Origin: Clostridiales bacterium DTU070
GTDB taxonomy: Bacteria > Bacillota > Clostridia > DSM-8532
Length of the DNA stretch: 64,000 bases
Assembly: GCA_001513105.1 (NCBI GenBank)
Contig: LFSH01000074.1
Span: 1-64,000 of the forward strand
Direction: 5' to 3'
Shown here one piece after another: positions 1 to 64,000 of this stretch. The position numbers and the translations under genes are program-made. Positions within the stretch are counted from its first letter, which is position 1. Each line of letters begins with the position of its first letter. The notes below the pieces were generated by a model. That model saw only the letters and a program-made list of their open reading frames with translations. It did not search any database and was not told the DNA's origin.

Positions 1-1
1 G

Positions 2-442
2 CATTTAACCCTCCGTTTCATGGGTGAAGTGGCTGACCCGGAATTTCCAGTTTTGCAGAGGATCCAGGACCTGGTTTCAAAAAGGCACGATCCTTTTATG
101 CTTGAAATATCAGGAGCCGGGGTTTTTGAAAGAGGGAATAAATATATTGTATGGGCAGGAGTGAAAAAGAATGAAAACCTGATAAGTCTTCAGCGGGATT
201 TGGAAAATGAGATTGCAGCACACGGGTTCAGCCCGGAAAACAGGCCATACAGGCCTCATATAACACTGGCAAGGGAGTTCCTGCCCAATGGTGATATAAA
301 AAAGATTATGGATGAGGTCAGGTTACTGCAGCATAAGTTTAGCGTAAAAAGCATATCGCTCATGGAAAGTACGCGTATTGACGGAAAACTGGTGTATCTG
401 TGCAGGTATAAATCCGATATCTGCGCGGATTCTGCCGGTTAA
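2..442 (+). CDS. thpR: RNA 2',3'-cyclic phosphodiesterase (2H family), 5'-truncated by window edge
   Basis: C-terminal part of a 2H-phosphoesterase of the LigT/ThpR family, which hydrolyses 2',3'-cyclic phosphate ends of RNA. Read in frame from base 2 the protein opens with HLTLRFMGEV, the first HxT catalytic motif; the second, PHITLAREF, lies about 80 residues later. Two HxT motifs at this spacing define the family. The true start is outside the window; only some 35-40 residues appear to be missing. The gene ends just before a palindromic repeat array. Family assignment is firm; the cellular substrate is unknown. Confidence 0.85.
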   Translation, partial: HLTLRFMGEVADPEFPVLQRIQDLVSKRHDPFMLEISGAGVFERGNKYIVWAGVKKNENLISLQRDLENEIAAHGFSPENRPYRPHITLAREFLPNGDIKKIMDEVRLLQHKFSVKSISLMESTRIDGKLVYLCRYKSDICADSAG

Positions 443-447
443 GCAAA

Positions 448-820
448 GATATCGGGCAATGCACGGTAACAGGTGCTCCATTTCCAAGAGCTGCACTCCG
501 CTGAAAGTTTCCTCGCATTGCACGATATCTCCGGAAACATAAAGGTAAGGATATCGTGCGAATGCTCAGAAGCAGTCGCTGCGCTTGCAAGAGCTGTGCG
601 GTTCAGCTCGGGCAAGCCGAAACTCGCAAAAATGCTATAAAAAAATATGGTAAGTGGCATTTTTGCTCAAACAGTCGGCTTGCTAATCCTCGCTCTGACC
701 GCACACCTCTATGCTGCACTTCGCTAAAAGATTCTTCGCATTGCACGATATCTTCAAACAGTTGACCTGTAAGGTAAAGATATCGTGCGAATGCCCGGAA
801 ACGGTCGCTGCGTTTACAGG
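448..820 (+). repeat. Palindromic repeat cluster 1 (one full, two partial units)
   Basis: This gene-free stretch holds three units of a window-wide repeat family. A centrally deleted unit spans 448-529, a full unit 550-752 (203 bp), and the left part of a third starts at 779 and fades out near 820, just before mnmA. A full unit starts GATATCGTGC and ends GCACGATATC, with arms pairing imperfectly around GCAAAAATGC / GCATTTTTGC. The segment from about 491 to 720 is nearly identical to 44345-44570, so these copies were duplicated recently. No conserved reading frame, ribosome site or known mobile-element protein is seen. Confidence 0.85.
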
Positions 821-872
821 AGAAGAATTTTAAATACATGAATGGTATCAGCAGAATGAAAGGTTGTGTTGC

Positions 873-1964
873 ATGAAGAAAAAAGTTATGGTAGGAATGA
901 GCGGCGGTGTTGACAGCTCGGTTGCCGCGGCTGTTCTGAAGAAGGAAGGATATGACGTTATAGGGGTAACTCTTCAGATTTGGCCCGATGATCTGCCCGG
1001 CCCCCAGCCCGAAGGCGGCTGCTGTTCGCTTACAGCAGTTGAAGATGCCCGGATGGTGGCATTTCAGCTGGATATTCCGTACTATGTACTGAATTTTCAG
1101 GAGATTTTCGAAAAAAATGTTATAGATTATTTTGTGGATGAATATACAAAAGGAAGGACTCCCAATCCGTGCATAGCATGCAACCGCTATGTAAAGTTTG
1201 ACGCAATGCTGAAAAAAGCCCTTTCAATGGGAATAGACTATATAGCAACAGGTCATTATGCAAGGATTGAGTATGATGCACGAAGGGGCAGATACCTGCT
1301 GAAAAGATCTGTTACAGACAAAAAGGATCAGACCTATGCCCTGTACAATATGAAGCAGTACCAGCTCGAACGGACTTTGTTCCCGATAGGAAACTATAAC
1401 AAGGAAACCGTTCGGCAGATTGCCGAGGAGCTCGGTTTTGTCGTCGCGGACAAACCCGACAGTCAGGAAATCTGTTTTGTAACCGATAATAATTATGCAG
1501 GGTTTATCACTTCAAGGGTGAAAGAGCCGGGTGAACCGGGATACTTTGTTGATACCGAGGGAAACATCCTGGGCATGCACAAGGGTATTTACAACTATAC
1601 AATAGGGCAGAGAAAAGGCCTTGGTATTTCAGTCGGGAAACCAATGTACGTCGTAAGTATTGATGCCGGGAACAACAGGGTGGTACTGGGGGAATCGGGG
1701 AAAGAGTATTCAGACGGGCTGATTGCTTCAGACCTGAACTGGATAGCTTTCGCAAAACCTGACGGGCCGTTAAGGGCTATGGCAAAAATACGTTATTCTG
1801 CGAAGGAAAGCGAAGCTGTAATAACCCCGATAGCAGACAACAAGGTAAAGGTTGAATTTACCTGTCCGCAGAGAGCGGTAACCCCCGGTCAGTCGGTGGT
1901 TTTTTACGACGGTGATATTGTTCTTGGCGGCGGAGTTATTGAAGAGCAAATAAACAACCGGTGA
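873..1964 (+). CDS. mnmA: tRNA-specific 2-thiouridylase MnmA
   Basis: ATP-dependent enzyme that thiolates U34 of Lys, Glu and Gln tRNAs in the cytoplasm, using persulfide sulfur from an IscS-type desulfurase. The PP-loop SGGVDSS is at residues 9-15; the catalytic cysteine pair is C100 (in NPCIACN) and C201 (in DSQEICFV). The length of 363 residues is normal. ATG 873 is preferred over the in-frame TTG at 864 because GAAAGG lies at a good distance upstream. A repeat array occupies the upstream region, so its promoter is either inside or very close to that array. Confidence 0.95.
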   Translation: MKKKVMVGMSGGVDSSVAAAVLKKEGYDVIGVTLQIWPDDLPGPQPEGGCCSLTAVEDARMVAFQLDIPYYVLNFQEIFEKNVIDYFVDEYTKGRTPNPCIACNRYVKFDAMLKKALSMGIDYIATGHYARIEYDARRGRYLLKRSVTDKKDQTYALYNMKQYQLERTLFPIGNYNKETVRQIAEELGFVVADKPDSQEICFVTDNNYAGFITSRVKEPGEPGYFVDTEGNILGMHKGIYNYTIGQRKGLGISVGKPMYVVSIDAGNNRVVLGESGKEYSDGLIASDLNWIAFAKPDGPLRAMAKIRYSAKESEAVITPIADNKVKVEFTCPQRAVTPGQSVVFYDGDIVLGGGVIEEQINNR

Positions 1965-2004
1965 TTGATTTCTGTAAAACCATTATTATCCTGGAGGTGT
2001 AGAT

Positions 2005-3642
2005 GTGAAACTTACGTTTTTGGGTGCTGCAAGAACCGTAACGGGTTCATGCTTTTTGCTTGAGACGGGGAACACGAAGATCCTGATTGACTGCGGCATG
2101 TTTCAAGGCCGAGCTAAGGAAGAGGCAATGAACGAACAGCCGCTTCCTGTTTCGCCTGCTGAGATCGACTATGTACTGCTGACTCATGCACATATTGATC
2201 ACAGTGGCCGGATACCGTGGCTTTACGTAAATGGGTTTGAAGGGGAGGTAATAGCGCAGAAAGCGGCTGTTGAGCTGTGCAGCCTGTTGCTTCCTGATAG
2301 CGGTTATATCCAGGAGTTTGAAACAGAATGGAAAAACAGGAAGCGAATGAGGGCGGGGCTCAAGCCGGTGGTACCGCTGTACACAGCGGCACAGGCCGAG
2401 GAGTCCCTGGAACTGTTCAAAAAAGTATCCTACGATGAGATAATTCAGTTGACTGATGATATAAGAGTGCGTTTCAAAAACTCCGGGCATATGCTTGGTT
2501 CTGCGTTTGTTGAAATGTGGATCCGGGAAAACGGCAAGGAAGAAAAAATAGTGTTCACCGGGGATATAGGAAACACGGACATGCCGATACTGAAGGATCC
2601 CGAACCTATAGAAGAGGCAGATTATGTTGTAATGGAATCCACATACGGTGACAGGCTTCACAGTGAAAAAGAGAACAAGGCCGAGAAATTCCTCGAAATT
2701 GTACTTGATACACTGGACAGGGGCGGCAATGTTGTTATTCCGTCCTTCGCAGTAGGGAGGACACAGGAAATCATATACGAGATAAACAAAACCCTCACCC
2801 TTCCTGCTGAAAAGGTGGTAAGGCTTCTGAATACCCCCGTGTACATAGACAGCCCGTTAGCCATCAGTGCTACCGAAGTTTACAGGCGGAATCTTGACTG
2901 TTACGATGAAGAGGCAAGATGGTATATCGAAAACGGCGATAATCCGCTGGATTTCCCGAACCTTCACTTTTCAAGAACTGCTGACGAGTCAAGGGCCATT
3001 AACCAGATAACAGGCGGATGCATTATTATTTCGGCAAGCGGAATGTGCGAAGCCGGAAGAATCAAGCACCACCTGAAACATAACCTGTGGCGTGAAAAAT
3101 CAACAATACTTTTCGTCGGGTACCAGGCCGAAGGAACCCTTGGCCGGAGGCTTTTGGACGGTGCAAAAAAGGTTAACATTTTCGGAGAGGAAATAAGCGT
3201 TAATGCACGCATAGAGTCAATTGACGGGTATTCCGGGCATGCTGATTACGTGGGGCTTATAAACTGGCTTAAAAATTTCAGGAAAATGCCAAAAGGCATA
3301 TTCCTTGTCCACGGTGAAGAAAAAGCCTTGTTTTCACTGTCGGACAGGATACAGGAAGAATTTGATATCGAACCCATTATTCCGCTGCGCGACGAGTCGT
3401 TTGTCATCGAAGCCAATCAGGAAATCAGCCGCAGTTTCGAAAGGGAAACCACCGGCAGGTTCCGTTATCTGCCTGTTATCAGCCTGCTTGAAGATGTAAA
3501 GGAAGGCATTGGTGACATGGCTGCAATGCTCATGGAAGAAATGATACAGGGTGTGGATGACAGAAGGCTTGAAGATATAACACGGAAACTGAAACTGCTG
3601 CAAAAGGATATGGTCAGTGTGCTGAGTGCAGACAAAAAGTAA
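2005..3642 (+). CDS. MBL-fold beta-CASP RNase (YSH1/CPSF-like)
   Basis: Metallo-beta-lactamase fold protein of 545 residues with the zinc-binding signature HAHIDHSG near residue 65, followed by a beta-CASP domain with typical SASGMCEAGRI and SGHADY motifs. Such proteins act as RNA endo/exonucleases in the cytoplasm; bacterial members of this exact subgroup are poorly characterised. Translation begins at GTG 2005 behind a strong GGAGGTG site. It follows mnmA by 40 bp and may be cotranscribed. Beyond nuclease family membership the substrate is not predictable. Confidence 0.85.
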   Translation: MKLTFLGAARTVTGSCFLLETGNTKILIDCGMFQGRAKEEAMNEQPLPVSPAEIDYVLLTHAHIDHSGRIPWLYVNGFEGEVIAQKAAVELCSLLLPDSGYIQEFETEWKNRKRMRAGLKPVVPLYTAAQAEESLELFKKVSYDEIIQLTDDIRVRFKNSGHMLGSAFVEMWIRENGKEEKIVFTGDIGNTDMPILKDPEPIEEADYVVMESTYGDRLHSEKENKAEKFLEIVLDTLDRGGNVVIPSFAVGRTQEIIYEINKTLTLPAEKVVRLLNTPVYIDSPLAISATEVYRRNLDCYDEEARWYIENGDNPLDFPNLHFSRTADESRAINQITGGCIIISASGMCEAGRIKHHLKHNLWREKSTILFVGYQAEGTLGRRLLDGAKKVNIFGEEISVNARIESIDGYSGHADYVGLINWLKNFRKMPKGIFLVHGEEKALFSLSDRIQEEFDIEPIIPLRDESFVIEANQEISRSFERETTGRFRYLPVISLLEDVKEGIGDMAAMLMEEMIQGVDDRRLEDITRKLKLLQKDMVSVLSADKK

Positions 3643-3781
3643 GATATGCCGTAATACTCAGTGAAATACGCTTTATAATAAATTTCAATATTATGTTGCC
3701 ATAATACGCTTGTAAATGGTAAATTGTAATTAACAGGCAATACTTTATAAAAAGTCAAACTGATAATAAAGGGGTTAACTG

Positions 3782-4936
3782 ATGGCTGCATTTAACAGAA
3801 GAAAAGCAATGCGGATAATTATTATAATACTGATAATCCTGGGGATTTTCCTGCTTTTGCGGCTTAGTGTCTATTGCATCCCGTTTATAATTGCGTTTAT
3901 ACTGTCAAGTCTGATTGAGCCCCTGGTAAATTTCCTTGAGAAAAAAGTCCGGATACCGCGAAAGGTTGGAGCGGTTTTTTCAATACTGCTGGTATTATCC
4001 ATTCTCGGTACCATCCTTGGCCTGATAATTACAAGGCTGGTGAAGGAGATTATAAATGTCTACGAACAGATAAACGTGATTTTCGGCGGCATGCAGCTTT
4101 TCTTTGAAGACATGATAGAAAGGGTTAACCGGCTGTATATATCACTGCCCAAGACCATCAGTGATACCGTCGATCAGTATTTTGCCGAGGCGGCAAGCAG
4201 CGCAAAAGAGGTTATGAAACCCCTGATTGAAAAACTGACCAGCTTTACTCTCAGTCTGCCTCAAGTACTGGTTTTCCTTGTTGTAACGATTCTGGCCACT
4301 TATTTTATGACCAGTGACAGGAATAAAATCAACTCATTCCTTGACAGGCAGTTCCCGGTGCAGTGGATGGAAAAAACTCGCATCGTGGTGAACCGCTTAT
4401 TCCAGGCCCTTTTCGGATGGATGCGGGCCCAGTTTATACTGATGACGGTGACTTTCACAGAGCTGGCAATTGCCTTCCTGATACTGGACATTCAGAACGG
4501 TTTTTTGCTTGCGCTGATTATTGCAATAGTTGATGCGCTGCCGGTCTTCGGCGTGGGTACCGTATTGATCCCGTGGGGGATTGTAGACATTATTTCGGGT
4601 AATTACCAGCGCGGTATTTCAATGCTTTTGCTATACATCATTGTACTTGTTGTAAGGCAGCTGATTGAACCTAAAATTATCGGTCACCAGATTGGGGTGC
4701 ATCCCCTTGCGACGCTGTTTTCAATGTATCTGGGGCTGCAGTTGTTCGGAATCATCGGCATGGTTGTCGGACCGGTATTAATGGTTATATTGAAGACAAT
4801 ATTCGGTACCATACTTAAGACCGACGAGATTAAAAAATGGCTGCAGAACACTTTCAGTTATTACATGAAACCTGTGCCTGAAAAGAAAAACACAATGGAT
4901 ATAACGGTTACCAAAAGGAATAATGAAAACCCCTGA
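3782..4936 (+). CDS. AI-2E family membrane protein, YtvI-like
   Basis: Polytopic membrane protein of 384 residues with a strongly hydrophobic N-terminus, several further membrane segments, and a central soluble stretch (about residues 90-150), the architecture of the AI-2E exporter/PerM family. Length and N-terminal pattern resemble the sporulation integral membrane protein YtvI, and the next gene is sigK, which fits a sporulation role but does not prove it. Start ATG 3782 has AAGGGG upstream. It converges with sigK; the two stop codons share one terminator hairpin. Confidence 0.75.
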   Translation: MAAFNRRKAMRIIIIILIILGIFLLLRLSVYCIPFIIAFILSSLIEPLVNFLEKKVRIPRKVGAVFSILLVLSILGTILGLIITRLVKEIINVYEQINVIFGGMQLFFEDMIERVNRLYISLPKTISDTVDQYFAEAASSAKEVMKPLIEKLTSFTLSLPQVLVFLVVTILATYFMTSDRNKINSFLDRQFPVQWMEKTRIVVNRLFQALFGWMRAQFILMTVTFTELAIAFLILDIQNGFLLALIIAIVDALPVFGVGTVLIPWGIVDIISGNYQRGISMLLLYIIVLVVRQLIEPKIIGHQIGVHPLATLFSMYLGLQLFGIIGMVVGPVLMVILKTIFGTILKTDEIKKWLQNTFSYYMKPVPEKKNTMDITVTKRNNENP

Positions 4937-4952
4937 TTAATGTCAGGGGTTT
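4926..4952. terminator. Bidirectional terminator between ytvI-like gene and sigK
   Basis: AAACCCCTGA / TCAGGGGTTT form a perfect 10-bp stem with a 6-base loop, flanked by A-rich sequence on the left and T-rich sequence on the right. It overlaps the last codons of both convergent genes and can terminate either transcript. Confidence 0.85.
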
Positions 4953-5647
4953 AAATTTTGCAGTTCCTTGTTTAGCTTGGTTATTGCCTTCTTTTCAATC
5001 CTGGAGACGTATGAACGTGATATTCCGAGCATCTTGGCAATTTCCCGCTGGGTTTTGTTTGAACCGTTGCTGAGCCCGTACCTCAGCTCTATGATAGTTT
5101 TTTCCCTGCCCATTAAAACCTCTGCAATTTTCCTGTACAGCTTTTTTACCTGGAATTTTAATGCTACCTTGTCATCCACACTGTCTTCACTTCCAATTAT
5201 GTCCATGAGCGAAATTTCATTGCCTTCCTTGTCTGTACCGATTGGTTCGTGCAATGACACTTCGTTCTGGAATTTCCTGGTTGCTCTGAGATACATCAGT
5301 ATCTCGTTTTCAATGCACCTTGCAGCATAGGTTGCAAGCCTGATTCCCTTGTTCGGGTCAAAACTTGTTATTGCTTTTATAAGGCCGATAGTGCCTATTG
5401 ATATCATATCGTCATTATCTATATTACCGGTGTTATATTTTTTTGCTATATGGGCAACCAGTCTCAGATTTCTTTCAATTAGGATATTCCTTGCTTCTTC
5501 ATCACCCTGGCTGAAAAGTTCAAGGTACTTTTTTTCTTCTTCTACACTCAAGGGATGGGGAAAGGATTGGGAGTTGGTTATATATCCGGTAAAAAACACG
5601 GCTGTAAAAATTTCGTTCAATATTCGCGTAAAAGCACCTGTAAACAT
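4943..5647 (-). CDS. sigK: Sporulation sigma factor SigK (intact)
   Basis: Mother-cell late sporulation sigma factor. The 234-residue product begins with a hydrophobic pro-sequence (about residues 1-28, ending before FPHPLS), the part removed by SpoIVFB in pro-sigma-K. Region 2 includes NLRLVAHIAKKY and ATYAARCIENEI; region 4 includes TQREIAKMLGISRSYVSRIE. The gene is uninterrupted, so no skin-like excision is needed here. It faces the YtvI-like gene and is divergent from sigI. In model species transcription depends on SigE and SpoIIID; no such promoter was verified here. Confidence 0.95.
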   Translation of the reverse strand: MFTGAFTRILNEIFTAVFFTGYITNSQSFPHPLSVEEEKKYLELFSQGDEEARNILIERNLRLVAHIAKKYNTGNIDNDDMISIGTIGLIKAITSFDPNKGIRLATYAARCIENEILMYLRATRKFQNEVSLHEPIGTDKEGNEISLMDIIGSEDSVDDKVALKFQVKKLYRKIAEVLMGREKTIIELRYGLSNGSNKTQREIAKMLGISRSYVSRIEKKAITKLNKELQNLNP

Positions 5648-5846
5648 GCCATTTCACCACCCTTCCGTAATATTCAGGTTATATATTCTATGCATTAAGG
5701 CATTGTTTGGTGACTGTCTGGTTTTATCTAAATTTTCAGCCTACCTTAAAAATTCCGTAATGATATGCGTATAATGTTAATGAGTGGGAATAATTGCTTT
5801 AGAATGATGAGTGTATATGATAAAATTATGACAGAGAATCAGTATT

Positions 5847-6569
5847 ATGCAGTCTGATGCTTTACGGACAGAAATAATGAACATGAATCAGCTGGAACAA
5901 TTGGTTCTGGAAAGCAAAGATAACGAGCAGAAAATGAATGACTTGATCGAAGCATACAAGCCATTCATAGTTTCGTGCGCCCAAAAATTGTCCGGCAGAT
6001 ACCTGAAATATGGTTCAGATGACGAACTTTCAGTTGCAATGATGGCCTTTGTGCAGGCAGTACAGGGTTACCGTACCGAAAACGGCGAGTTTTTAAGTTA
6101 TGCGGCCACAGTAATAAGAAACAGGGTCATTGATTACTACAGGAAACAGAAACGGCAGACAGGAAAGATTATATATATTCATAAAGAAGACAATGAAACC
6201 GAGGATCAGATTGAAACACAGGTCTCACTTGCCGCATACGACGAGGAAAGACTGCGCCGGGAAAGGATTTCTGAAATACAGCAGCTTAAAGATAAACTTG
6301 CAAAGTTTGATATTGATTTTTTTGATCTGGAAAAAGCAAGTCCGAAAAATAAAAATACAAAAAAGATATGCAAGGATGTAATCTCGTATATTAAAAGCAA
6401 TCCCGAGCTTCTTAATCAGGCAGTGACCAGCGGAATTCTTCCTTTGGCTCAGATTGAAAACGGGCTTCGCATAAAGAGAAAGAAATTTGAAAGGCACAGA
6501 AAGTATATAATGGCCGTACTTGTTATTCTGTCCGGGGATTATCCGTGCCTGGAGGAGTACGTTAAGTAG
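5847..6569 (+). CDS. sigI: RNA polymerase sigma factor SigI
   Basis: Sigma-70 family factor of the SigI type, 240 residues. The N-terminal half carries a region-2-like domain (GRYLKYGSDDELSVAMMAFVQA and following residues), the C-terminal half an atypical DNA-binding domain. In cellulolytic clostridia SigI factors switch on polysaccharide-degradation genes and are held at the membrane by RsgI. The RsgI gene follows after 16 bp, confirming the type. ATG 5847 is used; ATG 5877 is an alternative because neither has a strong ribosome site. Confidence 0.88.
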   Translation: MQSDALRTEIMNMNQLEQLVLESKDNEQKMNDLIEAYKPFIVSCAQKLSGRYLKYGSDDELSVAMMAFVQAVQGYRTENGEFLSYAATVIRNRVIDYYRKQKRQTGKIIYIHKEDNETEDQIETQVSLAAYDEERLRRERISEIQQLKDKLAKFDIDFFDLEKASPKNKNTKKICKDVISYIKSNPELLNQAVTSGILPLAQIENGLRIKRKKFERHRKYIMAVLVILSGDYPCLEEYVK

Positions 6570-6585
6570 GAAGAAGGTGAAAAGT

Positions 6586-8028
6586 ATGAAAGGCATAATA
6601 CTGGAAAAGGGTCGGGACCATTCGGTTCTTCTCCTGTCGGACGGAACGTTCAGAAATATCAAAAACTGCAGGTCCCACAAAGTCGGAGATGTAATAAATG
6701 CGGACGAGCTTACCGAAGAGGATTCCTTTTCAATGAAAAAGGCGGTATCCATGGTTGCTGCAGTGTTTCTTGCTGCGTTCCTCGGAACCGGTATATATTT
6801 GTGGGCAACTCCGGTACAGTATATCAATATCGATATAAATCCGTCAGTAGAGTTGATGATAAACCGTTTTGACCGGATTATAAAGGTAAAGTCACTGAAT
6901 GATGACGGAAGGAGGATTGCTGAAAGTATTTCTGTAAACGCCCGGCATTATGAGACAGGTATCAGTGAAGTAATCAGTGCCGCCAGGAATTTAGGCTATC
7001 TGAAGGAAGAAGGCGACATACTGATAAGTATTTCATCTTCTGATTTGAAACTTGGGGAAAAGACCCAGGAAAAAATAAAGGAAAAAGTGGCTGAGAATAT
7101 AGAAATTCTGACTTTTGACACCGAAGCTCATAAACTGTCTGCTGAAAAGGGTTTGTCACCCGGAAAAAGCAGGATTATTGACAAGGTTCTTGATACGGGT
7201 ACGGAATTAAGCAGTGAAGAGCTTGCGGCCATACCGGTAAAGGATTTGATGATGAGAATTAAGGAAAGCTGGCCTGTAGATGAAACCGGTGACGAAAAGA
7301 TTCTTGCAGGAAGCGACAGCACTTATGTTGAGGAGCATAAAAAGGATATATCGGTTTTCAGTGAAAGAAAGGACGAAAAAGAGGAAGAAAAGATTGAGGG
7401 CAGCCAGCGAGGGAACGGCAAAAACGCTGAAACGGGCGGTATAAAAGACAATCATGGCAGTTTAGTCAAGGAAAAGGGTGAAAAGAAGAAAAGCAGCGAC
7501 AACGGCAGGATTAATGACAGTGACGGCAGCAGCGGGAAGAAAAAGGATAACCGGGATAAAAATCTGAAAAAGGAAAACAGCAGCGACAGCGGCAACAAGG
7601 ATAAGGAAGGGAAAATACAAAAGAAACACGACAGCAAAAAATCTTATGGATGGGATATAAATGTATGGAAAAAATATTGGCCGGATAACAAAGAGATAAA
7701 AGACGAGAATAAAACAGCCGATAAGAATGACAGTACAGGTACGCCTGGCAAGGACAGGAAGAACGACGGCAAAGAAGAGATTAATAATAAGGACAAGGAC
7801 AAAAAAGAAACTCAGAAAAATAAGGACGGCATCGAAAAGAAAACCCCTGATAAAAATAACGCAAGCGACAAAAAAACTAAGAACAAAGGCCAGGATGCCG
7901 GCGAAAAGATGATTGAGAACAGGGAAAAGGACCAAAGCGGTCCTGGTAATAATAAAGAGAACAATAAGGAAACTGACAGTAAGAAAACCAACAAAGGCAA
8001 ATACATAAAGAAAAAGGACAAAAGATGA
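6586..8028 (+). CDS. rsgI: Membrane anti-sigma-I factor RsgI with long lysine-rich tail
   Basis: Partner of SigI. Residues 1-50 form the cytoplasmic RsgI_N domain that binds the sigma factor (MKGIILEKG onward); residues 53-74 are a single membrane helix; next comes the extracytoplasmic SEAL-type domain with the INPSVE motif at 84-89, where RsgI proteins self-cleave between Asn and Pro. From about residue 230 to the end (480) the protein is a low-complexity tail rich in Lys, Asp, Asn and Glu, with one aromatic patch (YGWDINVWKKYWPD). No carbohydrate-binding or hydrolase domain is present, unlike many clostridial RsgI proteins. ATG 6586 is chosen because AGAAGGTG precedes it and the family motif starts there. 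Confidence 0.9.
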   Translation: MKGIILEKGRDHSVLLLSDGTFRNIKNCRSHKVGDVINADELTEEDSFSMKKAVSMVAAVFLAAFLGTGIYLWATPVQYINIDINPSVELMINRFDRIIKVKSLNDDGRRIAESISVNARHYETGISEVISAARNLGYLKEEGDILISISSSDLKLGEKTQEKIKEKVAENIEILTFDTEAHKLSAEKGLSPGKSRIIDKVLDTGTELSSEELAAIPVKDLMMRIKESWPVDETGDEKILAGSDSTYVEEHKKDISVFSERKDEKEEEKIEGSQRGNGKNAETGGIKDNHGSLVKEKGEKKKSSDNGRINDSDGSSGKKKDNRDKNLKKENSSDSGNKDKEGKIQKKHDSKKSYGWDINVWKKYWPDNKEIKDENKTADKNDSTGTPGKDRKNDGKEEINNKDKDKKETQKNKDGIEKKTPDKNNASDKKTKNKGQDAGEKMIENREKDQSGPGNNKENNKETDSKKTNKGKYIKKKDKR

Positions 8029-8042
8029 AGGAGTGCGGTTTG

Positions 8043-8711
8043 TTGAAAAAATACGAGTTTAACAGGTATATTGATCATGCTGTGCTTAAGCCCGAGATGA
8101 CCCGTGATGAAGTTCGTGATGCATTAAGGCTTGGAATAGATTATAAAGTGAAAACCGTTTGTGTAAGGCCCTGTGATATTGATATGGCGGTGGAAATGTG
8201 TAAAGGGACTGAAACAGGGGTATCCTGCGTTCTGGCCTTTCCGCATGGCACCGTCCCGCCTGAAATAAAGAGAATGGAAGCAGAACTCTATATACAAAAA
8301 GGCGTGGATGAAATCGATATGGTGGTGAATTACGGCTATATCCGTTCTAAAATGTGGGACGAGGTTGAACGGGATATCAAAGCCGTATCCGGGGTTACAA
8401 GGCCGGCCAAGGTGCTGCTTAAGGTAATCCTTGAAACATCACAGCTTACCGAAGATGAGATAATGAAAGCAACGGAGTGTGCAATAAATGCCGGTGCGGA
8501 CTTTGTAAAAAGCTCCACCGGGTTTTACGGGGAAGGCGCAACCGAAAAAACCGTACAGGCAATGCTTAAGGCCGCCGGGGGAAGGATCCTGGTTAAAGCT
8601 TCGGGCGGTATACGTAACGCTGAGCAGGCACGCAAATTCCTGGATATGGGCGTCAGCAGGCTTGGGAACGGTTTTTCATCCACCCCTGTTATTTGCAATG
8701 GCAGCGAATAG
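8043..8711 (+). CDS. deoC: Deoxyribose-phosphate aldolase
   Basis: Class I aldolase cleaving 2-deoxyribose 5-phosphate to glyceraldehyde 3-phosphate and acetaldehyde in deoxynucleoside catabolism. Motifs include DEIDMVVNYG, LLKVILETSQL with the supporting lysine, and VKASGGIR with the Schiff-base lysine. About 222 residues, the family norm. TTG 8043 is preferred: AAGGAG lies 9 bases upstream, whereas ATG 8025 overlaps the rsgI stop and has no ribosome site of its own. The gene is translationally close to rsgI, though a functional link is not evident. Confidence 0.92.
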   Translation: MKKYEFNRYIDHAVLKPEMTRDEVRDALRLGIDYKVKTVCVRPCDIDMAVEMCKGTETGVSCVLAFPHGTVPPEIKRMEAELYIQKGVDEIDMVVNYGYIRSKMWDEVERDIKAVSGVTRPAKVLLKVILETSQLTEDEIMKATECAINAGADFVKSSTGFYGEGATEKTVQAMLKAAGGRILVKASGGIRNAEQARKFLDMGVSRLGNGFSSTPVICNGSE

Positions 8712-8713
8712 AT

Positions 8714-8744
8714 AAAAAAATTGCATTACATATTGTAATGCAAT
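8714..8744 (-). terminator. Terminator downstream of gerQ
   Basis: TTGCATTAC / GTAATGCAA stem with a 5-base loop. On the minus strand it is followed by a run of seven T (A-run at 8714-8720), so it serves the cwlJ-gerQ transcript; on the plus strand it has no T-run, though it lies just after deoC. Confidence 0.75.
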
Positions 8745-8763
8745 GAAAGAACCGGAAATACCA

Positions 8764-9261
8764 TCAGTAATAGAACCTTATAAACTTTATGGAGTATATG
8801 TCACAGAGCAGATAGTCGTCGGTCTCGGTTTCCTGGATTATTATGTAGTCTGTTCCTACCATAACCAGGGTTCCTTCACGGTCGACAAACATATTCATGC
8901 CGATCAGGAACTCCACTTTTACATGCCTGCCAATCTGGGTTTTTAAAAAGCCCTGCGTGAAATTAATGTCACTCAGCACGCTGTCTCGTACACCGCGTCC
9001 GCTCGCCATGATGCTTGTTCTCTGCTGCATCCCGTTCTGAGGCATCATCTGCTGCGTTTGCTGTGGCTGAAAAATGCCTGGCTGCGGTGTTGTCTGCTGA
9101 AGCATACCTTCCTGGGGTGTATAGGGCTGGTAAAAACCTCTCTGCTGCATTGCAGGCTGAAACATATCCTGCTCCTTTTTCTGTTGTGGCTGCCTAAACT
9201 CTTTATCACCGGCTGAAGGGCTCACCGGTCTGTTGATATTGGCTGCATTTTCCTCGTTCAT
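8764..9261 (-). CDS. gerQ: GerQ-like spore coat/germination protein, Gln-rich
   Basis: 165-residue protein. Residues 1-80 are rich in Gln, Pro and Met (repeated QPQ, MQQ, TPQ elements). The C-terminal 65 residues (from about TQGFLKTQIGRHVKVEF) match the layout of GerQ: a short beta-rich domain with a DYIII...DDYLL-like strand pair ending in an aromatic/acidic tail. The gene lies directly downstream of a cwlJ-type hydrolase gene, as in the Bacillus cwlJ-gerQ operon, where GerQ is needed for CwlJ to assemble in the spore coat. The name rests on synteny plus weak similarity. Confidence 0.7.
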   Translation of the reverse strand: MNEENAANINRPVSPSAGDKEFRQPQQKKEQDMFQPAMQQRGFYQPYTPQEGMLQQTTPQPGIFQPQQTQQMMPQNGMQQRTSIMASGRGVRDSVLSDINFTQGFLKTQIGRHVKVEFLIGMNMFVDREGTLVMVGTDYIIIQETETDDYLLCDIYSIKFIRFYY

Positions 9262-9297
9262 AATTATACCTCCAAAATAATCAATATATGTTATTCA

Positions 9298-9741
9298 TTA
9301 AGTTTCAGCATAACTTGGAGTGGGCGAATAGAAGCAGTGCTGCGCGATACGGTTGAAATATACGCCTGTTCTTGTTGCAGGGAAGTATGTACTGCAACTA
9401 TCTGCAAAGGGATTATAGTACCACAGGCATTCGCCGACCCCCCGGTGCTTGTTCCCCGAAAGGGCCCAGTCAGCTACTTCATAATCCTCCTGTCTTGCGG
9501 GAATGTTGTAAATGTTCTGCGGATTATACTGGCCATACACTGTTTCCATGGCACAGGTAAACTGGTACGGCTGCAGCAGAACCTTTCTCAAATCACCCTG
9601 GCAAACCCGCATATATTCACCGTATGGAACATGGACCCTGTTCATAATGACGGTGGCTACTGACTTCATTCCGCTGTCCCCTTCGCCTTCGGCTTCGCAC
9701 CGTATCATGCGTGCAAACATTTCACGCGCTGAAAGCGGCAT
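9298..9741 (-). CDS. cwlJ: Spore cortex-lytic cell wall hydrolase, CwlJ type
   Basis: Hydrolase_2 (SleB/CwlJ) family enzyme that degrades spore cortex peptidoglycan on germination. The catalytic-domain signature REMFARMIRCEAEGE with VATVIMNRV is at the N-terminus, followed by QFTCAM and LWYYNP blocks. There is no signal peptide and no peptidoglycan-binding domain, which separates CwlJ from SleB. ATG 9741 is favoured over GTG 9750 since AGGTGA sits just upstream. gerQ follows after 36 bp in the same operon. Confidence 0.85.
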   Translation of the reverse strand: MPLSAREMFARMIRCEAEGEGDSGMKSVATVIMNRVHVPYGEYMRVCQGDLRKVLLQPYQFTCAMETVYGQYNPQNIYNIPARQEDYEVADWALSGNKHRGVGECLWYYNPFADSCSTYFPATRTGVYFNRIAQHCFYSPTPSYAET

Positions 9742-9924
9742 AACAATCACCTGCCTTATACTTACTATTATCCTATGCTGAATTATGTGGTTGGTTCAAA
9801 AAAATTATGTCATTGGGTATCAAATTTCCATAATAGCCGAAAAGTAAATTGAATATGCCTGGTATATTAAAAGGTGATATACTTTAAGTTGATATAATTT
9901 TGATGCAGATCCTGGAGTGGTATT

Positions 9925-10563
9925 ATGAGAATTATCGATATAACCCGACCGGTATTCGAAAACATGACCGTATGGCCGGGCGATGGGGGAGTTTTGATTG
10001 AAAGGACGGGTAGTATTAACGGCGAGGATGTAGCGAATACGTCAAGGATCAGCATAGGTGTTCATACAGGTACCCATGTGGATGCCCCGCTGCATTTTAT
10101 TGACGGCGGTAAAAGCATTGATCAGCTGGACATTAATTTGATAACCGGGACGGTGACTGTAATTGATACCGGGAATGAAAGGCGCATTACCCGCAGGTTG
10201 ATTTCAGATATCCTGGCAGATGACTGCAAAGCAGTCTTCTTCAAGACACTGTACAGCAATATCCCGTTAACAGGGTCCTTTGATACCGATTACCCCGACC
10301 TCGAACCCGATGCGGCTGAGTTTTTGACCGAAACAGGTGTCAGGGTGGTCGGAATTGACACGTTATCTGTTGAAAGGTATGACTCGCGCGGCTTTACTGT
10401 CCACAAGACCTTGTTAAGCAGGGAAGTGTTGATTGTGGAGGGCTTATGCCTTAAAGGTGTAACAGCCGGAAAATATGAGTATATCTGCATGCCGATGCTC
10501 ATAAAAGGATCCGACGGCGCTCCTGCAAGGGTGGTATTGATTCAGCCCGATACCGTATTATAA
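9925..10563 (+). CDS. Cyclase-family metal hydrolase (kynurenine formamidase-like)
   Basis: Putative cyclase family (PF04199) protein of 212 residues. The metal-binding signature HTGTHVDAPLHF is at residues 47-58, and the N-terminus IIDITRPVFENMTVWPGD is typical. Characterised relatives include arylformamidase KynB and isatin hydrolase; no kynurenine-pathway neighbours are seen, so the substrate is open. Start ATG 9925 has TGGAGTGG upstream. A GNAT gene follows after 50 bp. Confidence 0.8.
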   Translation: MRIIDITRPVFENMTVWPGDGGVLIERTGSINGEDVANTSRISIGVHTGTHVDAPLHFIDGGKSIDQLDINLITGTVTVIDTGNERRITRRLISDILADDCKAVFFKTLYSNIPLTGSFDTDYPDLEPDAAEFLTETGVRVVGIDTLSVERYDSRGFTVHKTLLSREVLIVEGLCLKGVTAGKYEYICMPMLIKGSDGAPARVVLIQPDTVL

Positions 10564-10613
10564 TTATCTGTATATGCTGAACTTGAATTTCTGAACGGAT
10601 AGGGAGATGTTTT

Positions 10614-11051
10614 ATGCTGACTGTTAAATTGGTGGAAAACAAAACTGAACTGGAACAGGCCTTTAAAATACGGATTGAGGTATTTGTAAGGGAACAGAAT
10701 GTTCCTGAACAGATAGAAATTGACGAATTTGACGATATCGCGGATCATGTAATTGCCTTGCGGGACGGTGAGCCTGTAGGCTGCGGGAGGGTGTTTTTCG
10801 AGGACGGTTATGCAAGAATCGGCCGTGTTGCGGTTTTGCCGAAGGAGAGAAAGAAGGGTACCGGAAAACTGATATGCGAGAAACTTATCAGCATAGCTAA
10901 GGATAAAGGAGCCAGGAAGTTTGTCCTTGATGCCCAGGTCAGGGCGTCGGGCTTTTATGAGAAATTAGGCTTCTCGGTAACGAGCGGTGTCTTCATCGAA
11001 GCCGGAATTGAGCATGTCAGGATGGAAGCCGATGCTGATAATCTCAATTGA
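10614..11051 (+). CDS. GNAT family N-acetyltransferase (ElaA/YjcF-like)
   Basis: 145-residue acetyltransferase with an N-terminal VFVREQNVPEQIEID block and the acetyl-CoA loop RVAVLPKERKKGTGKLI, then SGFYEKLGF. These features fit the small ElaA/YjcF group of GNAT proteins, whose substrates are mostly unknown. Start ATG 10614 has AGGGAGATG upstream. It may be cotranscribed with the preceding cyclase-family gene; the T-box leader begins about 40 bp after its stop. Confidence 0.85.
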   Translation: MLTVKLVENKTELEQAFKIRIEVFVREQNVPEQIEIDEFDDIADHVIALRDGEPVGCGRVFFEDGYARIGRVAVLPKERKKGTGKLICEKLISIAKDKGARKFVLDAQVRASGFYEKLGFSVTSGVFIEAGIEHVRMEADADNLN

Positions 11052-11089
11052 CAATTCATATATTTTCTGGTAATCTGAAAAAAATACTG

Positions 11090-11365
11090 CAAAAGCGATG
11101 ACGGGGAGAAAAGCTGCTTTTTCATGCTTCAGAGAGCTGTTGTAAGGTGGAAAACAGCGCATGATGCAGTAATAGCTCGCCCCCGAGTTTCCTGGCTGAA
11201 CATCCTTTTACCGCTGACAAGTAAGCCAGGACGGTTTGTCACCGTTATCAGAAAAGGCATTATGCGAATGAGGTGGGTAAGCTCGTTGCTTGCCAATAAG
11301 AGTGGTACCGCGGAAGTTAAGCTTTCGTCTCTTGCTGATAGCTTGAGATGAAGGCTTTTTTGCTG
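11090..11365 (+). promoter_or_regulatory. T-box riboswitch leader with intrinsic terminator
   Basis: Canonical T-box parts occur in order: a GA motif (AAAGCGATGA, 11092-11101), stem I with the AGAGAG bulge (11131-11136) and GGTG apical motif (11146-11149), the GTGGTACCGCGG antiterminator core (11302-11313) that contacts the tRNA acceptor end, then a terminator whose arms (about CTTTCGTCTC and GAGATGAAGG) are followed by a run of six T near 11356-11361. Uncharged tRNA should favour read-through into the fusion gene at 11422. I could not fix the specifier codon: CTC (Leu) at 11176-11178 followed by G is my first choice, ATA (Ile) at 11172-11174 the second. Confidence 0.9.
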
Positions 11366-11421
11366 TATGTTTTCAGGATATGAAATGATATAACAGTAAA
11401 AAATGAATTTGGAGGTTCAAT

Positions 11422-13944
11422 ATGAAGTTAGCTTTCTCTACCTTAGGCTGCCCGAATTTCAGCTGGGCGGAGATATATTCCATGGCTAAGGATCTTGGGT
11501 TTGACGGTATTGAAATACGAGGACTCGGAGATGACATTTTTGCAGTAAAAGCCAAACCCTTTACCGATGAACAGCTGCCGAAAACCGTTGAAAAACTCAA
11601 ATCCCTTAACCTTGAAATTCCCTGCCTGTCCTCGGGCTGCTGCCTTAAATACCCTGAGAAGGAAGAGGAGAATGTAGCTGAAATTACACAGTACATAATA
11701 CTTGCAGGAAAACTTGGCACACCGTTTGTCAGGATACTGGCAGACCGCAATCCCGAACCAGAAGGTGAAGTGGACGATGACGTCATATTGAAGGTACTGG
11801 GGCGGCTAATTCCTGTTGCAGAAAAGCACAATGTCACGCTGTTGATAGAGACGAACGGAGTGTATGCCGATACTTCACGGCTTTGCAATCTTCTGAACCA
11901 CGCGGCCAGCGACCATGTTGCTGCATTATGGGACATTCACCATCCATACCGGTTTGCAAACGAAAGCCCCGGGGAAACAGTGAAAAACCTGGGTGCCTAT
12001 ATACGCTATGTACATATTAAGGACTCTGTGGCCGAAAATGGGAAAATACACTACAGGATGATGGGAGAGGGAGATCTGCCCATTCACGATGCGATGATGG
12101 CGTTAAACTCCATTAACTACGAGGGATATATCACCCTTGAATGGGTTAAGAGATGGGCAGCGGATTTAAGTGATGCCGGGATTGTTTTCCCCCAGTTTGA
12201 AAACTACATGAGGAAATATATCAAGTCTAAGAAAATAAGCGGCGGGCTGTTCTATAACAAGACAAAAACGGGAAGGTACATATTCCAGAAAGATACACTT
12301 ATAGATTTAACGTTCCCGCAGCTGCTTGACAGGGTTGTTGAGGAATTCCCCGATCAGTATGCTTTTCGTTACACAGAACTGGATTATACAAGAACCTACG
12401 CGGAGTTCAGGGACGACGTGGACAGGTTTGCGCGTTCGCTTATAGCATTGGGCGTGAAACCGCGGGACCATGTTGCAATCTGGGCAACAAACGTTCCCCA
12501 ATGGTTTATCACATTCTGGGCGACGACAAAGATAGGCGCGGTCCTGGTAACCGTCAATACTGCGTATAAGAAACATGAGATAGAATACCTGCTTCGCCAG
12601 TCCGATACGCATACCCTTGTCATGACAGAAGGATACAAGGACTCAAATTATGTTGAAATAATAAAGGAACTCTGCCCCGAGCTGAAGGATACCGAGCCGG
12701 GCAAGCCGCTTCATGCAAGAAGGCTGCCGTTCCTGAGAAACATTATAACCGTCGGTACTAAAACGGAGGGCTGCTTAACCTGGGAAGAGGCACTGGAACT
12801 TGCCGATAGCGTGCCTGTTGAGGAAGTGTACCGGAGGGCTGCTTCGGTTGACAGGCATGATGTGTGCAATATGCAGTACACCTCGGGTACAACCGGTTTT
12901 CCGAAGGGGGTAATGCTCACCCATTATAATGTTGTAAATAACGGCAAGACAATAGGCGACTGCATGGATTTATCAACAGCCGACCGTATGCTTATACAGG
13001 TGCCCATGTTCCACTGCTTCGGGATGGTTCTTTCAATGACGGCTTCGGTCACCCATGGCACAACGATGTGTCCTTTGACTTATTTCTCGCCCAAAAGGGC
13101 CCTTGACTGCATAAACAGGGAGAAGATCACCGTTTGCAACGGTGTTCCGACAATGTTCATTGCGATGCTGATGCATGAGGATTTTGAAAAAACCGATTTT
13201 TCGCATATGAGAACCGGAATAATGGCGGGAAGCCCATGCCCTGTGAAAGTTATGCAGGATGTCGTGGACAGGATGAATATGAAGGAAATAACCATTGTGT
13301 ACGGCCAGACCGAGGCATCACCGGGCTGTACGCAAAGCCGGGCGGATGATCCGCTTGAAGTACGGGTAAATACTGTTGGAAGGCCGCTGCCGGGGATTGA
13401 ATGCAAGATAGTTGATCCGAAAACCGGCGAGGATTTGCCCGACAATGTTGACGGCGAGTTTGTTGTCAGGGGTTACAATGTCATGAAGGGCTATTATAAA
13501 ATGCCCGAGGCAACCGCTGCGGTTATAGATGAAGACGGATGGCTCCATACGGGCGATCTTGCACGCAGGGATTCGAACGGCAATTACAGGATTACAGGGC
13601 GAATCAAGGATATGATTATCCGCGGCGGGGAAAACATCTACCCGAAGGAGATAGAAGAGTTTATCTATACCCATCCGAAAGTAAAGGACGTTCAGGTCGT
13701 AGGCGTGCCCGACAAGCAGTACGGCGAGGAAATACTGGCCTGCGTAATCCTGAAGGACGGGGAAAACCTCACCGAGGATGAGCTGAAATGTTATATCCGG
13801 TCCAATATTGCAAAGCATAAAACACCGCGGTATATCATGTTTGTAAAGGAGTTCCCGATGAACGCCGCAGGAAAAATCCTTAAGTACAGGATTCGGGAAG
13901 AAGCCATTGAAAAACTTAATCTTAAGTCAGAAATACAGGAATAG
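11422..13944 (+). CDS. Fusion of TIM-barrel isomerase/epimerase domain and acyl-CoA synthetase
   Basis: 840-residue two-domain protein. Residues 1 to about 255 are a sugar-phosphate isomerase/AP-endonuclease-2 type TIM barrel (KLAFSTLGCPN, LLIETNGV, WDIHHPYR, VHIKDS, GEGDLPI with the usual acidic/His metal-binding positions). From about 290 onward it is an AMP-forming acyl-CoA synthetase with P-loop YTSGTTGFPKGV, the YGQTEASP block, HTGDLARRD, IKDMIIRGGENIYP and the C-terminal catalytic lysine in NAAGKILKYR. It begins at ATG 11422 behind TTGGAGGTT. The gene is monocistronic between a T-box leader and a strong terminator. The adenylating half should activate a carboxylate; how the barrel contributes is unknown. 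Confidence 0.9.
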   Translation: MKLAFSTLGCPNFSWAEIYSMAKDLGFDGIEIRGLGDDIFAVKAKPFTDEQLPKTVEKLKSLNLEIPCLSSGCCLKYPEKEEENVAEITQYIILAGKLGTPFVRILADRNPEPEGEVDDDVILKVLGRLIPVAEKHNVTLLIETNGVYADTSRLCNLLNHAASDHVAALWDIHHPYRFANESPGETVKNLGAYIRYVHIKDSVAENGKIHYRMMGEGDLPIHDAMMALNSINYEGYITLEWVKRWAADLSDAGIVFPQFENYMRKYIKSKKISGGLFYNKTKTGRYIFQKDTLIDLTFPQLLDRVVEEFPDQYAFRYTELDYTRTYAEFRDDVDRFARSLIALGVKPRDHVAIWATNVPQWFITFWATTKIGAVLVTVNTAYKKHEIEYLLRQSDTHTLVMTEGYKDSNYVEIIKELCPELKDTEPGKPLHARRLPFLRNIITVGTKTEGCLTWEEALELADSVPVEEVYRRAASVDRHDVCNMQYTSGTTGFPKGVMLTHYNVVNNGKTIGDCMDLSTADRMLIQVPMFHCFGMVLSMTASVTHGTTMCPLTYFSPKRALDCINREKITVCNGVPTMFIAMLMHEDFEKTDFSHMRTGIMAGSPCPVKVMQDVVDRMNMKEITIVYGQTEASPGCTQSRADDPLEVRVNTVGRPLPGIECKIVDPKTGEDLPDNVDGEFVVRGYNVMKGYYKMPEATAAVIDEDGWLHTGDLARRDSNGNYRITGRIKDMIIRGGENIYPKEIEEFIYTHPKVKDVQVVGVPDKQYGEEILACVILKDGENLTEDELKCYIRSNIAKHKTPRYIMFVKEFPMNAAGKILKYRIREEAIEKLNLKSEIQE

Positions 13945-13959
13945 GCATAAGAAAAAGCC

Positions 13960-13992
13960 AGGGACGGGAAGAATCCGTCCCTGAAGTTTTTT
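13960..13992. terminator. Bidirectional terminator between fusion gene and glgP
   Basis: AGGGACGG / CCGTCCCT stem with a 7-base loop. A T-run lies at 13987-13992 on the plus side and an A-run at 13952-13956 gives a T-run on the minus side, so both convergent genes are served. Confidence 0.85.
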
Positions 13993-14000
13993 CATTATGA

Positions 14001-16565
14001 TCATGTATTTGCCCATTTGATAAACGGGATGTCATGCTTGTTGAAAAGTTCTTTGTGTTTCGGAATTACGCGGAATGTATAACCATATTCCCCTCCTTCG
14101 GCAATGCTGAGGTTAACCGAATAATAGAAGGAAGAGGAATCGGCCTGCTTTACGACACTCATTTCAGCTGTTTCACCATGGCGGATCTGATTGTTTACCA
14201 CCGGGCCGTAATATACTTCAACGGCAGCATCATCAGGTGACAGGCTTCCCAGGTATACCCTTGCATTCAGCATAATGCTTTCTCCGGACTTTACACTGTG
14301 TTCAGGCAGTGAATACTGGTTTGAGTCTGCGATGATCCTTACATCAGGCCAAGAACTCCGGATATTCTGTTTAAAGGATGACAGGATTCTTAACGGTTCA
14401 AAACCTGATTGCTTTATTCTTCTTACCCTGTCAATGCATGGGTCATAAAAATCACGCGTATAATCAAGCAGCATGCGGTGGGTACTGAACATGGGGGTTA
14501 CCGATTTTATCGACTCTTTCATTATTTTCACCCATTCGGTCGGAACACCGTTTACATCCCTGTTGAAATAGAGCGGGATTATTTCATTTTCAAGAAGGCA
14601 GTGCAGCGACTTGCTGTCCGCGTCGTCCTGCTGCTCCTCGCTGTCATGGGGTGTGCCGTCGCCTATAACCCAGCCGTTTTTGCCGTTATAGCCTTCACAC
14701 CACCAGCCGTCCAGGATGCTGCAGTTCGGCACTCCGTTAATGCCCGCTTTCTGCCCGCTTGTACCGCTTGCCTCAAGAGGGCGCCTCGGATTGTTAAGCC
14801 ATAGATCCACTCCCTGTACCAGGTGCCTTGCCAAGGCCATGTTATAATTTTCGATAAGAAAGATTTTACCCCTGAAACCTTCGCGTCTTGCAATATCATG
14901 GATATGCTTTATCACCTCATGGGCCGGCCTGTCTGCAGAATGAGCCTTCCCGGCAAAGATAACCTGTACGGGCATTTCACTGTTGTTAAGTATTCTTTCT
15001 ATTCTTGCCATATTTCTGAACAACAGGGCCGCCCTCTTATACGTCGCAAAACGTCTTGCAAACCCGATAGTGAAAGCATTTGCATCCATTAGCGACACAT
15101 ACTCGTCAGCTTCCGAAGCAGGCACGCCGTTTAGCCTTAACTGGTTTTTAAGCAGCATTCTGACATGGTCTATCATCTTCCTTTTCAGCCTGCAGTGTAT
15201 ATCCCATATTTCGCTGTCAGGGATTCTGTCCACCGCTTTCCAGGTTTCAGCGTCATAAATCCTGTCCTGCCAGTTTTCGGGCAGGTATTTGTTATAGAGC
15301 TGTTCAAACTCGGGCGATAACCACGTCATTGTATGAATTCCGTTTGTTACGTGAAGAATGGGTATTTCATCCTCGGGAATGCCTGGCCACAGGCTGCTGT
15401 ATATATTCCTTGAAACAGCTCCGTGAAGCTCACTTACTCCGTTTCTCCTTCCCGACATGTTCAGTGCTAAAACTGTCATATTAAAGTTATACGGGTCCCC
15501 GGGTTTTAAACCAAGAGCTATGAATTCATCGCGGCTCAGGTGTAACTGGCTGTAATAACCGCCGAAATACCTGTCCATCATATCAAGGGGAAATACGTCA
15601 TTTCCTGCCGGTACAGGCGTATGTGTAGTGAATACCGACGAGGACGATACCATTTCCCTCGCTTTATCAAAGGAGAGGCCGGATTCGGCAATAAGTTTCC
15701 TGCATAGCTCGAGGCCTATGAATGCGGAATGGCCCTCATTCATGTGATAAACCGTTCCTTTTATGTTCAGTGCATCCAAGAGCCTTATTCCGCCGATGCC
15801 CAAAAGGATTTCCTGCTGTATCCGTGTTTCTCTGTCTCCGCCATACAGCCTGTAGGTTATAGCCCTGTCATACTGGTTGTTTTCCGGTATGTCGGTGTCC
15901 ATTGCATACAGATTTATCCGCCCGACTGCAATTCTCCATATTCTCGCATAAACAATCCTGCCAAGGATTTCAACCCGGATTAACAGCGGGTTGCCGTCCT
16001 GTGTCAAAACAGGCTGTACCGGAAGGCGGGACAGGTTGATATCGGTGAAACTGGTTTCCTGCCAGCCGTCACGGTTAATTCGCTGGTTGGAATAGCCCTG
16101 TTTATACAAAAGGCCTACCGCAGTAAAAGGAAGTCCGAGATCACTGGCGGTTTTGCAGTGGTCCCCCGACAGTACGCCAAGACCTCCCGAATATATCGGA
16201 AGTATCTCATGCAGTCCGTATTCGGCAGAAAAATATACAATATTTTCCGATAATTTGTCAGGATAATTCCGGGCAAACCAGGTGTCCTTCCGTGTCATAT
16301 ATCCTTCAAACCTGTTTATTACATCGGTGTATCTCTCCATGAACGACCGGTCCGATATTTTTTCTGCCAGTTTATTCTGCTTTACCACCTGGAGAAAATG
16401 AACGGGATTCTTGTTTGTTTTCCTCCACAAATCGGGATCGATCCCGCGAAACAGTTCAGCTGCATCATGATTCCAGGTCCACCACAGGTTATAGGCCAAA
16501 TCCTTAAGTTTTGAGATTTCTTCAGGTAATTCGGTCGTTACTTTTATTTTCCCAATTATTTGCAT
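14001..16565 (-). CDS. glgP: Alpha-glucan phosphorylase (GT35)
   Basis: Phosphorolyses alpha-1,4-glucans to glucose 1-phosphate in the cytoplasm. This is the shorter bacterial/archaeal type: an N-terminal DUF3417 region (LKDLAYNLWWTWNHDA) and a GT35 core with HMNEGHSAF, THTPVPAGNDVF, and the PLP-site stretch EASGTSGQKAGINGVPN followed by LDGWWCEGY. About 854 residues. ATG 16565 is preferred over GTG 16577 because the AAGGAAAGGGTG ribosome site is better placed. In clostridia it can act on glycogen or imported maltodextrins. Confidence 0.93.
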   Translation of the reverse strand: MQIIGKIKVTTELPEEISKLKDLAYNLWWTWNHDAAELFRGIDPDLWRKTNKNPVHFLQVVKQNKLAEKISDRSFMERYTDVINRFEGYMTRKDTWFARNYPDKLSENIVYFSAEYGLHEILPIYSGGLGVLSGDHCKTASDLGLPFTAVGLLYKQGYSNQRINRDGWQETSFTDINLSRLPVQPVLTQDGNPLLIRVEILGRIVYARIWRIAVGRINLYAMDTDIPENNQYDRAITYRLYGGDRETRIQQEILLGIGGIRLLDALNIKGTVYHMNEGHSAFIGLELCRKLIAESGLSFDKAREMVSSSSVFTTHTPVPAGNDVFPLDMMDRYFGGYYSQLHLSRDEFIALGLKPGDPYNFNMTVLALNMSGRRNGVSELHGAVSRNIYSSLWPGIPEDEIPILHVTNGIHTMTWLSPEFEQLYNKYLPENWQDRIYDAETWKAVDRIPDSEIWDIHCRLKRKMIDHVRMLLKNQLRLNGVPASEADEYVSLMDANAFTIGFARRFATYKRAALLFRNMARIERILNNSEMPVQVIFAGKAHSADRPAHEVIKHIHDIARREGFRGKIFLIENYNMALARHLVQGVDLWLNNPRRPLEASGTSGQKAGINGVPNCSILDGWWCEGYNGKNGWVIGDGTPHDSEEQQDDADSKSLHCLLENEIIPLYFNRDVNGVPTEWVKIMKESIKSVTPMFSTHRMLLDYTRDFYDPCIDRVRRIKQSGFEPLRILSSFKQNIRSSWPDVRIIADSNQYSLPEHSVKSGESIMLNARVYLGSLSPDDAAVEVYYGPVVNNQIRHGETAEMSVVKQADSSSFYYSVNLSIAEGGEYGYTFRVIPKHKELFNKHDIPFIKWANT

Positions 16566-16674
16566 AAGCAATTTCACCCTTTCCTTAAAAATGAACGGAT
16601 TGTATTGTGCTTACATAGTTATTCTTTAGTATTCGTAAAAAACTGCTAAATAAACGGCGCATGAAAGAATCATA

Positions 16675-16703
16675 TTGAAAATTGACTGCTTTTGCATTAT
16701 ACT
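16675..16703 (+). promoter_or_regulatory. Candidate sigma-A promoter upstream of divIVA-like gene
   Basis: TTGAAA (16675-16680) and TATACT (16698-16703) are separated by 17 bases. The rest of the 16566-16834 gap shows nothing recognisable. Confidence 0.5.
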
Positions 16704-16834
16704 AAAAACAATTTAAATAAGGTTATTTATTCCACATTATTATTACCGGGAACAGGACTGTTTGCGGTAATACCTGTTAATTGAAATGACCGGTGTACTG
16801 ATGGTCAGGTATTATGCCGGAAGGGGGTATTGGT

Positions 16835-17392
16835 GTGGCAGGTTCAAGTGCAAAGAAGTTCAGAACATCGATGTTCGGGTTCAAAAGGGCTGATGTCAAT
16901 GCTTACCTGGAACATGTAATCAGGGAGTTTGATCAGAGGCTTAAGGAAAGGGAAGAGGAGAATTCCCAGCTTAAAAATGAACTAAATGAATTAAGGGCAA
17001 AATATGAACAATTGTCCAGAGACGCGGAGTCGCTGATGAAAGACAAGGAAAAGATAGCGGGTGCGCTGCTGCAGGCGCAGGAAAAAGCCGAAGCAATACT
17101 GCAGGATGCGAAGGATTATGCCCTGAAAGAAAAAATGAGGCTTGACCAGCTGCTTGAATCCGAAAAAGAAAAAATAGTAGACATAAAACTTGATTTGAAA
17201 CAGCTGAAAAGCAATATTGCAGAGATCCTTTCAAGGTATGAAAACCAGGTAGACGAAATGATTACAAACATTGAAGAGCGTGAAAAGTATTATAAACCTG
17301 AACAGGATGAATATAATAACGAGGACGGGTATCAGGATGAAACCCGGGATGAACATGAACATGTGAACATGGAAGAGGATTGTGCCGGATAA
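16835..17392 (+). CDS. DivIVA domain-containing coiled-coil protein
   Basis: About 185 residues. The N-terminal DivIVA-type lipid-binding segment FRTSMFGFKRADVNAYLEHV is followed by a long coiled coil (about residues 35-150, heptad-rich in Glu, Lys and Leu) and an acidic tail. DivIVA/GpsB relatives mark curved membrane and recruit division or wall-synthesis proteins; this is a divergent clostridial member and its specific role is not known. GTG 16835 fits the GAAGGGGG ribosome site better than ATG 16814. The Lrp-type gene follows immediately. Confidence 0.75.
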   Translation: MAGSSAKKFRTSMFGFKRADVNAYLEHVIREFDQRLKEREEENSQLKNELNELRAKYEQLSRDAESLMKDKEKIAGALLQAQEKAEAILQDAKDYALKEKMRLDQLLESEKEKIVDIKLDLKQLKSNIAEILSRYENQVDEMITNIEEREKYYKPEQDEYNNEDGYQDETRDEHEHVNMEEDCAG

Positions 17393-17413
17393 TTGATTAT
17401 ATGGAGGTTATTT

Positions 17414-17896
17414 ATGGACAGGGAAATTCTACAGATTCTTTCGCAGAACAGCCGGCTGACCAATGAGCAGATAGCCGTGATGCTTGGCAGAAAAGAGGAG
17501 GAAGTTGCCAGGGCCATTGAAGAGATGGAGGACAAGAACATTATATTGGGTTATCCTGCCCTGATCGACTGGGAAAAAACCGATAATGACACAGTTTCGG
17601 CATACATCGAGGTTAAAGTGACGCCGCAGCGGGACAGAGGGTTTGACGATGTAGCCGAAAGGATTTACCAGTTTTCCCAGGTTAAATCGTGCAGTTTAAT
17701 GTCGGGAAGCTACGACCTTTTTGTGGTTGTTGAAGGGAAATCCATGAAGGATGTAGCCCTGTTCGTGGCTGAAAAACTTGCAACCATAGATTCGGTTCTC
17801 AGCACATCCACCCATTTTGTCCTGAAAAAATACAAGGATAAGGGCGTTATATTTAATCAAAAGCGTAAAGACAACAGAGAGGCTGTGGTTTTATGA
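17414..17896 (+). CDS. Lrp/AsnC family transcriptional regulator
   Basis: 160-residue regulator. An N-terminal winged helix-turn-helix (REILQILSQNSRLTNEQIAVML) is followed by the RAM ligand-binding domain (SAYIEVKVTPQRDRGFDDVAERI, SGSYDLFVVVEG). ATG 17414 lies 6 bases after ATGGAGGT. Its stop overlaps the start of the aminotransferase gene (ATGA), so the pair is translationally coupled and the regulator probably senses an amino acid handled by that enzyme. This arrangement recurs in Firmicutes. Confidence 0.9.
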   Translation: MDREILQILSQNSRLTNEQIAVMLGRKEEEVARAIEEMEDKNIILGYPALIDWEKTDNDTVSAYIEVKVTPQRDRGFDDVAERIYQFSQVKSCSLMSGSYDLFVVVEGKSMKDVALFVAEKLATIDSVLSTSTHFVLKKYKDKGVIFNQKRKDNREAVVL

Positions 17897-19056
17897 ATGT
17901 GCAGAACATGATAGCCCCTCATATAGCATCTGTTCCTCCGTCAGGCATAAGAAAGTATTTCGATCTTATCAATGAAATGAAGGACGCTATTTCCCTGGGA
18001 ATAGGAGAGCCTGATTTTGTTACGCCCTATTCCATCCGTGAAGCGGGTGTTTATTCCCTTGAAAAGGGTTACACAAACTATTCGTCAAATGCAGGGTTCA
18101 TTGAACTCAGGCAGGAGATATGCAACTATATGAAAAGACGCTTTAACCTGCAGTATGAACCTGCTGCTGAAGTGCTTGTCACCGTAGGTGGAAGCGAAGC
18201 CATTGATGTGGCGATAAGGACATTGGTTTCGCCTGGTGATGAGGTTATTATACCCGAACCGTCATTTGTTGCATATAAGGGATGTACGCTGTTTGCAGGC
18301 GCTGTACCGGTACCCCTCAGGCTTAAGGCTGAAAACCAGTTCCGCTTAAAACGCGCCGACCTGGAAAAAGTGGTTACCGACAAAACCAAGATCCTCATTA
18401 TTGCCTATCCGAACAACCCAACCGGGGCAATAATGGAATATGAGGATTACATTGAGATCGTTGATTTCCTGAAAGACAAGGAAATAATGGTGATTTCCGA
18501 TGAACTCTATGCAGAGCTGACTTACTCGGGCAGACATGTATCAATTGCCAATTTTGAAGAAATGAAGGACAGGACCATTGTAGTGAACGGCCTGTCAAAG
18601 GCTTATGCGATGACCGGCTGGAGAATTGGATATGCCTGCGGAAACAGGTATATTATTGAGCAAATGAAAAAAATACACCAGTATGCCATTATGTGCGCAC
18701 CGACAACAGCCCAGTATGCAGCAATTGAAGCCTTAAGAAACGGCGACGAAGAAGTGGCTGCGATGGTTAATGAGTATAACCGGAGAAGACGGCTGGTTGT
18801 GGACGGATTCAGAAAAATCGGCCTTGACTGCTTTGAGCCGCTTGGAGCTTTCTATGTATTCCCTGATATCAGTAAAACCGGGCTTTCTTCCGACGAATTC
18901 TGTGAACGGCTGCTTATCGAGGAAAAGGTTTTAATGGTTCCGGGCTCGGCTTTCGGTGAATGCGGAGAAGGTTTTGTAAGAGCGACATACGCCACATCAA
19001 CCGAGAAACTTATTGAAGCAATTAAGCGTACAGGCAGATTTATATCCAAATTCTGA
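17893..19056 (+). CDS. Pyridoxal-phosphate aminotransferase, class I
   Basis: Fold-type I aminotransferase, 387 residues, cytoplasmic. The cofactor pocket shows YPNNPTGA, SDELYAELTYSG and the Schiff-base lysine in NGLSKAYAMTGWRIGYA. It belongs to the broad aspartate/aromatic aminotransferase group (PatA/AspC-like); the amino-acid substrate cannot be told from sequence. The start overlaps the upstream Lrp-type gene by 4 bases. A hairpin terminator follows. Confidence 0.9.
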   Translation: MNVQNMIAPHIASVPPSGIRKYFDLINEMKDAISLGIGEPDFVTPYSIREAGVYSLEKGYTNYSSNAGFIELRQEICNYMKRRFNLQYEPAAEVLVTVGGSEAIDVAIRTLVSPGDEVIIPEPSFVAYKGCTLFAGAVPVPLRLKAENQFRLKRADLEKVVTDKTKILIIAYPNNPTGAIMEYEDYIEIVDFLKDKEIMVISDELYAELTYSGRHVSIANFEEMKDRTIVVNGLSKAYAMTGWRIGYACGNRYIIEQMKKIHQYAIMCAPTTAQYAAIEALRNGDEEVAAMVNEYNRRRRLVVDGFRKIGLDCFEPLGAFYVFPDISKTGLSSDEFCERLLIEEKVLMVPGSAFGECGEGFVRATYATSTEKLIEAIKRTGRFISKF

Positions 19057-19063
19057 ATATAAT

Positions 19064-19095
19064 AAAAGTGCGAATTGTGATTCGCACTTTTATTT
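19064..19095. terminator. Bidirectional terminator after aminotransferase and spo0E-like gene
   Basis: AAAAGTGCGAA / TTCGCACTTTT perfect 11-bp stem with a 6-base loop and T-tracts on both sides. Confidence 0.88.
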
Positions 19096-19121
19096 CATGG
19101 AAACTTAGTCCTTTTTTGAAT

Positions 19122-19265
19122 TCATAAATGCTTCTTGCCTATCTGGCTGTACATATGCCTGAGTATTATTTTATCCAGTTCCTGGCTGACTTCCACGATC
19201 TGCTTCCTGGAACCGGTTTCAATGACCTCGTGGAGTTCCTTTCGTACCTTTTTTAACTCCGACAT
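19122..19265 (-). CDS. Spo0E-like aspartyl phosphatase (47 residues)
   Basis: Short ORF starting MSELKKVRKELHEVIE and containing the Spo0E-family signature SQELDKIILRHM (residues 27-38), with the S-x-E-L-D core. Spo0E-like proteins are helical hairpins that dephosphorylate Spo0A~P and restrain sporulation. ATG 19265 is preceded by a strong run of G (AGGGGGGAAT on the minus strand) at suitable spacing. It converges with the aminotransferase gene and shares its terminator. Reading frame, ribosome site and motif together support a real gene. Confidence 0.85.
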   Translation of the reverse strand: MSELKKVRKELHEVIETGSRKQIVEVSQELDKIILRHMYSQIGKKHL

Positions 19266-19617
19266 CTTTTGTATTCCCCCCTTTATACCTCCTTATGTAA
19301 AATCTTGACGGTAAATGTATGTTACTGTTAATATAATAAAATGCATGGGTATATTTGTCAATTTTCTGAAAAAACAACCTTTCGGGCAGAAAGACCTTTA
19401 AACTTTCATACAGCCTGATTACGGCACATAAAGGGAAGGAAATATTTCCGTATTTTTCTGTTTTGTGCCGGTAACATGCCCTGTTTTACTGCAATTTGCC
19501 CGGGTTTGACTGAGAGGACGAAAACCGGTTAATATATTATATAATTAGCGTTGCGAAAATTTACCTGTCTTTTCAGGGAGCAGTTTAAAATTATGGAACA
19601 GGAGTTGAAGACGCAGT

Positions 19618-20385
19618 ATGTTGACAAATAAAAACATTATAATCATGGGAGTGCGGAACAAGTGGAGCATAGCATGGGGAACAGCCAAGGCATGTCTTGA
19701 GCAGAACGCAGGCATCATTCTCACCTATCTTGGCGAAAGGGAAAAAGAATCGATAGAGAAACTTGTACAGGGGGAATATGAGCAACGGGTAAGGCTCTAT
19801 CCCTGTGATGTTTCATCCGACGAACAGATACAGGAGCTTTTTGACAAAGTGGAAAAGGATTTCGGCATTGTTCATGGCCTGGTGCATGCTGTGGCTCATG
19901 CCAGGACGGAGGATTTGAGAGATTCCTTTATAAACACGTCCAGGGATGGTTTCCTGCATGCGATGAATATAAGCGCATACTCATTGATTGCGGTATCAAG
20001 GTATGCAAAGGACCTGATGAAAGACGGCGGAAGCATTGTTACACTGACATACCAGGGTTCAAACCGGGTTGTCCAGGGATATAATGTAATGGGAGTGGCA
20101 AAGGCGGCCTTAGAGTCGTCTGTAAGATACCTTGCCGATGATCTGGGTATGCAGAACATACGGGTTAATGCAGTTTCCGCAGGTCCCGTAAAAACATTGT
20201 CAGCAATGGGAATTCAGAATTTCGGAAGCATTCTGGATATTGTGCAACAAAGGGCACCGCTCAGAAGGAATGTGACGCAGAAAGATATCGGGGACACTGT
20301 TGCATGCCTGTTAAGCGATTATACAGCCGGTATAACCGGACAGATTATTTACGTGGATTCGGGATTCAGTATACTGGGCGCATGA
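19618..20385 (+). CDS. fabI: Enoyl-[acyl-carrier-protein] reductase (NADH)
   Basis: Short-chain dehydrogenase of 255 residues that reduces trans-2-enoyl-ACP in fatty acid synthesis. The FabI-type nucleotide motif GVRNKWSIAWG replaces the usual GxxxGxG, and the catalytic Tyr and Lys sit in YNVMGVAKAALE with six residues between them. The C-terminus ITGQIIYVDSGFSILG is typical. Start ATG 19618 with AGGAG about 15 bases upstream. It stands alone, flanked by its own terminator; the 350 bases before it hold no further gene except the spo0E-like ORF. Confidence 0.92.
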   Translation: MLTNKNIIIMGVRNKWSIAWGTAKACLEQNAGIILTYLGEREKESIEKLVQGEYEQRVRLYPCDVSSDEQIQELFDKVEKDFGIVHGLVHAVAHARTEDLRDSFINTSRDGFLHAMNISAYSLIAVSRYAKDLMKDGGSIVTLTYQGSNRVVQGYNVMGVAKAALESSVRYLADDLGMQNIRVNAVSAGPVKTLSAMGIQNFGSILDIVQQRAPLRRNVTQKDIGDTVACLLSDYTAGITGQIIYVDSGFSILGA

Positions 20386-20410
20386 AAGGAAGCAGATGCT
20401 TCCTTTATTG
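20385..20410 (+). terminator. Terminator of fabI
   Basis: AAAGGAAGC / GCTTCCTTT stem with a 4-base loop followed by a short T-rich stretch. Confidence 0.65.
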
Positions 20411-20539
20411 CCTTTTGCATTTTTACAATTTGTTCATATTTTGTTCAAATGAATACTGCATAATTAAATAGGTTGTACAGTGCTATAACCAGCAATAATG
20501 TATCACCGCAGTAAATCTTTGAAAGATTGGAGGAGCACT

Positions 20540-21487
20540 ATGATAGAGATTCAAAACCTTACAAAGCATTATGGCGAAATAAAAGCCATAGAAGATGTAA
20601 GTTTTACTGTCAACAAAGGAGAAATCCTCGGCTTTTTAGGGCCGAACGGGGCGGGTAAAACCACTACAATGAACATTATTACCGGGTATATGCCCTCGAC
20701 GTCAGGTACCGTAACCGTTGACGGGTATGACATAATGGACAATCCCGGGGAAGTGAAAAAAAGGATAGGGTATTTGCCCGAACTGCCGCCGTTATATCTG
20801 GATATGACAGTATCGGATTTCCTGAACTTTTGTGCCCAGCTTAAGGATGTGGACAAAAAAGTATGGAAAAGCCAGAAGAACGATATAATGGAACTGGTCA
20901 AGATAACCCATGTACAGCACCGGTTAATCAGAAACCTTTCCAAGGGATACAGGCAGAGAGTCGGCCTGGCTCAGGCTCTTGTCGGTGCTCCTGAGGTTCT
21001 TATCCTCGACGAACCTACAGTGGGACTTGATCCCAAGCAGATTATAGAAATCCGCAAGCTCATCAAGGCCCTCGGGAAAAATCACACAATCATATTAAGT
21101 TCGCATATTCTGCCTGAAGTCAGCGCAGTATGCGAGAGGGTTGTTATTATAAACAAGGGCAGGATAGTAGCAGTTGATACCCCCGAAAACCTGTCAAAGA
21201 ATCTTGCAGATTTCACAAAATTCAAGATGACAATTGCCGGTCCGGAAAAGAAGGTAAAGGAACTGATCCAGCAGGTTTACGGCGTTAAGTATCTTGAAGT
21301 TCAGAATACAGGCAAGAATGATGAGTTTGGTTATATTATTGAGGCTTACAAGGATATAGATGTCAGAAAGCCTATTTTCCACAAGTTAGCCCAGGCAGGT
21401 TACCCGATTCTTGAACTGAGATCTTTGGGCCTGTCCCTTGAAGAAATATTCCTGCAGTTGACAACCGAGGAGAAGGAGGTAAACTGA
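20540..21487 (+). CDS. ABC transporter ATP-binding protein (GldA-like)
   Basis: ABC ATPase of 315 residues with Walker A GPNGAGKTT, signature motif NLSKGYRQRVGLAQAL, Walker B VLILDEPTVGLD, and a C-terminal extension of about 90 residues seen in exporter ATPases of the CcmA/Nod type. ATG 20540 follows TTGGAGGAGCACT; in-frame ATG 20498 lacks a ribosome site. First gene of a four-gene operon with a permease, a GldG-type protein and a DUF4340 protein. The exported substrate is unknown. Confidence 0.9.
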   Translation: MIEIQNLTKHYGEIKAIEDVSFTVNKGEILGFLGPNGAGKTTTMNIITGYMPSTSGTVTVDGYDIMDNPGEVKKRIGYLPELPPLYLDMTVSDFLNFCAQLKDVDKKVWKSQKNDIMELVKITHVQHRLIRNLSKGYRQRVGLAQALVGAPEVLILDEPTVGLDPKQIIEIRKLIKALGKNHTIILSSHILPEVSAVCERVVIINKGRIVAVDTPENLSKNLADFTKFKMTIAGPEKKVKELIQQVYGVKYLEVQNTGKNDEFGYIIEAYKDIDVRKPIFHKLAQAGYPILELRSLGLSLEEIFLQLTTEEKEVN

Positions 21488-21488
21488 A

Positions 21489-22199
21489 ATGTTAGCCATT
21501 TGGAAACGTGAAGTTCAGGCATATTTTTACCAGCCTATTGCTTATATTCTGATTGGAATCTTTTTCGCGATTTCGTCAATATATTTCACTTTTGGTACAA
21601 TAGCATCACAGGCTGCCGAACTGAACAATCTTCTTTCAAGTATAATTTTTATTCTTACGTTTGTATGCCCAATTCTTACCATGCGTATTCTTACAGAAGA
21701 CAGGAAAAACGGTACTGAAGTATTGCTGGTTACATCACCGGTGGATGTTTACCAGATTGTACTGGGGAAATTCCTTGCTTCCTTAACCGTATTCCTGGTA
21801 ATGTTTGCATCCACCTTTATTTATCTTGCAATTATATATATCCTCGGCGGGAAACCTGAAATTCCGATGCTTATCGGAGGATATATCGGATTCCTGCTGG
21901 TTGGGGCATCATATATAGCAATTGGAGTTTTCGCATCTTCCCTGACTGAAAACCAGATAGTGGCAGCAATAATCAGTTTTGCCATCCTGCTGGTTATAAA
22001 CATTATAGACCCCATCGCATCATTCGTCGGCGGTTTTACAGCAAAAGTGCTTGATATGTTCTCCTTGTTGTCAAGGTACAAGGATCTAAATTCTGGTATA
22101 CTGGATCTGACATCCGTTGTTTATTATCTCAGCTTTACGGCAGTATTTCTATTCCTAACAACAAGAGTTATCGATAAAAGACGCTGGAGTCAGGGGTGA
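21489..22199 (+). CDS. ABC transporter permease (GldF-like)
   Basis: 236 residues with six predicted membrane segments, ABC-2 type. The region ILTEDRKNGTEVLLVTSPV, conserved in ABC-2 permeases, lies after the second segment. It starts two bases after the ATPase stop and ends overlapping the next gene. Together with the ATPase it should form the membrane exporter core. In gliding Bacteroidetes GldAFG relatives are needed for motility; in Clostridia the role is not established. Confidence 0.87.
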   Translation: MLAIWKREVQAYFYQPIAYILIGIFFAISSIYFTFGTIASQAAELNNLLSSIIFILTFVCPILTMRILTEDRKNGTEVLLVTSPVDVYQIVLGKFLASLTVFLVMFASTFIYLAIIYILGGKPEIPMLIGGYIGFLLVGASYIAIGVFASSLTENQIVAAIISFAILLVINIIDPIASFVGGFTAKVLDMFSLLSRYKDLNSGILDLTSVVYYLSFTAVFLFLTTRVIDKRRWSQG

Positions 22200-22204
22200 T
22201 TGAC

Positions 22205-23872
22205 ATGAAAGACAAGGAAATAAAAGATATGAACAATAACAGTATTGAAGATATGAACAACATGGATGATGTGAAAAATATGGAAGACGTAAGGGACATG
22301 GAAAACTTGAATGATGCGGAAAACACGAATGACGCCGGAAACATGAATGAAGCAGAAAATATTAATGATATGAAAGATGCTGAAGAAATGAAGGAAAAGG
22401 AAGATAAAAAGGCCAGGAAGGATAAACCACCCAGGAAGCCTGTCTTTAACAAAAGAAGTCTGCGCTTCGGGTCATATTCCTTTGTGTTGACTGTAATTGT
22501 TATTGCAGCCGCAATAATACTCAACGCAATTGTCGGTGCAACCCAGATAAGGGAATTCCTTAAAATAGACCTGACCAGCAACAAGCTATACAGCCTGAGT
22601 GAAAAAACAGACGAAGTATTGAAAGAGTTGAATGAGAAAGTTGAAATCATCGGCCTGTTTGATGAAAGCAAGATGTCTGACTCATCGTACAGCCAGGTAA
22701 TTGAGTTTATCAAGCAGTATGAAACAAAAAGCAGCCTGATTGACGTAAGATATGTTGATCCTGAAAAGAACCCTGCATATATACAGAACGAACTTGATCC
22801 TGAAGGCCTGCTTGGTGTTTCAAAATATGATTTCGTCGTAAGAAGCAGTAAACGCTCAAAAGTTTTGTCAACCTATGATATTTTTGATATAACTTACAAC
22901 TCATCCTATATACCCCAGGTTACAGGATTAAATGCTGAATACGCATTCACCGGCGCAATCCGGTATGTTACTTCGGATGATATTCCGGCTGTTTATTACA
23001 CCGAAGGGCATGGGGAAGGCGACCTCGAAAAAGAGTATTCCGAACTGGTATCCAGCCTGGAGTTGAACGGGTATGAAGTGAAGAAGATAAACCTTGCATC
23101 TGTTGAGCAAATTCCTGAAGATGCATCAATAGTTCTCTTTGCGAGCCCGAAATGGGATCTGACAACTCCCGAGCTTGACAAACTCTACCAATACATGGAA
23201 AACGGCGGTAACACGGTATTCCTTTTTGATCCCCCGGAAACCAATGTACGGCTGACCAATTTCGAAGAGTTCCTGTCAAGGTACAATATTGCCCTGGGAT
23301 ATGATGTCATTTTTGAAATGGCTGCAAACAGGGCTGCATACGGACAGCCTTACTATTTCATGCCGACAGTTGAGAACAACTCAATTAACTCGGTACTGGA
23401 ACCCAGTAAATTCAACCTGACGTTGGTATATGCCCAAAGTATTGAAATACTGAAGAATGAAAAGGAATGGATTTCTTCAACACCATTGCTGACCACATCT
23501 TCAGAAGCAATAGGAAAGGCTTTGTTTGAAGGTGAAGAAGACAATACCGGTCCGCTGAACATTGCCGTTGCAGTTGAGAACTCCGGATATACAAGGAAAA
23601 GCAAGACAGTCGTTATCGGAAACTCAACCTTTGTTTCCGACAGGGGAATGAGTATTTCAGATACCGGAAAGAAGTTCCTTGTAAACAGCATTAACTGGAT
23701 GCAGGAGAAGGAAGCCGATATCTATATTCCTGTTAAGAAATACTCAATACCGCGGATTCAGAATGTCACACAGCAGACCCTGACAATACTCTTTATCGGA
23801 CTTATTATCGTTGTTCCGTTGATTATAATGGGAGCAGGAGTATTTGTCTGGTTAAGGAGGAGACATCTATGA
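22205..23872 (+). CDS. GldG-type ABC auxiliary protein with repetitive acidic N-terminus
   Basis: About 555 residues. The first 65 or so are a low-complexity cytoplasmic stretch built of M/N/D/E repeats (DMNN, DVKN, DMEN, DAEN, DAGN, NEAEN). A membrane helix follows (YSFVLTVIVIAAAIILNAIV), then a long extracytoplasmic GldG/ABC_transp_aux domain (NKLYSLSEKTDEVLKELNE; YTEGHGE) and a second membrane helix near the C-terminus before WLRRRH. GTG 22196 overlaps the permease stop; ATG 22205 is better spaced from AGGGGTG. The start of the next gene overlaps by four bases. Confidence 0.82.
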   Translation: MKDKEIKDMNNNSIEDMNNMDDVKNMEDVRDMENLNDAENTNDAGNMNEAENINDMKDAEEMKEKEDKKARKDKPPRKPVFNKRSLRFGSYSFVLTVIVIAAAIILNAIVGATQIREFLKIDLTSNKLYSLSEKTDEVLKELNEKVEIIGLFDESKMSDSSYSQVIEFIKQYETKSSLIDVRYVDPEKNPAYIQNELDPEGLLGVSKYDFVVRSSKRSKVLSTYDIFDITYNSSYIPQVTGLNAEYAFTGAIRYVTSDDIPAVYYTEGHGEGDLEKEYSELVSSLELNGYEVKKINLASVEQIPEDASIVLFASPKWDLTTPELDKLYQYMENGGNTVFLFDPPETNVRLTNFEEFLSRYNIALGYDVIFEMAANRAAYGQPYYFMPTVENNSINSVLEPSKFNLTLVYAQSIEILKNEKEWISSTPLLTTSSEAIGKALFEGEEDNTGPLNIAVAVENSGYTRKSKTVVIGNSTFVSDRGMSISDTGKKFLVNSINWMQEKEADIYIPVKKYSIPRIQNVTQQTLTILFIGLIIVVPLIIMGAGVFVWLRRRHL

Positions 23873-25356
23873 GCAATTTCAAAAAACTTATTATTCCTGC
23901 AGTTGTGTTGGTGCTGCTTGTTGGGGTATACCTTGTTGTTACTAATCTTCCCGAAAAGGAAGATGAGGGAGACACCGGCACAGCCCGGGAGTTGATAGAA
24001 ATATTCAACTTTGATAAGAACAGTCTCGTAGAGATTATCATGGAAAACAAGGGTGAAACTTTGCATTTCAGGTATACAACCATCCAGGTTGAACAGGAGA
24101 CCACGAACGCTGATGGCACTGTAGAGAAAAAAATGGTGGACAGGAATGTCTGGGTACCAGTTCAGCCCGAAGACATGAATGTACGCTCCAGCGCCATAGA
24201 CAGTATTGCCTGGAATGCGAACACACTGAAAGCGTATAAGATTATTGACGAGAATCCTTCGGATCTGTCGGTATACGGGTTGGATAATCCTGTGAAGCTG
24301 ACCTTTATAATGAATGACGGTACCCGCTATATCCTGTTTGTAGGAAATGAGACTCCCACAGGCGGATCCTACTATGCACAAAAGGAAGGGGATCCCACTG
24401 TTTATACCATCGGTGACTATGAAGCCGAAAAGTTCATTCAAACAAAATTTGATCTTGTGGAAACGGACATCTATGACAAGGAATATACAGCGCAGGACTT
24501 TACGGCTTTAAGATTTACAAGAAACCAGAATCTTGTTCTTGATACGGTAACAGATGAAACGGGAGTAAAATGGCTGCTTTCCTACCCGATAGAAGCTGAA
24601 GCGAGGTACGAGAATATTTATAAAATAGTCGAATCACTTGCAGGTATTACAGTATCCGAATATATCGAGGAAAATGTCGAAGACCTGAATAAATATGGTC
24701 TTGAAAAACCTCCTTATATCTTTGAATACACCCTGGACGGAAAGGATTACAAACTGTCCCTTGGGAAACTGCATACCGACGGAAGATCATATTATGCAAT
24801 GATGAATGATGAAAATGTTGTTTTCACGGTTTCCTCGAGCCTGTTCACTTTCCTTGACAAGCCGGTGGAAGAACTGATAAGCTCATTTGTGCACCTGCAG
24901 AACATAAATGAAGTCAGCGAAGTGATAGTGAAAATAGACGGAAGGGTTGACGTTTTAAAGATGAATGTTGATCCCGAAGACGACGAAAAGAGCACTTATG
25001 AGTTTAACGGAACGCTTCTCACAGGAGAAGAGGATGAAGACTATATAAGGACATACAAGAAATACTACCAGGGTATAATAGGCATTACAATGGACAAACT
25101 GAACCTTGACATTGAACCTGCGCTTGAAAACCCGGATGTTACGATAGAATACACCCTGAAGACCGGAGAGGAGATTGTTGTTGAACTGGTACCTGACACT
25201 GAAGGCGTATATTACTATGCATTCAAAAACGGAGAATACACCGGTATGATGGTACGAAGAAAACAGCTTGAGGATGAAAACAGAAACGGCATAAGGGTAT
25301 CACAGCCTAAACTCGTTGAAGCATTAAAAGAAAGGGAAGAATCCCGGAAAGAGTAA
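23869..25356 (+). CDS. DUF4340 domain-containing membrane-anchored protein
   Basis: 495 residues with an N-terminal membrane anchor (about residues 6-25, IIPAVVLVLLVGVYLVVTN) and a large extracytoplasmic region in which two DUF4340-like blocks can be seen (DLSVYGLDNPVKLTF with TYYAQ-like context, and DLNKYGLEKPPYIFEYTL with a DGRSYYAM context). DUF4340 proteins regularly accompany GldG-type ABC systems; their biochemical role is unknown. Last gene of the operon, followed by a strong terminator. Confidence 0.85.
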   Translation: MSNFKKLIIPAVVLVLLVGVYLVVTNLPEKEDEGDTGTARELIEIFNFDKNSLVEIIMENKGETLHFRYTTIQVEQETTNADGTVEKKMVDRNVWVPVQPEDMNVRSSAIDSIAWNANTLKAYKIIDENPSDLSVYGLDNPVKLTFIMNDGTRYILFVGNETPTGGSYYAQKEGDPTVYTIGDYEAEKFIQTKFDLVETDIYDKEYTAQDFTALRFTRNQNLVLDTVTDETGVKWLLSYPIEAEARYENIYKIVESLAGITVSEYIEENVEDLNKYGLEKPPYIFEYTLDGKDYKLSLGKLHTDGRSYYAMMNDENVVFTVSSSLFTFLDKPVEELISSFVHLQNINEVSEVIVKIDGRVDVLKMNVDPEDDEKSTYEFNGTLLTGEEDEDYIRTYKKYYQGIIGITMDKLNLDIEPALENPDVTIEYTLKTGEEIVVELVPDTEGVYYYAFKNGEYTGMMVRRKQLEDENRNGIRVSQPKLVEALKEREESRKE

Positions 25357-25367
25357 AAACTCAGTTG

Positions 25368-25413
25368 AAAAAGCCGTATTCCCCTGGGTATCACCAGGGA
25401 ATACGGCTTTTTT
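25368..25413 (+). terminator. Strong terminator of the Gld-type ABC operon
   Basis: A 20-bp near-perfect stem (starting AAAAAGCCGTATTCC and mirrored before CGGCTTTTTT), 4-6 base loop, ending in six T. The reverse strand also carries a T-run. Confidence 0.93.
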
Positions 25414-25673
25414 AACCCTGTCGGTAATGTTCTGTTATCCCGGAAAAGCTCCCCGGATATTATATTCCGGCCGGGGTTTCTCGCCAACTGAACCGAATAC
25501 CCGGATTTTAGGCATGACACCCGGAAAGGATATCGTACTGAAAGTCACTTCAAAAAAGTTCATTAAACCGGAAAAAATTTTGTATACAAAATACTAAAAA
25601 CCATTTTGCTGGTTTTTCTTCAAAGTCTTATAATTCAAGGGTTTTCAGGTTTTAAAAAATTTCCTGTTTTGAG

Positions 25674-25702
25674 TTGATTTATGTGAGCAGTTTTGTTATA
25701 AT
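25674..25702 (+). promoter_or_regulatory. Sigma-A promoter of the hydrogenase operon
   Basis: TTGATT (25674-25679) and a perfect TATAAT (25697-25702) with 17-base spacing. The -10 box lies inside the first Rex-type operator. Between the upstream terminator and this promoter (25414-25673) I see no gene. Confidence 0.8.
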
Positions 25703-25734
25703 ATTAACAAAGTAACTTGTTAATATTATAACAA
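25693..25734. promoter_or_regulatory. Tandem Rex-type operators
   Basis: Two 18-bp sites match TTGTTANNNNNNTAACAA perfectly: 25693-25710 and 25717-25734, centres 24 bp apart. Together they form one larger palindrome. Rex is the redox repressor that leaves DNA when NADH/NAD+ is high. Site 1 covers the -10 box and site 2 the predicted start region, a layout suited to repression of the NADH-linked hydrogenase operon. No rex gene lies in this window. Confidence 0.85.
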
Positions 25735-25770
25735 ACCGAATACAATCATTCTCAGACTGGGGGTTTTATT

Positions 25771-26265
25771 ATGAGCTGCAAATGCTCAAGCACTTGTGTA
25801 GATACAAAAGCGCAGGAACTTGAAAGGATTATTGATAAGTATAAGGGTGTGAAAGGAGCTCTGATTCCGGTTCTTCACGAAGCCCAGGAACTTTACGGTT
25901 ATTTGCCGATTCATGTTCAGAAAGCCATTGCTGAAGGATTGGGAGTTTCTCTTGCAGAAGTATACGGAGTTGTTACTTTTTATACCCAGTTTTCCCTTTA
26001 TCCTAAAGGTAAGTACCAGATCCAGTTATGCCTGGGCACAGCCTGCTATGTTAAAGGGGCGGGCGCAATCTATGAGGAGTTTAAGAAAGAGTTGGGCTTA
26101 AAAGGAGACGGAGTTACCGAAGACGGAATGTTTTCGCTTGAAGCCTGCCGCTGTATAGGAGCGTGCGGTCTGGCGCCGGTTATAATGATAAACGGTGAGG
26201 TATACGGAAGGCTTGTACCAAGTGATGTTCCAAAGCTGATTCAAAAGTATCGTGATATGGGATGA
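25771..26265 (+). CDS. hydC: [FeFe] hydrogenase subunit HydC (NuoE-like)
   Basis: 164-residue thioredoxin-fold [2Fe-2S] protein of the NuoE/24-kDa family. A first cysteine pair lies in CLGTACYVKGA and a second in EACRCIGACGLAP. In the trimeric hydrogenase this subunit passes electrons between the NADH site of HydB and HydA. The extreme N-terminus adds a short Cys cluster (MSCKCSSTC). Start ATG 25771 behind CTGGGGG. It is first in the Rex-controlled operon and overlaps the next gene by four bases. Confidence 0.9.
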   Translation: MSCKCSSTCVDTKAQELERIIDKYKGVKGALIPVLHEAQELYGYLPIHVQKAIAEGLGVSLAEVYGVVTFYTQFSLYPKGKYQIQLCLGTACYVKGAGAIYEEFKKELGLKGDGVTEDGMFSLEACRCIGACGLAPVIMINGEVYGRLVPSDVPKLIQKYRDMG

Positions 26266-26822
26266 AAGACATATCGCTGCATTTGATGGATATAGCACAG
26301 AATTCCATTACAGCGGGTGCAACGAAAATCAGCATTTTAATAGCCTGTGAAGATGGTTTCCTTGTATTCAGGTTGTCGGATAATGGATGCGGCATGGATA
26401 AGGAAATACTGGAAAAAGTGACAGACCCCTTTATCACAACCAGGACAACAAGGGAAGCAGGCATGGGAATTCCATTACTGAAACTCTCTGCCGAGATGAC
26501 CGGCGGAAGTTTTGAAATAGAGTCCCGCAAAGGAGAAGGTACAACTACGGAGGCACGATTTGTCACAGACAGTATTGACAGGATTCCGCTGGGGGACATT
26601 GACGAAACACTGAAGGCTTTGATACTTTCAAATCCTGAGATAGATTATGAAATAAGATTTAAGAGCGATAAAGCGGTTTTTGAAATGGATACAGGGAGTA
26701 TAAAAGAGTATTTGAACGGTGTTTCGATAAGTAATTTTGAAGTTATTGACTGGATTGAACAAAAAATACGTGAAGGAATGAAAGATGTTTTTGGAGGTGT
26801 TCTGAATGAAATCTCTGGCTGA
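26262..26822 (+). CDS. Stand-alone HATPase_c ATP-binding protein in hydrogenase operon
   Basis: 186 residues. The first 110 form a GHKL/HATPase_c domain: N-box LHLMDIAQNSITAGA, G1 box DNGCGMD, phosphate-lid region ending in GMGIPLLK. There is no dimerisation, receiver or sensor domain. The last 75 residues (from about DSIDRIPLGD) form a small separate region without a recognised fold. It overlaps hydC by 4 bases and the next gene by 17, so it is translated with the hydrogenase subunits. Similar genes occur in hyd operons of other Clostridia. Its role, perhaps regulatory, is unproven. Confidence 0.85.
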   Translation: MKDISLHLMDIAQNSITAGATKISILIACEDGFLVFRLSDNGCGMDKEILEKVTDPFITTRTTREAGMGIPLLKLSAEMTGGSFEIESRKGEGTTTEARFVTDSIDRIPLGDIDETLKALILSNPEIDYEIRFKSDKAVFEMDTGSIKEYLNGVSISNFEVIDWIEQKIREGMKDVFGGVLNEISG

Positions 26823-27171
26823 GTTGGAAGCTATTAGAGAAAGAGCGTTAAAGGAAATAAACCTTCGTGATAATACAGGCAAGACAAGGGTTGTTGTAGG
26901 AATGGCAACCTGTGGTATTGCAGCAGGGGCAAGACCTGTTATGAATGCGTTTGTAGAAGAGCTTAACAAGAGGAATGTCCAAAATGTTAATGTAACAATG
27001 ACCGGATGCATAGGTGCATGCAGGCTGGAACCCATCGCTGACGTTATAACACCGGATGGAGTAAAAACGACCTATGTAAAACTTGATCCTGAAAAGGCAA
27101 GAAAGATAGTTGTGGAACACCTGATTAACGGTCGTCCTGTTAAGGAATACACAATTGGTGAGGCTGAATAA
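26806..27171 (+). CDS. [2Fe-2S] thioredoxin-like ferredoxin of hydrogenase operon
   Basis: 121-residue thioredoxin-fold ferredoxin. The four cluster cysteines appear as a single C plus a C-x3-C pair (MATCGIAAGA and TGCIGACRLEP). Related domains form the N-terminus of HydB-type proteins. The gene starts within the end of the ATPase gene and precedes hydB by 49 bp. It likely serves as an electron carrier or accessory subunit of the complex; direct evidence for this protein is lacking. Confidence 0.85.
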   Translation: MKSLAELEAIRERALKEINLRDNTGKTRVVVGMATCGIAAGARPVMNAFVEELNKRNVQNVNVTMTGCIGACRLEPIADVITPDGVKTTYVKLDPEKARKIVVEHLINGRPVKEYTIGEAE

Positions 27172-27220
27172 AACTGCTTTTTACCATTTCCATAGGTAAT
27201 TTCAGATTGGAGGGTCTAAA

Positions 27221-29014
27221 ATGATATACAGGTCACATGTGCTGGTTTGTGGCGGAACAGGATGTACAGCATCCAAAAGCATGGATATTATAGATGAACT
27301 TAATAAACTTATCCGTGAAAATAAAATTGATAATGAGGTAAAGGTTATACACACCGGATGTTTCGGGCTGTGTGAAAAGGGGCCCATTGTTGTTATATAC
27401 CCCGAGGGTGCAACCTATTCAAGAGTTACAGTTGAAGATGCCAGGGAAATTGTTGAGGAACATCTCGTAAAGGGACGAATCGTAAAAAGGCTGTTATTGG
27501 GTGACAAGGATGCTGAAGACGTATCCAAGGCTCTTGAAGACGTTGGATTCTTTAAACACCAGGTTCGTATTGCTCTTAGAAACTGTGGTGTTATAAATCC
27601 CGAAAACATTGAAGAATATATTGCAAGAGACGGTTACCGTGCGCTGGGTAAGGTACTGACCGAAATGACACCTGAACAGGTTATTGATACAATAAAGAAA
27701 TCAGGCCTGCGCGGAAGAGGCGGTGCAGGGTTCCCTACCGGCCTGAAGTGGGAGTTTGCTGCGAAGGCAAAGGGAGATCAGAAATATGTATGCTGTAATG
27801 CCGACGAGGGTGACCCCGGTGCATTTATGGACAGAAGCATCCTCGAAGGAGACCCTCATACTGTTTTGGAAGCAATGGCAATTGCAGGGTATGCTATCGG
27901 TGCAAACCAGGGATTTATCTATGTTCGTGCCGAGTACCCGATAGCTGTCAGTCGTTTGGAAACAGCAATTAAACAGGCCAGGGAATACGGTTTGCTTGGA
28001 AAGAATATTTTCGGAACCGATTTCTCCTTTGATATAGAACTGCGTCTTGGAGCGGGTGCTTTTGTGTGTGGTGAAGAAACTGCGTTAATGACATCAATAG
28101 AGGGAAAACGCGGTGAACCAAGACCCCGTCCTCCGTTCCCTGCAAACAAAGGGTTATGGCAGAAACCAACAATACTGAATAATGTTGAAACCTATGCCAA
28201 TATTCCGGTAATTATCCTTAAAGGTCCAGAGTGGTTTACAGGCATTGGTACTGAAAAGAGTAAGGGAACGAAAGTGTTTGCCATGGGTGGCAAGATTAAT
28301 AATACAGGGTTGGTTGAAATACCCATGGGAACCACAGTACGCGAGATGATTTATGATATAGGCGGAGGCATACCCGGAGGCAAGAAGTTCAAGGCAGTTC
28401 AGACAGGCGGTCCTTCAGGCGGTTGTATACCTGCAAGCCTTATGGATACTCCGATTGACTACGACAATTTGCTTGCAATTGGTTCGATGATGGGTTCGGG
28501 CGGATTCATCGTTATGGATGAAGATACCTGTATGGTGGATATTGCGAAGTTCTTCCTCGAGTTTACCGTTGACGAATCCTGTGGTAAATGTCCTCCATGC
28601 CGTATAGGAACAAAGAGAATGTATGAAATCCTTGACAGGATAACAAAGGGCCAGGGACAGGACGGAGATATAGAAAAACTTGAGCTGCTTGCAAGGAATA
28701 TTTGTTCATCGGCACTGTGCGGTCTCGGTCAGACAGCTCCAAACCCGATACTGAGTACGCTCAGGTATTTCCGTGACGAATATGAAGCCCATATTTACGA
28801 AAAAAGATGCCCCGCCGGCGTATGTAAGGATCTGTTAAGATATGTCATAGATGAGGACAAGTGCAAGGGCTGCAGCCTTTGTGCGAGAAAATGTCCTGTT
28901 AATGCAATATCCGGCGAGGTTAAAAAGACTTACCGCATAGACGCTGAGAAGTGCATCAAGTGCGGTGCATGCCTCGAGGCATGTAAGTTCGGTGCGGTAA
29001 AAAAGATGGCTTGA
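27221..29014 (+). CDS. hydB: [FeFe] hydrogenase subunit HydB (NuoF-like, NADH/flavin)
   Basis: 597 residues, the flavin- and NADH-binding subunit. In order: an N-terminal thioredoxin-like [2Fe-2S] domain (CGGTGCTASKS, HTGCFGLCE), the NADH/FMN-binding core (GRGGAGFPTGLKWEFA, CNADEGDPGAFMDR, ETALMTSIEG), a [4Fe-4S] site (ESCGKCPPCRIGTKRM with a later CGLGQ), and a C-terminal pair of [4Fe-4S] motifs (CKGCSLCARKCP, CIKCGACLEACK). This matches HydB of trimeric, NADH- and ferredoxin-dependent electron-bifurcating hydrogenases. Start ATG 27221 behind TTGGAGGG. Confidence 0.94.
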   Translation: MIYRSHVLVCGGTGCTASKSMDIIDELNKLIRENKIDNEVKVIHTGCFGLCEKGPIVVIYPEGATYSRVTVEDAREIVEEHLVKGRIVKRLLLGDKDAEDVSKALEDVGFFKHQVRIALRNCGVINPENIEEYIARDGYRALGKVLTEMTPEQVIDTIKKSGLRGRGGAGFPTGLKWEFAAKAKGDQKYVCCNADEGDPGAFMDRSILEGDPHTVLEAMAIAGYAIGANQGFIYVRAEYPIAVSRLETAIKQAREYGLLGKNIFGTDFSFDIELRLGAGAFVCGEETALMTSIEGKRGEPRPRPPFPANKGLWQKPTILNNVETYANIPVIILKGPEWFTGIGTEKSKGTKVFAMGGKINNTGLVEIPMGTTVREMIYDIGGGIPGGKKFKAVQTGGPSGGCIPASLMDTPIDYDNLLAIGSMMGSGGFIVMDEDTCMVDIAKFFLEFTVDESCGKCPPCRIGTKRMYEILDRITKGQGQDGDIEKLELLARNICSSALCGLGQTAPNPILSTLRYFRDEYEAHIYEKRCPAGVCKDLLRYVIDEDKCKGCSLCARKCPVNAISGEVKKTYRIDAEKCIKCGACLEACKFGAVKKMA

Positions 29015-29033
29015 TGGAAAGGAGCGAGGGGTA

Positions 29034-30797
29034 ATGAGTGAAATGGTAACATTAACAATAGACGGAATAGAAGTAAAAGCGCCCGCAGGTTCAACCGTTC
29101 TTGAAGCTGCAAAATCCGTAGGAATAAATATACCCACACTTTGTTTTTTGAAAGATATTAACGAAATCGGAGCATGCCGTATGTGCGTTGTGGATGTGGG
29201 TGCCAGAAGCCTTCAGGCAGCATGTGTTTATCCTGTTTCAGAAGGCCTTAAGGTTATAACCAATTCACCGAAGGTCAGGGAAGCAAGAAGGGTAACCCTG
29301 GAATTAATCCTTTCAAACCACGAGAGGAAATGCCTGACATGCGTACGCAGCGAAAACTGCGAACTGCAGAGACTTGCCAAGGACCTGAATGTCGGTGATA
29401 TACGTTTTGATGGTGAAAACAAGCATTATCCTCTGGATGATTTGTCACCGTCAATAGTAAGGGATCCGAACAAGTGTGTACTGTGCCGTAGATGTGTAAG
29501 TGTATGTAAGTATGTACAGACAGTTTCGGCAATAGAAACCAATGAAAGAGGTTTTGATACAATTGTTTCATCCCCGTTTGACATGGCGCTTAAAGATACG
29601 CCGTGTGTAAACTGCGGACAGTGTATAAATGTTTGTCCTGTAGGGGCTCTTCGTGAAAAAGACGACACTGACAAGGTTTGGGAGGCAATAGCAAACCCTG
29701 AGCTTCATGTTGTTGTTCAGACAGCTCCGGCAGTGCGTGTGGCCATAGGCGAAGAATTCGGGCTTCCGATTGGAACCCGCTGCACCGGCAAGATGGTGGC
29801 TGCACTTAAAAGGCTTGGGTTTGACAAAGTATTTGATACCGATACAGCAGCAGACTTGACCATCATGGAAGAAGGCACCGAACTGATTGAAAGAATTAAA
29901 AACGGCGGCAAGCTCCCGTTAATAACCTCCTGCAGTCCGGGCTGGATTAAGTTCTGCGAGCATAATTATCCCGATTTGCTGGATAATCTTTCAACCTGCA
30001 AGTCGCCGCAGAATATGTTTGGCGCTGTTATAAAATCCTATTATGCTGAGAAAATGGGCATTGATCCTTCAAAAATATTTGTTGTGTCAGTAATGCCCTG
30101 TACAGCAAAAAAATTCGAAGTTCAGCGTCCGGAACTTTCTTCAACGGGATATCCTGACGTTGATGTTTCAATAACAACCCGCGAACTTGCCCGTATGATT
30201 AAGGAAGCAGGAATAGACTTTAACAGCCTGCCTGATGAGAATTTTGATGATCCGATGGGTGAAGCATCAGGTGCCGGAGTCATCTTCGGAGCCACCGGCG
30301 GTGTTATGGAAGCTGCATTGAGAACTGTTGTTGACGTTCTTACAGGTAAGGATAATGACAATATTGAATATAAGAGCGTACGCGGCGTAGAAGGCGTAAA
30401 AGTTACAGAGGTCCAGGTGCCCGGAGGCCCGACTTTACGTGCGGCAGTTGCCCATGGTCTCGGTAACGCCAGAAAATTGCTTGAACAGGTACGCAACGGC
30501 GAAGAACAGTACCACTTTATTGAAATAATGGCTTGCCCGGGCGGATGCGTAAACGGCGGAGGCCAGCCTATTCAGCCTGCAAGCGTGAGAAATGCAATTG
30601 ATATCAGGGCTGAAAGGGCAAAGGCAATCTACAACGAGGACGAAGCATTGACAGTACGCAAGTCCCACAAGAACCCGAGAATGATGAAAATTTACGAAGA
30701 GTTCCTGGAGAAACCCGGAAGCCATAAGGCTCATGATTTGTTGCATACACATTATACCGCCCGCGAAAACTATCCTGAAGAATGCAGCAGGCTGTAA
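29034..30797 (+). CDS. hydA: [FeFe] hydrogenase catalytic subunit HydA
   Basis: 587 residues. N-terminal [2Fe-2S] ferredoxin domain (about 1-78), the His-ligated cluster motif HERKCLTCVRSENC, two [4Fe-4S] motifs (CVLCRRCVSVCKYV, CVNCGQCINVCP), then the H-cluster domain with L1 TSCSPGW, L2 MPCTAKK and L3 MACPGGCVNGGGQP, and the C-terminal small-subunit helix region. It lacks the extra C-terminal [2Fe-2S] domain of the Thermotoga protein. With HydB and HydC it should oxidise NADH plus reduced ferredoxin to release H2. The maturases HydEFG are not in the window. Confidence 0.95.
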   Translation: MSEMVTLTIDGIEVKAPAGSTVLEAAKSVGINIPTLCFLKDINEIGACRMCVVDVGARSLQAACVYPVSEGLKVITNSPKVREARRVTLELILSNHERKCLTCVRSENCELQRLAKDLNVGDIRFDGENKHYPLDDLSPSIVRDPNKCVLCRRCVSVCKYVQTVSAIETNERGFDTIVSSPFDMALKDTPCVNCGQCINVCPVGALREKDDTDKVWEAIANPELHVVVQTAPAVRVAIGEEFGLPIGTRCTGKMVAALKRLGFDKVFDTDTAADLTIMEEGTELIERIKNGGKLPLITSCSPGWIKFCEHNYPDLLDNLSTCKSPQNMFGAVIKSYYAEKMGIDPSKIFVVSVMPCTAKKFEVQRPELSSTGYPDVDVSITTRELARMIKEAGIDFNSLPDENFDDPMGEASGAGVIFGATGGVMEAALRTVVDVLTGKDNDNIEYKSVRGVEGVKVTEVQVPGGPTLRAAVAHGLGNARKLLEQVRNGEEQYHFIEIMACPGGCVNGGGQPIQPASVRNAIDIRAERAKAIYNEDEALTVRKSHKNPRMMKIYEEFLEKPGSHKAHDLLHTHYTARENYPEECSRL

Positions 30798-30861
30798 TGT
30801 TGCAAGGGCAGGCAATTCTGCCTGCCCTGAAGTTTCAAAAACCATATTGATAAAAATAAGG

Positions 30862-30883
30862 AGGCTCAATATGAGCCTTTTTC
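30862..30883 (+). terminator. Terminator after hydA
   Basis: AGGCTC / GAGCCT stem followed by five T. A second GC-rich hairpin without T-run (GGGCAGGCA / TGCCTGCCC, about 30804-30826) sits just upstream. Confidence 0.65.
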
Positions 30884-30935
30884 TGTTTATCGGGATGAAT
30901 GCATCAACAGCCTGATTCTTTTGATGGAGGAGGGT

Positions 30936-31577
30936 TCAGGTTGCGTTGGTTTCCCTTTCATCGTCACCGATAACAGGCACAGCATCAGCAGGTGTGTCAT
31001 CTTTCGGGTTCAAATCATCGGTGACGGATTTGGCCGGTGTCAGCGATATTACCACTTCGTTCGGATTATTTATAACCTCAAGGTTCCCAGGTATCAATAA
31101 ATCCCCGATTTTTAAAGAATCACCGATTTTCATGTCCGATACATTTACCTGTATATATTCGGGTATATCCTGCGGCAATCCTTTTACTGTTATGTGGTTG
31201 AGCTGCTGGCTGAACACCGATCCGGAGCGTTCCTGCCTGGATTTTCCGACGATTTTGATGGGTACCTGTGCTTCGCGTGCTTCATTCAGCGAGACGCGGT
31301 GCAAATCCACGTGCACATACTCATTTTTCAGAGGATCAACCTGGATATCCTGTATAACGGTCTGTATGTTCTCATTGTTCAGTGTAATATTATAAATTGT
31401 GTTTTTGCCGTAATGCCTCAGATATTGTGACAGAACCGAGCTTTCAATCTGTATCGGAGTAGCTTCCATGTCTTTGCCGTATACCACGCCGGGAATGTAT
31501 CCGCTGTTGCGCAGCCTGTTCGCACTTCCGTTTCCGACAGTATTTCTTACCTGTACATCCATGCTTATATTGTTCAT
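30936..31577 (-). CDS. rplY: 50S ribosomal protein L25/general stress protein Ctc
   Basis: 213-residue two-domain protein. The N-terminal L25 domain binds 5S rRNA (RLRNSGYIPGVVYGKD, VDPLKNEYVHVDLHRV) and the C-terminal TL5/CTC beta-domain follows (VKGLPQDIPEYIQVNVSDMKIGDSL), ending in an acidic tail. Start ATG 31577 on the minus strand behind AAGGAGG. It stands alone, converging with the hydrogenase operon. In Bacillus the homologue is induced by general stress; no promoter class was identified here. Confidence 0.93.
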   Translation of the reverse strand: MNNISMDVQVRNTVGNGSANRLRNSGYIPGVVYGKDMEATPIQIESSVLSQYLRHYGKNTIYNITLNNENIQTVIQDIQVDPLKNEYVHVDLHRVSLNEAREAQVPIKIVGKSRQERSGSVFSQQLNHITVKGLPQDIPEYIQVNVSDMKIGDSLKIGDLLIPGNLEVINNPNEVVISLTPAKSVTDDLNPKDDTPADAVPVIGDDERETNAT

Positions 31578-31841
31578 TTTAAAACCTCCTTAACCGGTAT
31601 TGAAACGGCTCCTAAACTGTTCAGTTTCAGGTATTGAAAATTCATTGCCGTAAAAACCCCTGGAGTATGAATTATCGGGCATAAGAAAGTATATCCGGTT
31701 GCAGGGATTTTTAACCGTGGATGTGGTTTGATTTTCATATATTCGTTAAACTTTTTGCTAAACGTTGAATTGTTCAGGTTATTATGGTATGTATTATATT
31801 AAGGACTATCATGCGCTTAAGTAAAGGCAGGTGTGGAACGA

Positions 31842-32675
31842 ATGATTGGCATTCGTGCTCATGATCTTGGAAAAATGCCGGTAAGAGAGCTGGCAAGGAA
31901 GATTTCCGAAAAAGGATTTGACTGTACCCATTTGGCTCTTCAGAAAGCCATTACAGATTACGACTTTTCCCTGGGAAAATTGAATCCCGGTATGGCTAAG
32001 GAAATCAGGGAAGCATTTTATAAAGAAAATGTTTTAATCTCGGTTCTCGGTTGTTATATAAATCCGGTACATCCGGATGAAAAAGCAAGAAGAGAACAGC
32101 TTGACAGGTTTAAGGAGCATATCAGGTTTGCAAGGGACTTCGGCTGCAGTATTGTTGCCACCGAAACCGGTTCACTGGACCATGACTGGTCATACACTCC
32201 GGAAAACAACACGCCGAAGGCTTTCAAAATGATTGTTGAAAGCGTGGCAGAACTGGTTCGTGAAGCCGAAAAATTCGGTGTAATTGTATGCATTGAAGGG
32301 GTAACAACCCATACAGTATCAACTCCGAAGATAATGAAAAAGGTATTGGACGAGATAGATTCGAACAATCTCCAGGTTCTTTTTGACCCTGTCAATTTAC
32401 TGGACGCGAATAATGCGGGCAGTCAGAGGGAAATGATCAGTGAAGCCTTTGAGCTGTTCGGAGACAGGATTCTCATTATCCACGCAAAAGACTTTATAAT
32501 TGAAAACGGGGTTAAAAAAGGTGTTCCGATAGGGAAGGGCATGCTGGATTACCCGTTCTTTATAAAACTTGTAAAAGAGCGAAAACCGGGTATTGAAATA
32601 CTGATAGAAGATTCAACACCCGAAACAATGGAATACAGCCGGCTATATATACAGGAGCTGCTGGAAAGGGCGTAG
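31842..32675 (+). CDS. Sugar phosphate isomerase/epimerase-type TIM barrel protein
   Basis: About 277 residues of the AP_endonuc_2 TIM-barrel family. Metal-binding residues are suggested by ATETGS, CIEGVT, FDPVNLL, IIHAKD and LIEDSTPE. Members isomerise or epimerise sugars or inositol derivatives. It sits directly before GH43, GH105 and GH28 genes on the same strand, so it may process the released uronate or sugar. Starts at ATG 31842 or GTG 31833 are both possible. The 31578-31841 gap shows no other feature. Confidence 0.8.
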   Translation: MIGIRAHDLGKMPVRELARKISEKGFDCTHLALQKAITDYDFSLGKLNPGMAKEIREAFYKENVLISVLGCYINPVHPDEKARREQLDRFKEHIRFARDFGCSIVATETGSLDHDWSYTPENNTPKAFKMIVESVAELVREAEKFGVIVCIEGVTTHTVSTPKIMKKVLDEIDSNNLQVLFDPVNLLDANNAGSQREMISEAFELFGDRILIIHAKDFIIENGVKKGVPIGKGMLDYPFFIKLVKERKPGIEILIEDSTPETMEYSRLYIQELLERA

Positions 32676-32793
32676 CTGAAAGCCTGTTCCTTTGAAAAAG
32701 ACCGGTAAGCAGCATGCAGCATTGCCTGCTGTTCTCCTGCAACCGGTGTCACAGTCGATTCAGAAATATTAGCGGAAAGCAGGTAAAACGACG

Positions 32794-34362
32794 ATGAGTT
32801 TATCAAAAGCTGTATGGCAGGCTGATCTTCAAAACGGCTGTTACAGGAATCCCATTCTGTTTGCCGATTATTCCGATCCCGATGTAATAAGGGTGGATGA
32901 CGATTTCTACCTCGTGGCGTCAAGTTTTAACTTCATGCCTGGTTTGCCTGTACTGCATTCCAAGGACCTAATAAACTGGAAGGTTATAAGTTACGTTGTT
33001 GACAGGCTTCCATTCCCGAATTACGACAGGCCCGGGTACGGAAAAGGAGTATGGGCGCCGAGCATACGATATCATAACAACAGGTTCTGGGTATTCTTTG
33101 CAACTCCTGACGAAGGAATTTTCATGTCTACGTCAACCGATCCGCATAAAGGCTGGGAGCCATTGGTTCATGTTAAAAAGACAAAAGGCTGGATAGATCC
33201 CTGTCCTTTCTGGGATGACGATGGCAATGCCTATCTTGTAAGCGCTTTCGCAAAGAGCAGGATTGGGTTTAAAAGCATTCTGCATTTGTCGCGTATGGAC
33301 CCTGACGGTACCCGTATCCTTGATGAAGGGGTGCATATTTTCGACGGAACCCTTAACCATCCTACGATTGAAGGTCCTAAGATGTATAAAAGAAATGGCT
33401 ATTACTACATTTTTGCTCCTGCAGGCGGGGTGAAGCCTGGCTGGCAGACTGTTCTGCGTTCCGGGAATATCTATGGCCCGTACGAGGACAGAATAGTACT
33501 GCACCAGGGCAGTACAGACATCAACGGCCCACACCAGGGCGGATGGGTTGAAACAAAATCGGGCGAGCATTGGTTCATACATTTCCAGGACAGGTATGCC
33601 TACGGAAGAATAGTTCATCTGCAGCCGATGAGGTGGGTTGATGACTGGCCTGTGATGGGAGTGGACATTGATGACTGCGGCATCGGCGAACCTGTGAAAG
33701 AATACAGGAAACCAGATGTGGGCGCAGTTTATCCTGTACAGGTGCCTGAAACCTCCGACGATTTTGACAAAAGTACACTGGGGCTTCAGTGGCAGTGGAA
33801 TGCAAATCCGCGGGATGAATGGTATTCACTGAATGAAAGAGAGAGTTGTATACGCCTTTATGCTTTTAATAATTCAAATGAAACAGGATTGCTGTATTAT
33901 GCTCCGAACATACTGACCCAGTTATTCCAGGCCCCTGAATTCACGGCCTTTGCAGAATTGGAGTTCTCACCGGATAAAACAGGTGATAAGGCAGGCCTGG
34001 TAATCCTTGGCGATGAATACATGTACCTTGCCGTTGAAAAAACAGGGGAAGGAAACAGGATTGTATGCACACACGGAGCCCCTGCCGATGACGGGTACGA
34101 GGAAAAAACAATTGAATCCCGTGCCGCCGAATCGGGAAAAGTGATACTGAGGGTTGATGTCCGGGAAGAAGCCGTGTGCTCATTCAGTTTCAGCCGGGAT
34201 GGCAAAGACTTTATAAAAATCGGGAATGAGTTTAATGCAACGGCAGGAAGATGGGTAGGTGCGAAACTTGGAATATTTGCAATGAATCCGGCTGAGGACA
34301 GCGCAGGTTTTTCCGATTTCGACAGTGTTATGTTTAAAAGGCCGGATAACGCAGGTAAATGA
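32794..34362 (+). CDS. Glycoside hydrolase family 43 protein (beta-xylosidase/arabinosidase-like)
   Basis: 522 residues, no signal peptide. A five-bladed propeller N-terminal domain shows the catalytic residues in DYSDPDVIRVDD (base), GWIDPCPFWDD and TIEGPKMYKRNGYYY (acid). The C-terminal 180 residues are the concanavalin-like GH43_C2 domain. It belongs to a subgroup often found in pectin clusters rather than the classical xylan ones. The downstream GH105 and GH28 genes support action on imported rhamnogalacturonan or arabinan side-chain oligosaccharides. Confidence 0.88.
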   Translation: MSLSKAVWQADLQNGCYRNPILFADYSDPDVIRVDDDFYLVASSFNFMPGLPVLHSKDLINWKVISYVVDRLPFPNYDRPGYGKGVWAPSIRYHNNRFWVFFATPDEGIFMSTSTDPHKGWEPLVHVKKTKGWIDPCPFWDDDGNAYLVSAFAKSRIGFKSILHLSRMDPDGTRILDEGVHIFDGTLNHPTIEGPKMYKRNGYYYIFAPAGGVKPGWQTVLRSGNIYGPYEDRIVLHQGSTDINGPHQGGWVETKSGEHWFIHFQDRYAYGRIVHLQPMRWVDDWPVMGVDIDDCGIGEPVKEYRKPDVGAVYPVQVPETSDDFDKSTLGLQWQWNANPRDEWYSLNERESCIRLYAFNNSNETGLLYYAPNILTQLFQAPEFTAFAELEFSPDKTGDKAGLVILGDEYMYLAVEKTGEGNRIVCTHGAPADDGYEEKTIESRAAESGKVILRVDVREEAVCSFSFSRDGKDFIKIGNEFNATAGRWVGAKLGIFAMNPAEDSAGFSDFDSVMFKRPDNAGK

Positions 34363-34412
34363 AGCAGTAATTGTATTAACATAAAATTTAACAATAAAAC
34401 AGAGGTGATGAT

Positions 34413-35507
34413 ATGGAAAAGTATGATAACAATTACGGCGTAAGAATGTGTGACTCGGTTATGAAAAGGAACAGCCTGCTGCCTTTTTCCTGGTCATACG
34501 ATTATGGTGTTGTGTTTGAAGGCATGGAAAAAATATGGCTGAAAACCGGGGACAACAAATACTTCGATTACATTAAGGACAATATGGATGTATACGTGGA
34601 TCCCAACGGATATATAGGCTACTACCAGCCCCACGAATATAACATAGACCATGTAAAGAACGGAAGAACAATCCTGATGCTTTACAGGAATACAGGGCAG
34701 AAAAAATACAATCTTGCGGCAAGATTGATCCGTGAGCAGCTGAGACGCCACCCGAGGACAAAGGAAGGCGGTTTCTGGCATAAATTCATATATCCGCACC
34801 AGATGTGGCTGGACGGGATTTATATGGGCTCGCCGTTCTACTGCGAATACGCGAAACTGTTCCATGAACCCGATGCATTTGATGATGTTGCGCACCAGAT
34901 AGTATTAATGTATGAAAAAGCAAAGGACCCGAAAACCGGGCTGCTGTACCACGGCTATGACGAGTCAAGGGGAATGAAATGGGCTGACGACAAAACAGGC
35001 TGCTCGCCGCATTTCTGGGGAAGAGCAATAGGCTGGTACGTCATGGCGATAGTGGATGTCCTGGATAACTTTCCCGAAAACCATGAAAAGCGTAACCAGA
35101 TATGCGATATTTTCAGAAACGTAATCGATGCAGTGATAAAGGTACAGGATCAGGAAACCGGGCTGTGGTGGCAGGTTCTTGACATGCCTGGCAGGGAAGG
35201 AAACTACCTTGAATCATCCTGCTCTTCGATGTTTGTTTATGCAATTGCTAAGGGAATACGCCTTGGCATACTTGGCGACGAATATTCAAAATACTGCGAA
35301 AAGGGTTATGAAGGCATTATCAGCCGTTTTGTAAAGGAAGATGAAAACGGCCTTCTTAATTTAACCGATACATGCAAGGTGGCCGGTCTCGGAAACAATC
35401 CATACCGCGACGGCTCTTATGAATATTATATCAGCGAACCGAGGGTTACCAACGACTTTAAGGGAGTAGGCGCCTTTATACTTGCATGCGCGGAAATGGA
35501 AAAATAA
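34413..35507 (+). CDS. Unsaturated rhamnogalacturonyl hydrolase (GH105)
   Basis: 364-residue alpha/alpha-barrel enzyme of the YteR/YesR family that removes the unsaturated galacturonyl residue left by rhamnogalacturonan lyases. The catalytic Asp lies in HQMWLDGIYMGSPFYCEYA; other conserved blocks are LYHGYDESRGMKWADD and FWGRAIGWYVMAIVD. No signal peptide, so it works in the cytoplasm on imported oligosaccharides. Start ATG 34413 behind AGAGGTGAT. It is 50 bp after the GH43 gene and 25 bp before GH28. Confidence 0.93.
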   Translation: MEKYDNNYGVRMCDSVMKRNSLLPFSWSYDYGVVFEGMEKIWLKTGDNKYFDYIKDNMDVYVDPNGYIGYYQPHEYNIDHVKNGRTILMLYRNTGQKKYNLAARLIREQLRRHPRTKEGGFWHKFIYPHQMWLDGIYMGSPFYCEYAKLFHEPDAFDDVAHQIVLMYEKAKDPKTGLLYHGYDESRGMKWADDKTGCSPHFWGRAIGWYVMAIVDVLDNFPENHEKRNQICDIFRNVIDAVIKVQDQETGLWWQVLDMPGREGNYLESSCSSMFVYAIAKGIRLGILGDEYSKYCEKGYEGIISRFVKEDENGLLNLTDTCKVAGLGNNPYRDGSYEYYISEPRVTNDFKGVGAFILACAEMEK

Positions 35508-35532
35508 AATACATGCTTAGGAGTGAGAGAGT

Positions 35533-36825
35533 ATGAGTTATACAACAGTTTTCAATATATGTGATTTTGGTGCGGTTCCCGACGGGAAAACCCTGTGCAC
35601 CGATGCCTTTAAAGCCGCAATAGGAAAATGCCGGGAAGCAGGAGGAGGCACGGTTTACGTACCTGCCGGCAGATTCCTTACCGGCGCTATTCACCTTGAA
35701 AGCAATACCAATCTCCATATCGATGCCGGTGCCGTTCTGTTGTTCAGCCAGAACCCGGACGACTATCCGCTGGTGTATTCCCGCTGGGAAGGAGAAGAGG
35801 GGGAAGTATATTCTCCGCTGATTTACGGCGAGAATGTTGAAAATGTTTCAATAACCGGGCATGGAACACTGGACGGCCAGGGTGAACCCTGGTGGAGGCT
35901 GCACAAGGAGAGAAAACTTAAGTACCCGAGACCCAGGTTTATATGTTTCCAGGAAAGTGAAAGGGTGCTGATTGAGGGAGTGAAAATTACAAACTCCCCG
36001 GCATGGACAATAAACCCGGTAAGATGCAACAATGTGACAATCGACGGAATTACAATAAAAAACCCGGCTGATTCGCCCAATACCGACGGAATAAACCCCG
36101 ATTCATGCAGAAATGTACGCATATCAAACTGCTACATCAGCGTCGGTGACGACTGCATCGCGATAAAATCGGGTGTTGAATACAGTAAATACAGGATTCC
36201 GTGCGAGAATATATCAATAACAAACTGCACAATGCTTGACGGTCACGGCGGAGTTGTAATCGGCAGCGAAATGAGTGGAAGCGTGAGAAACATTACAATT
36301 TCAAACTGCGTGTTTGAAGGAACAGACAGGGGAATCCGCATAAAGAGCAGGCGCGGCCGCGGCGGTGTTGTTGAGGACGTCCGCGTAAACAATATCATAA
36401 TGAAAAAGGTAATGTGCCCGCTGGTTATGAATCTGTATTATTTCTGCGGAAAGGGCGGCAAGGACGATATTGTAAAGGATAAAAACCCGCATCCTGTAAA
36501 TGAAGGAACACCTGCTTTCAGAAGGATTCATTTAAGCAATGTAACAGCCAGGGAAGCAGGGGTATGCGCAGGTTTCTTTTACGGCCTTCCCGAAATGCCG
36601 ATAGAGGATATAAGTTTCCACAATGTTTATATACACATGGCGGAAGATGCAAAGCCCGACACACCTGCGATGATGGATGATCTTGAACCCATGAGGAAAA
36701 GGGGCATATACCTTAATTACGTAAAGGATGCAACCTTCAGCAGCGTTAAAATTACCGGCCATGAGGGAAAGACATTTACAGTTGAAAACTGTGAAGGTGT
36801 TAAATTAATTGACTGTACTGAATAA
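35533..36825 (+). CDS. Glycoside hydrolase family 28 (exo-polygalacturonase-like)
   Basis: 430-residue right-handed beta-helix protein. GH28 catalytic motifs are complete: NTDGINPDS (Asp), GDDCIAIKSG (Asp pair), GHGGVVIGSE (His) and RIKSRRGRGG. No signal peptide, which suggests an exo-acting enzyme trimming oligogalacturonides or rhamnogalacturonan fragments inside the cell. Start ATG 35533 behind AGGAGTGAGAG. Last gene of the cluster, followed by a strong terminator. Confidence 0.93.
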   Translation: MSYTTVFNICDFGAVPDGKTLCTDAFKAAIGKCREAGGGTVYVPAGRFLTGAIHLESNTNLHIDAGAVLLFSQNPDDYPLVYSRWEGEEGEVYSPLIYGENVENVSITGHGTLDGQGEPWWRLHKERKLKYPRPRFICFQESERVLIEGVKITNSPAWTINPVRCNNVTIDGITIKNPADSPNTDGINPDSCRNVRISNCYISVGDDCIAIKSGVEYSKYRIPCENISITNCTMLDGHGGVVIGSEMSGSVRNITISNCVFEGTDRGIRIKSRRGRGGVVEDVRVNNIIMKKVMCPLVMNLYYFCGKGGKDDIVKDKNPHPVNEGTPAFRRIHLSNVTAREAGVCAGFFYGLPEMPIEDISFHNVYIHMAEDAKPDTPAMMDDLEPMRKRGIYLNYVKDATFSSVKITGHEGKTFTVENCEGVKLIDCTE

Positions 36826-36846
36826 ATTATAACCCGAATACGATGT

Positions 36847-36877
36847 AAAAGCCGGCAGCTCAAATGCCGGCTTTTTT
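36847..36877 (+). terminator. Terminator of the pectin-oligosaccharide gene cluster
   Basis: AAAAGCCGGCA / TGCCGGCTTTTTT stem with a 7-base loop and six T. Confidence 0.9.
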
Positions 36878-37011
36878 GAAGCAATCAGGTTTTCAATTTC
36901 CTCAAATGACGATTATACGGCAAATAACAGAATCGGCCCGTTAACGGTACGAAAAACGCTTAAATTATGGTACAGGAATATAAAAAAAGGGTAATCTATG
37001 TATTGAGTATT

Positions 37012-37040
37012 TTGACATGGTTTGCCACAATATGTAATGA
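37012..37040 (+). promoter_or_regulatory. Candidate promoter of copA
   Basis: A consensus TTGACA (37012-37017) lies 17 bases before TAATGA (37035-37040). The -10 box is poor, so the call is tentative. A 10-bp palindrome CCGTTAACGG near 36938 has unknown meaning. Confidence 0.4.
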
Positions 37041-37084
37041 AGCATATAGATTTTTCGTTAAATATAAAATACCGGGGTGATACT

Positions 37085-39541
37085 TTGAGAGAGGAAACAT
37101 TGATAATTACCGGAATGACATGCGCATCCTGCGCTAAAGCGGTGGAGAGGCATGTGGGCAGGGTTGACGGCGTTGTATCGGCCAATGTAAATCTTGCCAC
37201 TGAAAAATTAACCGTCAAATATGATGAGTCTGTAACTGATGTTTCGAATATATGCGAAGCTGTGATAAAAGCAGGTTACGGCGTTCAGGACACGGCAGAG
37301 AAACGGGAGGTCGTTATACCCGTAATGGGAATGACGTGCGCATCCTGTGCTAAAGCCGTTGAAAGGGCTGTAAGCAGGCTGCCGGGTACGATTGAGGTAA
37401 GCGTTAATTACGCTGCCGAAAGGGCAAAGGTTGTATATGAGCCCGGAAAAACAAGGCTGTCGGAAATCAGGCATGCTATTGAAAAAGCGGGATATAAACC
37501 CCTTGAAGCTGATACGGGCGAGAAAACCGATCGTGAAAAGGATCTCAGGGAAAAAGAGAGGAAATCGTTATGGACAAGGTTCCTTTTTTCCGCAGTGTTT
37601 ACGATACCTCTTTTTTATATTGCGATGGGTCACATGATACATTTGCCTGTACCCGAATTTTTGAATCCCGATACTCATCCGCTGAATTTCAGCCTGATTC
37701 AGCTTGCCCTTGTTATACCTGCAATGGCTGCAGGCTATAAGTTTTATACTGTAGGTTTTTCAAGGCTTGTAAGGTTTGAACCAAACATGGATTCGCTGAT
37801 CGCAATAGGTACGGGCGCTGCGTTTGTTTATGGCCTGTATGCGGTTTACCGGATCTTGAATGGAGGGGTGGAATACGCCCATGAATTATATTTTGAATCC
37901 ATTGGTGTAATAATAACGTTAATCCTTTTGGGCAAATACCTTGAATCGGTGTCAAAAGGAAAAACATCAGAGGCAATTAAAAAGCTGATGGGACTTGCGC
38001 CGAAAACAGCAACCGTGATCATGGACGGCAAGGAGATGGAAATCCCGATTGAAGAGGTTGAAGTCGGAGACATACTTGTTGTAAAACCGGGTGAAAGAAT
38101 ACCTGTTGACGGTGAGGTTATCGAAGGAAGAACTTCGGTGGACGAATCGATGCTTACCGGTGAAAGCATTCCCGTTGAGAAATACAGGGGCAGTAAAGTC
38201 GTTGGTGCAAGTATAAACAAAAACGGAACGATTAAGTTTGTTGCAGAACGGGTAGGAAAGGACACGGTTCTTGCGAATATTATCAAGATTGTTGAAGACG
38301 CGCAGGGGTCAAAGGCACCGATTGCGAAAACCGCAGACATAATTGCAGGGTATTTCGTTCCTGCGGTTATGCTTATTGCCGTTATTTCGGCAATAGCATG
38401 GTTTGTGTCGGGGAAATCCTTAACCTTTGCCCTTACAATACTGGTTTCGGTTCTTGTCATTGCATGCCCGTGCGCCCTTGGCCTTGCAACACCGACGGCT
38501 ATAATGGTGGGAACGGGCAAAGGCGCTGAATACGGTGTGCTTACTAAAAGCGGTGAAGCCCTTGAAACGGCACATAAAATAAACATGATCGTGTTTGATA
38601 AAACGGGTACAATAACCGAAGGCAGGCCGGTAGTTACCGATATTATAACTGCAGACGGGATTAGTAAGGAAGAACTGCTTATGCTGTCCGCATCTGCCGA
38701 AAAGGGGTCGGAACACCCGTTGGGCGAAGCCATTGTAGGCCATGCCGTGGAAAAAAACATGGATCTGCTTCCGGCTGAGCAGTTTGAAGCAATCCCGGGT
38801 GAAGGGATTAAAGTTGCTGTTGGCGGAAAAGAAGTGCTTATTGGAAACAAAAAGCTGATGGAAGACAGGAATATTGAATTAACCCTGGTGACAGAATCAG
38901 AAAGGCTGGCCATGGAAGGGAAGACCCCGATGTTTGTTGCTGTAGACGGCAAAGAAGCAGGTGTTGTTGCCGTTGCGGATGTGATCAAGAAAAGCAGCAA
39001 AAAGGCTGTTGAAGTACTGCACAGAATGGGTATAAAAGTTGCAATGATTACGGGCGACAATAAAAGAACCGCTGATGCGATTGCAAGGCAGGTTGGAATT
39101 GACAGGGTCCTGGCAGAGGTACTCCCGCAGGACAAGGCGAATGAGGTTATGAAACTGCAGCAGGAAGGCTTCAAGGTGGCAATGGTGGGCGACGGTATCA
39201 ACGATGCGCCTGCCCTGGCACAGGCAGATATCGGTATGGCGATAGGCTCGGGTACCGATGTAGCCATGGAATCGGCAGATATTGTCCTGATGAAAAGTGA
39301 TTTGATGGATGTACCAACCGCAATACAGTTAAGCAAAAGGACAATCAGAAACATAAAGCAGAACCTGTTCTGGGCTTTTGCATATAATACGGCCGGAATT
39401 CCAGTTGCAGCAGGTTTTCTGCATCTTTTCGGAGGCCCGCTGTTAAACCCGATGATAGCTGCAGCTGCAATGGCGTTCAGTTCGGTTTCGGTATTGACAA
39501 ATGCCCTGAGACTTAAAAGGTTTAAACCTGTTAATGAATAA
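37085..39541 (+). CDS. copA: Copper-translocating P-type ATPase
   Basis: P1B-type ATPase of about 818 residues exporting Cu(I). Two N-terminal heavy-metal-associated domains each carry GMTCASC. The membrane ion site is [10 protein letters not shown], the phosphorylated aspartate is in DKTGTITEG, and the actuator TGES and nucleotide-domain HPLGEA and [10 protein letters not shown] motifs are present. TTG 37085 is chosen because GGGGTG lies just upstream and HMA1 starts there. copZ follows after 27 bp. Confidence 0.93.
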
Positions 39542-39568
39542 CAGATAATAAATCCGGAGGTGTTTTGA

Positions 39569-39778
39569 ATGGCAAAAAAGGTTTACATTGAGGGAATGTC
39601 ATGCAATAACTGTGTCAGGCATGTGAAGGATGCATTAATCGTGATTGACGGGGTAAAGGATGTAAGGGTCAGCCTTGAAGGGAAGTTTGCAGAACTGGAA
39701 CTTGCCCGCGAGGTTGGCGATGACGTGATAAAGGAAGCGATTGAAGACGCAGGGTATGATGTGACCCGAATAGAGTAA
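39569..39778 (+). CDS. copZ: Heavy-metal-associated copper chaperone
   Basis: 69-residue HMA-domain protein with the metal site GMSCNNC (residues 9-15), a ferredoxin-like fold and normal CopZ length. It should bind Cu(I) in the cytoplasm and deliver it to CopA. Start ATG 39569 behind CCGGAGGTG. The binding loop has NN in place of the more usual H/A residues between the cysteines, which is tolerated in the family. Confidence 0.9.
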   Translation: MAKKVYIEGMSCNNCVRHVKDALIVIDGVKDVRVSLEGKFAELELAREVGDDVIKEAIEDAGYDVTRIE

Positions 39779-39782
39779 AAAC

Positions 39783-39806
39783 AAGGGGTGGCGGTTGCCG
39801 CCCCTT
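39783..39806 (+). terminator. Hairpin after copZ
   Basis: AAGGGGTGGCGG / CCGCCCCTT arms form a strong GC-rich stem, but no T-run follows, so termination efficiency is uncertain. Confidence 0.5.
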
Positions 39807-39877
39807 GATATTAACATCGTTCTTTATCTGTGCTATAATATTCGGTATTATCAGCTTTAAGGGGGACAAGAGGCATA

Positions 39878-40798
39878 ATGAACTTTGAAATTGTGTTCGG
39901 GCAGGTTTTGATACTGCTCATTATTATGATTGTCGGGGTTATTGCAGGAAAAACGGGAATAATTGCGGACGGCGCTTCAAAAAAGCTCTCGGAGCTTTTG
40001 TTATATGTAACCAACCCGATGCTTGTGCTGGGCTCTTTTTTCTTTGAGTATTCGGCCGAAAAGCTGAAAAATGGATTAATGGTATTGTTACTTGCCACAG
40101 GTTTTTATTTTCTGAGCATTTTCCTGTCATCTATACTTTTCAGAGGATTCAGTGAAAAAGTCAAACCGATAATGCGTTTTTCAGCAGTCTTTTCAAATGC
40201 TGCTTTTATCGGGCTCCCGATGATGAAGGCACTTTACGGCCCCGATGGAGTGTTTCTGGGCTCTTTTTATATTGTTGCCTTTAATATTTTCGTCTGGACT
40301 TTCGGTTATACGATGTACGGCAATGCAAAGGAAAGCGGCGGAACGTTGAAAATGATGAAAAAAGCGCTGCTGAATCCTGCTGTTATAGCTGTTTATGCCG
40401 GAGTTGTCATTTTTGTTCTGCGTATCCCTGTACCAAACGTAGTCAAAAGCGCGGTGAGTTATATCGGTGATATGACAATGCCTTTGTCCATGCTGATAAT
40501 CGGCGCCCTTATAAGTACAACGAGATTAAGGAACCTTGTAAATGATGTGAAGGTATACTATGTTTCGGCGGTAAGACTTATTCTGATGCCGCTGCTTGCC
40601 TATGGTATACTGTACCTGCTTGGAGTGCGTGAAATAGTGACGTCTGTTATTGTTACCGCCCTTGCAATGCCGGTGGCGGCAACCACCACGATATTCGCAG
40701 AGCTGTTTGACAAGGATTCCATATTTGCATCAAAAGCAGTAATGCTGTCAACAATATTGTCCATTATCACCGCACCGCTTATTGTAGGTCTGTTATAG
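39878..40798 (+). CDS. AEC family transporter (auxin efflux carrier-like)
   Basis: 306-residue membrane protein with about ten predicted helices in two halves, typical of the AEC/MleP family: N-terminal half with GVIAGKTGIIADGASKKLS and the FSNAAFIGLPM motif, C-terminal half with PLSMLIIGALIST and ALAMPVAATTTIFAE. Bacterial members carry malate or related organic acids; the substrate here is unknown. Start ATG 39878; the AAGGGGGA site lies about 15 bases upstream. Confidence 0.88.
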   Translation: MNFEIVFGQVLILLIIMIVGVIAGKTGIIADGASKKLSELLLYVTNPMLVLGSFFFEYSAEKLKNGLMVLLLATGFYFLSIFLSSILFRGFSEKVKPIMRFSAVFSNAAFIGLPMMKALYGPDGVFLGSFYIVAFNIFVWTFGYTMYGNAKESGGTLKMMKKALLNPAVIAVYAGVVIFVLRIPVPNVVKSAVSYIGDMTMPLSMLIIGALISTTRLRNLVNDVKVYYVSAVRLILMPLLAYGILYLLGVREIVTSVIVTALAMPVAATTTIFAELFDKDSIFASKAVMLSTILSIITAPLIVGLL

Positions 40799-40844
40799 AC
40801 GGGGCTTCTTCACGGCGAACGGTTCATTCATTATGTTTCTGTTT

Positions 40845-41639
40845 TCAGATGTTTAAAAGCCTTGCTGCATTCGAGTACAGAATTGCACATTTTTCCTCAT
40901 CGGTCAGGTCCAGGTGAAGGAACCTGTTCAGTTCTTCCTCATGATCCCACATCGGATAGTCCGTTCCGAACAGAAACCTGTCAGCACCATGCTTCCTGAT
41001 CATGTTCACAGCCCTTTCGGGTTCGAGGAAAGCAAGGGTGCTGGATGTATCCATGTATACGTTTTTTCCTGCCAGGTACCTTAACGAATGGTCCCACATC
41101 CTGTAACCGCCGAAATGAGCGGCAATTACGGTGAGTGAAGGGAACAACCTGAGAACCTTTGAAAGCCTTTCAGGGCTTGAAGAGGTGCGCTTCTCATCTC
41201 CCATATGGATAAGCAGCGGAAGTTTCCCCTGGATGGAAGCGTATACGGGCATCATTTCCGGATCATCTATGCTGAAATTCTGAAATTCGGGATGCAGTTT
41301 AATGCCCTTAAGATTTAAGGAAATAATTCTCTGAACTTCCGCGTCAATATTTTTCATACCCGGGTGGAGAGTTCCGAAACCAATGATATTGTCGTGTTTT
41401 TTTACCGTTTCTGCAATAAAATCATTTATTGCCTTTACCTGTTCGGGATGAGTTGCCGATGAATGTACCACAAACTTTTCAACACCGATTCTCCCGCCTT
41501 TTTCCAATAAATCGGCAACCGTTCCCCTGCCGGACATTTTAATATTATAATAGCTGCCTATATTAAAAACTGCTTTTTCAGCAACTTTATCCGGGAAGAT
41601 ATGGGTGTGTATATCAATGATCCTGTATGTTTTATCCAT
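40845..41639 (-). CDS. Amidohydrolase family protein (PF04909 type)
   Basis: 264-residue TIM-barrel metal hydrolase. The metal-binding signature IDIHTHIFPD (HxH) is at residues 8-17; later metal or acid/base positions are in GIKLHPEFQNF, LIHMGDE, VIAAHFGG and FGTDYPMWDHE. This group includes decarboxylases and lactonases; no substrate can be assigned. It lies on the minus strand behind an ECF S-component gene on the same strand, about 70 bp apart, so the two may be cotranscribed. Confidence 0.85.
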   Translation of the reverse strand: MDKTYRIIDIHTHIFPDKVAEKAVFNIGSYYNIKMSGRGTVADLLEKGGRIGVEKFVVHSSATHPEQVKAINDFIAETVKKHDNIIGFGTLHPGMKNIDAEVQRIISLNLKGIKLHPEFQNFSIDDPEMMPVYASIQGKLPLLIHMGDEKRTSSSPERLSKVLRLFPSLTVIAAHFGGYRMWDHSLRYLAGKNVYMDTSSTLAFLEPERAVNMIRKHGADRFLFGTDYPMWDHEEELNRFLHLDLTDEEKCAILYSNAARLLNI

Positions 41640-41712
41640 TTGAATTCTCCTGCTTCAACAGCGGTCTGCGATGCAGGCCTGTCTTAACCGGGTAAACCCT
41701 TTGTCAAACCGG

Positions 41713-42486
41713 TCATTTCGGGTTATCCATGCCGAAAAAGTATTCATTTGCTTTCAGCAGAGCGGGTGCAATTGCTGTTGTTATTGCAATGCCGGCAAGC
41801 AGTTGCAATAAATTCATCGGCACGCTGAAAACAGGTGATACAGGGTTTCCGTAAAGGATGAACTCTGCCAGGTAATAACCTGTTACCATGCATGCGCCAG
41901 AACTGAGCATTCCGATAACGCCTCCCGCGCCAATACCCTTTACATTCTGCTTTTTCGCCAGGTAAATAATAACAGCAAATATTATAATTATAACGGCAAT
42001 GATTGCTGCTGTCAAATAACGCTGGATATCCGAAGCCGTTTTGATAATGTTATCGGGAGAATCCCCGAGCGCTGATGCAAGAGAATCCGCCGAGAAATTT
42101 ACCGCTCCTGTTAGCGCGCTTTTAATTACAACTAAGAAAGCAACCCATACGGTAACGGTTGTTGCTGCAGAGACCATGATCTCCTTTTTTGTCCTGTGCC
42201 TTACAGCAAGCCCCATAACCAGTGCCATCAGTGATTTTATTATAAGGGTGGGTAATGCCCATTGTGCATACGGGGAGAGTATATCGGACAGCATTGAACC
42301 TACACCCGATGCAAAAGCACCGTAAAACGGACCCAGTAAAAGGGCAGAGATAAATACAAAACCATCACCGGGATGGATATAACCATTTACAGTGGGGATT
42401 TTGATTATACTCGTGGATAAAAAAACAAGGGCTGTCATTAACCCGGTCAATACAATTTTTTTAAGCCGAAAGTTTTCTTTATTCAT
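41713..42486 (-). CDS. ECF transporter substrate-binding (S) component
   Basis: 257-residue integral membrane protein with about six helices. The N-terminus KIVLTGLMTALVFLSTSIIKIPT and GYIHPGDGFVFISALLLGP are characteristic of S components that capture a vitamin and dock with a shared EcfAA'T module (not in this window). It is divergent from a MocR regulator, and MocR/PdxR-type regulators commonly control vitamin B6 uptake, so a pyridoxine-type substrate (PdxU-like) is my inference. An unusually large internal loop with DSPDNIIKTASDIQ separates the central helices. Confidence 0.78.
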   Translation of the reverse strand: MNKENFRLKKIVLTGLMTALVFLSTSIIKIPTVNGYIHPGDGFVFISALLLGPFYGAFASGVGSMLSDILSPYAQWALPTLIIKSLMALVMGLAVRHRTKKEIMVSAATTVTVWVAFLVVIKSALTGAVNFSADSLASALGDSPDNIIKTASDIQRYLTAAIIAVIIIIFAVIIYLAKKQNVKGIGAGGVIGMLSSGACMVTGYYLAEFILYGNPVSPVFSVPMNLLQLLAGIAITTAIAPALLKANEYFFGMDNPK

Positions 42487-42559
42487 ATCAGTCAGCTCCC
42501 GTATCGTAAGTATAATTCCGTATTGCCTTCCTTTCTTGTTATGATAGAATATAGCATAT

Positions 42560-42613
42560 AACTGACCACTAAAAAAGTGACAGTTTTATAAAAATTGAAA
42601 GGGACAGTTTTAT
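42560..42613. promoter_or_regulatory. Candidate MocR operator: three related half-sites
   Basis: Three copies of an (A/G)(T/G)GACAGTT-type word lie between the divergent genes: 42560-42570 in reverse (AACTGACCACT), 42576-42589 (AGTGACAGTTTTAT) and 42601-42613 (GGGACAGTTTTAT, overlapping the ribosome site and start of the regulator gene). One inverted and one direct pair, spaced about 25 bp, is the usual pattern for MocR-family binding sites. Confidence 0.6.
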
Positions 42614-43973
42614 GGTTTTCGAGTCTGCATGGTATGAATACCGGGACAAGAACATGCCCAAGTATGTAAGACTGTATTTCTGCATACGGAGAGAAATAGA
42701 GAAAGGGAATATAGAGCCCGGCTGCAAGCTGCCTTCAATACGCCAGGTGTCGAAGGAACTTGGCTTAAGCTCCACCACCGTCGAAAACGCCTATAACCAA
42801 CTGATGGTGGAAGGATATATATGCAGTATTCCCCAAAAAGGCTATTATGCTGCAGGCCTGGATCCTTCCCTTATAAATGCCGGCAACCTGCCCGTGAAAA
42901 AAGAGATCAAGGATGAAAAGCCTGAGGAAATGGGGAGTTTTATTGATACCGAAATCTTCAATTTCGGTGAATGGAGAAAAATATATAACCGTGTGATGAG
43001 AGAACAGAAGGAGTGGCTGCTTGTTGAAGGTGATCCGCAGGGCGAGAGAGAGCTGCGGAAAGCCCTGGCAGATTATACATACAAGGCAAGGGGGGTTGTC
43101 TGCAGCCCTGATCAGATAATTATCGGTTCAGGTGTGCAGACGCTTCTGCATATTTTCTGTGATATCGCCGCAGGTATTGTAAAACCGGAGGTTGCTTTCG
43201 AAGAACCGGGTTTTGTCGATGTACGGCCGGTTTTTCTGAAGAGGGGCTATAAACTGCATCCCGTAAATCTCGGCAGGGACGGTATTGATATCAAATCCCT
43301 TTATGAATCGGGGGCGGCGGTTTGTTATATTAGTCCTTCACATCAGTATCCCACCGGGCTGGTTATGCCTGTTCAGAAGAGGATGGAGGTTATCAGGTGG
43401 GCAGACAGTACCAACGGCTATATTCTTGAGGATGATTATGACAGCGAACTAAGGCTTTCAGGAAGGCCTGTTCCGTCCCTTTACAGTCTTGACAGCAGCG
43501 GGCGTGTTGTATATATCGGTTCCTTTTCAACGGTGATCGCGCCTTCATTACGCATCAGCTACATGATCCTGCCCGGTACTCTTAACGAAAGATACAAAAG
43601 CATTATTAGCGGATACAGGTCCACTGTTTCCACCGCAGACCAGCTTGTTTTGGCCGAGTATATAGATAAAGGGTTGTTTGAAAAACATCTCCGCAGGATG
43701 AGAAAGAAATGCGCTGAAAAACTGAACATTCTGAACCGGACAGCTGCCCGTTTCGCCGAACGGCTGAAAATTCATTCTTCCGGCACGGGTACATTCGTTC
43801 TGATCGAAGCGGACAGAAAGCATAGGAATAAGAAAATTTGCAATTCATATTTGTCAGAGTTGTGGGATGGTTTTTATGTATTCAATTATGCCGGTATCTG
43901 TGCCGAAAAATACGAAGAAATTCTTGGATGGTTAGTTTCATCTGCAAACACTTTAAGTAAAGATATCGTGTAA
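42612..43973 (+). CDS. MocR/PdxR-family regulator lacking the PLP lysine
   Basis: 453 residues. N-terminal GntR-type winged helix (SIRQVSKELGLSSTTVENAYNQL, residues 37-59) fused to a fold-type I aminotransferase domain (SPSHQYPTG, EDDYDSEL, APSLRISYMILP). The position that normally holds the Schiff-base lysine (GTFSK in GabR/PdxR) is threonine here, T307 in YIGSFSTVIAPS, codon ACG at 43530-43532. PLP could still bind non-covalently. The last codons (KDIV, stop) coincide with the first bases of a palindromic repeat array, so the C-terminus may have been replaced. Confidence 0.88.
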   Translation: MVFESAWYEYRDKNMPKYVRLYFCIRREIEKGNIEPGCKLPSIRQVSKELGLSSTTVENAYNQLMVEGYICSIPQKGYYAAGLDPSLINAGNLPVKKEIKDEKPEEMGSFIDTEIFNFGEWRKIYNRVMREQKEWLLVEGDPQGERELRKALADYTYKARGVVCSPDQIIIGSGVQTLLHIFCDIAAGIVKPEVAFEEPGFVDVRPVFLKRGYKLHPVNLGRDGIDIKSLYESGAAVCYISPSHQYPTGLVMPVQKRMEVIRWADSTNGYILEDDYDSELRLSGRPVPSLYSLDSSGRVVYIGSFSTVIAPSLRISYMILPGTLNERYKSIISGYRSTVSTADQLVLAEYIDKGLFEKHLRRMRKKCAEKLNILNRTAARFAERLKIHSSGTGTFVLIEADRKHRNKKICNSYLSELWDGFYVFNYAGICAEKYEEILGWLVSSANTLSKDIV

Positions 43974-44942
43974 ATTCTCGGAAACAGTCGCTTCGTTTGC
44001 AAAGAGCTGGGCAGTTCAGCTCGGGCAAGCCAAAGTTGGAAAAGTAATTAAGAAAAAAATCAGGTGCATTTTTGATCCGTTGGCTTGCTTGTCCTCGCTC
44101 TGACTGCACATTTCTAAGCTGCATTCCGCTTTAAGTTTCATCGCATTGCACGATATCTGCAATTACTTAAAGAAGGTAAAGATACCGTGCAATGCTTGGA
44201 AACAGTCGCTGCGTTTGCAAGAGCTGGGCGGTTCAGCTCGGGCAAGCCGAAACTCGCAAAAATGCTATAGAATAAAAAAGTAAGAAGCATTTTTGCTCAA
44301 ACAGTCGGATTGCTTATCCTCGCTCTGACCGCCCATCTCTAAGCTGCACTCCGCTGAAGGTTTCCTTGCATTGCACGATATCTCCGGAAACATAAAGGTA
44401 AGGATATCGTGCGAATGCTCAGAAGCAGTCGCTGCGTTTGCAAGAGCTGTGCGGTTCAGCTCGGGCAAGCCGAAACTCGCAAAAATGCTATAAAAAAATA
44501 TGGTAAGTGGCATTTTTGCTCAAACAGTCGGCTTGCTTGTCCTCGCTCTGACTGTGCATTTCTATGCTGCATTCCGCTGAAAGTTTCCTCGCATTGCACG
44601 ATATCTGCAATTACTTAAAGAAGGTAAAGATACCGTACAATGCTTGGAAGCAGTCGCTGCATTTGCAAGAGCTGTGCGGTTCAGCTTGGGCAAGCCGAAA
44701 CTCGCAAAAATGCTATAGAATAAAAAAGTAAGAAGCATTTTTGCTCAAACAGTTGGTTTGCTAATCCTCGCTTCTTCACCGCCCATCTCAAAGCTGCACT
44801 CCGCTAAAAGTTTCCTTGCATTGCACCGTATCTCCAAACACTTGACGGTAGCTGAATATGTAAAGATATCGTGCGAATGCTCAGAAACAGTCGGTGCATT
44901 TGCAAGAGCTGTGCAGTTCAGCCCGGGCAGCGAAACCTTTAT
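43962..44942 (+). repeat. Palindromic repeat cluster 2 (four full units and one partial)
   Basis: About 1 kb without a gene. Units: A 43962-44157, B 44181-44382, C 44403-44605, D 44629-44832, and partial E from 44865 to about 44942. Start-to-start distances are 219, 222, 226 and 236 bp. B and D share one loop sequence and start GATACCGT; C has another loop identical to that in the full unit of cluster 1. The linkers after A and C are identical, so the array probably grew by duplicating a two-unit (about 445 bp) block. Each unit is an imperfect palindrome with the perfect inner stem GCAAAAATGC / GCATTTTTGC (altered in A). Confidence 0.9.
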
Positions 44943-45034
44943 AAAATTACCGGGGAAATAGACGCGTGAAAAAAACGGGTTGCCTTCTTTCTTTTCTCCT
45001 GAGCAAATTACCATCGTTTTTATCGGAATAAAAT

Positions 45035-45063
45035 TTGAACAATCACAATTTTTCTGTTATAAT
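45035..45063 (+). promoter_or_regulatory. Sigma-A promoter of the aminomutase gene
   Basis: TTGAAC (45035-45040) and a perfect TATAAT (45058-45063) separated by 17 bases. Transcription should start near 45070, giving an untranslated leader of about 370 bases. Confidence 0.7.
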
Positions 45064-45195
45064 TTTGTCTATACCGATGATTCTATACATAAATAACCTA
45101 TGATGGAATAAAAAATCAAAAAATCCTGCACCTCTTACCGGTTGTAGGTACTTTTTTCACAACAGGCAGAGACCTTATGCCTTTGTGACCATGTT

Positions 45196-45358
45196 GAAAT
45201 TGCCGGGCAATTTCATCTGCTGATTTAATTAACTTCTGTTTCAAAGAAGAAACATAATCAATTTGACCGCGAATAATTTATGTATCCTGTAATACCGGAT
45301 TAGACCGATTATTGCAATTTTCCCGCAAATTGCATCTGGTTCGGGCAATTTATTTTTT
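45196..45358 (+). promoter_or_regulatory. Structured leader with alternative hairpins, terminator-like
   Basis: Inside the long leader: hairpin GAAATTGC-CGG-GCAATTTC (45196-45214); hairpin TGCAATTT / AAATTGCA (45313-45334); and a competing hairpin in which AAATTGC (45327-45333) instead pairs with GCAATTT (45345-45351), followed directly by ATTTTTT. The last two are mutually exclusive, as in a terminator/antiterminator switch. No known riboswitch core was recognised. Confidence 0.5.
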
Positions 45359-45441
45359 ATTCGTACTATTGCTTATTATCCTGTAAAAACATGCAGGACT
45401 GGTGTATTTATATTTAATTCAGCAGAAAGTGAGGTAAAAAG

Positions 45442-46671
45442 ATGGAAAATGCAAGAAGAGCCGAAGAAAGATTTGAGAAGCTGAGAAATGAAATTCAGGA
45501 TTACGAGAGTATTAAAGGCCAGATTTTAACAGGTATCGAGGATTATGAGAAAATAGAGTATCAGAAAAAGAAAATTCTCAAACATCTGAATGCCTCGGAA
45601 GATGACTACCGGGATTACCACTGGCAGATGAAAAACCGCTTTACGTCTTCGGAAAGCCTTTCAAAGATTATTGAACTGTCAGGGGATGAAACGAAATACA
45701 TTAATGAAGTGGCAGCCAGGTACAGGTTTGCTGTATCCCCGTACTATCTGTCATTGGTCGAACCCGACAATCCTGGCTGCGCCATTAGAAAGCAGGCAAT
45801 TCCTATGGCAGAAGAGTTAAACGACATAGGTGAACTCGATCCGATGGACGAGAAGGGAACCGCAATACACGAAATTATTACAAGAAGGTATCCCGACCGT
45901 TTGATTATAAAAATAACCAATGTCTGCGGCATGTTCTGCAGGTTCTGCCAAAGGCGCAGGCTCATAGGAGAGACCGACAAGGTTGTTCCGCGGTCAAAAA
46001 TCCAGACAGCGATAGAGTATGTACGTGAAAACAGCGAAATCCGGGATGTGTTGATTACAGGAGGGGACGCCTTTCTCGCATCGGACGAACTGATTGACTG
46101 GATGCTGAAAGAGCTCAGAGCAATACCGCATGTTGAAATTATCCGCTTTGGCACGAGAACGCCCGTAACCCTGCCGCAGAGAATTACAAAAAACCTCGTC
46201 GGTATTCTGAAAAAATATCATCCCGTGTTTGTAAATACACATTTCAACCACCCGAGGGAAATAACACCCGAAGCAAAAACAGCATGTGAAATGCTTGCAG
46301 ATGCCGGAATACCCCTCGGAAACCAGATGGTTCTTCTGAACGGAGTCAATAATGATAAATATGTTGTCAGAAAACTGAACCAGAAACTTCTTACGATAAG
46401 GGTAAAACCGTATTATATCTTCCATCCGAAAACAGTTAAGGGAACAAGTCATTTCTGGGTAAAGATAGAGGAAGGGCTGGAGATAATGGAAAGCCTTCGC
46501 GGCAGAACTTCAGGGCTTGCAATTCCTACGTATATCATAAACGGGCCGAAAGGACTCGGTAAAACGCCGATAATGCCGAATTATCTGCTGTGTCTTGGAA
46601 AGGATAAGGCAACGTTCAGGAACTGGCAGGGCAAGTCTTTTGAAATTGAAAATTTTGGTCCCGGTGCATAA
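45442..46671 (+). CDS. eam: Radical SAM 2,3-aminomutase, probably glutamate 2,3-aminomutase
   Basis: 409-residue KamA-family enzyme. The [4Fe-4S]/SAM motif is CGMFCRFCQRR; the PLP lysine lies in the C-terminal GPKGLGKTPIMPNY. In lysine 2,3-aminomutase two aspartates bind the substrate's side-chain amine (in a CDLSLG-like and a VVDAPGG-like stretch). Here the matching positions are Lys (FHPKTVKG) and Asn (IINGPKG), the replacements reported for glutamate 2,3-aminomutase, which makes beta-glutamate, an osmolyte in some anaerobes. Start ATG 45442 behind GTGAGG. It is preceded by a long leader and stands apart from asnS by about 115 bp. Confidence 0.82.
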   Translation: MENARRAEERFEKLRNEIQDYESIKGQILTGIEDYEKIEYQKKKILKHLNASEDDYRDYHWQMKNRFTSSESLSKIIELSGDETKYINEVAARYRFAVSPYYLSLVEPDNPGCAIRKQAIPMAEELNDIGELDPMDEKGTAIHEIITRRYPDRLIIKITNVCGMFCRFCQRRRLIGETDKVVPRSKIQTAIEYVRENSEIRDVLITGGDAFLASDELIDWMLKELRAIPHVEIIRFGTRTPVTLPQRITKNLVGILKKYHPVFVNTHFNHPREITPEAKTACEMLADAGIPLGNQMVLLNGVNNDKYVVRKLNQKLLTIRVKPYYIFHPKTVKGTSHFWVKIEEGLEIMESLRGRTSGLAIPTYIINGPKGLGKTPIMPNYLLCLGKDKATFRNWQGKSFEIENFGPGA

Positions 46672-46787
46672 AGAAATTATTGAGTTTTTGAATGTAAAAA
46701 TATATTATAAAATATATTATTATGTTATGTCAGCTTCATAAATGGTATAATAGGTGGAACCAAGCAAAGAAGACAGGAGATGAAATA

Positions 46788-48179
46788 ATGGAGAGAACAG
46801 AGATTAGAAAACTCTATGAAAACACATCTCAATATACCGAAGGAGAACACACAGTCTGCGGTTGGGTCCGCACAATACGTCTTTCAAAGACTTTTGGTTT
46901 TATTGAGCTGAACGACGGTTCCTGCTTCCGGAACCTGCAGGTTGTGTTTGATGATCAGTTGCCGAATTTTAATGAAATATCAAGACTGAACGTTGGAAGC
47001 AGCCTTGTGGTGAAAGGTAATATTGTTGAGACACCCCAGGCACAGCAGCCTTTTGAAATAAAGGCTACATCAATAGCAGTTGAAGGGGCATCCGCGCCCG
47101 ATTACCCGCTGCAGAAGAAAAGGCATTCTTTCGAGTTTTTAAGAACGATAGCCCACCTGAGGCCGAGGACAAATACCTTTTCTGCGGTGTTCAGGATTCG
47201 CTCAATGCTGGCATATGCCATTCATAAATTTTTCCAGGATAACGGTTTTGTTTACGTACACACTCCCATTATCACCAGCAGTGATTGTGAAGGCGCAGGA
47301 GAAATGTTCAGGGTTACCACCCTCGACATGGAGAACCCTCCAAGGGATAAGAACGGAGCAGTGGATTTTTCGGAAGACTTCTTCGGTAAGTCAGCATATC
47401 TTACAGTCAGCGGTCAGCTTTCTGTAGAAACCTATTGCATGGCGTTCTCAAAGGTTTATACCTTTGGTCCCACTTTCAGGGCTGAAAACAGCAATACGGC
47501 CCGTCATGCGGCAGAGTTCTGGATGGTAGAGCCCGAGATTGCCTTTGCAGATTTGAACGATGATATGGAACTTGCTGAATCCATGATGAAATATATCATC
47601 GGCTATATAATGGATAATGCGGGTAATGAAATGGAGTTTTTCAACAAGTTCATTGACAACGGGCTTATTGAACGGCTTAATCATGTCAGGAACTCCAGCT
47701 TCGAGCGTGTAACATATACCGATGCGGTAAAGATTCTTGAAAAGGCCGGCCAGGACTTCCAGTTCCCTGTTTACTGGGGATGTGATCTGCAAACCGAGCA
47801 TGAACGGTATCTGACCGAGAAATATTTCAAGAAACCGGTATTCGTTATCGATTATCCAAAGAACATCAAGGCTTTCTACATGCGGCTGAATGATGATGGA
47901 AAGACAGTTGCCGCAATGGATTTGCTTGTTCCGGGCGTTGGTGAAATCATCGGGGGAAGCCAGCGTGAAGAAAGATACGATGTTCTTGAACAGAAAATCA
48001 AGGATATGGGCCTGAACATGGACGATTACTGGTGGTACCTCGAGCTCAGAAAATACGGCGGTACCAGGCATGCAGGTTTCGGGCTCGGATTTGAAAGGGC
48101 ATTGATGTATATAACGGGTATACAGAATATCCGTGACGTGATACCATTCCCAAGAACCGTAAACCATGCGGAGTTTTAA
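46788..48179 (+). CDS. asnS: Asparaginyl-tRNA synthetase
   Basis: 463-residue class IIb synthetase. The N-terminal OB-fold anticodon-binding domain ([22 protein letters not shown]) is followed by the class II core: motif 2 around [24 protein letters not shown] and motif 3 [15 protein letters not shown]. The ENSNTARH stretch and NVGSS/QAQQP insert fit AsnRS rather than AspRS. ATG 46788 follows AGGAGATGAAATA; in-frame starts further up have no ribosome site. No T-box is seen in front of it. Confidence 0.95.
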
Positions 48180-48211
48180 CAGAAGCAAATCTTGATCTGA
48201 TTGGAGATATT

Positions 48212-49048
48212 ATGCAGTTTACAAAAATGCACGGTCTTGGCAACGATTATGTTTATATTAACTGTTTTGAAGAGAAAGTTGAAAACCCGTCGGAACTGGC
48301 AAGGTTTGTAAGTGACAGACATTTCGGCGTCGGTTCCGACGGGCTGGTTCTGATTTTGCCTTCAGAAAAAGCTGATTTCAGAATGCGTATGTTCAATGCC
48401 GACGGTTCTGAAGCAGAAATGTGCGGCAATGCCATTCGATGCGTAGGTAAATACGTATATGACAATAAACTGACAGGCAAAAAGACGATAACTGTTGAAA
48501 CCCTTGCGGGAGTAAAGATTCTTGAATTATTTACAGGTAAGGACCAAAAGGTAAATCTTGTAAGAGTGGATATGGGCGAACCCATACTGAATCCGCGGGA
48601 TATTCCCGTGGACAGCGGAATGGAAAGATTCATTAACGAACCAGTGGAAATAATGGGCGAGGAATACCATGTTACCTGTGTTTCGATGGGAAATCCTCAT
48701 GCCGTAACCTATGTCGGCAATGTTAAGGAGTTTCCGTTGGAAAGAATTGGTCCACTGATGGAAAACCATCCCCTTTTTCCAAGGAGGATAAATGCTGAAT
48801 TTGTTGAAATAGTGAGCCGTACCCATTTAAAAATGCGGGTCTGGGAAAGGGGAGCCGGTGAAACCATGGCATGCGGCACAGGTGCCTGTGCTGTTCTTGT
48901 AGCGTCCTGTCTGAACGGTTTATCTGAAAGAAAGGCTACGGTTGAATTACTGGGAGGAAATTTAACCATAGAGTGGAACGAAGAGAATAACCGTGTGTAC
49001 AAAACAGGACCGGCAGTTTCAGTCTTTAAAGGATTTCTTGATTTCTGA
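48212..49048 (+). CDS. dapF: Diaminopimelate epimerase
   Basis: 278 residues. Interconverts LL- and meso-diaminopimelate, the last step before wall and lysine synthesis. The two catalytic cysteines lie in EMCGNAIRC and MACGTGACA, with the N-terminal [12 protein letters not shown]. Start ATG 48212 behind TTGGAGAT. It follows asnS by 32 bp and is followed after about 110 bp by dapL, whose product is its substrate, so the pair forms a short diaminopimelate module. Confidence 0.95.
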
Positions 49049-49161
49049 ATGTTCTTAAAGGTCTCAGTTTTCTCATTTCAGGCAAAGATATATGTACTGC
49101 AATATATGCTGTTTGCAGGAATTAACGGCATATTTGGATATAGTATGGGAGGAATAAAGTT

Positions 49162-50397
49162 ATGGCATATGTTAATGAGAACTATCTGAAACTGCCCGGC
49201 AGTTATCTGTTTGCTGAAATAGCAAGGAAAGTCAGCGCTTTTGAAAAGGAAAACCCTGAGGCCGATATAATACGTCTCGGTATTGGTGATGTAACCATTC
49301 CCCTGGTACCCGCAGTTACAGAAGCAATTCATAAAGCGACGGATGAAATGTCGAAAGCCGAAACTTTCAGAGGTTACAGCCCCGAACAGGGGTATGATTT
49401 CCTTATTGAGAAAATAATAAAGTATGACTATAACGCCCGGGGGATTGATTTGTCCTTTGACGAGGTGTTTATCAGTGACGGGGCTAAAAGCGACACTGCC
49501 AATATACAGGAAATCTTTTGCACCGGCAATGTTGTTGCCGTAACTGATCCCGTATACCCGGTATATGTTGACAGTAATGCCATGGCCGGCAGGATTGGAG
49601 ATTACGACAGCAAAACGGGAAAATGGACCAACCTTGTTTATCTGCCGTGCACCGCAGAGAACAATTTCATTCCGCCGCTGCCCGACAGAAAGGTTGACAT
49701 GATATACCTGTGCTATCCGAACAATCCGACGGGTACCACCCTTACAAAAGAACAGTTAAAGCAATGGGTGGATTACGCCAGGGAAAACAGGGCAGTCATT
49801 CTGTTCGATTCGGCATACGAGGCTTATATTACACAGCCCGGGATACCGCACAGCATATATGAAATAGAAGGGGCAAAAGAAGTTGCAATTGAATTCAGAA
49901 GTTTTTCGAAAAATGCGGCGTTTACCGGCACAAGATGTGCTTACACTGTTGTTCCGAAAACCGTGATGGGCTTTGCAAAATCCGGTGAAGCAATTGAACT
50001 GAACAAGTTGTGGAACAGAAGGCATTCAACGAAATTCAACGGTGTGGCCTATATTGTTCAAAGGGGAGCTGAAGCGGTATACAGCGAAGAAGGTCAGAAG
50101 CAGATCAGGGAGGTTATCGCCTGCTACATGGAAAATGCGGGAATCATCCGTGAGGGTTTGGCCGCCCTGGGAATTAAAGTGTTCGGCGGTGTAAATGCAC
50201 CTTATATCTGGGTGAAAACGCCCGAAGGCTACGATTCCTGGCAGTTTTTTGACAAGCTGCTGAAAGAAGCGTATATTGTCGGTACACCGGGTGTTGGTTT
50301 CGGTCCGTGCGGAGAAGGATATTTCAGGTTTACAGCCTTCAACAGCCGCGAGAATACGGTAAAGGCAATTGAAAGGCTTAAAAACCTTAAATTTTAG
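49162..50397 (+). CDS. dapL: LL-diaminopimelate aminotransferase
   Basis: 411-residue PLP aminotransferase converting tetrahydrodipicolinate directly to LL-diaminopimelate. The N-terminus [20 protein letters not shown] with [11 protein letters not shown] is diagnostic of DapL, and the Schiff-base lysine is in [16 protein letters not shown]. Its presence means the organism uses the one-step aminotransferase pathway and probably not the acylated intermediates. Start ATG 49162 behind GGGAGGA. A terminator follows directly. Confidence 0.95.
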
Positions 50398-50412
50398 ACG
50401 AAATAAACATAG

Positions 50413-50446
50413 AACAGGGCTGTCGCACAGGACGGCCCTGTTTTTA
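50413..50446. terminator. Terminator between dapL and gatD
   Basis: AACAGGGCTGTC / GACGGCCCTGTT stem with a 6-base loop and five to seven T on the plus side. The minus-strand gatD gene ends just beyond it. Confidence 0.88.
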
Positions 50447-50460
50447 TATAAATCAATGAC

Positions 50461-51207
50461 TTATGATCTGATTAACCTTTTTATCATGTTTTCACGGGCC
50501 ATGGCCTCGATTTTGTCGTTCAGAGGCTGAAGCGATACAAAATCCCTGTATTTACGTTTCAGCGCCAGGGTAATCAGTTCATCGGTTAAGGCGGGGTTTT
50601 TCGGAAGCAGGCTGCCATGGCTGTAAGAACAGAATACATTCTTATATCTTGCGCCTTCATACCCGTCCTCGCCGTTGTTGCCATATCCATAAACCACTTT
50701 CCCAAGAGGCGTTACGCCGTCACCCAGGTATGTTTTCCCTGAATGGTTTTCAAAACCCACAACAAGGCTGTCGGACTGCTGTTTTAAACCTTCGATTTTA
50801 AATACCAGGTTCCCTGTAAGGCGTTTTTCATAGCCGATGGTCCAGTGATTCATTGCGCCCAGGCACTCTATTTCTGTTCCGCTGCTGAGCTTGTAATATT
50901 TGCCCATTAACTGGTAGCCGCCGCAAATGCAAAGAAACACCGTACCATTTTCAACTGCTTCAGTCAGCGGCTTCTTTTTCTGTTTCAGGAGATCCTTGTG
51001 AAGAATATCCTGTTCGTAATTCTGTCCTCCGCCAATGAAAACAATGTCATAGCTGTCCGGTGAAAAAGGGTCGCCGATTGATACAGGGTGGACCTGTACG
51101 TTTATTCCACGCCATTCAAGTCTTCTGATCAGTGCCTGTATATTTCCGTAATCACCGTACAGGTTTAAAAGATCGGGATATAAATGACAAATACTGATTT
51201 CATACAT
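50461..51207 (-). CDS. gatD: Lipid II isoglutaminyl synthase, glutaminase subunit GatD
   Basis: 248-residue class I glutamine amidotransferase. The nucleophile Cys is in FLCICGGYQLMG (CGGYQ), the oxyanion loop in FIGGGQNYEQD, and the catalytic His in SYSHGSLLPKNP. It supplies ammonia to MurT for amidating D-glutamate in lipid II at the membrane surface. Start ATG 51207 on the minus strand, 16 bases after the murT stop, the usual murT-gatD operon. Confidence 0.93.
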   Translation of the reverse strand: MYEISICHLYPDLLNLYGDYGNIQALIRRLEWRGINVQVHPVSIGDPFSPDSYDIVFIGGGQNYEQDILHKDLLKQKKKPLTEAVENGTVFLCICGGYQLMGKYYKLSSGTEIECLGAMNHWTIGYEKRLTGNLVFKIEGLKQQSDSLVVGFENHSGKTYLGDGVTPLGKVVYGYGNNGEDGYEGARYKNVFCSYSHGSLLPKNPALTDELITLALKRKYRDFVSLQPLNDKIEAMARENMIKRLIRS

Positions 51208-51223
51208 ACATGATTCCTTCCTG

Positions 51224-52627
51224 CTATTGCCAGAAATTTTTCAAATCAAATCTTTTTTTCAGAAGTTTTCTTATATCCAGCAGTGCGGTATAGGTTGGAA
51301 GTATAAAAAGGGTTTCGCCTGCATTAAGCGTGTTTAGCGCAGCATCCAGCATTGCCGGATTGTTTTTCTCAATTACAATATTGTCTGTAAAAATGCCTGC
51401 GTATTTAAGTCGCACTGCCATGTCTTCCGCGCGAATGCCCGAGGCAAAAATCCGCCTGATCATGTTTTGCATGTTTTTCAGCGGTTCGAAATCAACATCG
51501 TAAAGCCAGGATATATCTGTTCCATCGGCGGTATTATCATTGATCATGAAACAGATAACGAAGGGCCTGTCAACGGTGGAAAGATACTTTAATACCTGGC
51601 TCAGCCCCGTGGGGTTCTTTATCAGGATAACCTGGATGTTTTTATCATCCACCGGGATTGATTCCATGCGGCCAAAACCGCTTTCAAAACATGCCAGCGC
51701 TTTTACCGTTTTGTCGTGGGAAAACCCGAGCACCTCTGCAAAGGTAACTGCTGCAAGAGCATTGTATATGTTATAAAAGCCGGGCAGGTTTATATTGGCT
51801 TCGAAGTTCCCCGACGGCGTGTTAATGACCGCTGTCGTGAATTCACCGGTCATTGCCGGCACCCTTGATATATGTACCAGTGGTTCGGGGCGCTGGAACC
51901 CGCATCCTGGGCATTTGTAAGAGCCTAAATGGCTGTAGGTGCGGTATAGATACTCATACTTGTTTTTGCAGAAAAGGCAGTATGAAGCATCGTTATTCAG
52001 ATTTATGCCGTTTTCTTCTTCAAATCCGGGTATATTGTCCATTCCGTAGTATATAACAGGGTTTTTGACGTCCCTGCCCAATGATGCACATAAAGAATCG
52101 TCACCGTTCAATACAAGGGTTGTATCGGGGCTGTTCAGGATACCCTCCTTTACAGATTCCACCGCACTGAACAGTTCGCCGTACCTGTCAAGCTGATCAC
52201 GGAAAAAGTTTGTTACTACCAGGACCGCAGGATGCACGTATTTTGATGCAACTTTGAAAGCCGCCTCGTCCACTTCGAGGAGGGCTGTGGGTGATGATGG
52301 CGTGCCTTTCAGCCTGACATCGGAAATAAGAGTTGTAACAAGCCCGCTGACCAGGTTAGCCCCAGACTTGTTTGCAACATACTTTATATGATTCTCCCGA
52401 AGGATCTGTTCAATTATCCTTGCAGTCGTGGTTTTCCCGTTCGTACCCGTAATCATTATAATCCTGTACCCGGATCCAATGGTTCTTAATATTTCCGGGT
52501 ATATTTTCATTGCAATCCTGCCTGGAAAGCTTGTACCACCCGAACCCGCAATACGGCATACGTATATTGCAAGTTTGCCGATAAACAGGGCCGTATATAG
52601 ACGTAATAATTTTATTATCCTTTTCAT
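51224..52627 (-). CDS. murT: Lipid II isoglutaminyl synthase, Mur-ligase subunit MurT
   Basis: 467-residue Mur-ligase-like protein. The ATP loop is MITGTNGKTTTARII; a zinc ribbon with two CxxC-type pairs (CLFCKNKYEY and KCPGCGF) is inserted in the central domain, a hallmark of MurT, followed by the DUF1727 C-terminal domain (NPTGLSQVLKYLS). With GatD it amidates the glutamate of the peptidoglycan stem. Start ATG 52627 on the minus strand behind TAAGGAG. Confidence 0.93.
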   Translation of the reverse strand: MKRIIKLLRLYTALFIGKLAIYVCRIAGSGGTSFPGRIAMKIYPEILRTIGSGYRIIMITGTNGKTTTARIIEQILRENHIKYVANKSGANLVSGLVTTLISDVRLKGTPSSPTALLEVDEAAFKVASKYVHPAVLVVTNFFRDQLDRYGELFSAVESVKEGILNSPDTTLVLNGDDSLCASLGRDVKNPVIYYGMDNIPGFEEENGINLNNDASYCLFCKNKYEYLYRTYSHLGSYKCPGCGFQRPEPLVHISRVPAMTGEFTTAVINTPSGNFEANINLPGFYNIYNALAAVTFAEVLGFSHDKTVKALACFESGFGRMESIPVDDKNIQVILIKNPTGLSQVLKYLSTVDRPFVICFMINDNTADGTDISWLYDVDFEPLKNMQNMIRRIFASGIRAEDMAVRLKYAGIFTDNIVIEKNNPAMLDAALNTLNAGETLFILPTYTALLDIRKLLKKRFDLKNFWQ

Positions 52628-52926
52628 TGGTCCGCTCCTTAAGTGTTGTGATCCTGCAAACCGGATTCACATAGAGTATAACCTGGATCTTGTTCTCATA
52701 AAACAAATATCACGTTCGGAAAAACCTAAACGTGAATGCTGAACCATATTATAGCTTATTTCAAGACTAAAACCTCAATAATTATGGAAATCAGAACATT
52801 TTTATTATACAATAATCATAAACGGTATACAATATCGTGTATTTCAGTTTATAATCCGGTGGCCGGAACTGTGAACCGGACACTGGTTGTGAGGTTTGGG
52901 ACATTATAAACAGAGGGGGTTAGGAA

Positions 52927-53547
52927 TTGGACGCTACAGAAAAAAGGCTGGTAGAATTATCTGTCAGCGGGGATGTTGAAGCATTCGAAACTCTGATTCA
53001 GTCCCATCAGAAAAAGGTTTACAATATAGCATTAAGAATGACGAAGAATCCGGAGGATGCCCAGGAGCTTGCCCAGGATGCTCTTGTGCGCGCCTTTACT
53101 TCAATAAAGAAATTCAGGGGAGACTCAAGTTTCTCTACCTGGTTATACAGGATTACGATAAATGTATGTACCGACTTTTTAAGAAAGAGGAACAAGGCTG
53201 TCCTTATTTCTATGGAACAGGGTGCAGCGGCAAATGATAACGGACAGGCTATGCAAATACCTGAAGAAACTCCTGGACCGGAAGAACTGGCTGAAAAAGC
53301 CCAGCTGAAGGAACTTTTACGTGATGCCATGGATTCCTTGTCTGATGAGCACAGGCAGGTTTTGATCCTGAGGGATATGATGGATTTGTCATATAAAGAG
53401 ATTGCCGATACTCTTAATGTTAATGAAGGAACGGTAAAATCACGGATCAATCGTGCACGAACGGGACTTAAGGAGATTATTATACAAAGAACGGAACTTT
53501 TTAAGGATTATCTCGTCAAACTTGATAGAAAGGGGGGAAATTCATGA
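52927..53547 (+). CDS. ECF sigma factor (SigW-like)
   Basis: 206-residue sigma factor with only regions 2 and 4. Region 2: NIALRMTKNPEDAQELAQDALVRAF and FSTWLYRITINVCTDFLRK. Region 4: DEHRQVLILRDMMDLSYKEIADTLNVNEGTVKSRINRAR. A TTG start at 52927 follows GAGGGGGTTAGG. Its stop overlaps the next gene by four bases; that gene encodes a zinc-finger anti-sigma factor. Such pairs respond to envelope stress and are usually autoregulated; no promoter motif was confirmed. Confidence 0.92.
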   Translation: MDATEKRLVELSVSGDVEAFETLIQSHQKKVYNIALRMTKNPEDAQELAQDALVRAFTSIKKFRGDSSFSTWLYRITINVCTDFLRKRNKAVLISMEQGAAANDNGQAMQIPEETPGPEELAEKAQLKELLRDAMDSLSDEHRQVLILRDMMDLSYKEIADTLNVNEGTVKSRINRARTGLKEIIIQRTELFKDYLVKLDRKGGNS

Positions 53548-54488
53548 ACAGGTGTGATTACTTCCTGGAAAACCTGTCTTCTTATATTGACGGGGAAATG
53601 ACAGAGAATGAGATGAAAGAGATTGAACAGCATCTTCAGGAATGCGATTCATGTTCCAGTGAATACAGCATTCTGAAGGCCATTGTTTCAACCTGTAATG
53701 AATTGGAAGAAGAATTACCCGACGGGTTTAGTTCCTCCCTGCATGCACGGCTTGAAAAAGCACGGGATGATATGCTTGCTGAAAGGAATAAAACACCAGG
53801 ACTGAAAATTTTCTCGCAGATTGCCGCCGGTTTTGTCATTGTTATTACCCTTGGGCTTGCAATTCGTGCGGGCTTTTTCGGGAACGGGTTTTTGGGGCAG
53901 AAAACTGCATCGGACGCAGCCCCGATGGCCGGAAGCAAGTCTGAATCGGAAAGATTTTCACTTTCACAACAGATTTCAGCGAATAAGAATTCAGAGTCCG
54001 GAACATCGGCTGACAATGCTGTAACTGGCGGCGGATTCGGCTTATCCGGCGGAATGCAGGATAAAGCTGACGGTTCGGATGTTACTATTGATCGGAACGG
54101 CTATAAAGTTACTTTTTCTACCCCCGCCGCTTTTGGCGAACCCGGCGATACAGGCAGCTATTTCACCCGTGTTACCGTTGTTGTTGATGATATAGGCGAA
54201 GCTGTTGAGCTGATAAAGGATATAGATAAGGAACTTGATGAATACGGTGAAAATGCTTTTGTTGCCCCTGAAGATACCAGGGCAGCATTTAGTGAAGACA
54301 TAACAGAAGAATACATTGAATTAAAACTGACCTACGGCAGCAAAGACGCTCAGCAACAATTCCTTGCAAAAATGATGTCTGCATTTCCCAACATACAGAT
54401 AGAACCTGTCCCGTCCGGTGATGATAAGGAAGAAAAGGCGGAAGATGAACAGGAAGGTATAACGGTTATAATAGAAAAGAAAAAGTAA
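53544..54488 (+). CDS. Membrane anti-sigma factor with zinc-finger domain
   Basis: 314 residues. The N-terminal anti-sigma zinc finger shows HLQECDSC (H-x3-C-x2-C), preceded by a LSSYIDGEMTENE helix. A single membrane segment is at about residues 93-112 (IAAGFVIVITLGLAIRAGFF). The extracytoplasmic part has a low-complexity Ser/Gly linker and a beta-rich domain (YFTRVTVVVDDIGEAVELI) ending in an acidic tail. Start ATG 53544 overlaps the sigma gene stop. It should hold the ECF sigma factor inactive until a surface signal triggers cleavage. Confidence 0.87.
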   Translation: MNRCDYFLENLSSYIDGEMTENEMKEIEQHLQECDSCSSEYSILKAIVSTCNELEEELPDGFSSSLHARLEKARDDMLAERNKTPGLKIFSQIAAGFVIVITLGLAIRAGFFGNGFLGQKTASDAAPMAGSKSESERFSLSQQISANKNSESGTSADNAVTGGGFGLSGGMQDKADGSDVTIDRNGYKVTFSTPAAFGEPGDTGSYFTRVTVVVDDIGEAVELIKDIDKELDEYGENAFVAPEDTRAAFSEDITEEYIELKLTYGSKDAQQQFLAKMMSAFPNIQIEPVPSGDDKEEKAEDEQEGITVIIEKKK

Positions 54489-54535
54489 ATTAAACCTTTT
54501 ATCGAATGAAAAAATAGTGTATGATTGTTATGAGG

Positions 54536-54560
54536 GAACTCCTCCTTGCCGGAGGAGTTC
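54536..54560. terminator. Hairpin between anti-sigma gene and polA
   Basis: Perfect 10-bp stem GAACTCCTCC / GGAGGAGTTC with a 5-base loop. There is no clean T-run after it, so attenuation or partial termination is possible. Confidence 0.55.
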
Positions 54561-54612
54561 TGTTATACTGTATTGTGTTGTTTATCGCCAGAAATCTTTA
54601 CCGGAGGGACTA

Positions 54613-57309
54613 ATGAGTTCAAAACTGATTCTTATAGATGGAAACAGTGTTTTAAACCGCGGGTTTTATGCTCTTTCCGGACGTTCAATGCTGACTACGT
54701 CCACAGGCTTATATACCAATGCGGTTTTTGCATTTGTAAACATATTGAACAAATATATCGAAGAGGAGAATCCCGGTTATATTGCCGTTGCTTTTGATCT
54801 GAAGGCGAAAACCTTCCGCCATAAACTGTACGAGCAGTATAAGGCGCAGCGCAAGGGTATGCCCGATGAGCTCGCAATGCAGCTTCCCCTGGTAAAAGAG
54901 GTTCTTCGCGCAATGAACATCACAATAATCGAGCAGGAAGGCTATGAGGCCGATGATATAATCGGAAGCCTTTCACTTAAGGCCGAGAAAGAAAATTTTG
55001 ACGTATTAATTCTGACAGGGGACAGGGACTCTTTCCAGCTCATAAGCGACAGGGTCAAGGTGATCCTTCCTTCCACAAAATCCGGCAGAACAGAAACGAA
55101 TGTATATGATAAACAGGCCATCCTGGAAAAATACGGGGTTCTTCCGCAGCAGCTTATTGATGTGAAAGGGCTTATGGGTGATTCTTCCGACAATATTCCG
55201 GGAGTACCGGGAGTTGGCGAAAAAACCGCATTAAGCCTTATTTCTGCCTATGGAACCCTTGAAGAGGTTTACGGGCATATTGATGAAATCAGGCAGCCGA
55301 AACTCAGGGCATCATTGGTTGAATACAGGGAACAGGCCTTTTTAAGCCGTACTCTTGGCACAATATGCAGGGATCTGGAATGCTGCGGCTCCCTTGAGGA
55401 CCTGAAAAGAAAAGAAATAAACCGCGCAGAGCTGTTAAATGTTTTCAGAAAACTTGAGTTTGACAGCCTGATTTCCAAAATGGATCTTTTGTCTGTAAGG
55501 GACGAAGAGCTGCCGTCAACACTGAAGGAACTTGATATAACCCGTATCAGAACGAGGGAGGAACTGGCTGAATGGCTTCCCTGGCTTCTGAAACAGGAAA
55601 CCGTTGCAGTTCTCCAGCTGATGGACAGGGAGGATTCATTCAGTTCCAGCCTTTCAGGCCTTGCAATATGCATTGGTGACAAAGTACTCTATATTGAAAC
55701 AGGCAATGAGCTTCCTGAACAGCTTATTGCATCAGAATTGAAGGAATTGTGGCAGAACGGCAATATCCAGAAAGCAGGGCACAACATCAAGGAGTTCATA
55801 ACCTGGCTTTTCAGGCATGACATTGATTTTAACGGACTTATCTTTGACACAATGATTGCAGAGTATTTGATAGACTCGCTCAGAAGCAGCTACCCGATAA
55901 CAAACCTTTCGTGGAAATACCTGAATCGTACCGTTCCGTCGCTGGATGAGCTCCTCGGTAAGGGAAAAGGGCTGAAAAAGTATTCAGAGATTTCGCCCGA
56001 CAAGCTGTGCGAGTATAGTGTCCATAACGTAAAAGCCGTTTATGACCTGTGGCAGCTTCAGAAAAAAGTGCTCAGGGACAATCAGCAGGAAGATTTGTTC
56101 AACAACATAGAACTGCCCCTTGTGACCGTTCTTGCCAGTATGGAGTACCATGGATTCAAGGTGGACGCCGGGATACTTCACGAGTACGGGGAGGTTCTTT
56201 CAACCCGGATAAAGGCTCTTGAAAAGGCAATTTACATGCTGGCAGGGGAAGAGTTTAATATAAACTCCACAAAACAGCTCGGAGCCATACTGTTTGAAAA
56301 GCTGAACCTTCCTGCGGTAAAAAAGACCAAAACCGGGTATTCCACCGATGTGGAAGTCCTTGAAGAGCTTTATCACAAGCACGAAATAATCCCATGTATT
56401 ATTGAATACCGCCAGCTTACAAAGCTGTATACAACCTATGCCGAAGGCCTTGAAAAGGTGATAAATCCCGTTACAGGCAAGATACATTCCAGCTTCAACC
56501 AGACTGTAACTGCTACCGGTCGCATCAGCAGTACCGAACCCAATCTGCAGAACATACCCGTCCGCCATGAAATGGGAAGGGAAATCCGGAAGGCCTTTAT
56601 TCCGTCTTCGGAAAATGCAGTTTTTGTCGATGCCGACTATTCTCAGATTGAGCTGCGCGTTCTTGCCCATATAACCGGCGATGAAGCCTTAATAAATGCG
56701 TTCAGAAACGGGGAGGATATCCACACTTCCACTGCATCGCTGGTATTTGAAGTGGACAGCGAGCATGTTACGCCCGAGCTCCGCAGAAGAGCCAAGGCGG
56801 TGAATTTCGGCATTGTGTATGGTATCAGCGACTACGGCCTGGCAAGGGACTTGGGGATTACGCGGAAAGAAGCAAAACGGTATATTGACGGATATTTTGA
56901 AAAGTATCCGAAGGTAAAGGAATACGTTGATGAAATTGTACGTATCGGTCAGGAACAGGGATATGTGGAAACCCTGTTCCACAGAAGAAGATATCTTCCC
57001 GAGCTTGCGTCGAAGAATTTCCACCAGCGTTCTTTCGGGAAAAGGGTTGCGATGAACACGCCCATTCAGGGAACTGCCGCCGATATAATAAAGATTGCGA
57101 TGGTTAAGGTTTACAGAGCGCTGAAAGAATCAGGCCTAAAATCCAGGTTGATTTTGCAGGTACACGATGAGCTGGTTGTGGAAACCTTCATGGATGAACT
57201 TGAGACCGTAAAACAGCTTGTGAGAAAAAGCATGGAAGAGGCGGCAGAACTGAGCGTTCCGCTTATTGTAAATGTCTCGACAGGACGAAACTGGTATGAG
57301 GCTTACTGA
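54613..57309 (+). CDS. polA: DNA polymerase I
   Basis: 898 residues. N-terminal 5'-3' exonuclease (LILIDGNSVLNRGFYAL, DLKAKTFRHKLYEQYKAQR, GLMGDSSDNIPGVPGVGEKTA), a central 3'-5' exonuclease-like domain in which the first acidic motif is missing (VAVLQLMDREDSF), so proofreading is probably absent as in Bacillus PolI, and a complete polymerase domain (DADYSQIELRVLAHI, RRAKAVNFGIVYG, LQVHDELVVE). Start ATG 54613 behind CCGGAGGGAC. coaE follows 26 bp after its stop, an order common in Firmicutes. Confidence 0.95.
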   Translation: MSSKLILIDGNSVLNRGFYALSGRSMLTTSTGLYTNAVFAFVNILNKYIEEENPGYIAVAFDLKAKTFRHKLYEQYKAQRKGMPDELAMQLPLVKEVLRAMNITIIEQEGYEADDIIGSLSLKAEKENFDVLILTGDRDSFQLISDRVKVILPSTKSGRTETNVYDKQAILEKYGVLPQQLIDVKGLMGDSSDNIPGVPGVGEKTALSLISAYGTLEEVYGHIDEIRQPKLRASLVEYREQAFLSRTLGTICRDLECCGSLEDLKRKEINRAELLNVFRKLEFDSLISKMDLLSVRDEELPSTLKELDITRIRTREELAEWLPWLLKQETVAVLQLMDREDSFSSSLSGLAICIGDKVLYIETGNELPEQLIASELKELWQNGNIQKAGHNIKEFITWLFRHDIDFNGLIFDTMIAEYLIDSLRSSYPITNLSWKYLNRTVPSLDELLGKGKGLKKYSEISPDKLCEYSVHNVKAVYDLWQLQKKVLRDNQQEDLFNNIELPLVTVLASMEYHGFKVDAGILHEYGEVLSTRIKALEKAIYMLAGEEFNINSTKQLGAILFEKLNLPAVKKTKTGYSTDVEVLEELYHKHEIIPCIIEYRQLTKLYTTYAEGLEKVINPVTGKIHSSFNQTVTATGRISSTEPNLQNIPVRHEMGREIRKAFIPSSENAVFVDADYSQIELRVLAHITGDEALINAFRNGEDIHTSTASLVFEVDSEHVTPELRRRAKAVNFGIVYGISDYGLARDLGITRKEAKRYIDGYFEKYPKVKEYVDEIVRIGQEQGYVETLFHRRRYLPELASKNFHQRSFGKRVAMNTPIQGTAADIIKIAMVKVYRALKESGLKSRLILQVHDELVVETFMDELETVKQLVRKSMEEAAELSVPLIVNVSTGRNWYEAY

Positions 57310-57335
57310 GATATTCAGCAGGACGGAAACGGGTG

Positions 57336-57944
57336 ATGGGTTTGCTAATAATAGGTGTTACCGGGGGCATTGGTTCAGGAAAGAGTACTGTTGTCCGTAT
57401 TCTCCAGAAATACGGGGCCGACGTGATTTTTGCAGATGATGTGGCAAAGGAAATGACCGAGCCGGGTATGCCTGCATATAAGGAAATCATCAAACATTTC
57501 GGCGCCGGTATAATCGGGGAAGACAAAAGGATTGACAGAAAGAAACTGGCCGATATTGTTTTTTCAGACAGTGCCGAACTACAGGTTCTGAACAGATTAA
57601 CCCATTCAATTGTGGTGGAAAGAATCAGGGAACTGGTAGACGGTTATCGTAATTCCGGGAGCAAAATGGTTGTTGTTGAAGCCATCGTACCCGTTGAGCA
57701 TGGTTTCCTGGATCTTGTCGATTCCGTCTGGGTGGTTCTGGCAGACCAGTCATCAAGAATTGAAAGGGTTATGAAAAGAAGCCGTATGACGTATGAAGAA
57801 GCCGAAAGAAGGATTAAGTCCCAGATGTCGGATGATATGTATATATCAATTGCTGATCAAATAATATATAACAATGGCTCATTGGAAGAATTAGAGGAGA
57901 AAGTCCGGGGTTTGTTGAAGGATGAGAATTATAGCCTGCCATAA
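57336..57944 (+). CDS. coaE: Dephospho-CoA kinase
   Basis: 202-residue P-loop kinase that phosphorylates dephospho-CoA in the last step of coenzyme A synthesis. The Walker A GVTGGIGSGKSTV is at the N-terminus, with DADDVAKE-like FADDVAKEMTEPG and the lid region RMKRSRMTYEEAE. ATG 57336 is used; GTG 57333 and TTG 57342 are possible. It lies between polA and a lytic transglycosylase gene whose start overlaps its end by 23 bases. Confidence 0.93.
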   Translation: MGLLIIGVTGGIGSGKSTVVRILQKYGADVIFADDVAKEMTEPGMPAYKEIIKHFGAGIIGEDKRIDRKKLADIVFSDSAELQVLNRLTHSIVVERIRELVDGYRNSGSKMVVVEAIVPVEHGFLDLVDSVWVVLADQSSRIERVMKRSRMTYEEAERRIKSQMSDDMYISIADQIIYNNGSLEELEEKVRGLLKDENYSLP

Positions 57945-58497
57945 AAAAAGGCTTTCATATATTGGTGGTATTCTAATTTTTTTTATACTGGTTTTTGCCG
58001 TGGGTCCTGCAATATTAAGAAGCATGTTTCCGACCCCGCATCTTGGTTTCGTTGAAAAATACGCCAGGGACAACCGGATAAAGGCAACGATGGTGTATGC
58101 CGTGATCAAGGCGGAAAGCGGGTTCAGAAGCAGCGTGGTTTCTCCGAAGGGCGCGGTGGGACTTATGCAAATCACCGAGCCTACCGGTGAATGGATAGCA
58201 TCCGAACTGGGGGTACACGGCTTTACAGCCGATGCGCTTACCGATCCGGAACTGAATATCATGTTCGGCTGCTGGTATTTGTCGTACCTGTTGAAAAGGT
58301 TCAACGGGAACAGCGAGTTGGCGCTGGCAGCCTATAACGCGGGTGAGGGAACGGTAAACAGGTGGCTTGATTCGGGTGCTATTGAATGGAAAGATTCCCG
58401 TATAATATCACTGCCGTATAAAGAGACAGAACAATACCTTGTCCGTGTTAACAGGATTTATTTTGTATATAAAACCCTTTACCCCGAGCTGGATTAG
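57922..58497 (+). CDS. Membrane-anchored lytic transglycosylase (Slt-type)
   Basis: 191 residues. An N-terminal signal anchor (residues 12-33, SYIGGILIFFILVFAVGPAIL) precedes a lysozyme-like SLT domain with the catalytic Glu in IKAESGFRSSVVSPKGAVGLMQI and later AAYNAGEGTVNRWL. Such enzymes cleave peptidoglycan glycan strands to 1,6-anhydro ends at the cell surface. The gene overlaps coaE by 23 bases and so is translated from the same message. Confidence 0.92.
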   Translation: MRIIACHKKRLSYIGGILIFFILVFAVGPAILRSMFPTPHLGFVEKYARDNRIKATMVYAVIKAESGFRSSVVSPKGAVGLMQITEPTGEWIASELGVHGFTADALTDPELNIMFGCWYLSYLLKRFNGNSELALAAYNAGEGTVNRWLDSGAIEWKDSRIISLPYKETEQYLVRVNRIYFVYKTLYPELD

Positions 58498-58706
58498 TGC
58501 TAAACTTTGAATGACGGGGATATACATAAAAATTTTACAGGGACGGTATAGCCTGTAATTGTGGAATAATAAGGTACAGGTATATTTTTTGGGGAATTTA
58601 TCCTTGATTTTATTCTACGGTCTGATAAAATTAATATGATAAATTTGTAACAAACTTAAATCTTTGTTTAGGTTTTAATATTTTGAATGAATAGGAGTGA
58701 ATGGAA

Positions 58707-59636
58707 GTGCCGTTAGTATCAACAAAGGAAATGTTCAAAAAAGCATATGAAGGAGGCTATGCCATCGGCGCCTTCAATGTAAACAATATGGAGATTATCC
58801 AGGGAATTACCGAAGCAGCAAAGGAAGTTAATGCACCTCTGATTCTTCAGGTATCCGCAGGCGCACGTAAGTACGCAAACCATACCTACCTTATGAAGCT
58901 GATTGAAGCAGCAATTATCGAAACAGATCTTCCGATTGCAGTGCACCTTGACCATGGTGATTCTTTCGAACTTTGTAAATCCTGTATAGACGGAGGATTT
59001 ACATCGGTTATGATAGATGCTTCGCATCTACCCTTCGAAGAAAACATAAAGCTGACGAAGCAGGTCGTAGATTATGCCCATCCGAGGGGTGTTGCTGTAG
59101 AGGCTGAACTGGGACGCCTGGCCGGTGTTGAGGACGATGTAAAGGTAGCCGCAGAAGATGCAATTTACACTGATCCAAAGGAAGTTGAAGAGTTTGTAGA
59201 GCGTACCGGTGTTGACTCATTGGCGATAGCAATTGGAACAAGCCATGGCGCTTACAAGTTCAAGGGCGAAGCAAAACTTCGTTTCGATATCCTTGAAGAG
59301 GTACAGAGAAGGCTTCCTGGATTCCCGATAGTTCTGCATGGAGCATCTTCAGTTATTCCTGAATATGTAGAAACTATCAACAAGTTTGGCGGACAGATGC
59401 CCGGTGCAAAGGGAGTACCCGAAGATATGCTCCGCAAGGCTGCATCAATGGCAGTTTGCAAGATTAATATCGACTCCGACCTCCGCCTTGCAATGACCGC
59501 AACAATCCGCAAGGTATTTGCGGAGAACCCGGCTGAATTCGACCCGAGAAAATACCTTGGGCCGGCAAGGGAAGAAATTAAAAAACTTGTAAAGCATAAA
59601 CTGATTAATGTTCTTGGTTGTGCAGGCAAAGCATAA
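58707..59636 (+). CDS. fba: Class II fructose-bisphosphate aldolase
   Basis: About 309 residues. Zinc-dependent aldolase of glycolysis/gluconeogenesis. Blocks GAFNVNNMEI, VHLDHGDSFE (zinc and catalytic Asp), EAELGRLAGVEDD, GTSHGAYKF (zinc His), LHGASSV (zinc His) and KINIDSDLR are all present. GTG 58707 (MPLVSTKEM) is preferred over ATG 58701 because AGGAG is 9 bases upstream of it. A single-gene unit ended by a hairpin. Confidence 0.95.
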   Translation: MPLVSTKEMFKKAYEGGYAIGAFNVNNMEIIQGITEAAKEVNAPLILQVSAGARKYANHTYLMKLIEAAIIETDLPIAVHLDHGDSFELCKSCIDGGFTSVMIDASHLPFEENIKLTKQVVDYAHPRGVAVEAELGRLAGVEDDVKVAAEDAIYTDPKEVEEFVERTGVDSLAIAIGTSHGAYKFKGEAKLRFDILEEVQRRLPGFPIVLHGASSVIPEYVETINKFGGQMPGAKGVPEDMLRKAASMAVCKINIDSDLRLAMTATIRKVFAENPAEFDPRKYLGPAREEIKKLVKHKLINVLGCAGKA

Positions 59637-59663
59637 TTCATTATACAGGTAACAGTTTTTTAG

Positions 59664-59698
59664 GAGAAGGCGCAGTTTTCACAAACTGTGCCTTTTCT
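59664..59698 (+). terminator. Terminator of fba
   Basis: AGAAGGCGCAGTTT / AAACTGTGCCTTTTCT stem with a 4-base loop. The remaining gap to 60020 holds no recognisable gene. Confidence 0.75.
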
Positions 59699-60020
59699 GA
59701 TGCATATGCAAAAACCGGTTACGGGTTTGGTATTACCCTTCCTGCAGACAGTTTCATTTATGAGGCTGCATCTCTCAGTTGTGGAAAAAGTCATTATATT
59801 ATAGCTTACTAATGGAATCTTAAGAAAATTTTAATGATTTGTCCTATTTGATTTTAATTTTTTGAGGTGCATAATGGTATATAGAGAAGGATGCAGTAAT
59901 TTAATGAATACGGTACCATACTTATCCAGCAATATTACGTAATATAATTGATATGGTTTTTTGCCGGCGGCATCAGATGGTTCTTAGGGGGAATTACCCT
60001 ATACGGAGGCGTATTGTTTT

Positions 60021-61091
60021 ATGCATATTGAAAATATAAAACATATTAACCGGAAATCACTGGTAAGTGGAGCTTTTATCCTATTTATCCTGACTGTAAT
60101 GATTCTTATACTGTTCAAAAGCTACAGTATAAGTGAAATACAGGCTTTATTCCTGAAATTGAAAACCGGGTGGCTGCTTGCGGCGATCGGATGTATTCTC
60201 TTTTCATACTTATCCGAAATGATGTGTTTTTATGAGATAACCAAAAAAATACACGGAAAAGCATCACTGCGCACTTCCTTTCGTGTTACGATGGCTGGTG
60301 TATATTTTAACTCGGTAACACCGTTTGCCTGCGGCGGAGAACCCTTCCAGGTAAACTGTCTTATGAAATACGGGGTACCAATGGGAAGCTGTGCAAACAT
60401 TATCATGGTAAAATCCACGGTTTACCAGGCATCAGTTTTCCTTACCAGTATTGCTGCCTTAATTTTCAACGCAGCATCACTGAACCGCCTGGTAGACAAG
60501 TTCGGCCTGTTTTTCATAACAGGGGCTGCGATAAACTTTACCGTTATATTGTTTTTTGTATTATTCCTCGTAAACAAAAATGCTGCAAGAAAAGCCGTAA
60601 ACTTTGTTTTTAAACTGCTTGCGAAATGCCGTATAATAAAAAACCCTGAAAAATACAGCAAGAAAAAGGAAGAAGGGCTTGAATGTTTTAACAGGGCAAG
60701 CCGGATGATATTCACCGATGCCCGCGTTATCGCAAAGGTTATTTTTTACCAGCTGCTGAACCTGTCTTTTATATATGTTGTTCCATATTTTCTCCTTATC
60801 TCGCTCGAAGGGAAATACGGTTATTTCTGGGACATAATAACCTCGCAGGCGGTTTTGAGACAGATAACCAGTTATATACCCTCTCCGGGTGCTTCCGGCG
60901 GGACCGAAGGAATAAGTTATTTCTTCTTCAGGAATTTCTTTACAAGGACTCCTGTTGTATCTGTGATACTTATATGGAGAATTCTTACCTATTATTTCAA
61001 TATTGTTTTCAGCGGACTGTACCTTGCATTTATCGAGGCCAGGAAAGCAAAACGAAAAACAGGGTACCTGGAATCCAGGAAAGCGGCCTGA
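60021..61091 (+). CDS. Flippase-like/lysylphosphatidylglycerol synthase TM-region protein
   Basis: 356-residue membrane protein of the UPF0104 (LPG_synthase_TM) family with eight or so predicted helices. Conserved stretches are NSVTPFACGGEPFQVNCL and SYIPSPGASGGTEG. The family includes the flippase domain of MprF and glycolipid-related proteins; no synthase domain is attached here. Start ATG 60021 behind GGAGGCGT. The stop lies 30 bp before a response regulator gene that may have been cotranscribed. Confidence 0.87.
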   Translation: MHIENIKHINRKSLVSGAFILFILTVMILILFKSYSISEIQALFLKLKTGWLLAAIGCILFSYLSEMMCFYEITKKIHGKASLRTSFRVTMAGVYFNSVTPFACGGEPFQVNCLMKYGVPMGSCANIIMVKSTVYQASVFLTSIAALIFNAASLNRLVDKFGLFFITGAAINFTVILFFVLFLVNKNAARKAVNFVFKLLAKCRIIKNPEKYSKKKEEGLECFNRASRMIFTDARVIAKVIFYQLLNLSFIYVVPYFLLISLEGKYGYFWDIITSQAVLRQITSYIPSPGASGGTEGISYFFFRNFFTRTPVVSVILIWRILTYYFNIVFSGLYLAFIEARKAKRKTGYLESRKAA

Positions 61092-61123
61092 CAATATCAG
61101 AATTTAATGCGGGGGTTGAATGC

Positions 61124-61843
61124 ATGGCATATAATGTGCTGATTTGTGATGACGAGAAGGATATCGTTTCAGCGCTTAAAATATACCTGTCTTCAGAAAA
61201 CTATAATACCTTTGAGGCTTACACCGGCGAGGAATCTTTAAAGATTATTGAAAACAATGATATCCATCTTGTGCTGATGGACATAATGATGCCGGAGATG
61301 GACGGGCTTACAGCAATGGTAAAACTTCGCGAAAAGTACAATATTCCTGTTATACTGCTCACTGCCAAAAGTGAAGATACGGATAAAATACTTGGTCTTA
61401 ACATCGGCGCCGATGATTATATCACAAAACCTTTTAATCCTGTTGAAGTACTTGCAAGGGTTAAATCCCAGCTCAGGCGGTACATGCAGCTTGGAGGCGG
61501 TAATGTAAAGCCTTCGCATCTCGTCATCGGCGGGATTGAGATGGATGATAAGGCAAAAGCGGTAACTGTTGACGGCGATATGATAAGTTTAACCCCGAAG
61601 GAATATGAAATACTGAAACTCTTGATGGAAAACCCTGGCCAGGTTTTTTCACCAAAGGAAATATACAAGCGGGTATGGAATGACAACCCGTATGGTTCCG
61701 AAAGTACGGTAGCGGTTCACATTCGCGCGACCGTTTCTGGGCATTCACACGATATCTTTTTTTATAGATCAAGTGTTTTAAGTAGAACAAGTGTTTTAAG
61801 ATATCGTGCAATGCGAGGAAACTTTCAGCGAAGTGCGGCTTAA
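61124..61843 (+). pseudogene. OmpR-type response regulator, 3' end replaced by repeat
   Basis: The receiver domain is intact: phosphorylated Asp in LVLMDIMMPEMDG, Thr in LLTAKS, Lys in YITKPF. The winged helix begins normally (GIEMDDKAKAVTVDG, LTPKEYEILKLLMENPGQVFSPKEIYKRVW, SESTVAVHIR), then at about 61727 homology stops and the frame runs into palindromic repeat sequence for 38 unrelated residues (ATVSGHSHD onward) before a stop at 61843. Lost are the C-terminal recognition-helix end and hairpin wing (roughly 25 residues) and any partner kinase gene. DNA binding is probably impaired. Start ATG 61124. Confidence 0.85.
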
Positions 61844-62064
61844 AGATGGGCAAAAGGAAGCGAGGATAAGCAAGCCGACGTGAGCAAAAATGCTACATAC
61901 TTTTTTGGTTTTAAAATATTTCTGCGAATTTCTGCTTGCTCGTGCTGAACTGTCAAATGCGCTTACAGATATTTGTGCAATGTAAGGAAACTTTCAGCAG
62001 AATACGGATTGGAGATAGACAGCCTGAGCAAGGATTAGCAGGCCGGCGGAGCAAAAACTCAACA
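61727..62064 (-). repeat. Palindromic repeat cluster 3 (reverse orientation)
   Basis: Units of the same family as clusters 1 and 2 but inverted. A partial unit covers 61727-61756 (ending at GATATC), a full-length diverged unit 61800 to about 61977, and a partial one 61978 to about 62064. Between the first two lies a short direct repeat (AAGTGTTTTAAG twice, 61770-61800). The cluster begins inside the coding frame of the response regulator gene. The rest of the gap up to 62242 shows nothing else. Confidence 0.85.
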
Positions 62065-62242
62065 TACTGTATAAAAAACGGGTTGAAATGAAATACCTTT
62101 TATTACATAATAGATATGGCCTGATTATCAGGAAATGGCAATTTTGAAGCAGTAAATGAAATTCAGCCAGCTGCTTCTTTTTGTATTCTCGCAGGCAAAT
62201 TTTTGCAGTTGACTGAAAATAATCAGGATTGGGGAGATTGCA

Positions 62243-62998
62243 TTGATACCTGAAACTCTATATAAAAACAGTTATACCATCGGCTACCGGGATGTTGATT
62301 TTAACGGGAACCTGAGGCTCAGCGCGTTGTTTGGTTATTTCCAGGACACTGCAGGCATGAATGTTGAAAGCCTTGGAATAGGAGTGGAAACTCTTTCAAA
62401 AAAATATTCGGCTGCATGGGTGCTGACCAAAATACTGGTGGAGATTAACAGGTTCCCCGGTTGGAATGAGAAAATTACAGTCGAAACCTGGCCGCATGAG
62501 CCGAAGAAGTATGAGTTTGACAGGGATTTCAGGGTAAGGGACGAAAAAGGCGGCATAATAGCCTCGGCAATATCAAACTGGGTACTGCTGGACATTAATA
62601 CAAGGGAGATAAAAAAGAGCGACGTTATTTTTTCAGATTATCCCAAATTTGACTTTATCGAAGAACGCGCGCTGAACAGCCGCCTCCGTAAATTGAAGCC
62701 CTTCGGACAGCTAAATTCAGTTTACAGGAAGGTTATCGGTTACAGCGACACCGATGTAAACGGGCATATTAACAATGCAAGGTATATTGATTACATTATG
62801 GACTGTTTTTCGATGGAGGAACATAAAAAACATACCGTGAAATCAATCCAGGTAAACTATATTAAAGAGGTTTTCCCGGGGGATGCATTAATTCTTTATA
62901 AAGATGTATCGAAAGCCGGTTCAAACCTGATTTATATTGAAGGAGCAAATGAAGCGGACCAAAAGCCTGTATTCAGTGCTGAACTTGAAATTGTATAA
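62243..62998 (+). CDS. Acyl-ACP thioesterase
   Basis: 251-residue double hot-dog thioesterase (PF01643). The N-terminal half carries YRDVDFNGNLRLSALFGYFQD, the C-terminal half YSDTDVNGHINNARYIDYIMD with the catalytic Asn/His pair, and a TWPHEPKKYEFDRDF-like block between. It releases free fatty acids from acyl-ACP in the cytoplasm. TTG 62243 follows GGGGAGATTGCA. It stands alone, downstream of repeat cluster 3, with a hairpin after it. Confidence 0.9.
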   Translation: MIPETLYKNSYTIGYRDVDFNGNLRLSALFGYFQDTAGMNVESLGIGVETLSKKYSAAWVLTKILVEINRFPGWNEKITVETWPHEPKKYEFDRDFRVRDEKGGIIASAISNWVLLDINTREIKKSDVIFSDYPKFDFIEERALNSRLRKLKPFGQLNSVYRKVIGYSDTDVNGHINNARYIDYIMDCFSMEEHKKHTVKSIQVNYIKEVFPGDALILYKDVSKAGSNLIYIEGANEADQKPVFSAELEIV

Positions 62999-63050
62999 AA
63001 CCTGCTGTAATGCGGGCCGGGATATATTATCAGCAAGGCCGGTACATAAT

Positions 63051-63080
63051 AACAGGTGGAGTTTTTTACTCCACCTGTAT
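63051..63080. terminator. Hairpin between thioesterase and cupin genes
   Basis: ACAGGTGGAG / CTCCACCTGT perfect 10-bp stem; the T-run is in the loop rather than after it. It sits between convergent genes and may serve both. Confidence 0.6.
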
Positions 63081-63093
63081 ATAAGTAAGCCGG

Positions 63094-63432
63094 TTACGGG
63101 TTAAAGACCACAACCAGCAGCATTTTAAACTGTTCCTTTGCCAGTAACGCATGAGGAATACCTGCCGGCATTACTATTGTTTCTCCCTTTGTTACGTTAA
63201 ACACTTCTTCACCTATTGTTATTTCGGCTTCCCCGTCAAGAATGTAAACCAAAGCATCCCCGGTAGATGAGTGTGAGCTGATTTCTTCACCTTTATCAAA
63301 GGCAAACAAGGTTAAACTTACATTTTTGCCCTGTGACAGGGTTCTGCTTACAACCTGGCCTTCCTGGTAGGCTACCAGGTCTTCCATGTTCAGTGCTTTT
63401 GAAAATTCTATGTTTTTAATGCGTTTTTCCAT
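63094..63432 (-). CDS. Cupin domain protein
   Basis: 112-residue single-cupin protein. Motif 1 is degenerate (ISSHSSTGDALVYILDGEAE) with one His; motif 2 is VMPAGIPHALLA. Small cupins of this type act as metal-dependent sensors or enzymes of unknown substrate. Start ATG 63432 on the minus strand behind AAGGAGGGTG. It lies between the thioesterase gene and repeat cluster 4. Confidence 0.85.
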   Translation of the reverse strand: MEKRIKNIEFSKALNMEDLVAYQEGQVVSRTLSQGKNVSLTLFAFDKGEEISSHSSTGDALVYILDGEAEITIGEEVFNVTKGETIVMPAGIPHALLAKEQFKMLLVVVFNP

Positions 63433-63519
63433 AGTACACCCTCCTTCAATACCATTTTACCCATTAAACCAATAATATCACATGCAAATTTGCACTTCGG
63501 TATCGCAGGATACATTTTG

Positions 63520-63840
63520 GAGCATTGCACGATATCTGCAAATACCTAATCTGTTATGGTAAAGAAAAGATACCGTGCAATGCCCGGAAACAGTCGCTTC
63601 GTTTGCAAGAGCTGTGCGGTTCAGCTCGGGCAAGCCGAAATTAGAAAAATGCATATGAAACGAATATGTATGCAGCATTTTTGCTCCGTCGGCTTGCTTG
63701 TCCTTGCTTCTTTCCGCCCATCTCTAAGCTGCACTCCGCTAAAAATTTCTTTACATTACATGATATTTCTAAAACCTGAAGGTTAAGCTGCCATGCAAAA
63801 CCGGAAACAGTTGCTGAATATGCAGGAGCTGAGTCCACAC
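63520..63840 (+). repeat. Palindromic repeat cluster 4 (one full, two partial units)
   Basis: The right end of a unit lies at about 63520-63536 (GCATTGCACGATATC), a full unit at 63569-63767, and a degraded left part at about 63790-63835 before the final gene. The outer end of the full unit is diverged (ACATGATATT). Orientation is the same as clusters 1 and 2. This fills the gap 63433-63928 apart from a probable promoter region for the last gene. Confidence 0.85.
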
Positions 63841-63928
63841 CTGTTGTTAAAAATATGGTAACAATGTTCAATAAAGTCTGCTATAATATACTCGTTATAT
63901 CATATTACGGTTCAGGTGGGATTTTGAT

Positions 63929-64000
63929 ATGAATGAAAGGGTTCAGAAAGCGTTGAAGCTGTTTGAGAGCGGGTTCAACTGTGCACAGTCTGTTGTCGGA
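63929..64000 (+). CDS. C_GCAxxG_C_C family protein, 3'-truncated by window edge
   Basis: First 24 codons only: MNERVQKALKLFESGFNCAQSVVG. The FNCAQSV stretch is the N-terminal cysteine motif of the C_GCAxxG_C_C family (PF09719), putative redox proteins. Start ATG 63929 is preceded by AGGTGGG. Assignment rests on the short motif alone. Confidence 0.65.
   Translation, partial: MNERVQKALKLFESGFNCAQSVVG

Follow-up and report, generated by a model that had tools for sequence, protein, structure and literature searches.

A probable MITE-like family of long hairpin repeats with differing ends in a single family of Clostridia

The tandem palindromic repeats found at positions 43957-44946 of the stretch of DNA analysed here (64,000 nucleotides, hereafter the window) are most probably the hairpin core of a small, non-coding, non-autonomous mobile family of the MITE type, the arrays of this genome having arisen from insertions of a like kind followed by tandem duplication. 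The hairpin family, hitherto undescribed, belongs to a type already known among bacterial elements and is built like the BOX elements of the pneumococcus. A non-autonomous foldback or MITE-like element had been among the readings offered in a preliminary description of the window, and it is supported by empty sites in congeners and by the terminal inverted repeats and exact 8-bp duplications with which the same core is associated in two related genera.

The focal array comprises four complete units and one left half, as follows:

43957..44164, + strand: unit 1, the most diverged copy, with 75-82% identity to the other units
44176..44383, + strand: unit 2
44398..44612, + strand: unit 3, the reference copy
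44624..44837, + strand: unit 4, 92% identical to unit 2 and within a higher-order duplication of about 448 bp
44860..44946, + strand: fifth unit, left half only, the right arm being absent

Five consecutive units had been proposed, of which four are complete while the fifth retains only its left half. The complete units measure about 208-215 nt and follow one another at 218-237 nt from start to start, in agreement with the period of 219-236 bp given earlier. The arm pair GCAAAAATGC/GCATTTTTGC, initially described as perfect, is exact in units 2-4, but its left copy is degenerate in unit 1. The region 44082-44392 is 92% identical across 313 nt to 44530-44840, with an offset of about 448 bp, and the alternation of the linkers, correctly noticed at the outset, is a consequence of this two-unit duplication. 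The arrays contain no genes and have no coding capacity.

Further copies are present elsewhere in the window:

445..535, + strand: unit with its core deleted, the junction lying at a short direct repeat (AGCTG) common to both arms
547..761, + strand: complete unit, 93% identical to unit 3
776..822, + strand: left-end fragment, which closes the 445-822 cluster
61727..62071, - strand: array of partial units, which ends a response regulator ORF early
63566..63773, + strand: complete unit, the orthologous site in the congener G002 being without an array

Eleven or so units in the 64 kb, as estimated earlier, are reached only when the fragments (445-535, 776-822, 44860-44946 and 61727-62071) are counted, the complete units being 547-761, the four of the focal array and 63566-63773. 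The genome of the window (G000; an assembly of 2.89 Mb in 107 contigs) yielded 81 matching pieces in BLAST searches, which group into 40 clusters holding 35 near-complete units and 54 fragments; complete units are lacking in 14 clusters, single in 21 and number two to four in five. A cluster often opens with a right half-unit and closes with a left one, and several clusters lie at contig ends. An artefact of assembly is excluded, since the roughly 40 clusters lie on many contigs, related species are among the carriers and the flanks are syntenic with array-free relatives.

Of the 31 other species of the same family that were searched, six have the hairpin core (G002, G006, G007, G008, G013 and G017), which is absent outside the family among the 99 genomes searched, G000 included. 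The named carriers, DTU069 and the AS series among them, were assembled from metagenomes and bear the label Clostridiales or Clostridiaceae. Comparison between genera shows conservation of the inner part of the unit (query positions 34-206) and divergence of the outer ends. Collections of phage, plasmid and viral sequences gave no match to the repeat, Rfam gave none on the repeats above the gathering score, and the terminal sequence of the element was not found in the literature searched, so that the description of the element as unnamed stands. Elsewhere in the window, a T-box leader is located at 11089-11335 (RF00230, 122 bits).

Clear footprints of transposition come from the related genera g4 and g5, where the core sits within longer palindromes of 322-335 bp with the ends GTTACTGTTCACACC/GGTGTGAACAGTAAC. 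The 15-mer end GTTACTGTTCACACC, with one mismatch allowed, occurs in 60 copies in G006 and 122 in G007, the reversed control and G000 both giving 0 matches. Exact flanking duplications of 8 bp are found at 9 of 52 end pairs in g4 and g5, some of which share an end and are hence not all independent, against a chance expectation of ~1.5e-5 per pair; another six of the 52 match at 7 of 8 flank bases. Exact repeats of other lengths were restricted to a single one at 5 bp, with none at 4, 6, 7, 9, 10 or 11 bp. Among the nine pairs with exact duplications there are three elements of 322-335 bp that bear the core (L040, L047 and L058). Because the core lies inside elements with inverted ends and 8-bp duplications in these genera, it is read as the cargo of MITE-like elements.

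Short forms of 47-57 bp also occur, some of them with target duplications. They were considered as the smallest mobile unit and set aside, their junctions and interiors being different from one another; internal deletion is the better reading. A 136-bp form and the 445-535 copy have short shared repeats at the deletion junction. In the g4 elements (L047, L058 and L098, in G006) the left arm has an additional insert, in which there are two small hairpins, GCGTTTTTAACGC... and GTGCATTTTGC...GCAAAAGCAC. In L106 the unit lying at 345-134 (- strand) is followed, on the side of its right end, by short tandem repeats of about 42 nt that are built from that end (ATTGCACAATATCTCATAAGCAGAATACCCC...).

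Direct repeats or target duplications flanking the G000 arrays were not above background, and the outer boundaries of these arrays vary. Mobility of the G000 subfamily rests on empty sites, since the GTTACTGTTCACACC ends and the target duplications are absent there. The features that bear on these sites are as follows:

43927..45020, + strand: segment missing from the orthologous site of the congener G002, in which the same flanks lie 37 bp apart
42612..43973, + strand: GntR/MocR-type regulator ORF, in which the array provides the final codons and the stop, the congeners ending earlier at a stop codon of their own
45035..45063, + strand: promoter-like site TTGAAC-17-TATAAT, serving the downstream radical SAM (lysine-2,3-aminomutase-like) gene, with the array upstream
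60974..61843, + strand: response regulator ORF, with Trans_reg_C cut to positions 2-51 of 77, an intact homologue matching 1-77

Arrays are absent at three loci of the window in G001 and/or G002, an insertion polymorphism between relatives. The MocR-like gene ends at its own stop codon in both these congeners. The response regulator, likewise intact in G001 and G002, is cut off in G000 where it meets the array (61727), so that the last part of its DNA-binding domain is missing, and the histidine kinase that adjoins it in both congeners has no match anywhere in G000. A deletion or rearrangement at the 61727-62071 repeat is probable. The gene next to this array in G000 is situated about 14 kb away in G001. 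The flanking genes checked are functionally unrelated (a MocR-type regulator, radical SAM, release factor, signal peptidase II, thymidylate synthase, LacI type and others). Compared with the congeners, the G000 arrays are insertions; they are found between unrelated genes, and gene ends have been replaced by them. We infer that the same mechanism moved the G000 copies, given the shared core and the empty sites.

These sites also bear on a purely mutational origin, in which template switching (quasi-palindrome correction) keeps the arms complementary and slippage resizes the arrays in a lineage without transposition. The microhomology in the deletion forms, the 92% two-unit duplication and the background level of target duplications in G000 would all agree with it, as would a covariation that lacks consistent strand preference (see below); however, the repeats occupy about 40 dispersed sites, the orthologous sites of congeners are empty and the same core has clear footprints of transposition in related genera, which makes such an origin very unlikely.

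The potential of the repeats to form a hairpin is evident from both folding and covariation. Compared with shuffled sequence, one unit folds with z = -5.7 on the + strand and -4.9 on the - strand, none of 200 shuffles being equally stable. In an alignment of 73 units, 58 pairs are formed in 93.7% of cases, shifted structures being only 35-43% paired. Double (compensatory) changes are seen in 24 of the 58 pairs (285 cells), a level matched by none of 500 shuffles, although the shuffles ignore relatedness and hence yield no probability. The compensatory change for which a test had been suggested is present; matched changes in the arms could also stem from template-switch correction of palindromes.

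A different origin for the same covariation would be a cis-acting structured RNA, a leader or 3'-UTR element transcribed with its neighbours and maintained by selection at the RNA level, as an RNase III or stability element might be. Along with the strong compensatory change in the arms, the orientation of the arrays in G000 speaks for it, 19 of 21 running with the flanking tandem genes and two against them (coding-potential gene calls); this co-orientation is not accounted for by the MITE-like model. In the relatives, however, 12 arrays run with and 20 against the tandem genes. The intermediates of pair exchange are similarly indifferent to strand, with 97 G-U against 78 A-C states overall in a structure derived without G-U pairs, and with opposite signs in the two subsets (64:34 in G000, 37:74 in the relatives). 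An excess of G-U states, as expected from strand-specific RNA selection, did appear with the structure from RNAalifold, which is biased since it allows G-U pairs; the unbiased count is even. Folding of the + strand is not clearly stronger than that of the - strand once corrected for shuffles, no terminator-like or promoter-like site occurs inside the focal array, the neighbours are unrelated and the same genes in congeners do without arrays. The best promoter-like site near the focal array is the one at 45035-45063, which is conserved in G000, G001 and G002. A cis-acting RNA is accordingly unlikely, and the long-hairpin RNA suggested at first is not supported as a strand-specific functional RNA. 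The hairpin is kept without a consistent strand preference, and since the G-U and A-C states show none, a hairpin at the level of DNA fits better than one RNA strand. The palindrome probably persists as a tolerated or needed DNA hairpin and not as a regulatory RNA of the host.

A protein-binding array, with sites of the operator, centromere or nucleoid-protein type, was the remaining early suggestion. Tandem sites with dyad symmetry are what such an array would present, and divergent promoter regions are occupied more than convergent ones (7 vs 2 in G000, 8 vs 0 in the relatives), but the intergenic background is already rich in divergent contexts (28 vs 18), the roughly 40 sites are scattered and differ in copy number, and the outer ends vary between genera. 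A role of this kind is considered very improbable.

Under the preferred MITE-like interpretation, a transposase acting in trans on the short terminal inverted repeats would copy or move the element, duplicating 8 bp of the target. The G000 arrays would descend from insertions of the g4/g5 kind whose terminal parts have since changed or eroded, and may have grown by tandem duplication of blocks of one and two units. Short forms would result when the interior of the hairpin is lost between short direct repeats in its arms, replication slippage being the probable cause. A search for the mobilising enzyme gave 0 matches to the Y1 transposase family PF01797 in G000 and none in the carriers G006, G013 and G017. 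Transposases of IS66, IS256 type and ISL3 were either absent or without the ends of the element, the genomes being fragmented assemblies. Candidate pairs of inverted ends were also rejected: that at L196, 1.5 kb apart, encloses an ORF of 401 aa that does not read as a transposase, as judged by its sequence, and the wider TIR-like pairs at L264, L266 and L272 enclose no recognisable transposase in the translations read.

The ends of the elements differ between lineages, being GTTACTG in g4 and g5, GAACTATTGTACAATA in g6 and GATATCGTGC in G000, and GTTACTG recurs with a different hairpin in G016. This species, which belongs to the genus of G006 and lacks the core, has the ends GTTACTGTTCACA around the hairpin TGTCATCCTGAACGAAGTGAAGGATCT...AGATCCTTCGCTGCGCTCAGGATGACA (L265:1342-1514), with flanks that match at 7 of 8 bases. 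Since sister species carry the same ends around another hairpin, ends and cores are modular, and they are combined differently in different species, as in BOX elements. That the core is an exchangeable module, jumping or recombined between unrelated pairs of MITE ends, with hairpins traded within the bacterial family, is a tentative and rather doubtful extension of this observation. The genus g6 has a second conserved GC-rich module, CGGTGACGACGGGCGACATGC...GAGCGACCCGGGATATGGAGACC...CGAAACACCCGA.CCAGGACCCGCGG, which flanks or alternates with the core (L049, L060, L061, L104 and other loci) and has no Rfam match in L060, L061 and L104.

Several known classes of repeats share some of these properties. 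ERIC/IRU elements of enterobacteria are imperfect palindromes of 127 bp found at many intergenic loci, as are the present repeats in being imperfect, intergenic and at many loci. To our knowledge, tandem arrays or swapped ends like those seen here do not occur in ERIC/IRU elements, and length, sequence and hosts differ. REP/BIME elements are high-copy extragenic palindromes mobilised by RAYT (Y1) transposases, with REPs of 20-40 bp (PMC3733652). High copy number, extragenic location and palindromic structure are shared with them; however, REPs are shorter, the Y1 transposase is missing in G000 and the related elements of g4 and g5 show target duplications. We know of no target duplications left by Y1 transposition. 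Prokaryotic MITEs, such as the 204-bp Correia element, are below 500 bp, non-coding and flanked by terminal inverted repeats and target duplications, with a preference for intergenic sites and stem-loops (PMC10969869). The present elements (322-335 bp, with units of about 210 nt) likewise stay below about 500 bp without coding capacity, and the core-bearing relatives in g4 and g5 have both the inverted repeats and the target duplications, the G000 copies being without those ends. Unlike typical MITEs, the present elements are long imperfect palindromes from end to end and form tandem arrays, and no autonomous partner was found.

The BOX elements of Streptococcus pneumoniae and S. suis are intergenic, structured and presumed to be mobilised in trans, with end modules around variable tandem internal modules, and in S. 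suis the same boxB is placed between different end modules, boxA/C or boxE/F (PMC3049150). The likeness, which concerns architecture alone, is that the hairpin core described here is tandemly repeated and has different ends by genus. In contrast to BOX, the internal unit is itself a long hairpin of about 200 nt, duplications of 8 bp accompany the g4/g5 ends and the hosts all belong to one family of Clostridia.

As a function of the host the repeat is ordinary. In G000 it accounts for contig breaks, one gene truncation and the probable deletion of one locus. The poorly annotated Clostridia of anaerobic digesters thereby gain a well-delimited MITE-like family, for which target duplications and a phylogenetic range are documented, together with an instance of BOX-like modular repeats outside the streptococci in which the hairpin module is kept and the ends change.

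Follow-up and report, generated by a model that had tools for sequence, protein, structure and literature searches.

A conserved lysine-less branch of PdxR-like MocR regulators beside a vitamin-uptake gene suggests vitamin sensing without the usual bond

In a window of 64,000 nucleotides from Clostridiales bacterium DTU070 (contig LFSH01000074.1, positions 1 to 64,000), we found a PdxR-like MocR regulator that has lost the PLP-binding lysine. The loss is conserved throughout a clade of relatives, the rest of the pocket is kept, the gene is paired with a divergent ECF transporter S-component gene, its predicted operator motif is shared with other MocR genes, and the genome is devoid of the known PLP synthesis genes. 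A conserved lysine-less branch beside a vitamin-uptake gene suggests that the vitamin is sensed without the usual bond. MocR regulators are described as PLP-dependent and as switching by exchange of the lysine aldimine, and a branch without the lysine is therefore a natural experiment on the purpose of the aldimine, in which the role of PLP as a ligand to be sensed can be told apart from its role as a reactive cofactor. The branch also points to a pair of regulator and transporter in bacteria that apparently rely on vitamin B6 from outside the cell.

Results

A threonine at the site of the PLP-binding lysine

The regulator shows the domain layout of the MocR subfamily, with both Pfam GntR and Aminotran_1_2 matched, and scores 413.1 bits against the NCBIfam PdxR equivalog (NF052282, cut-off 320), the match ending at profile position 402 of 448. 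Its top PDB sequence match is 7pq9 (E 9.6e-83), which is B. clausii PdxR per Foldseek, and a Foldseek search with a predicted model, used for fold only, ranked B. clausii PdxR and B. subtilis GabR at the top. In the phmmer alignments, the lysine of GabR (chain position 312) and the corresponding lysine of 7pq9 both stand opposite Thr307, in the context YIGSFST(307)VIAPSLR, and the window regulator thus lacks the residue that all MocR-like regulators have according to PMC2018728. Automatic naming masks this loss, as lysine-less proteins pass the curated PdxR model. The sequence-only reading of this stretch had noted GSFST with ACG, one base from AAG, in place of the lysine codon, and preserved fold motifs around it (SPSHQYPTG, EDDYDSEL, APSLR); the codon indeed lies in the frame of the open reading frame, and all three motifs are present, with the remaining pocket kept. 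Since the lysine is really absent, no internal aldimine can form at position 307, and the conclusion drawn at that time, that effector sensing must differ, is upheld. The features are listed in Table 1.

Table 1 Positions of the regulator gene, of sites within and around it, and of neighbouring or related genes
Feature	Position	Strand	Basis
MocR-type regulator gene (PdxR-like; GntR winged helix and aminotransferase-like domain)	42612..43973	+	ORF, 453 aa
Thr307 codon ACG, place of the PLP-binding lysine	43530..43532	+	Sequence; alignment to solved chains
Codons of Asp274-Asp275-Tyr276-Asp277, kept pocket residues	43431..43442	+	Conservation in 75 clade rows
Predicted operator: a TGACC box followed by GTGACAGTTT and GGGACAGTTT repeats with a 24-base spacing	42563..42610	.	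Pattern, weight matrix
Promoter-like site of the regulator gene, immediately ahead of the operator	42523..42550	+	Consensus scan, number not above chance
Promoter-like site of the S-component gene; first hexamer overlaps first operator box	42541..42568	-	Consensus scan, number not above chance
S component (PF07155) of an ECF transporter, 257 aa, its gene divergent from that of the regulator	41713..42486	-	Pfam 113.9 bits, cut-off 26.7
Amidohydrolase (PF04909), downstream of the S component, same strand	40845..41639	-	Pfam
KamA-family radical SAM protein	45442-46671		Below glutamate 2,3-aminomutase cut-off, 630.8 of 650 bits
Arg-for-Lys MocRs outside the main clade	L087:5072-6493; L088:5169-6665; L091:4814-6247		Alignment, tree
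Arg-for-Lys MocRs outside the main clade	L095:4898-6472; L179:2181-3665; L183:1868-3280		Alignment, tree

An AlphaFold model of the regulator, with three sequences as input, reached a mean pLDDT of 62.6 and stayed below 50 at residues 307-312, and for this reason no pocket geometry was taken from it. A second MocR was not found in the same genome, where the other four of five matches span the winged-helix part only, so that no partner would be available to contribute the lysine to a heterodimer. Separately, a tandem array of 4.3 copies of a 225-base unit (43957-44936, 81% matches, with inverted halves in each unit by eye) overlaps the end of the regulator gene, starting in its last codons, and therefore sets its final residues; a search of this array against Rfam gave no match.

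Conservation of the loss

Threonine is likewise found in the orthologues of G003 (76% identity), G023 and G024 (59%), G032 (44%), and G042 and G079 (42%). A lysine, which would have pointed to the local mutation or error considered in the earlier reading, was not encountered in any of them; G002 contributes a fragment only (L007), which does not cover the site. Between the window gene and its nearest orthologue, L075, dN is 0.161 and dS 1.569 (NG86), giving a dN/dS of about 0.10.

For a broader comparison, 143 MocR proteins were assembled, for the most part from searches at class, family and phylum level; those shorter than 380 aa were excluded. The site is occupied by Lys in 60 rows, Ser in 62, Thr in 10, Arg in six, Ala in four and Asn in one, and as the window protein served as the query in collecting these sequences, the 83 lysine-less rows of 143 do not represent a frequency. 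All four threonine codons are used among the 10 Thr rows, and 58 of the 62 Ser rows use TCN codons, which lie two steps from a lysine codon.

In a tree of 142 rows (all trees omit the near-copy L100, which represents the same gene as L159), 75 lysine-less rows form one clade (SH-aLRT 95), composed of a subclade of seven Thr rows including the window protein and a subclade of 68 mostly Ser rows. Within this clade the site holds Ser, Thr or Ala, with lysine in none of the 75 rows, and the other six members of the Thr subclade all carry threonine (7/7 in total). The clade is nested in an 88-row group (SH-aLRT 99), of which the remaining 13 rows carry lysine. Outside it stand eight more lysine-less rows (six Arg, one Asn, one Ser), and the presence or absence of lysine requires seven changes on the tree, at least four of them on well-supported branches. 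When the lysine column was masked in a second tree of 69 rows, hand-picked from the 142, the 37 lysine-less rows fell on one side of a branch with a support of 94/90, and a single change sufficed in 93% of 200 bootstrap trees.

An adjusted PLP pocket

Arg149, Gly174, Asp274, Asp275, Phe305 and Ser306 are invariant across the 75 lysine-less rows, and Tyr276 is nearly so (entropy 0.10). Counted from the alignment, Asp274 and Tyr276 match chain positions 279 and 281 of GabR, and we take the stretch Asp274-Asp275-Tyr276-Asp277 to hold the contacts of the PLP pyridine nitrogen (Asp274) and of O3' (Tyr276). The Thr subclade retains His244 in addition to Asp274 and Tyr276, and has Arg314, opposite GabR Arg319, in all seven rows. 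The Ser-rich subclade shows further pocket changes at 203, 244 and 314; position 314 is Lys in 88% of its 68 rows and in no Lys307-bearing row. At position 203, opposite GabR Arg207, the window protein has Asp and the Thr subclade Asp (six) or Glu (one), Pro is found in 65 of the 70 remaining rows whose lysine site holds Ser, Thr, Ala or Asn, and Lys is the commonest residue (26/50) in Lys307-bearing rows that are not next to an ECF gene. Taken together, the invariant core residues and the altered positions 203 and 314 indicate that the pocket was adjusted and not abandoned. The loss of GabR Arg430 was considered as a sign of lost amine sensing and dropped: the C-terminal region diverges too strongly, and even in lysine-bearing rows no Arg dominates at the aligned columns.

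The divergent ECF S component

Among solved structures, the neighbouring S component matches 4hzu chain S best (E 2.4e-6), and since all NCBIfam names fall below cut-off, its vitamin cargo is putative. Its family, PF07155, is that of PdxU and HmpT (PMC9997740), and pdxU belongs to PdxR regulons (PMC5320631). In the Thr subclade, a divergent PF07155 S component, the putative B6 carrier, faces the regulator in all seven rows. Of the 143 rows, 139 have 700 or more bases of upstream DNA, and among these an ECF neighbour accompanies 8/10 Thr, 41/60 Ser, 2/4 Ala, 1/1 Asn, 3/6 Arg and 10/58 Lys rows, and it is present in four of the eight lysine-less rows outside the clade (L088, L163, L179 and L183) and not in L087, L091, L095 and L156. 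A general rule tying lysine loss to an ECF neighbour was rejected: tree-independent pairs pointed the same way in 2.4 of 12 cases on average and the other way in none (median p 0.5), and as the independent events are too few we make no such claim.

The amidohydrolase gene is a possible operon member with the S component; it is missing between the corresponding neighbours in L006. Downstream of the regulator, the KamA-family gene keeps its place in the gene order of L006.

The predicted operator

The operator pattern occurs once within the window, in the gap between the regulator and S-component genes. A 46-base weight matrix, derived from the upstream regions of 10 lysine-bearing, ECF-linked relatives only, gives 43.7 bits at this site, over 42563-42608, and 30 shuffles, which preserve base composition only, give at most 0.5. 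Sites scoring above all 30 shuffles were found in 8/8 ECF-linked Thr rows and 38/46 ECF-linked Ser, Ala or Asn rows, and, among rows that are not ECF-linked, in 9/21 with Ser, Ala or Asn and 26/50 with Lys. Given that a matrix built from lysine-bearing relatives matches lysine-less rows, the predicted DNA site stayed the same upon loss of the lysine. Two lysine-bearing rows that face pdxS also have the operator, namely L069 with 36.0 bits (pdxS G061:C11:48797) and L159 with 25.4 bits (pdxS G126:C15:30786), and this common motif ties the type of site to B6 genes. The candidate promoter of the regulator gene abuts the operator, which fits an arrangement for autorepression, and that of the S-component gene overlaps an operator box, which fits an activator position for the transporter gene.

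Vitamin B6 in the genome

In the genome of the window (99.95% complete), neither PdxS nor PdxJ was found. With both known routes of PLP synthesis absent, B6 must be imported. The same genome gave no PF08543 kinase above cut-off, its weak matches being hydroxyethylthiazole kinase and 1-phosphofructokinase, and salvage of unphosphorylated B6 would thus proceed without the usual enzyme, leaving a pathway hole between imported B6 and PLP. Genes for hydroxyethylthiazole kinase and thiamine phosphate synthase are both present. A second PF07155 match in this genome is a folate-type S component. Across 30 genomes searched for PdxS, 14 of which have a clade member, PdxS exceeded the cut-off in three of these 14 (G032, G126 and G371), and G126 and G371 each have both kinds of regulator, a lysine-bearing MocR facing pdxS (L159 and L160, respectively) and a lysine-less one elsewhere (L066 and L073).

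Discussion

We consider it about an even call that the protein is a PdxR-type regulator controlling the uptake of vitamin B6 and that it senses B6, probably as PLP, through non-covalent and reversible binding. The regulator dimer would occupy the operator in the gap separating its own gene from the divergent PdxU-like S-component gene, where it would hold down its own promoter and activate the transporter when B6 is scarce. As B6 accumulates, PLP or another phosphorylated B6 form would enter the preserved pocket and be held there by Asp, Tyr, Ser and Arg contacts without a Schiff base, upon which activation would cease. With no lysine, and hence no internal aldimine available for exchange, ligand binding is expected to be both quicker and more readily reversed, and amines, unlike GABA in GabR, are not expected to work through aldimine exchange. 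We infer both the identity of the ligand and its non-covalent mode of binding; for the direction of control we draw an analogy to the streptococcal regulator. In S. pyogenes, PdxR switches pdxKU on when B6 is lacking and represses itself modestly (PMC11619246). The gene layout resembles that of S. pyogenes PdxR, and the simplest reading would therefore be the same circuit with a different grip on B6.

Among known systems, B. clausii PdxR (7pq9, 7zn5, 7zla, 7zpa, 7zth) is close in domain layout and in fold alignments (35-40% identity). The likeness to PdxR extends to the equivalog score, the operator motif common to pdxS-facing MocRs and the transporter as a putative target, as in pdxU regulons (PMC5320631), whereas the window regulator differs in lacking the PLP lysine, in having Asp at the GabR Arg207 position and in matching poorly beyond residue 410. 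B. subtilis GabR likewise shares the fold and the Asp, Tyr and Arg pocket residues, but the window regulator has no lysine for aldimine exchange, Asp replaces Arg207 and the target genes are different. A MocR regulator without the lysine is also represented by EnuR Lys302His, for which loss of the yellow PLP and a locked repressor are described (PMC8739950); that variant was made in the laboratory, whereas the change reported here is natural and clade-wide. Finally, ColD and the E1 sugar 3-dehydratases combine the aminotransferase fold with a lysine replaced by His and still use a B6 cofactor (PMC8987622), yet these are enzymes with a catalytic His, and the Ser, Thr or Ala of the MocR clade could not act as that base. 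In the open literature searched, we found no description of a natural lysine-less MocR group, although a prior mention in subscription papers is possible, and a search for MocR with an ECF transporter returned one paper, on a mushroom extract.

The locked state of EnuR Lys302His is the chief worry for the proposed B6 receptor, since it means that loss of the lysine can amount to loss of sensing. The main rival is accordingly a regulator blind to its ligand and frozen in an apo-like state, which would keep the transporter on in a constant B6 scavenger and use the aminotransferase-like domain as a scaffold for dimerisation. This is in line with the constitutive repression and retained dimerisation of the EnuR variant (PMC8739950), with activation by PdxR without B6 (PMC11619246) and with a genome that has no known route to PLP, and pocket residues could indeed be kept for folding alone. 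We nevertheless regard it as unlikely, at something over one chance in five, because residues of a mere scaffold should drift and yet Asp274 is invariant in 75/75 rows, the lysine site itself is restricted to Ser, Thr or Ala, and constant uptake would be unnecessary in the three of 14 clade-member genomes with PdxS. Slightly less probable still is a pocket re-tuned for a different ligand, such as a ready-made PLP-amino acid adduct, PMP or another vitamin carried by the S component. Several of the observations that count against a B6 receptor are those that this proposal would explain, namely the other pocket changes of the clade (Asp or Pro at 203, and in the Ser-rich subclade the change at 244 and Lys at 314), the sub-threshold NCBIfam names of the S component and the lack of a PF08543 kinase above cut-off; the occurrence of PdxS in three of 14 clade-member genomes also counts against B6 sensing. 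Set against a different ligand are the operator, which is common to lysine-bearing MocRs facing pdxS, and the retention of Arg314, His244, Asp274 and Tyr276 in the Thr subclade.

That another pocket lysine bonds PLP in place of the lost one is improbable. Lys314 of the Ser-rich subclade, with its absence from every Lys307-bearing row, is the obvious candidate, but all seven members of the window's own subclade have Arg there, and the gained lysines 366 and 433 fall in C-terminal regions that are helical or align poorly, and nothing suggests that they reach the pocket. To a sequencing error, an assembly error or a dying gene we attach next to no probability: the threonine codon is a single base from one for lysine, but threonine recurs in six other genomes (G003, G023, G024, G032, G042 and G079), dN/dS is low, and both the operator and the open frame are intact. 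The orthologues, dN/dS and operator conservation together rule out error or a pseudogene, and, judged from these sequence comparisons, the lysine loss is neither an error nor a recent decay. Thus, of the interpretation offered by the sequence-only reading, altered sensing stands and recent loss of function does not, and the ECF gene, the operator and the missing PLP synthesis genes had been overlooked.

Returning to non-covalent sensing of B6, a broader version is conceivable, to which we give somewhat less than even credence, in which a widespread clade of MocRs in the bacterial class of the window turned the aminotransferase pocket into a plain reversible B6 receptor for an ECF B6 transporter; as some other ECF-linked members of the family lost the lysine independently, to Arg or Asn, the change may have been repeated.

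Some further observations concern the wider set of loci. The Arg-type MocR of L087 (G399) adjoins pdxS. By eye, the lysine-less clade member L070 (L070:6847-9366), which has no S component as neighbour, faces genes resembling an ECF energising module, and one ECF ATPase-like gene each (L131:209-1039 and L144:4436-5275) lies near the clade members L131 and L144, which have no S component beside them either. In the window itself, the sole Rfam match at the gathering threshold is a T-box leader (RF00230, 122 bits) at 11089-11335.
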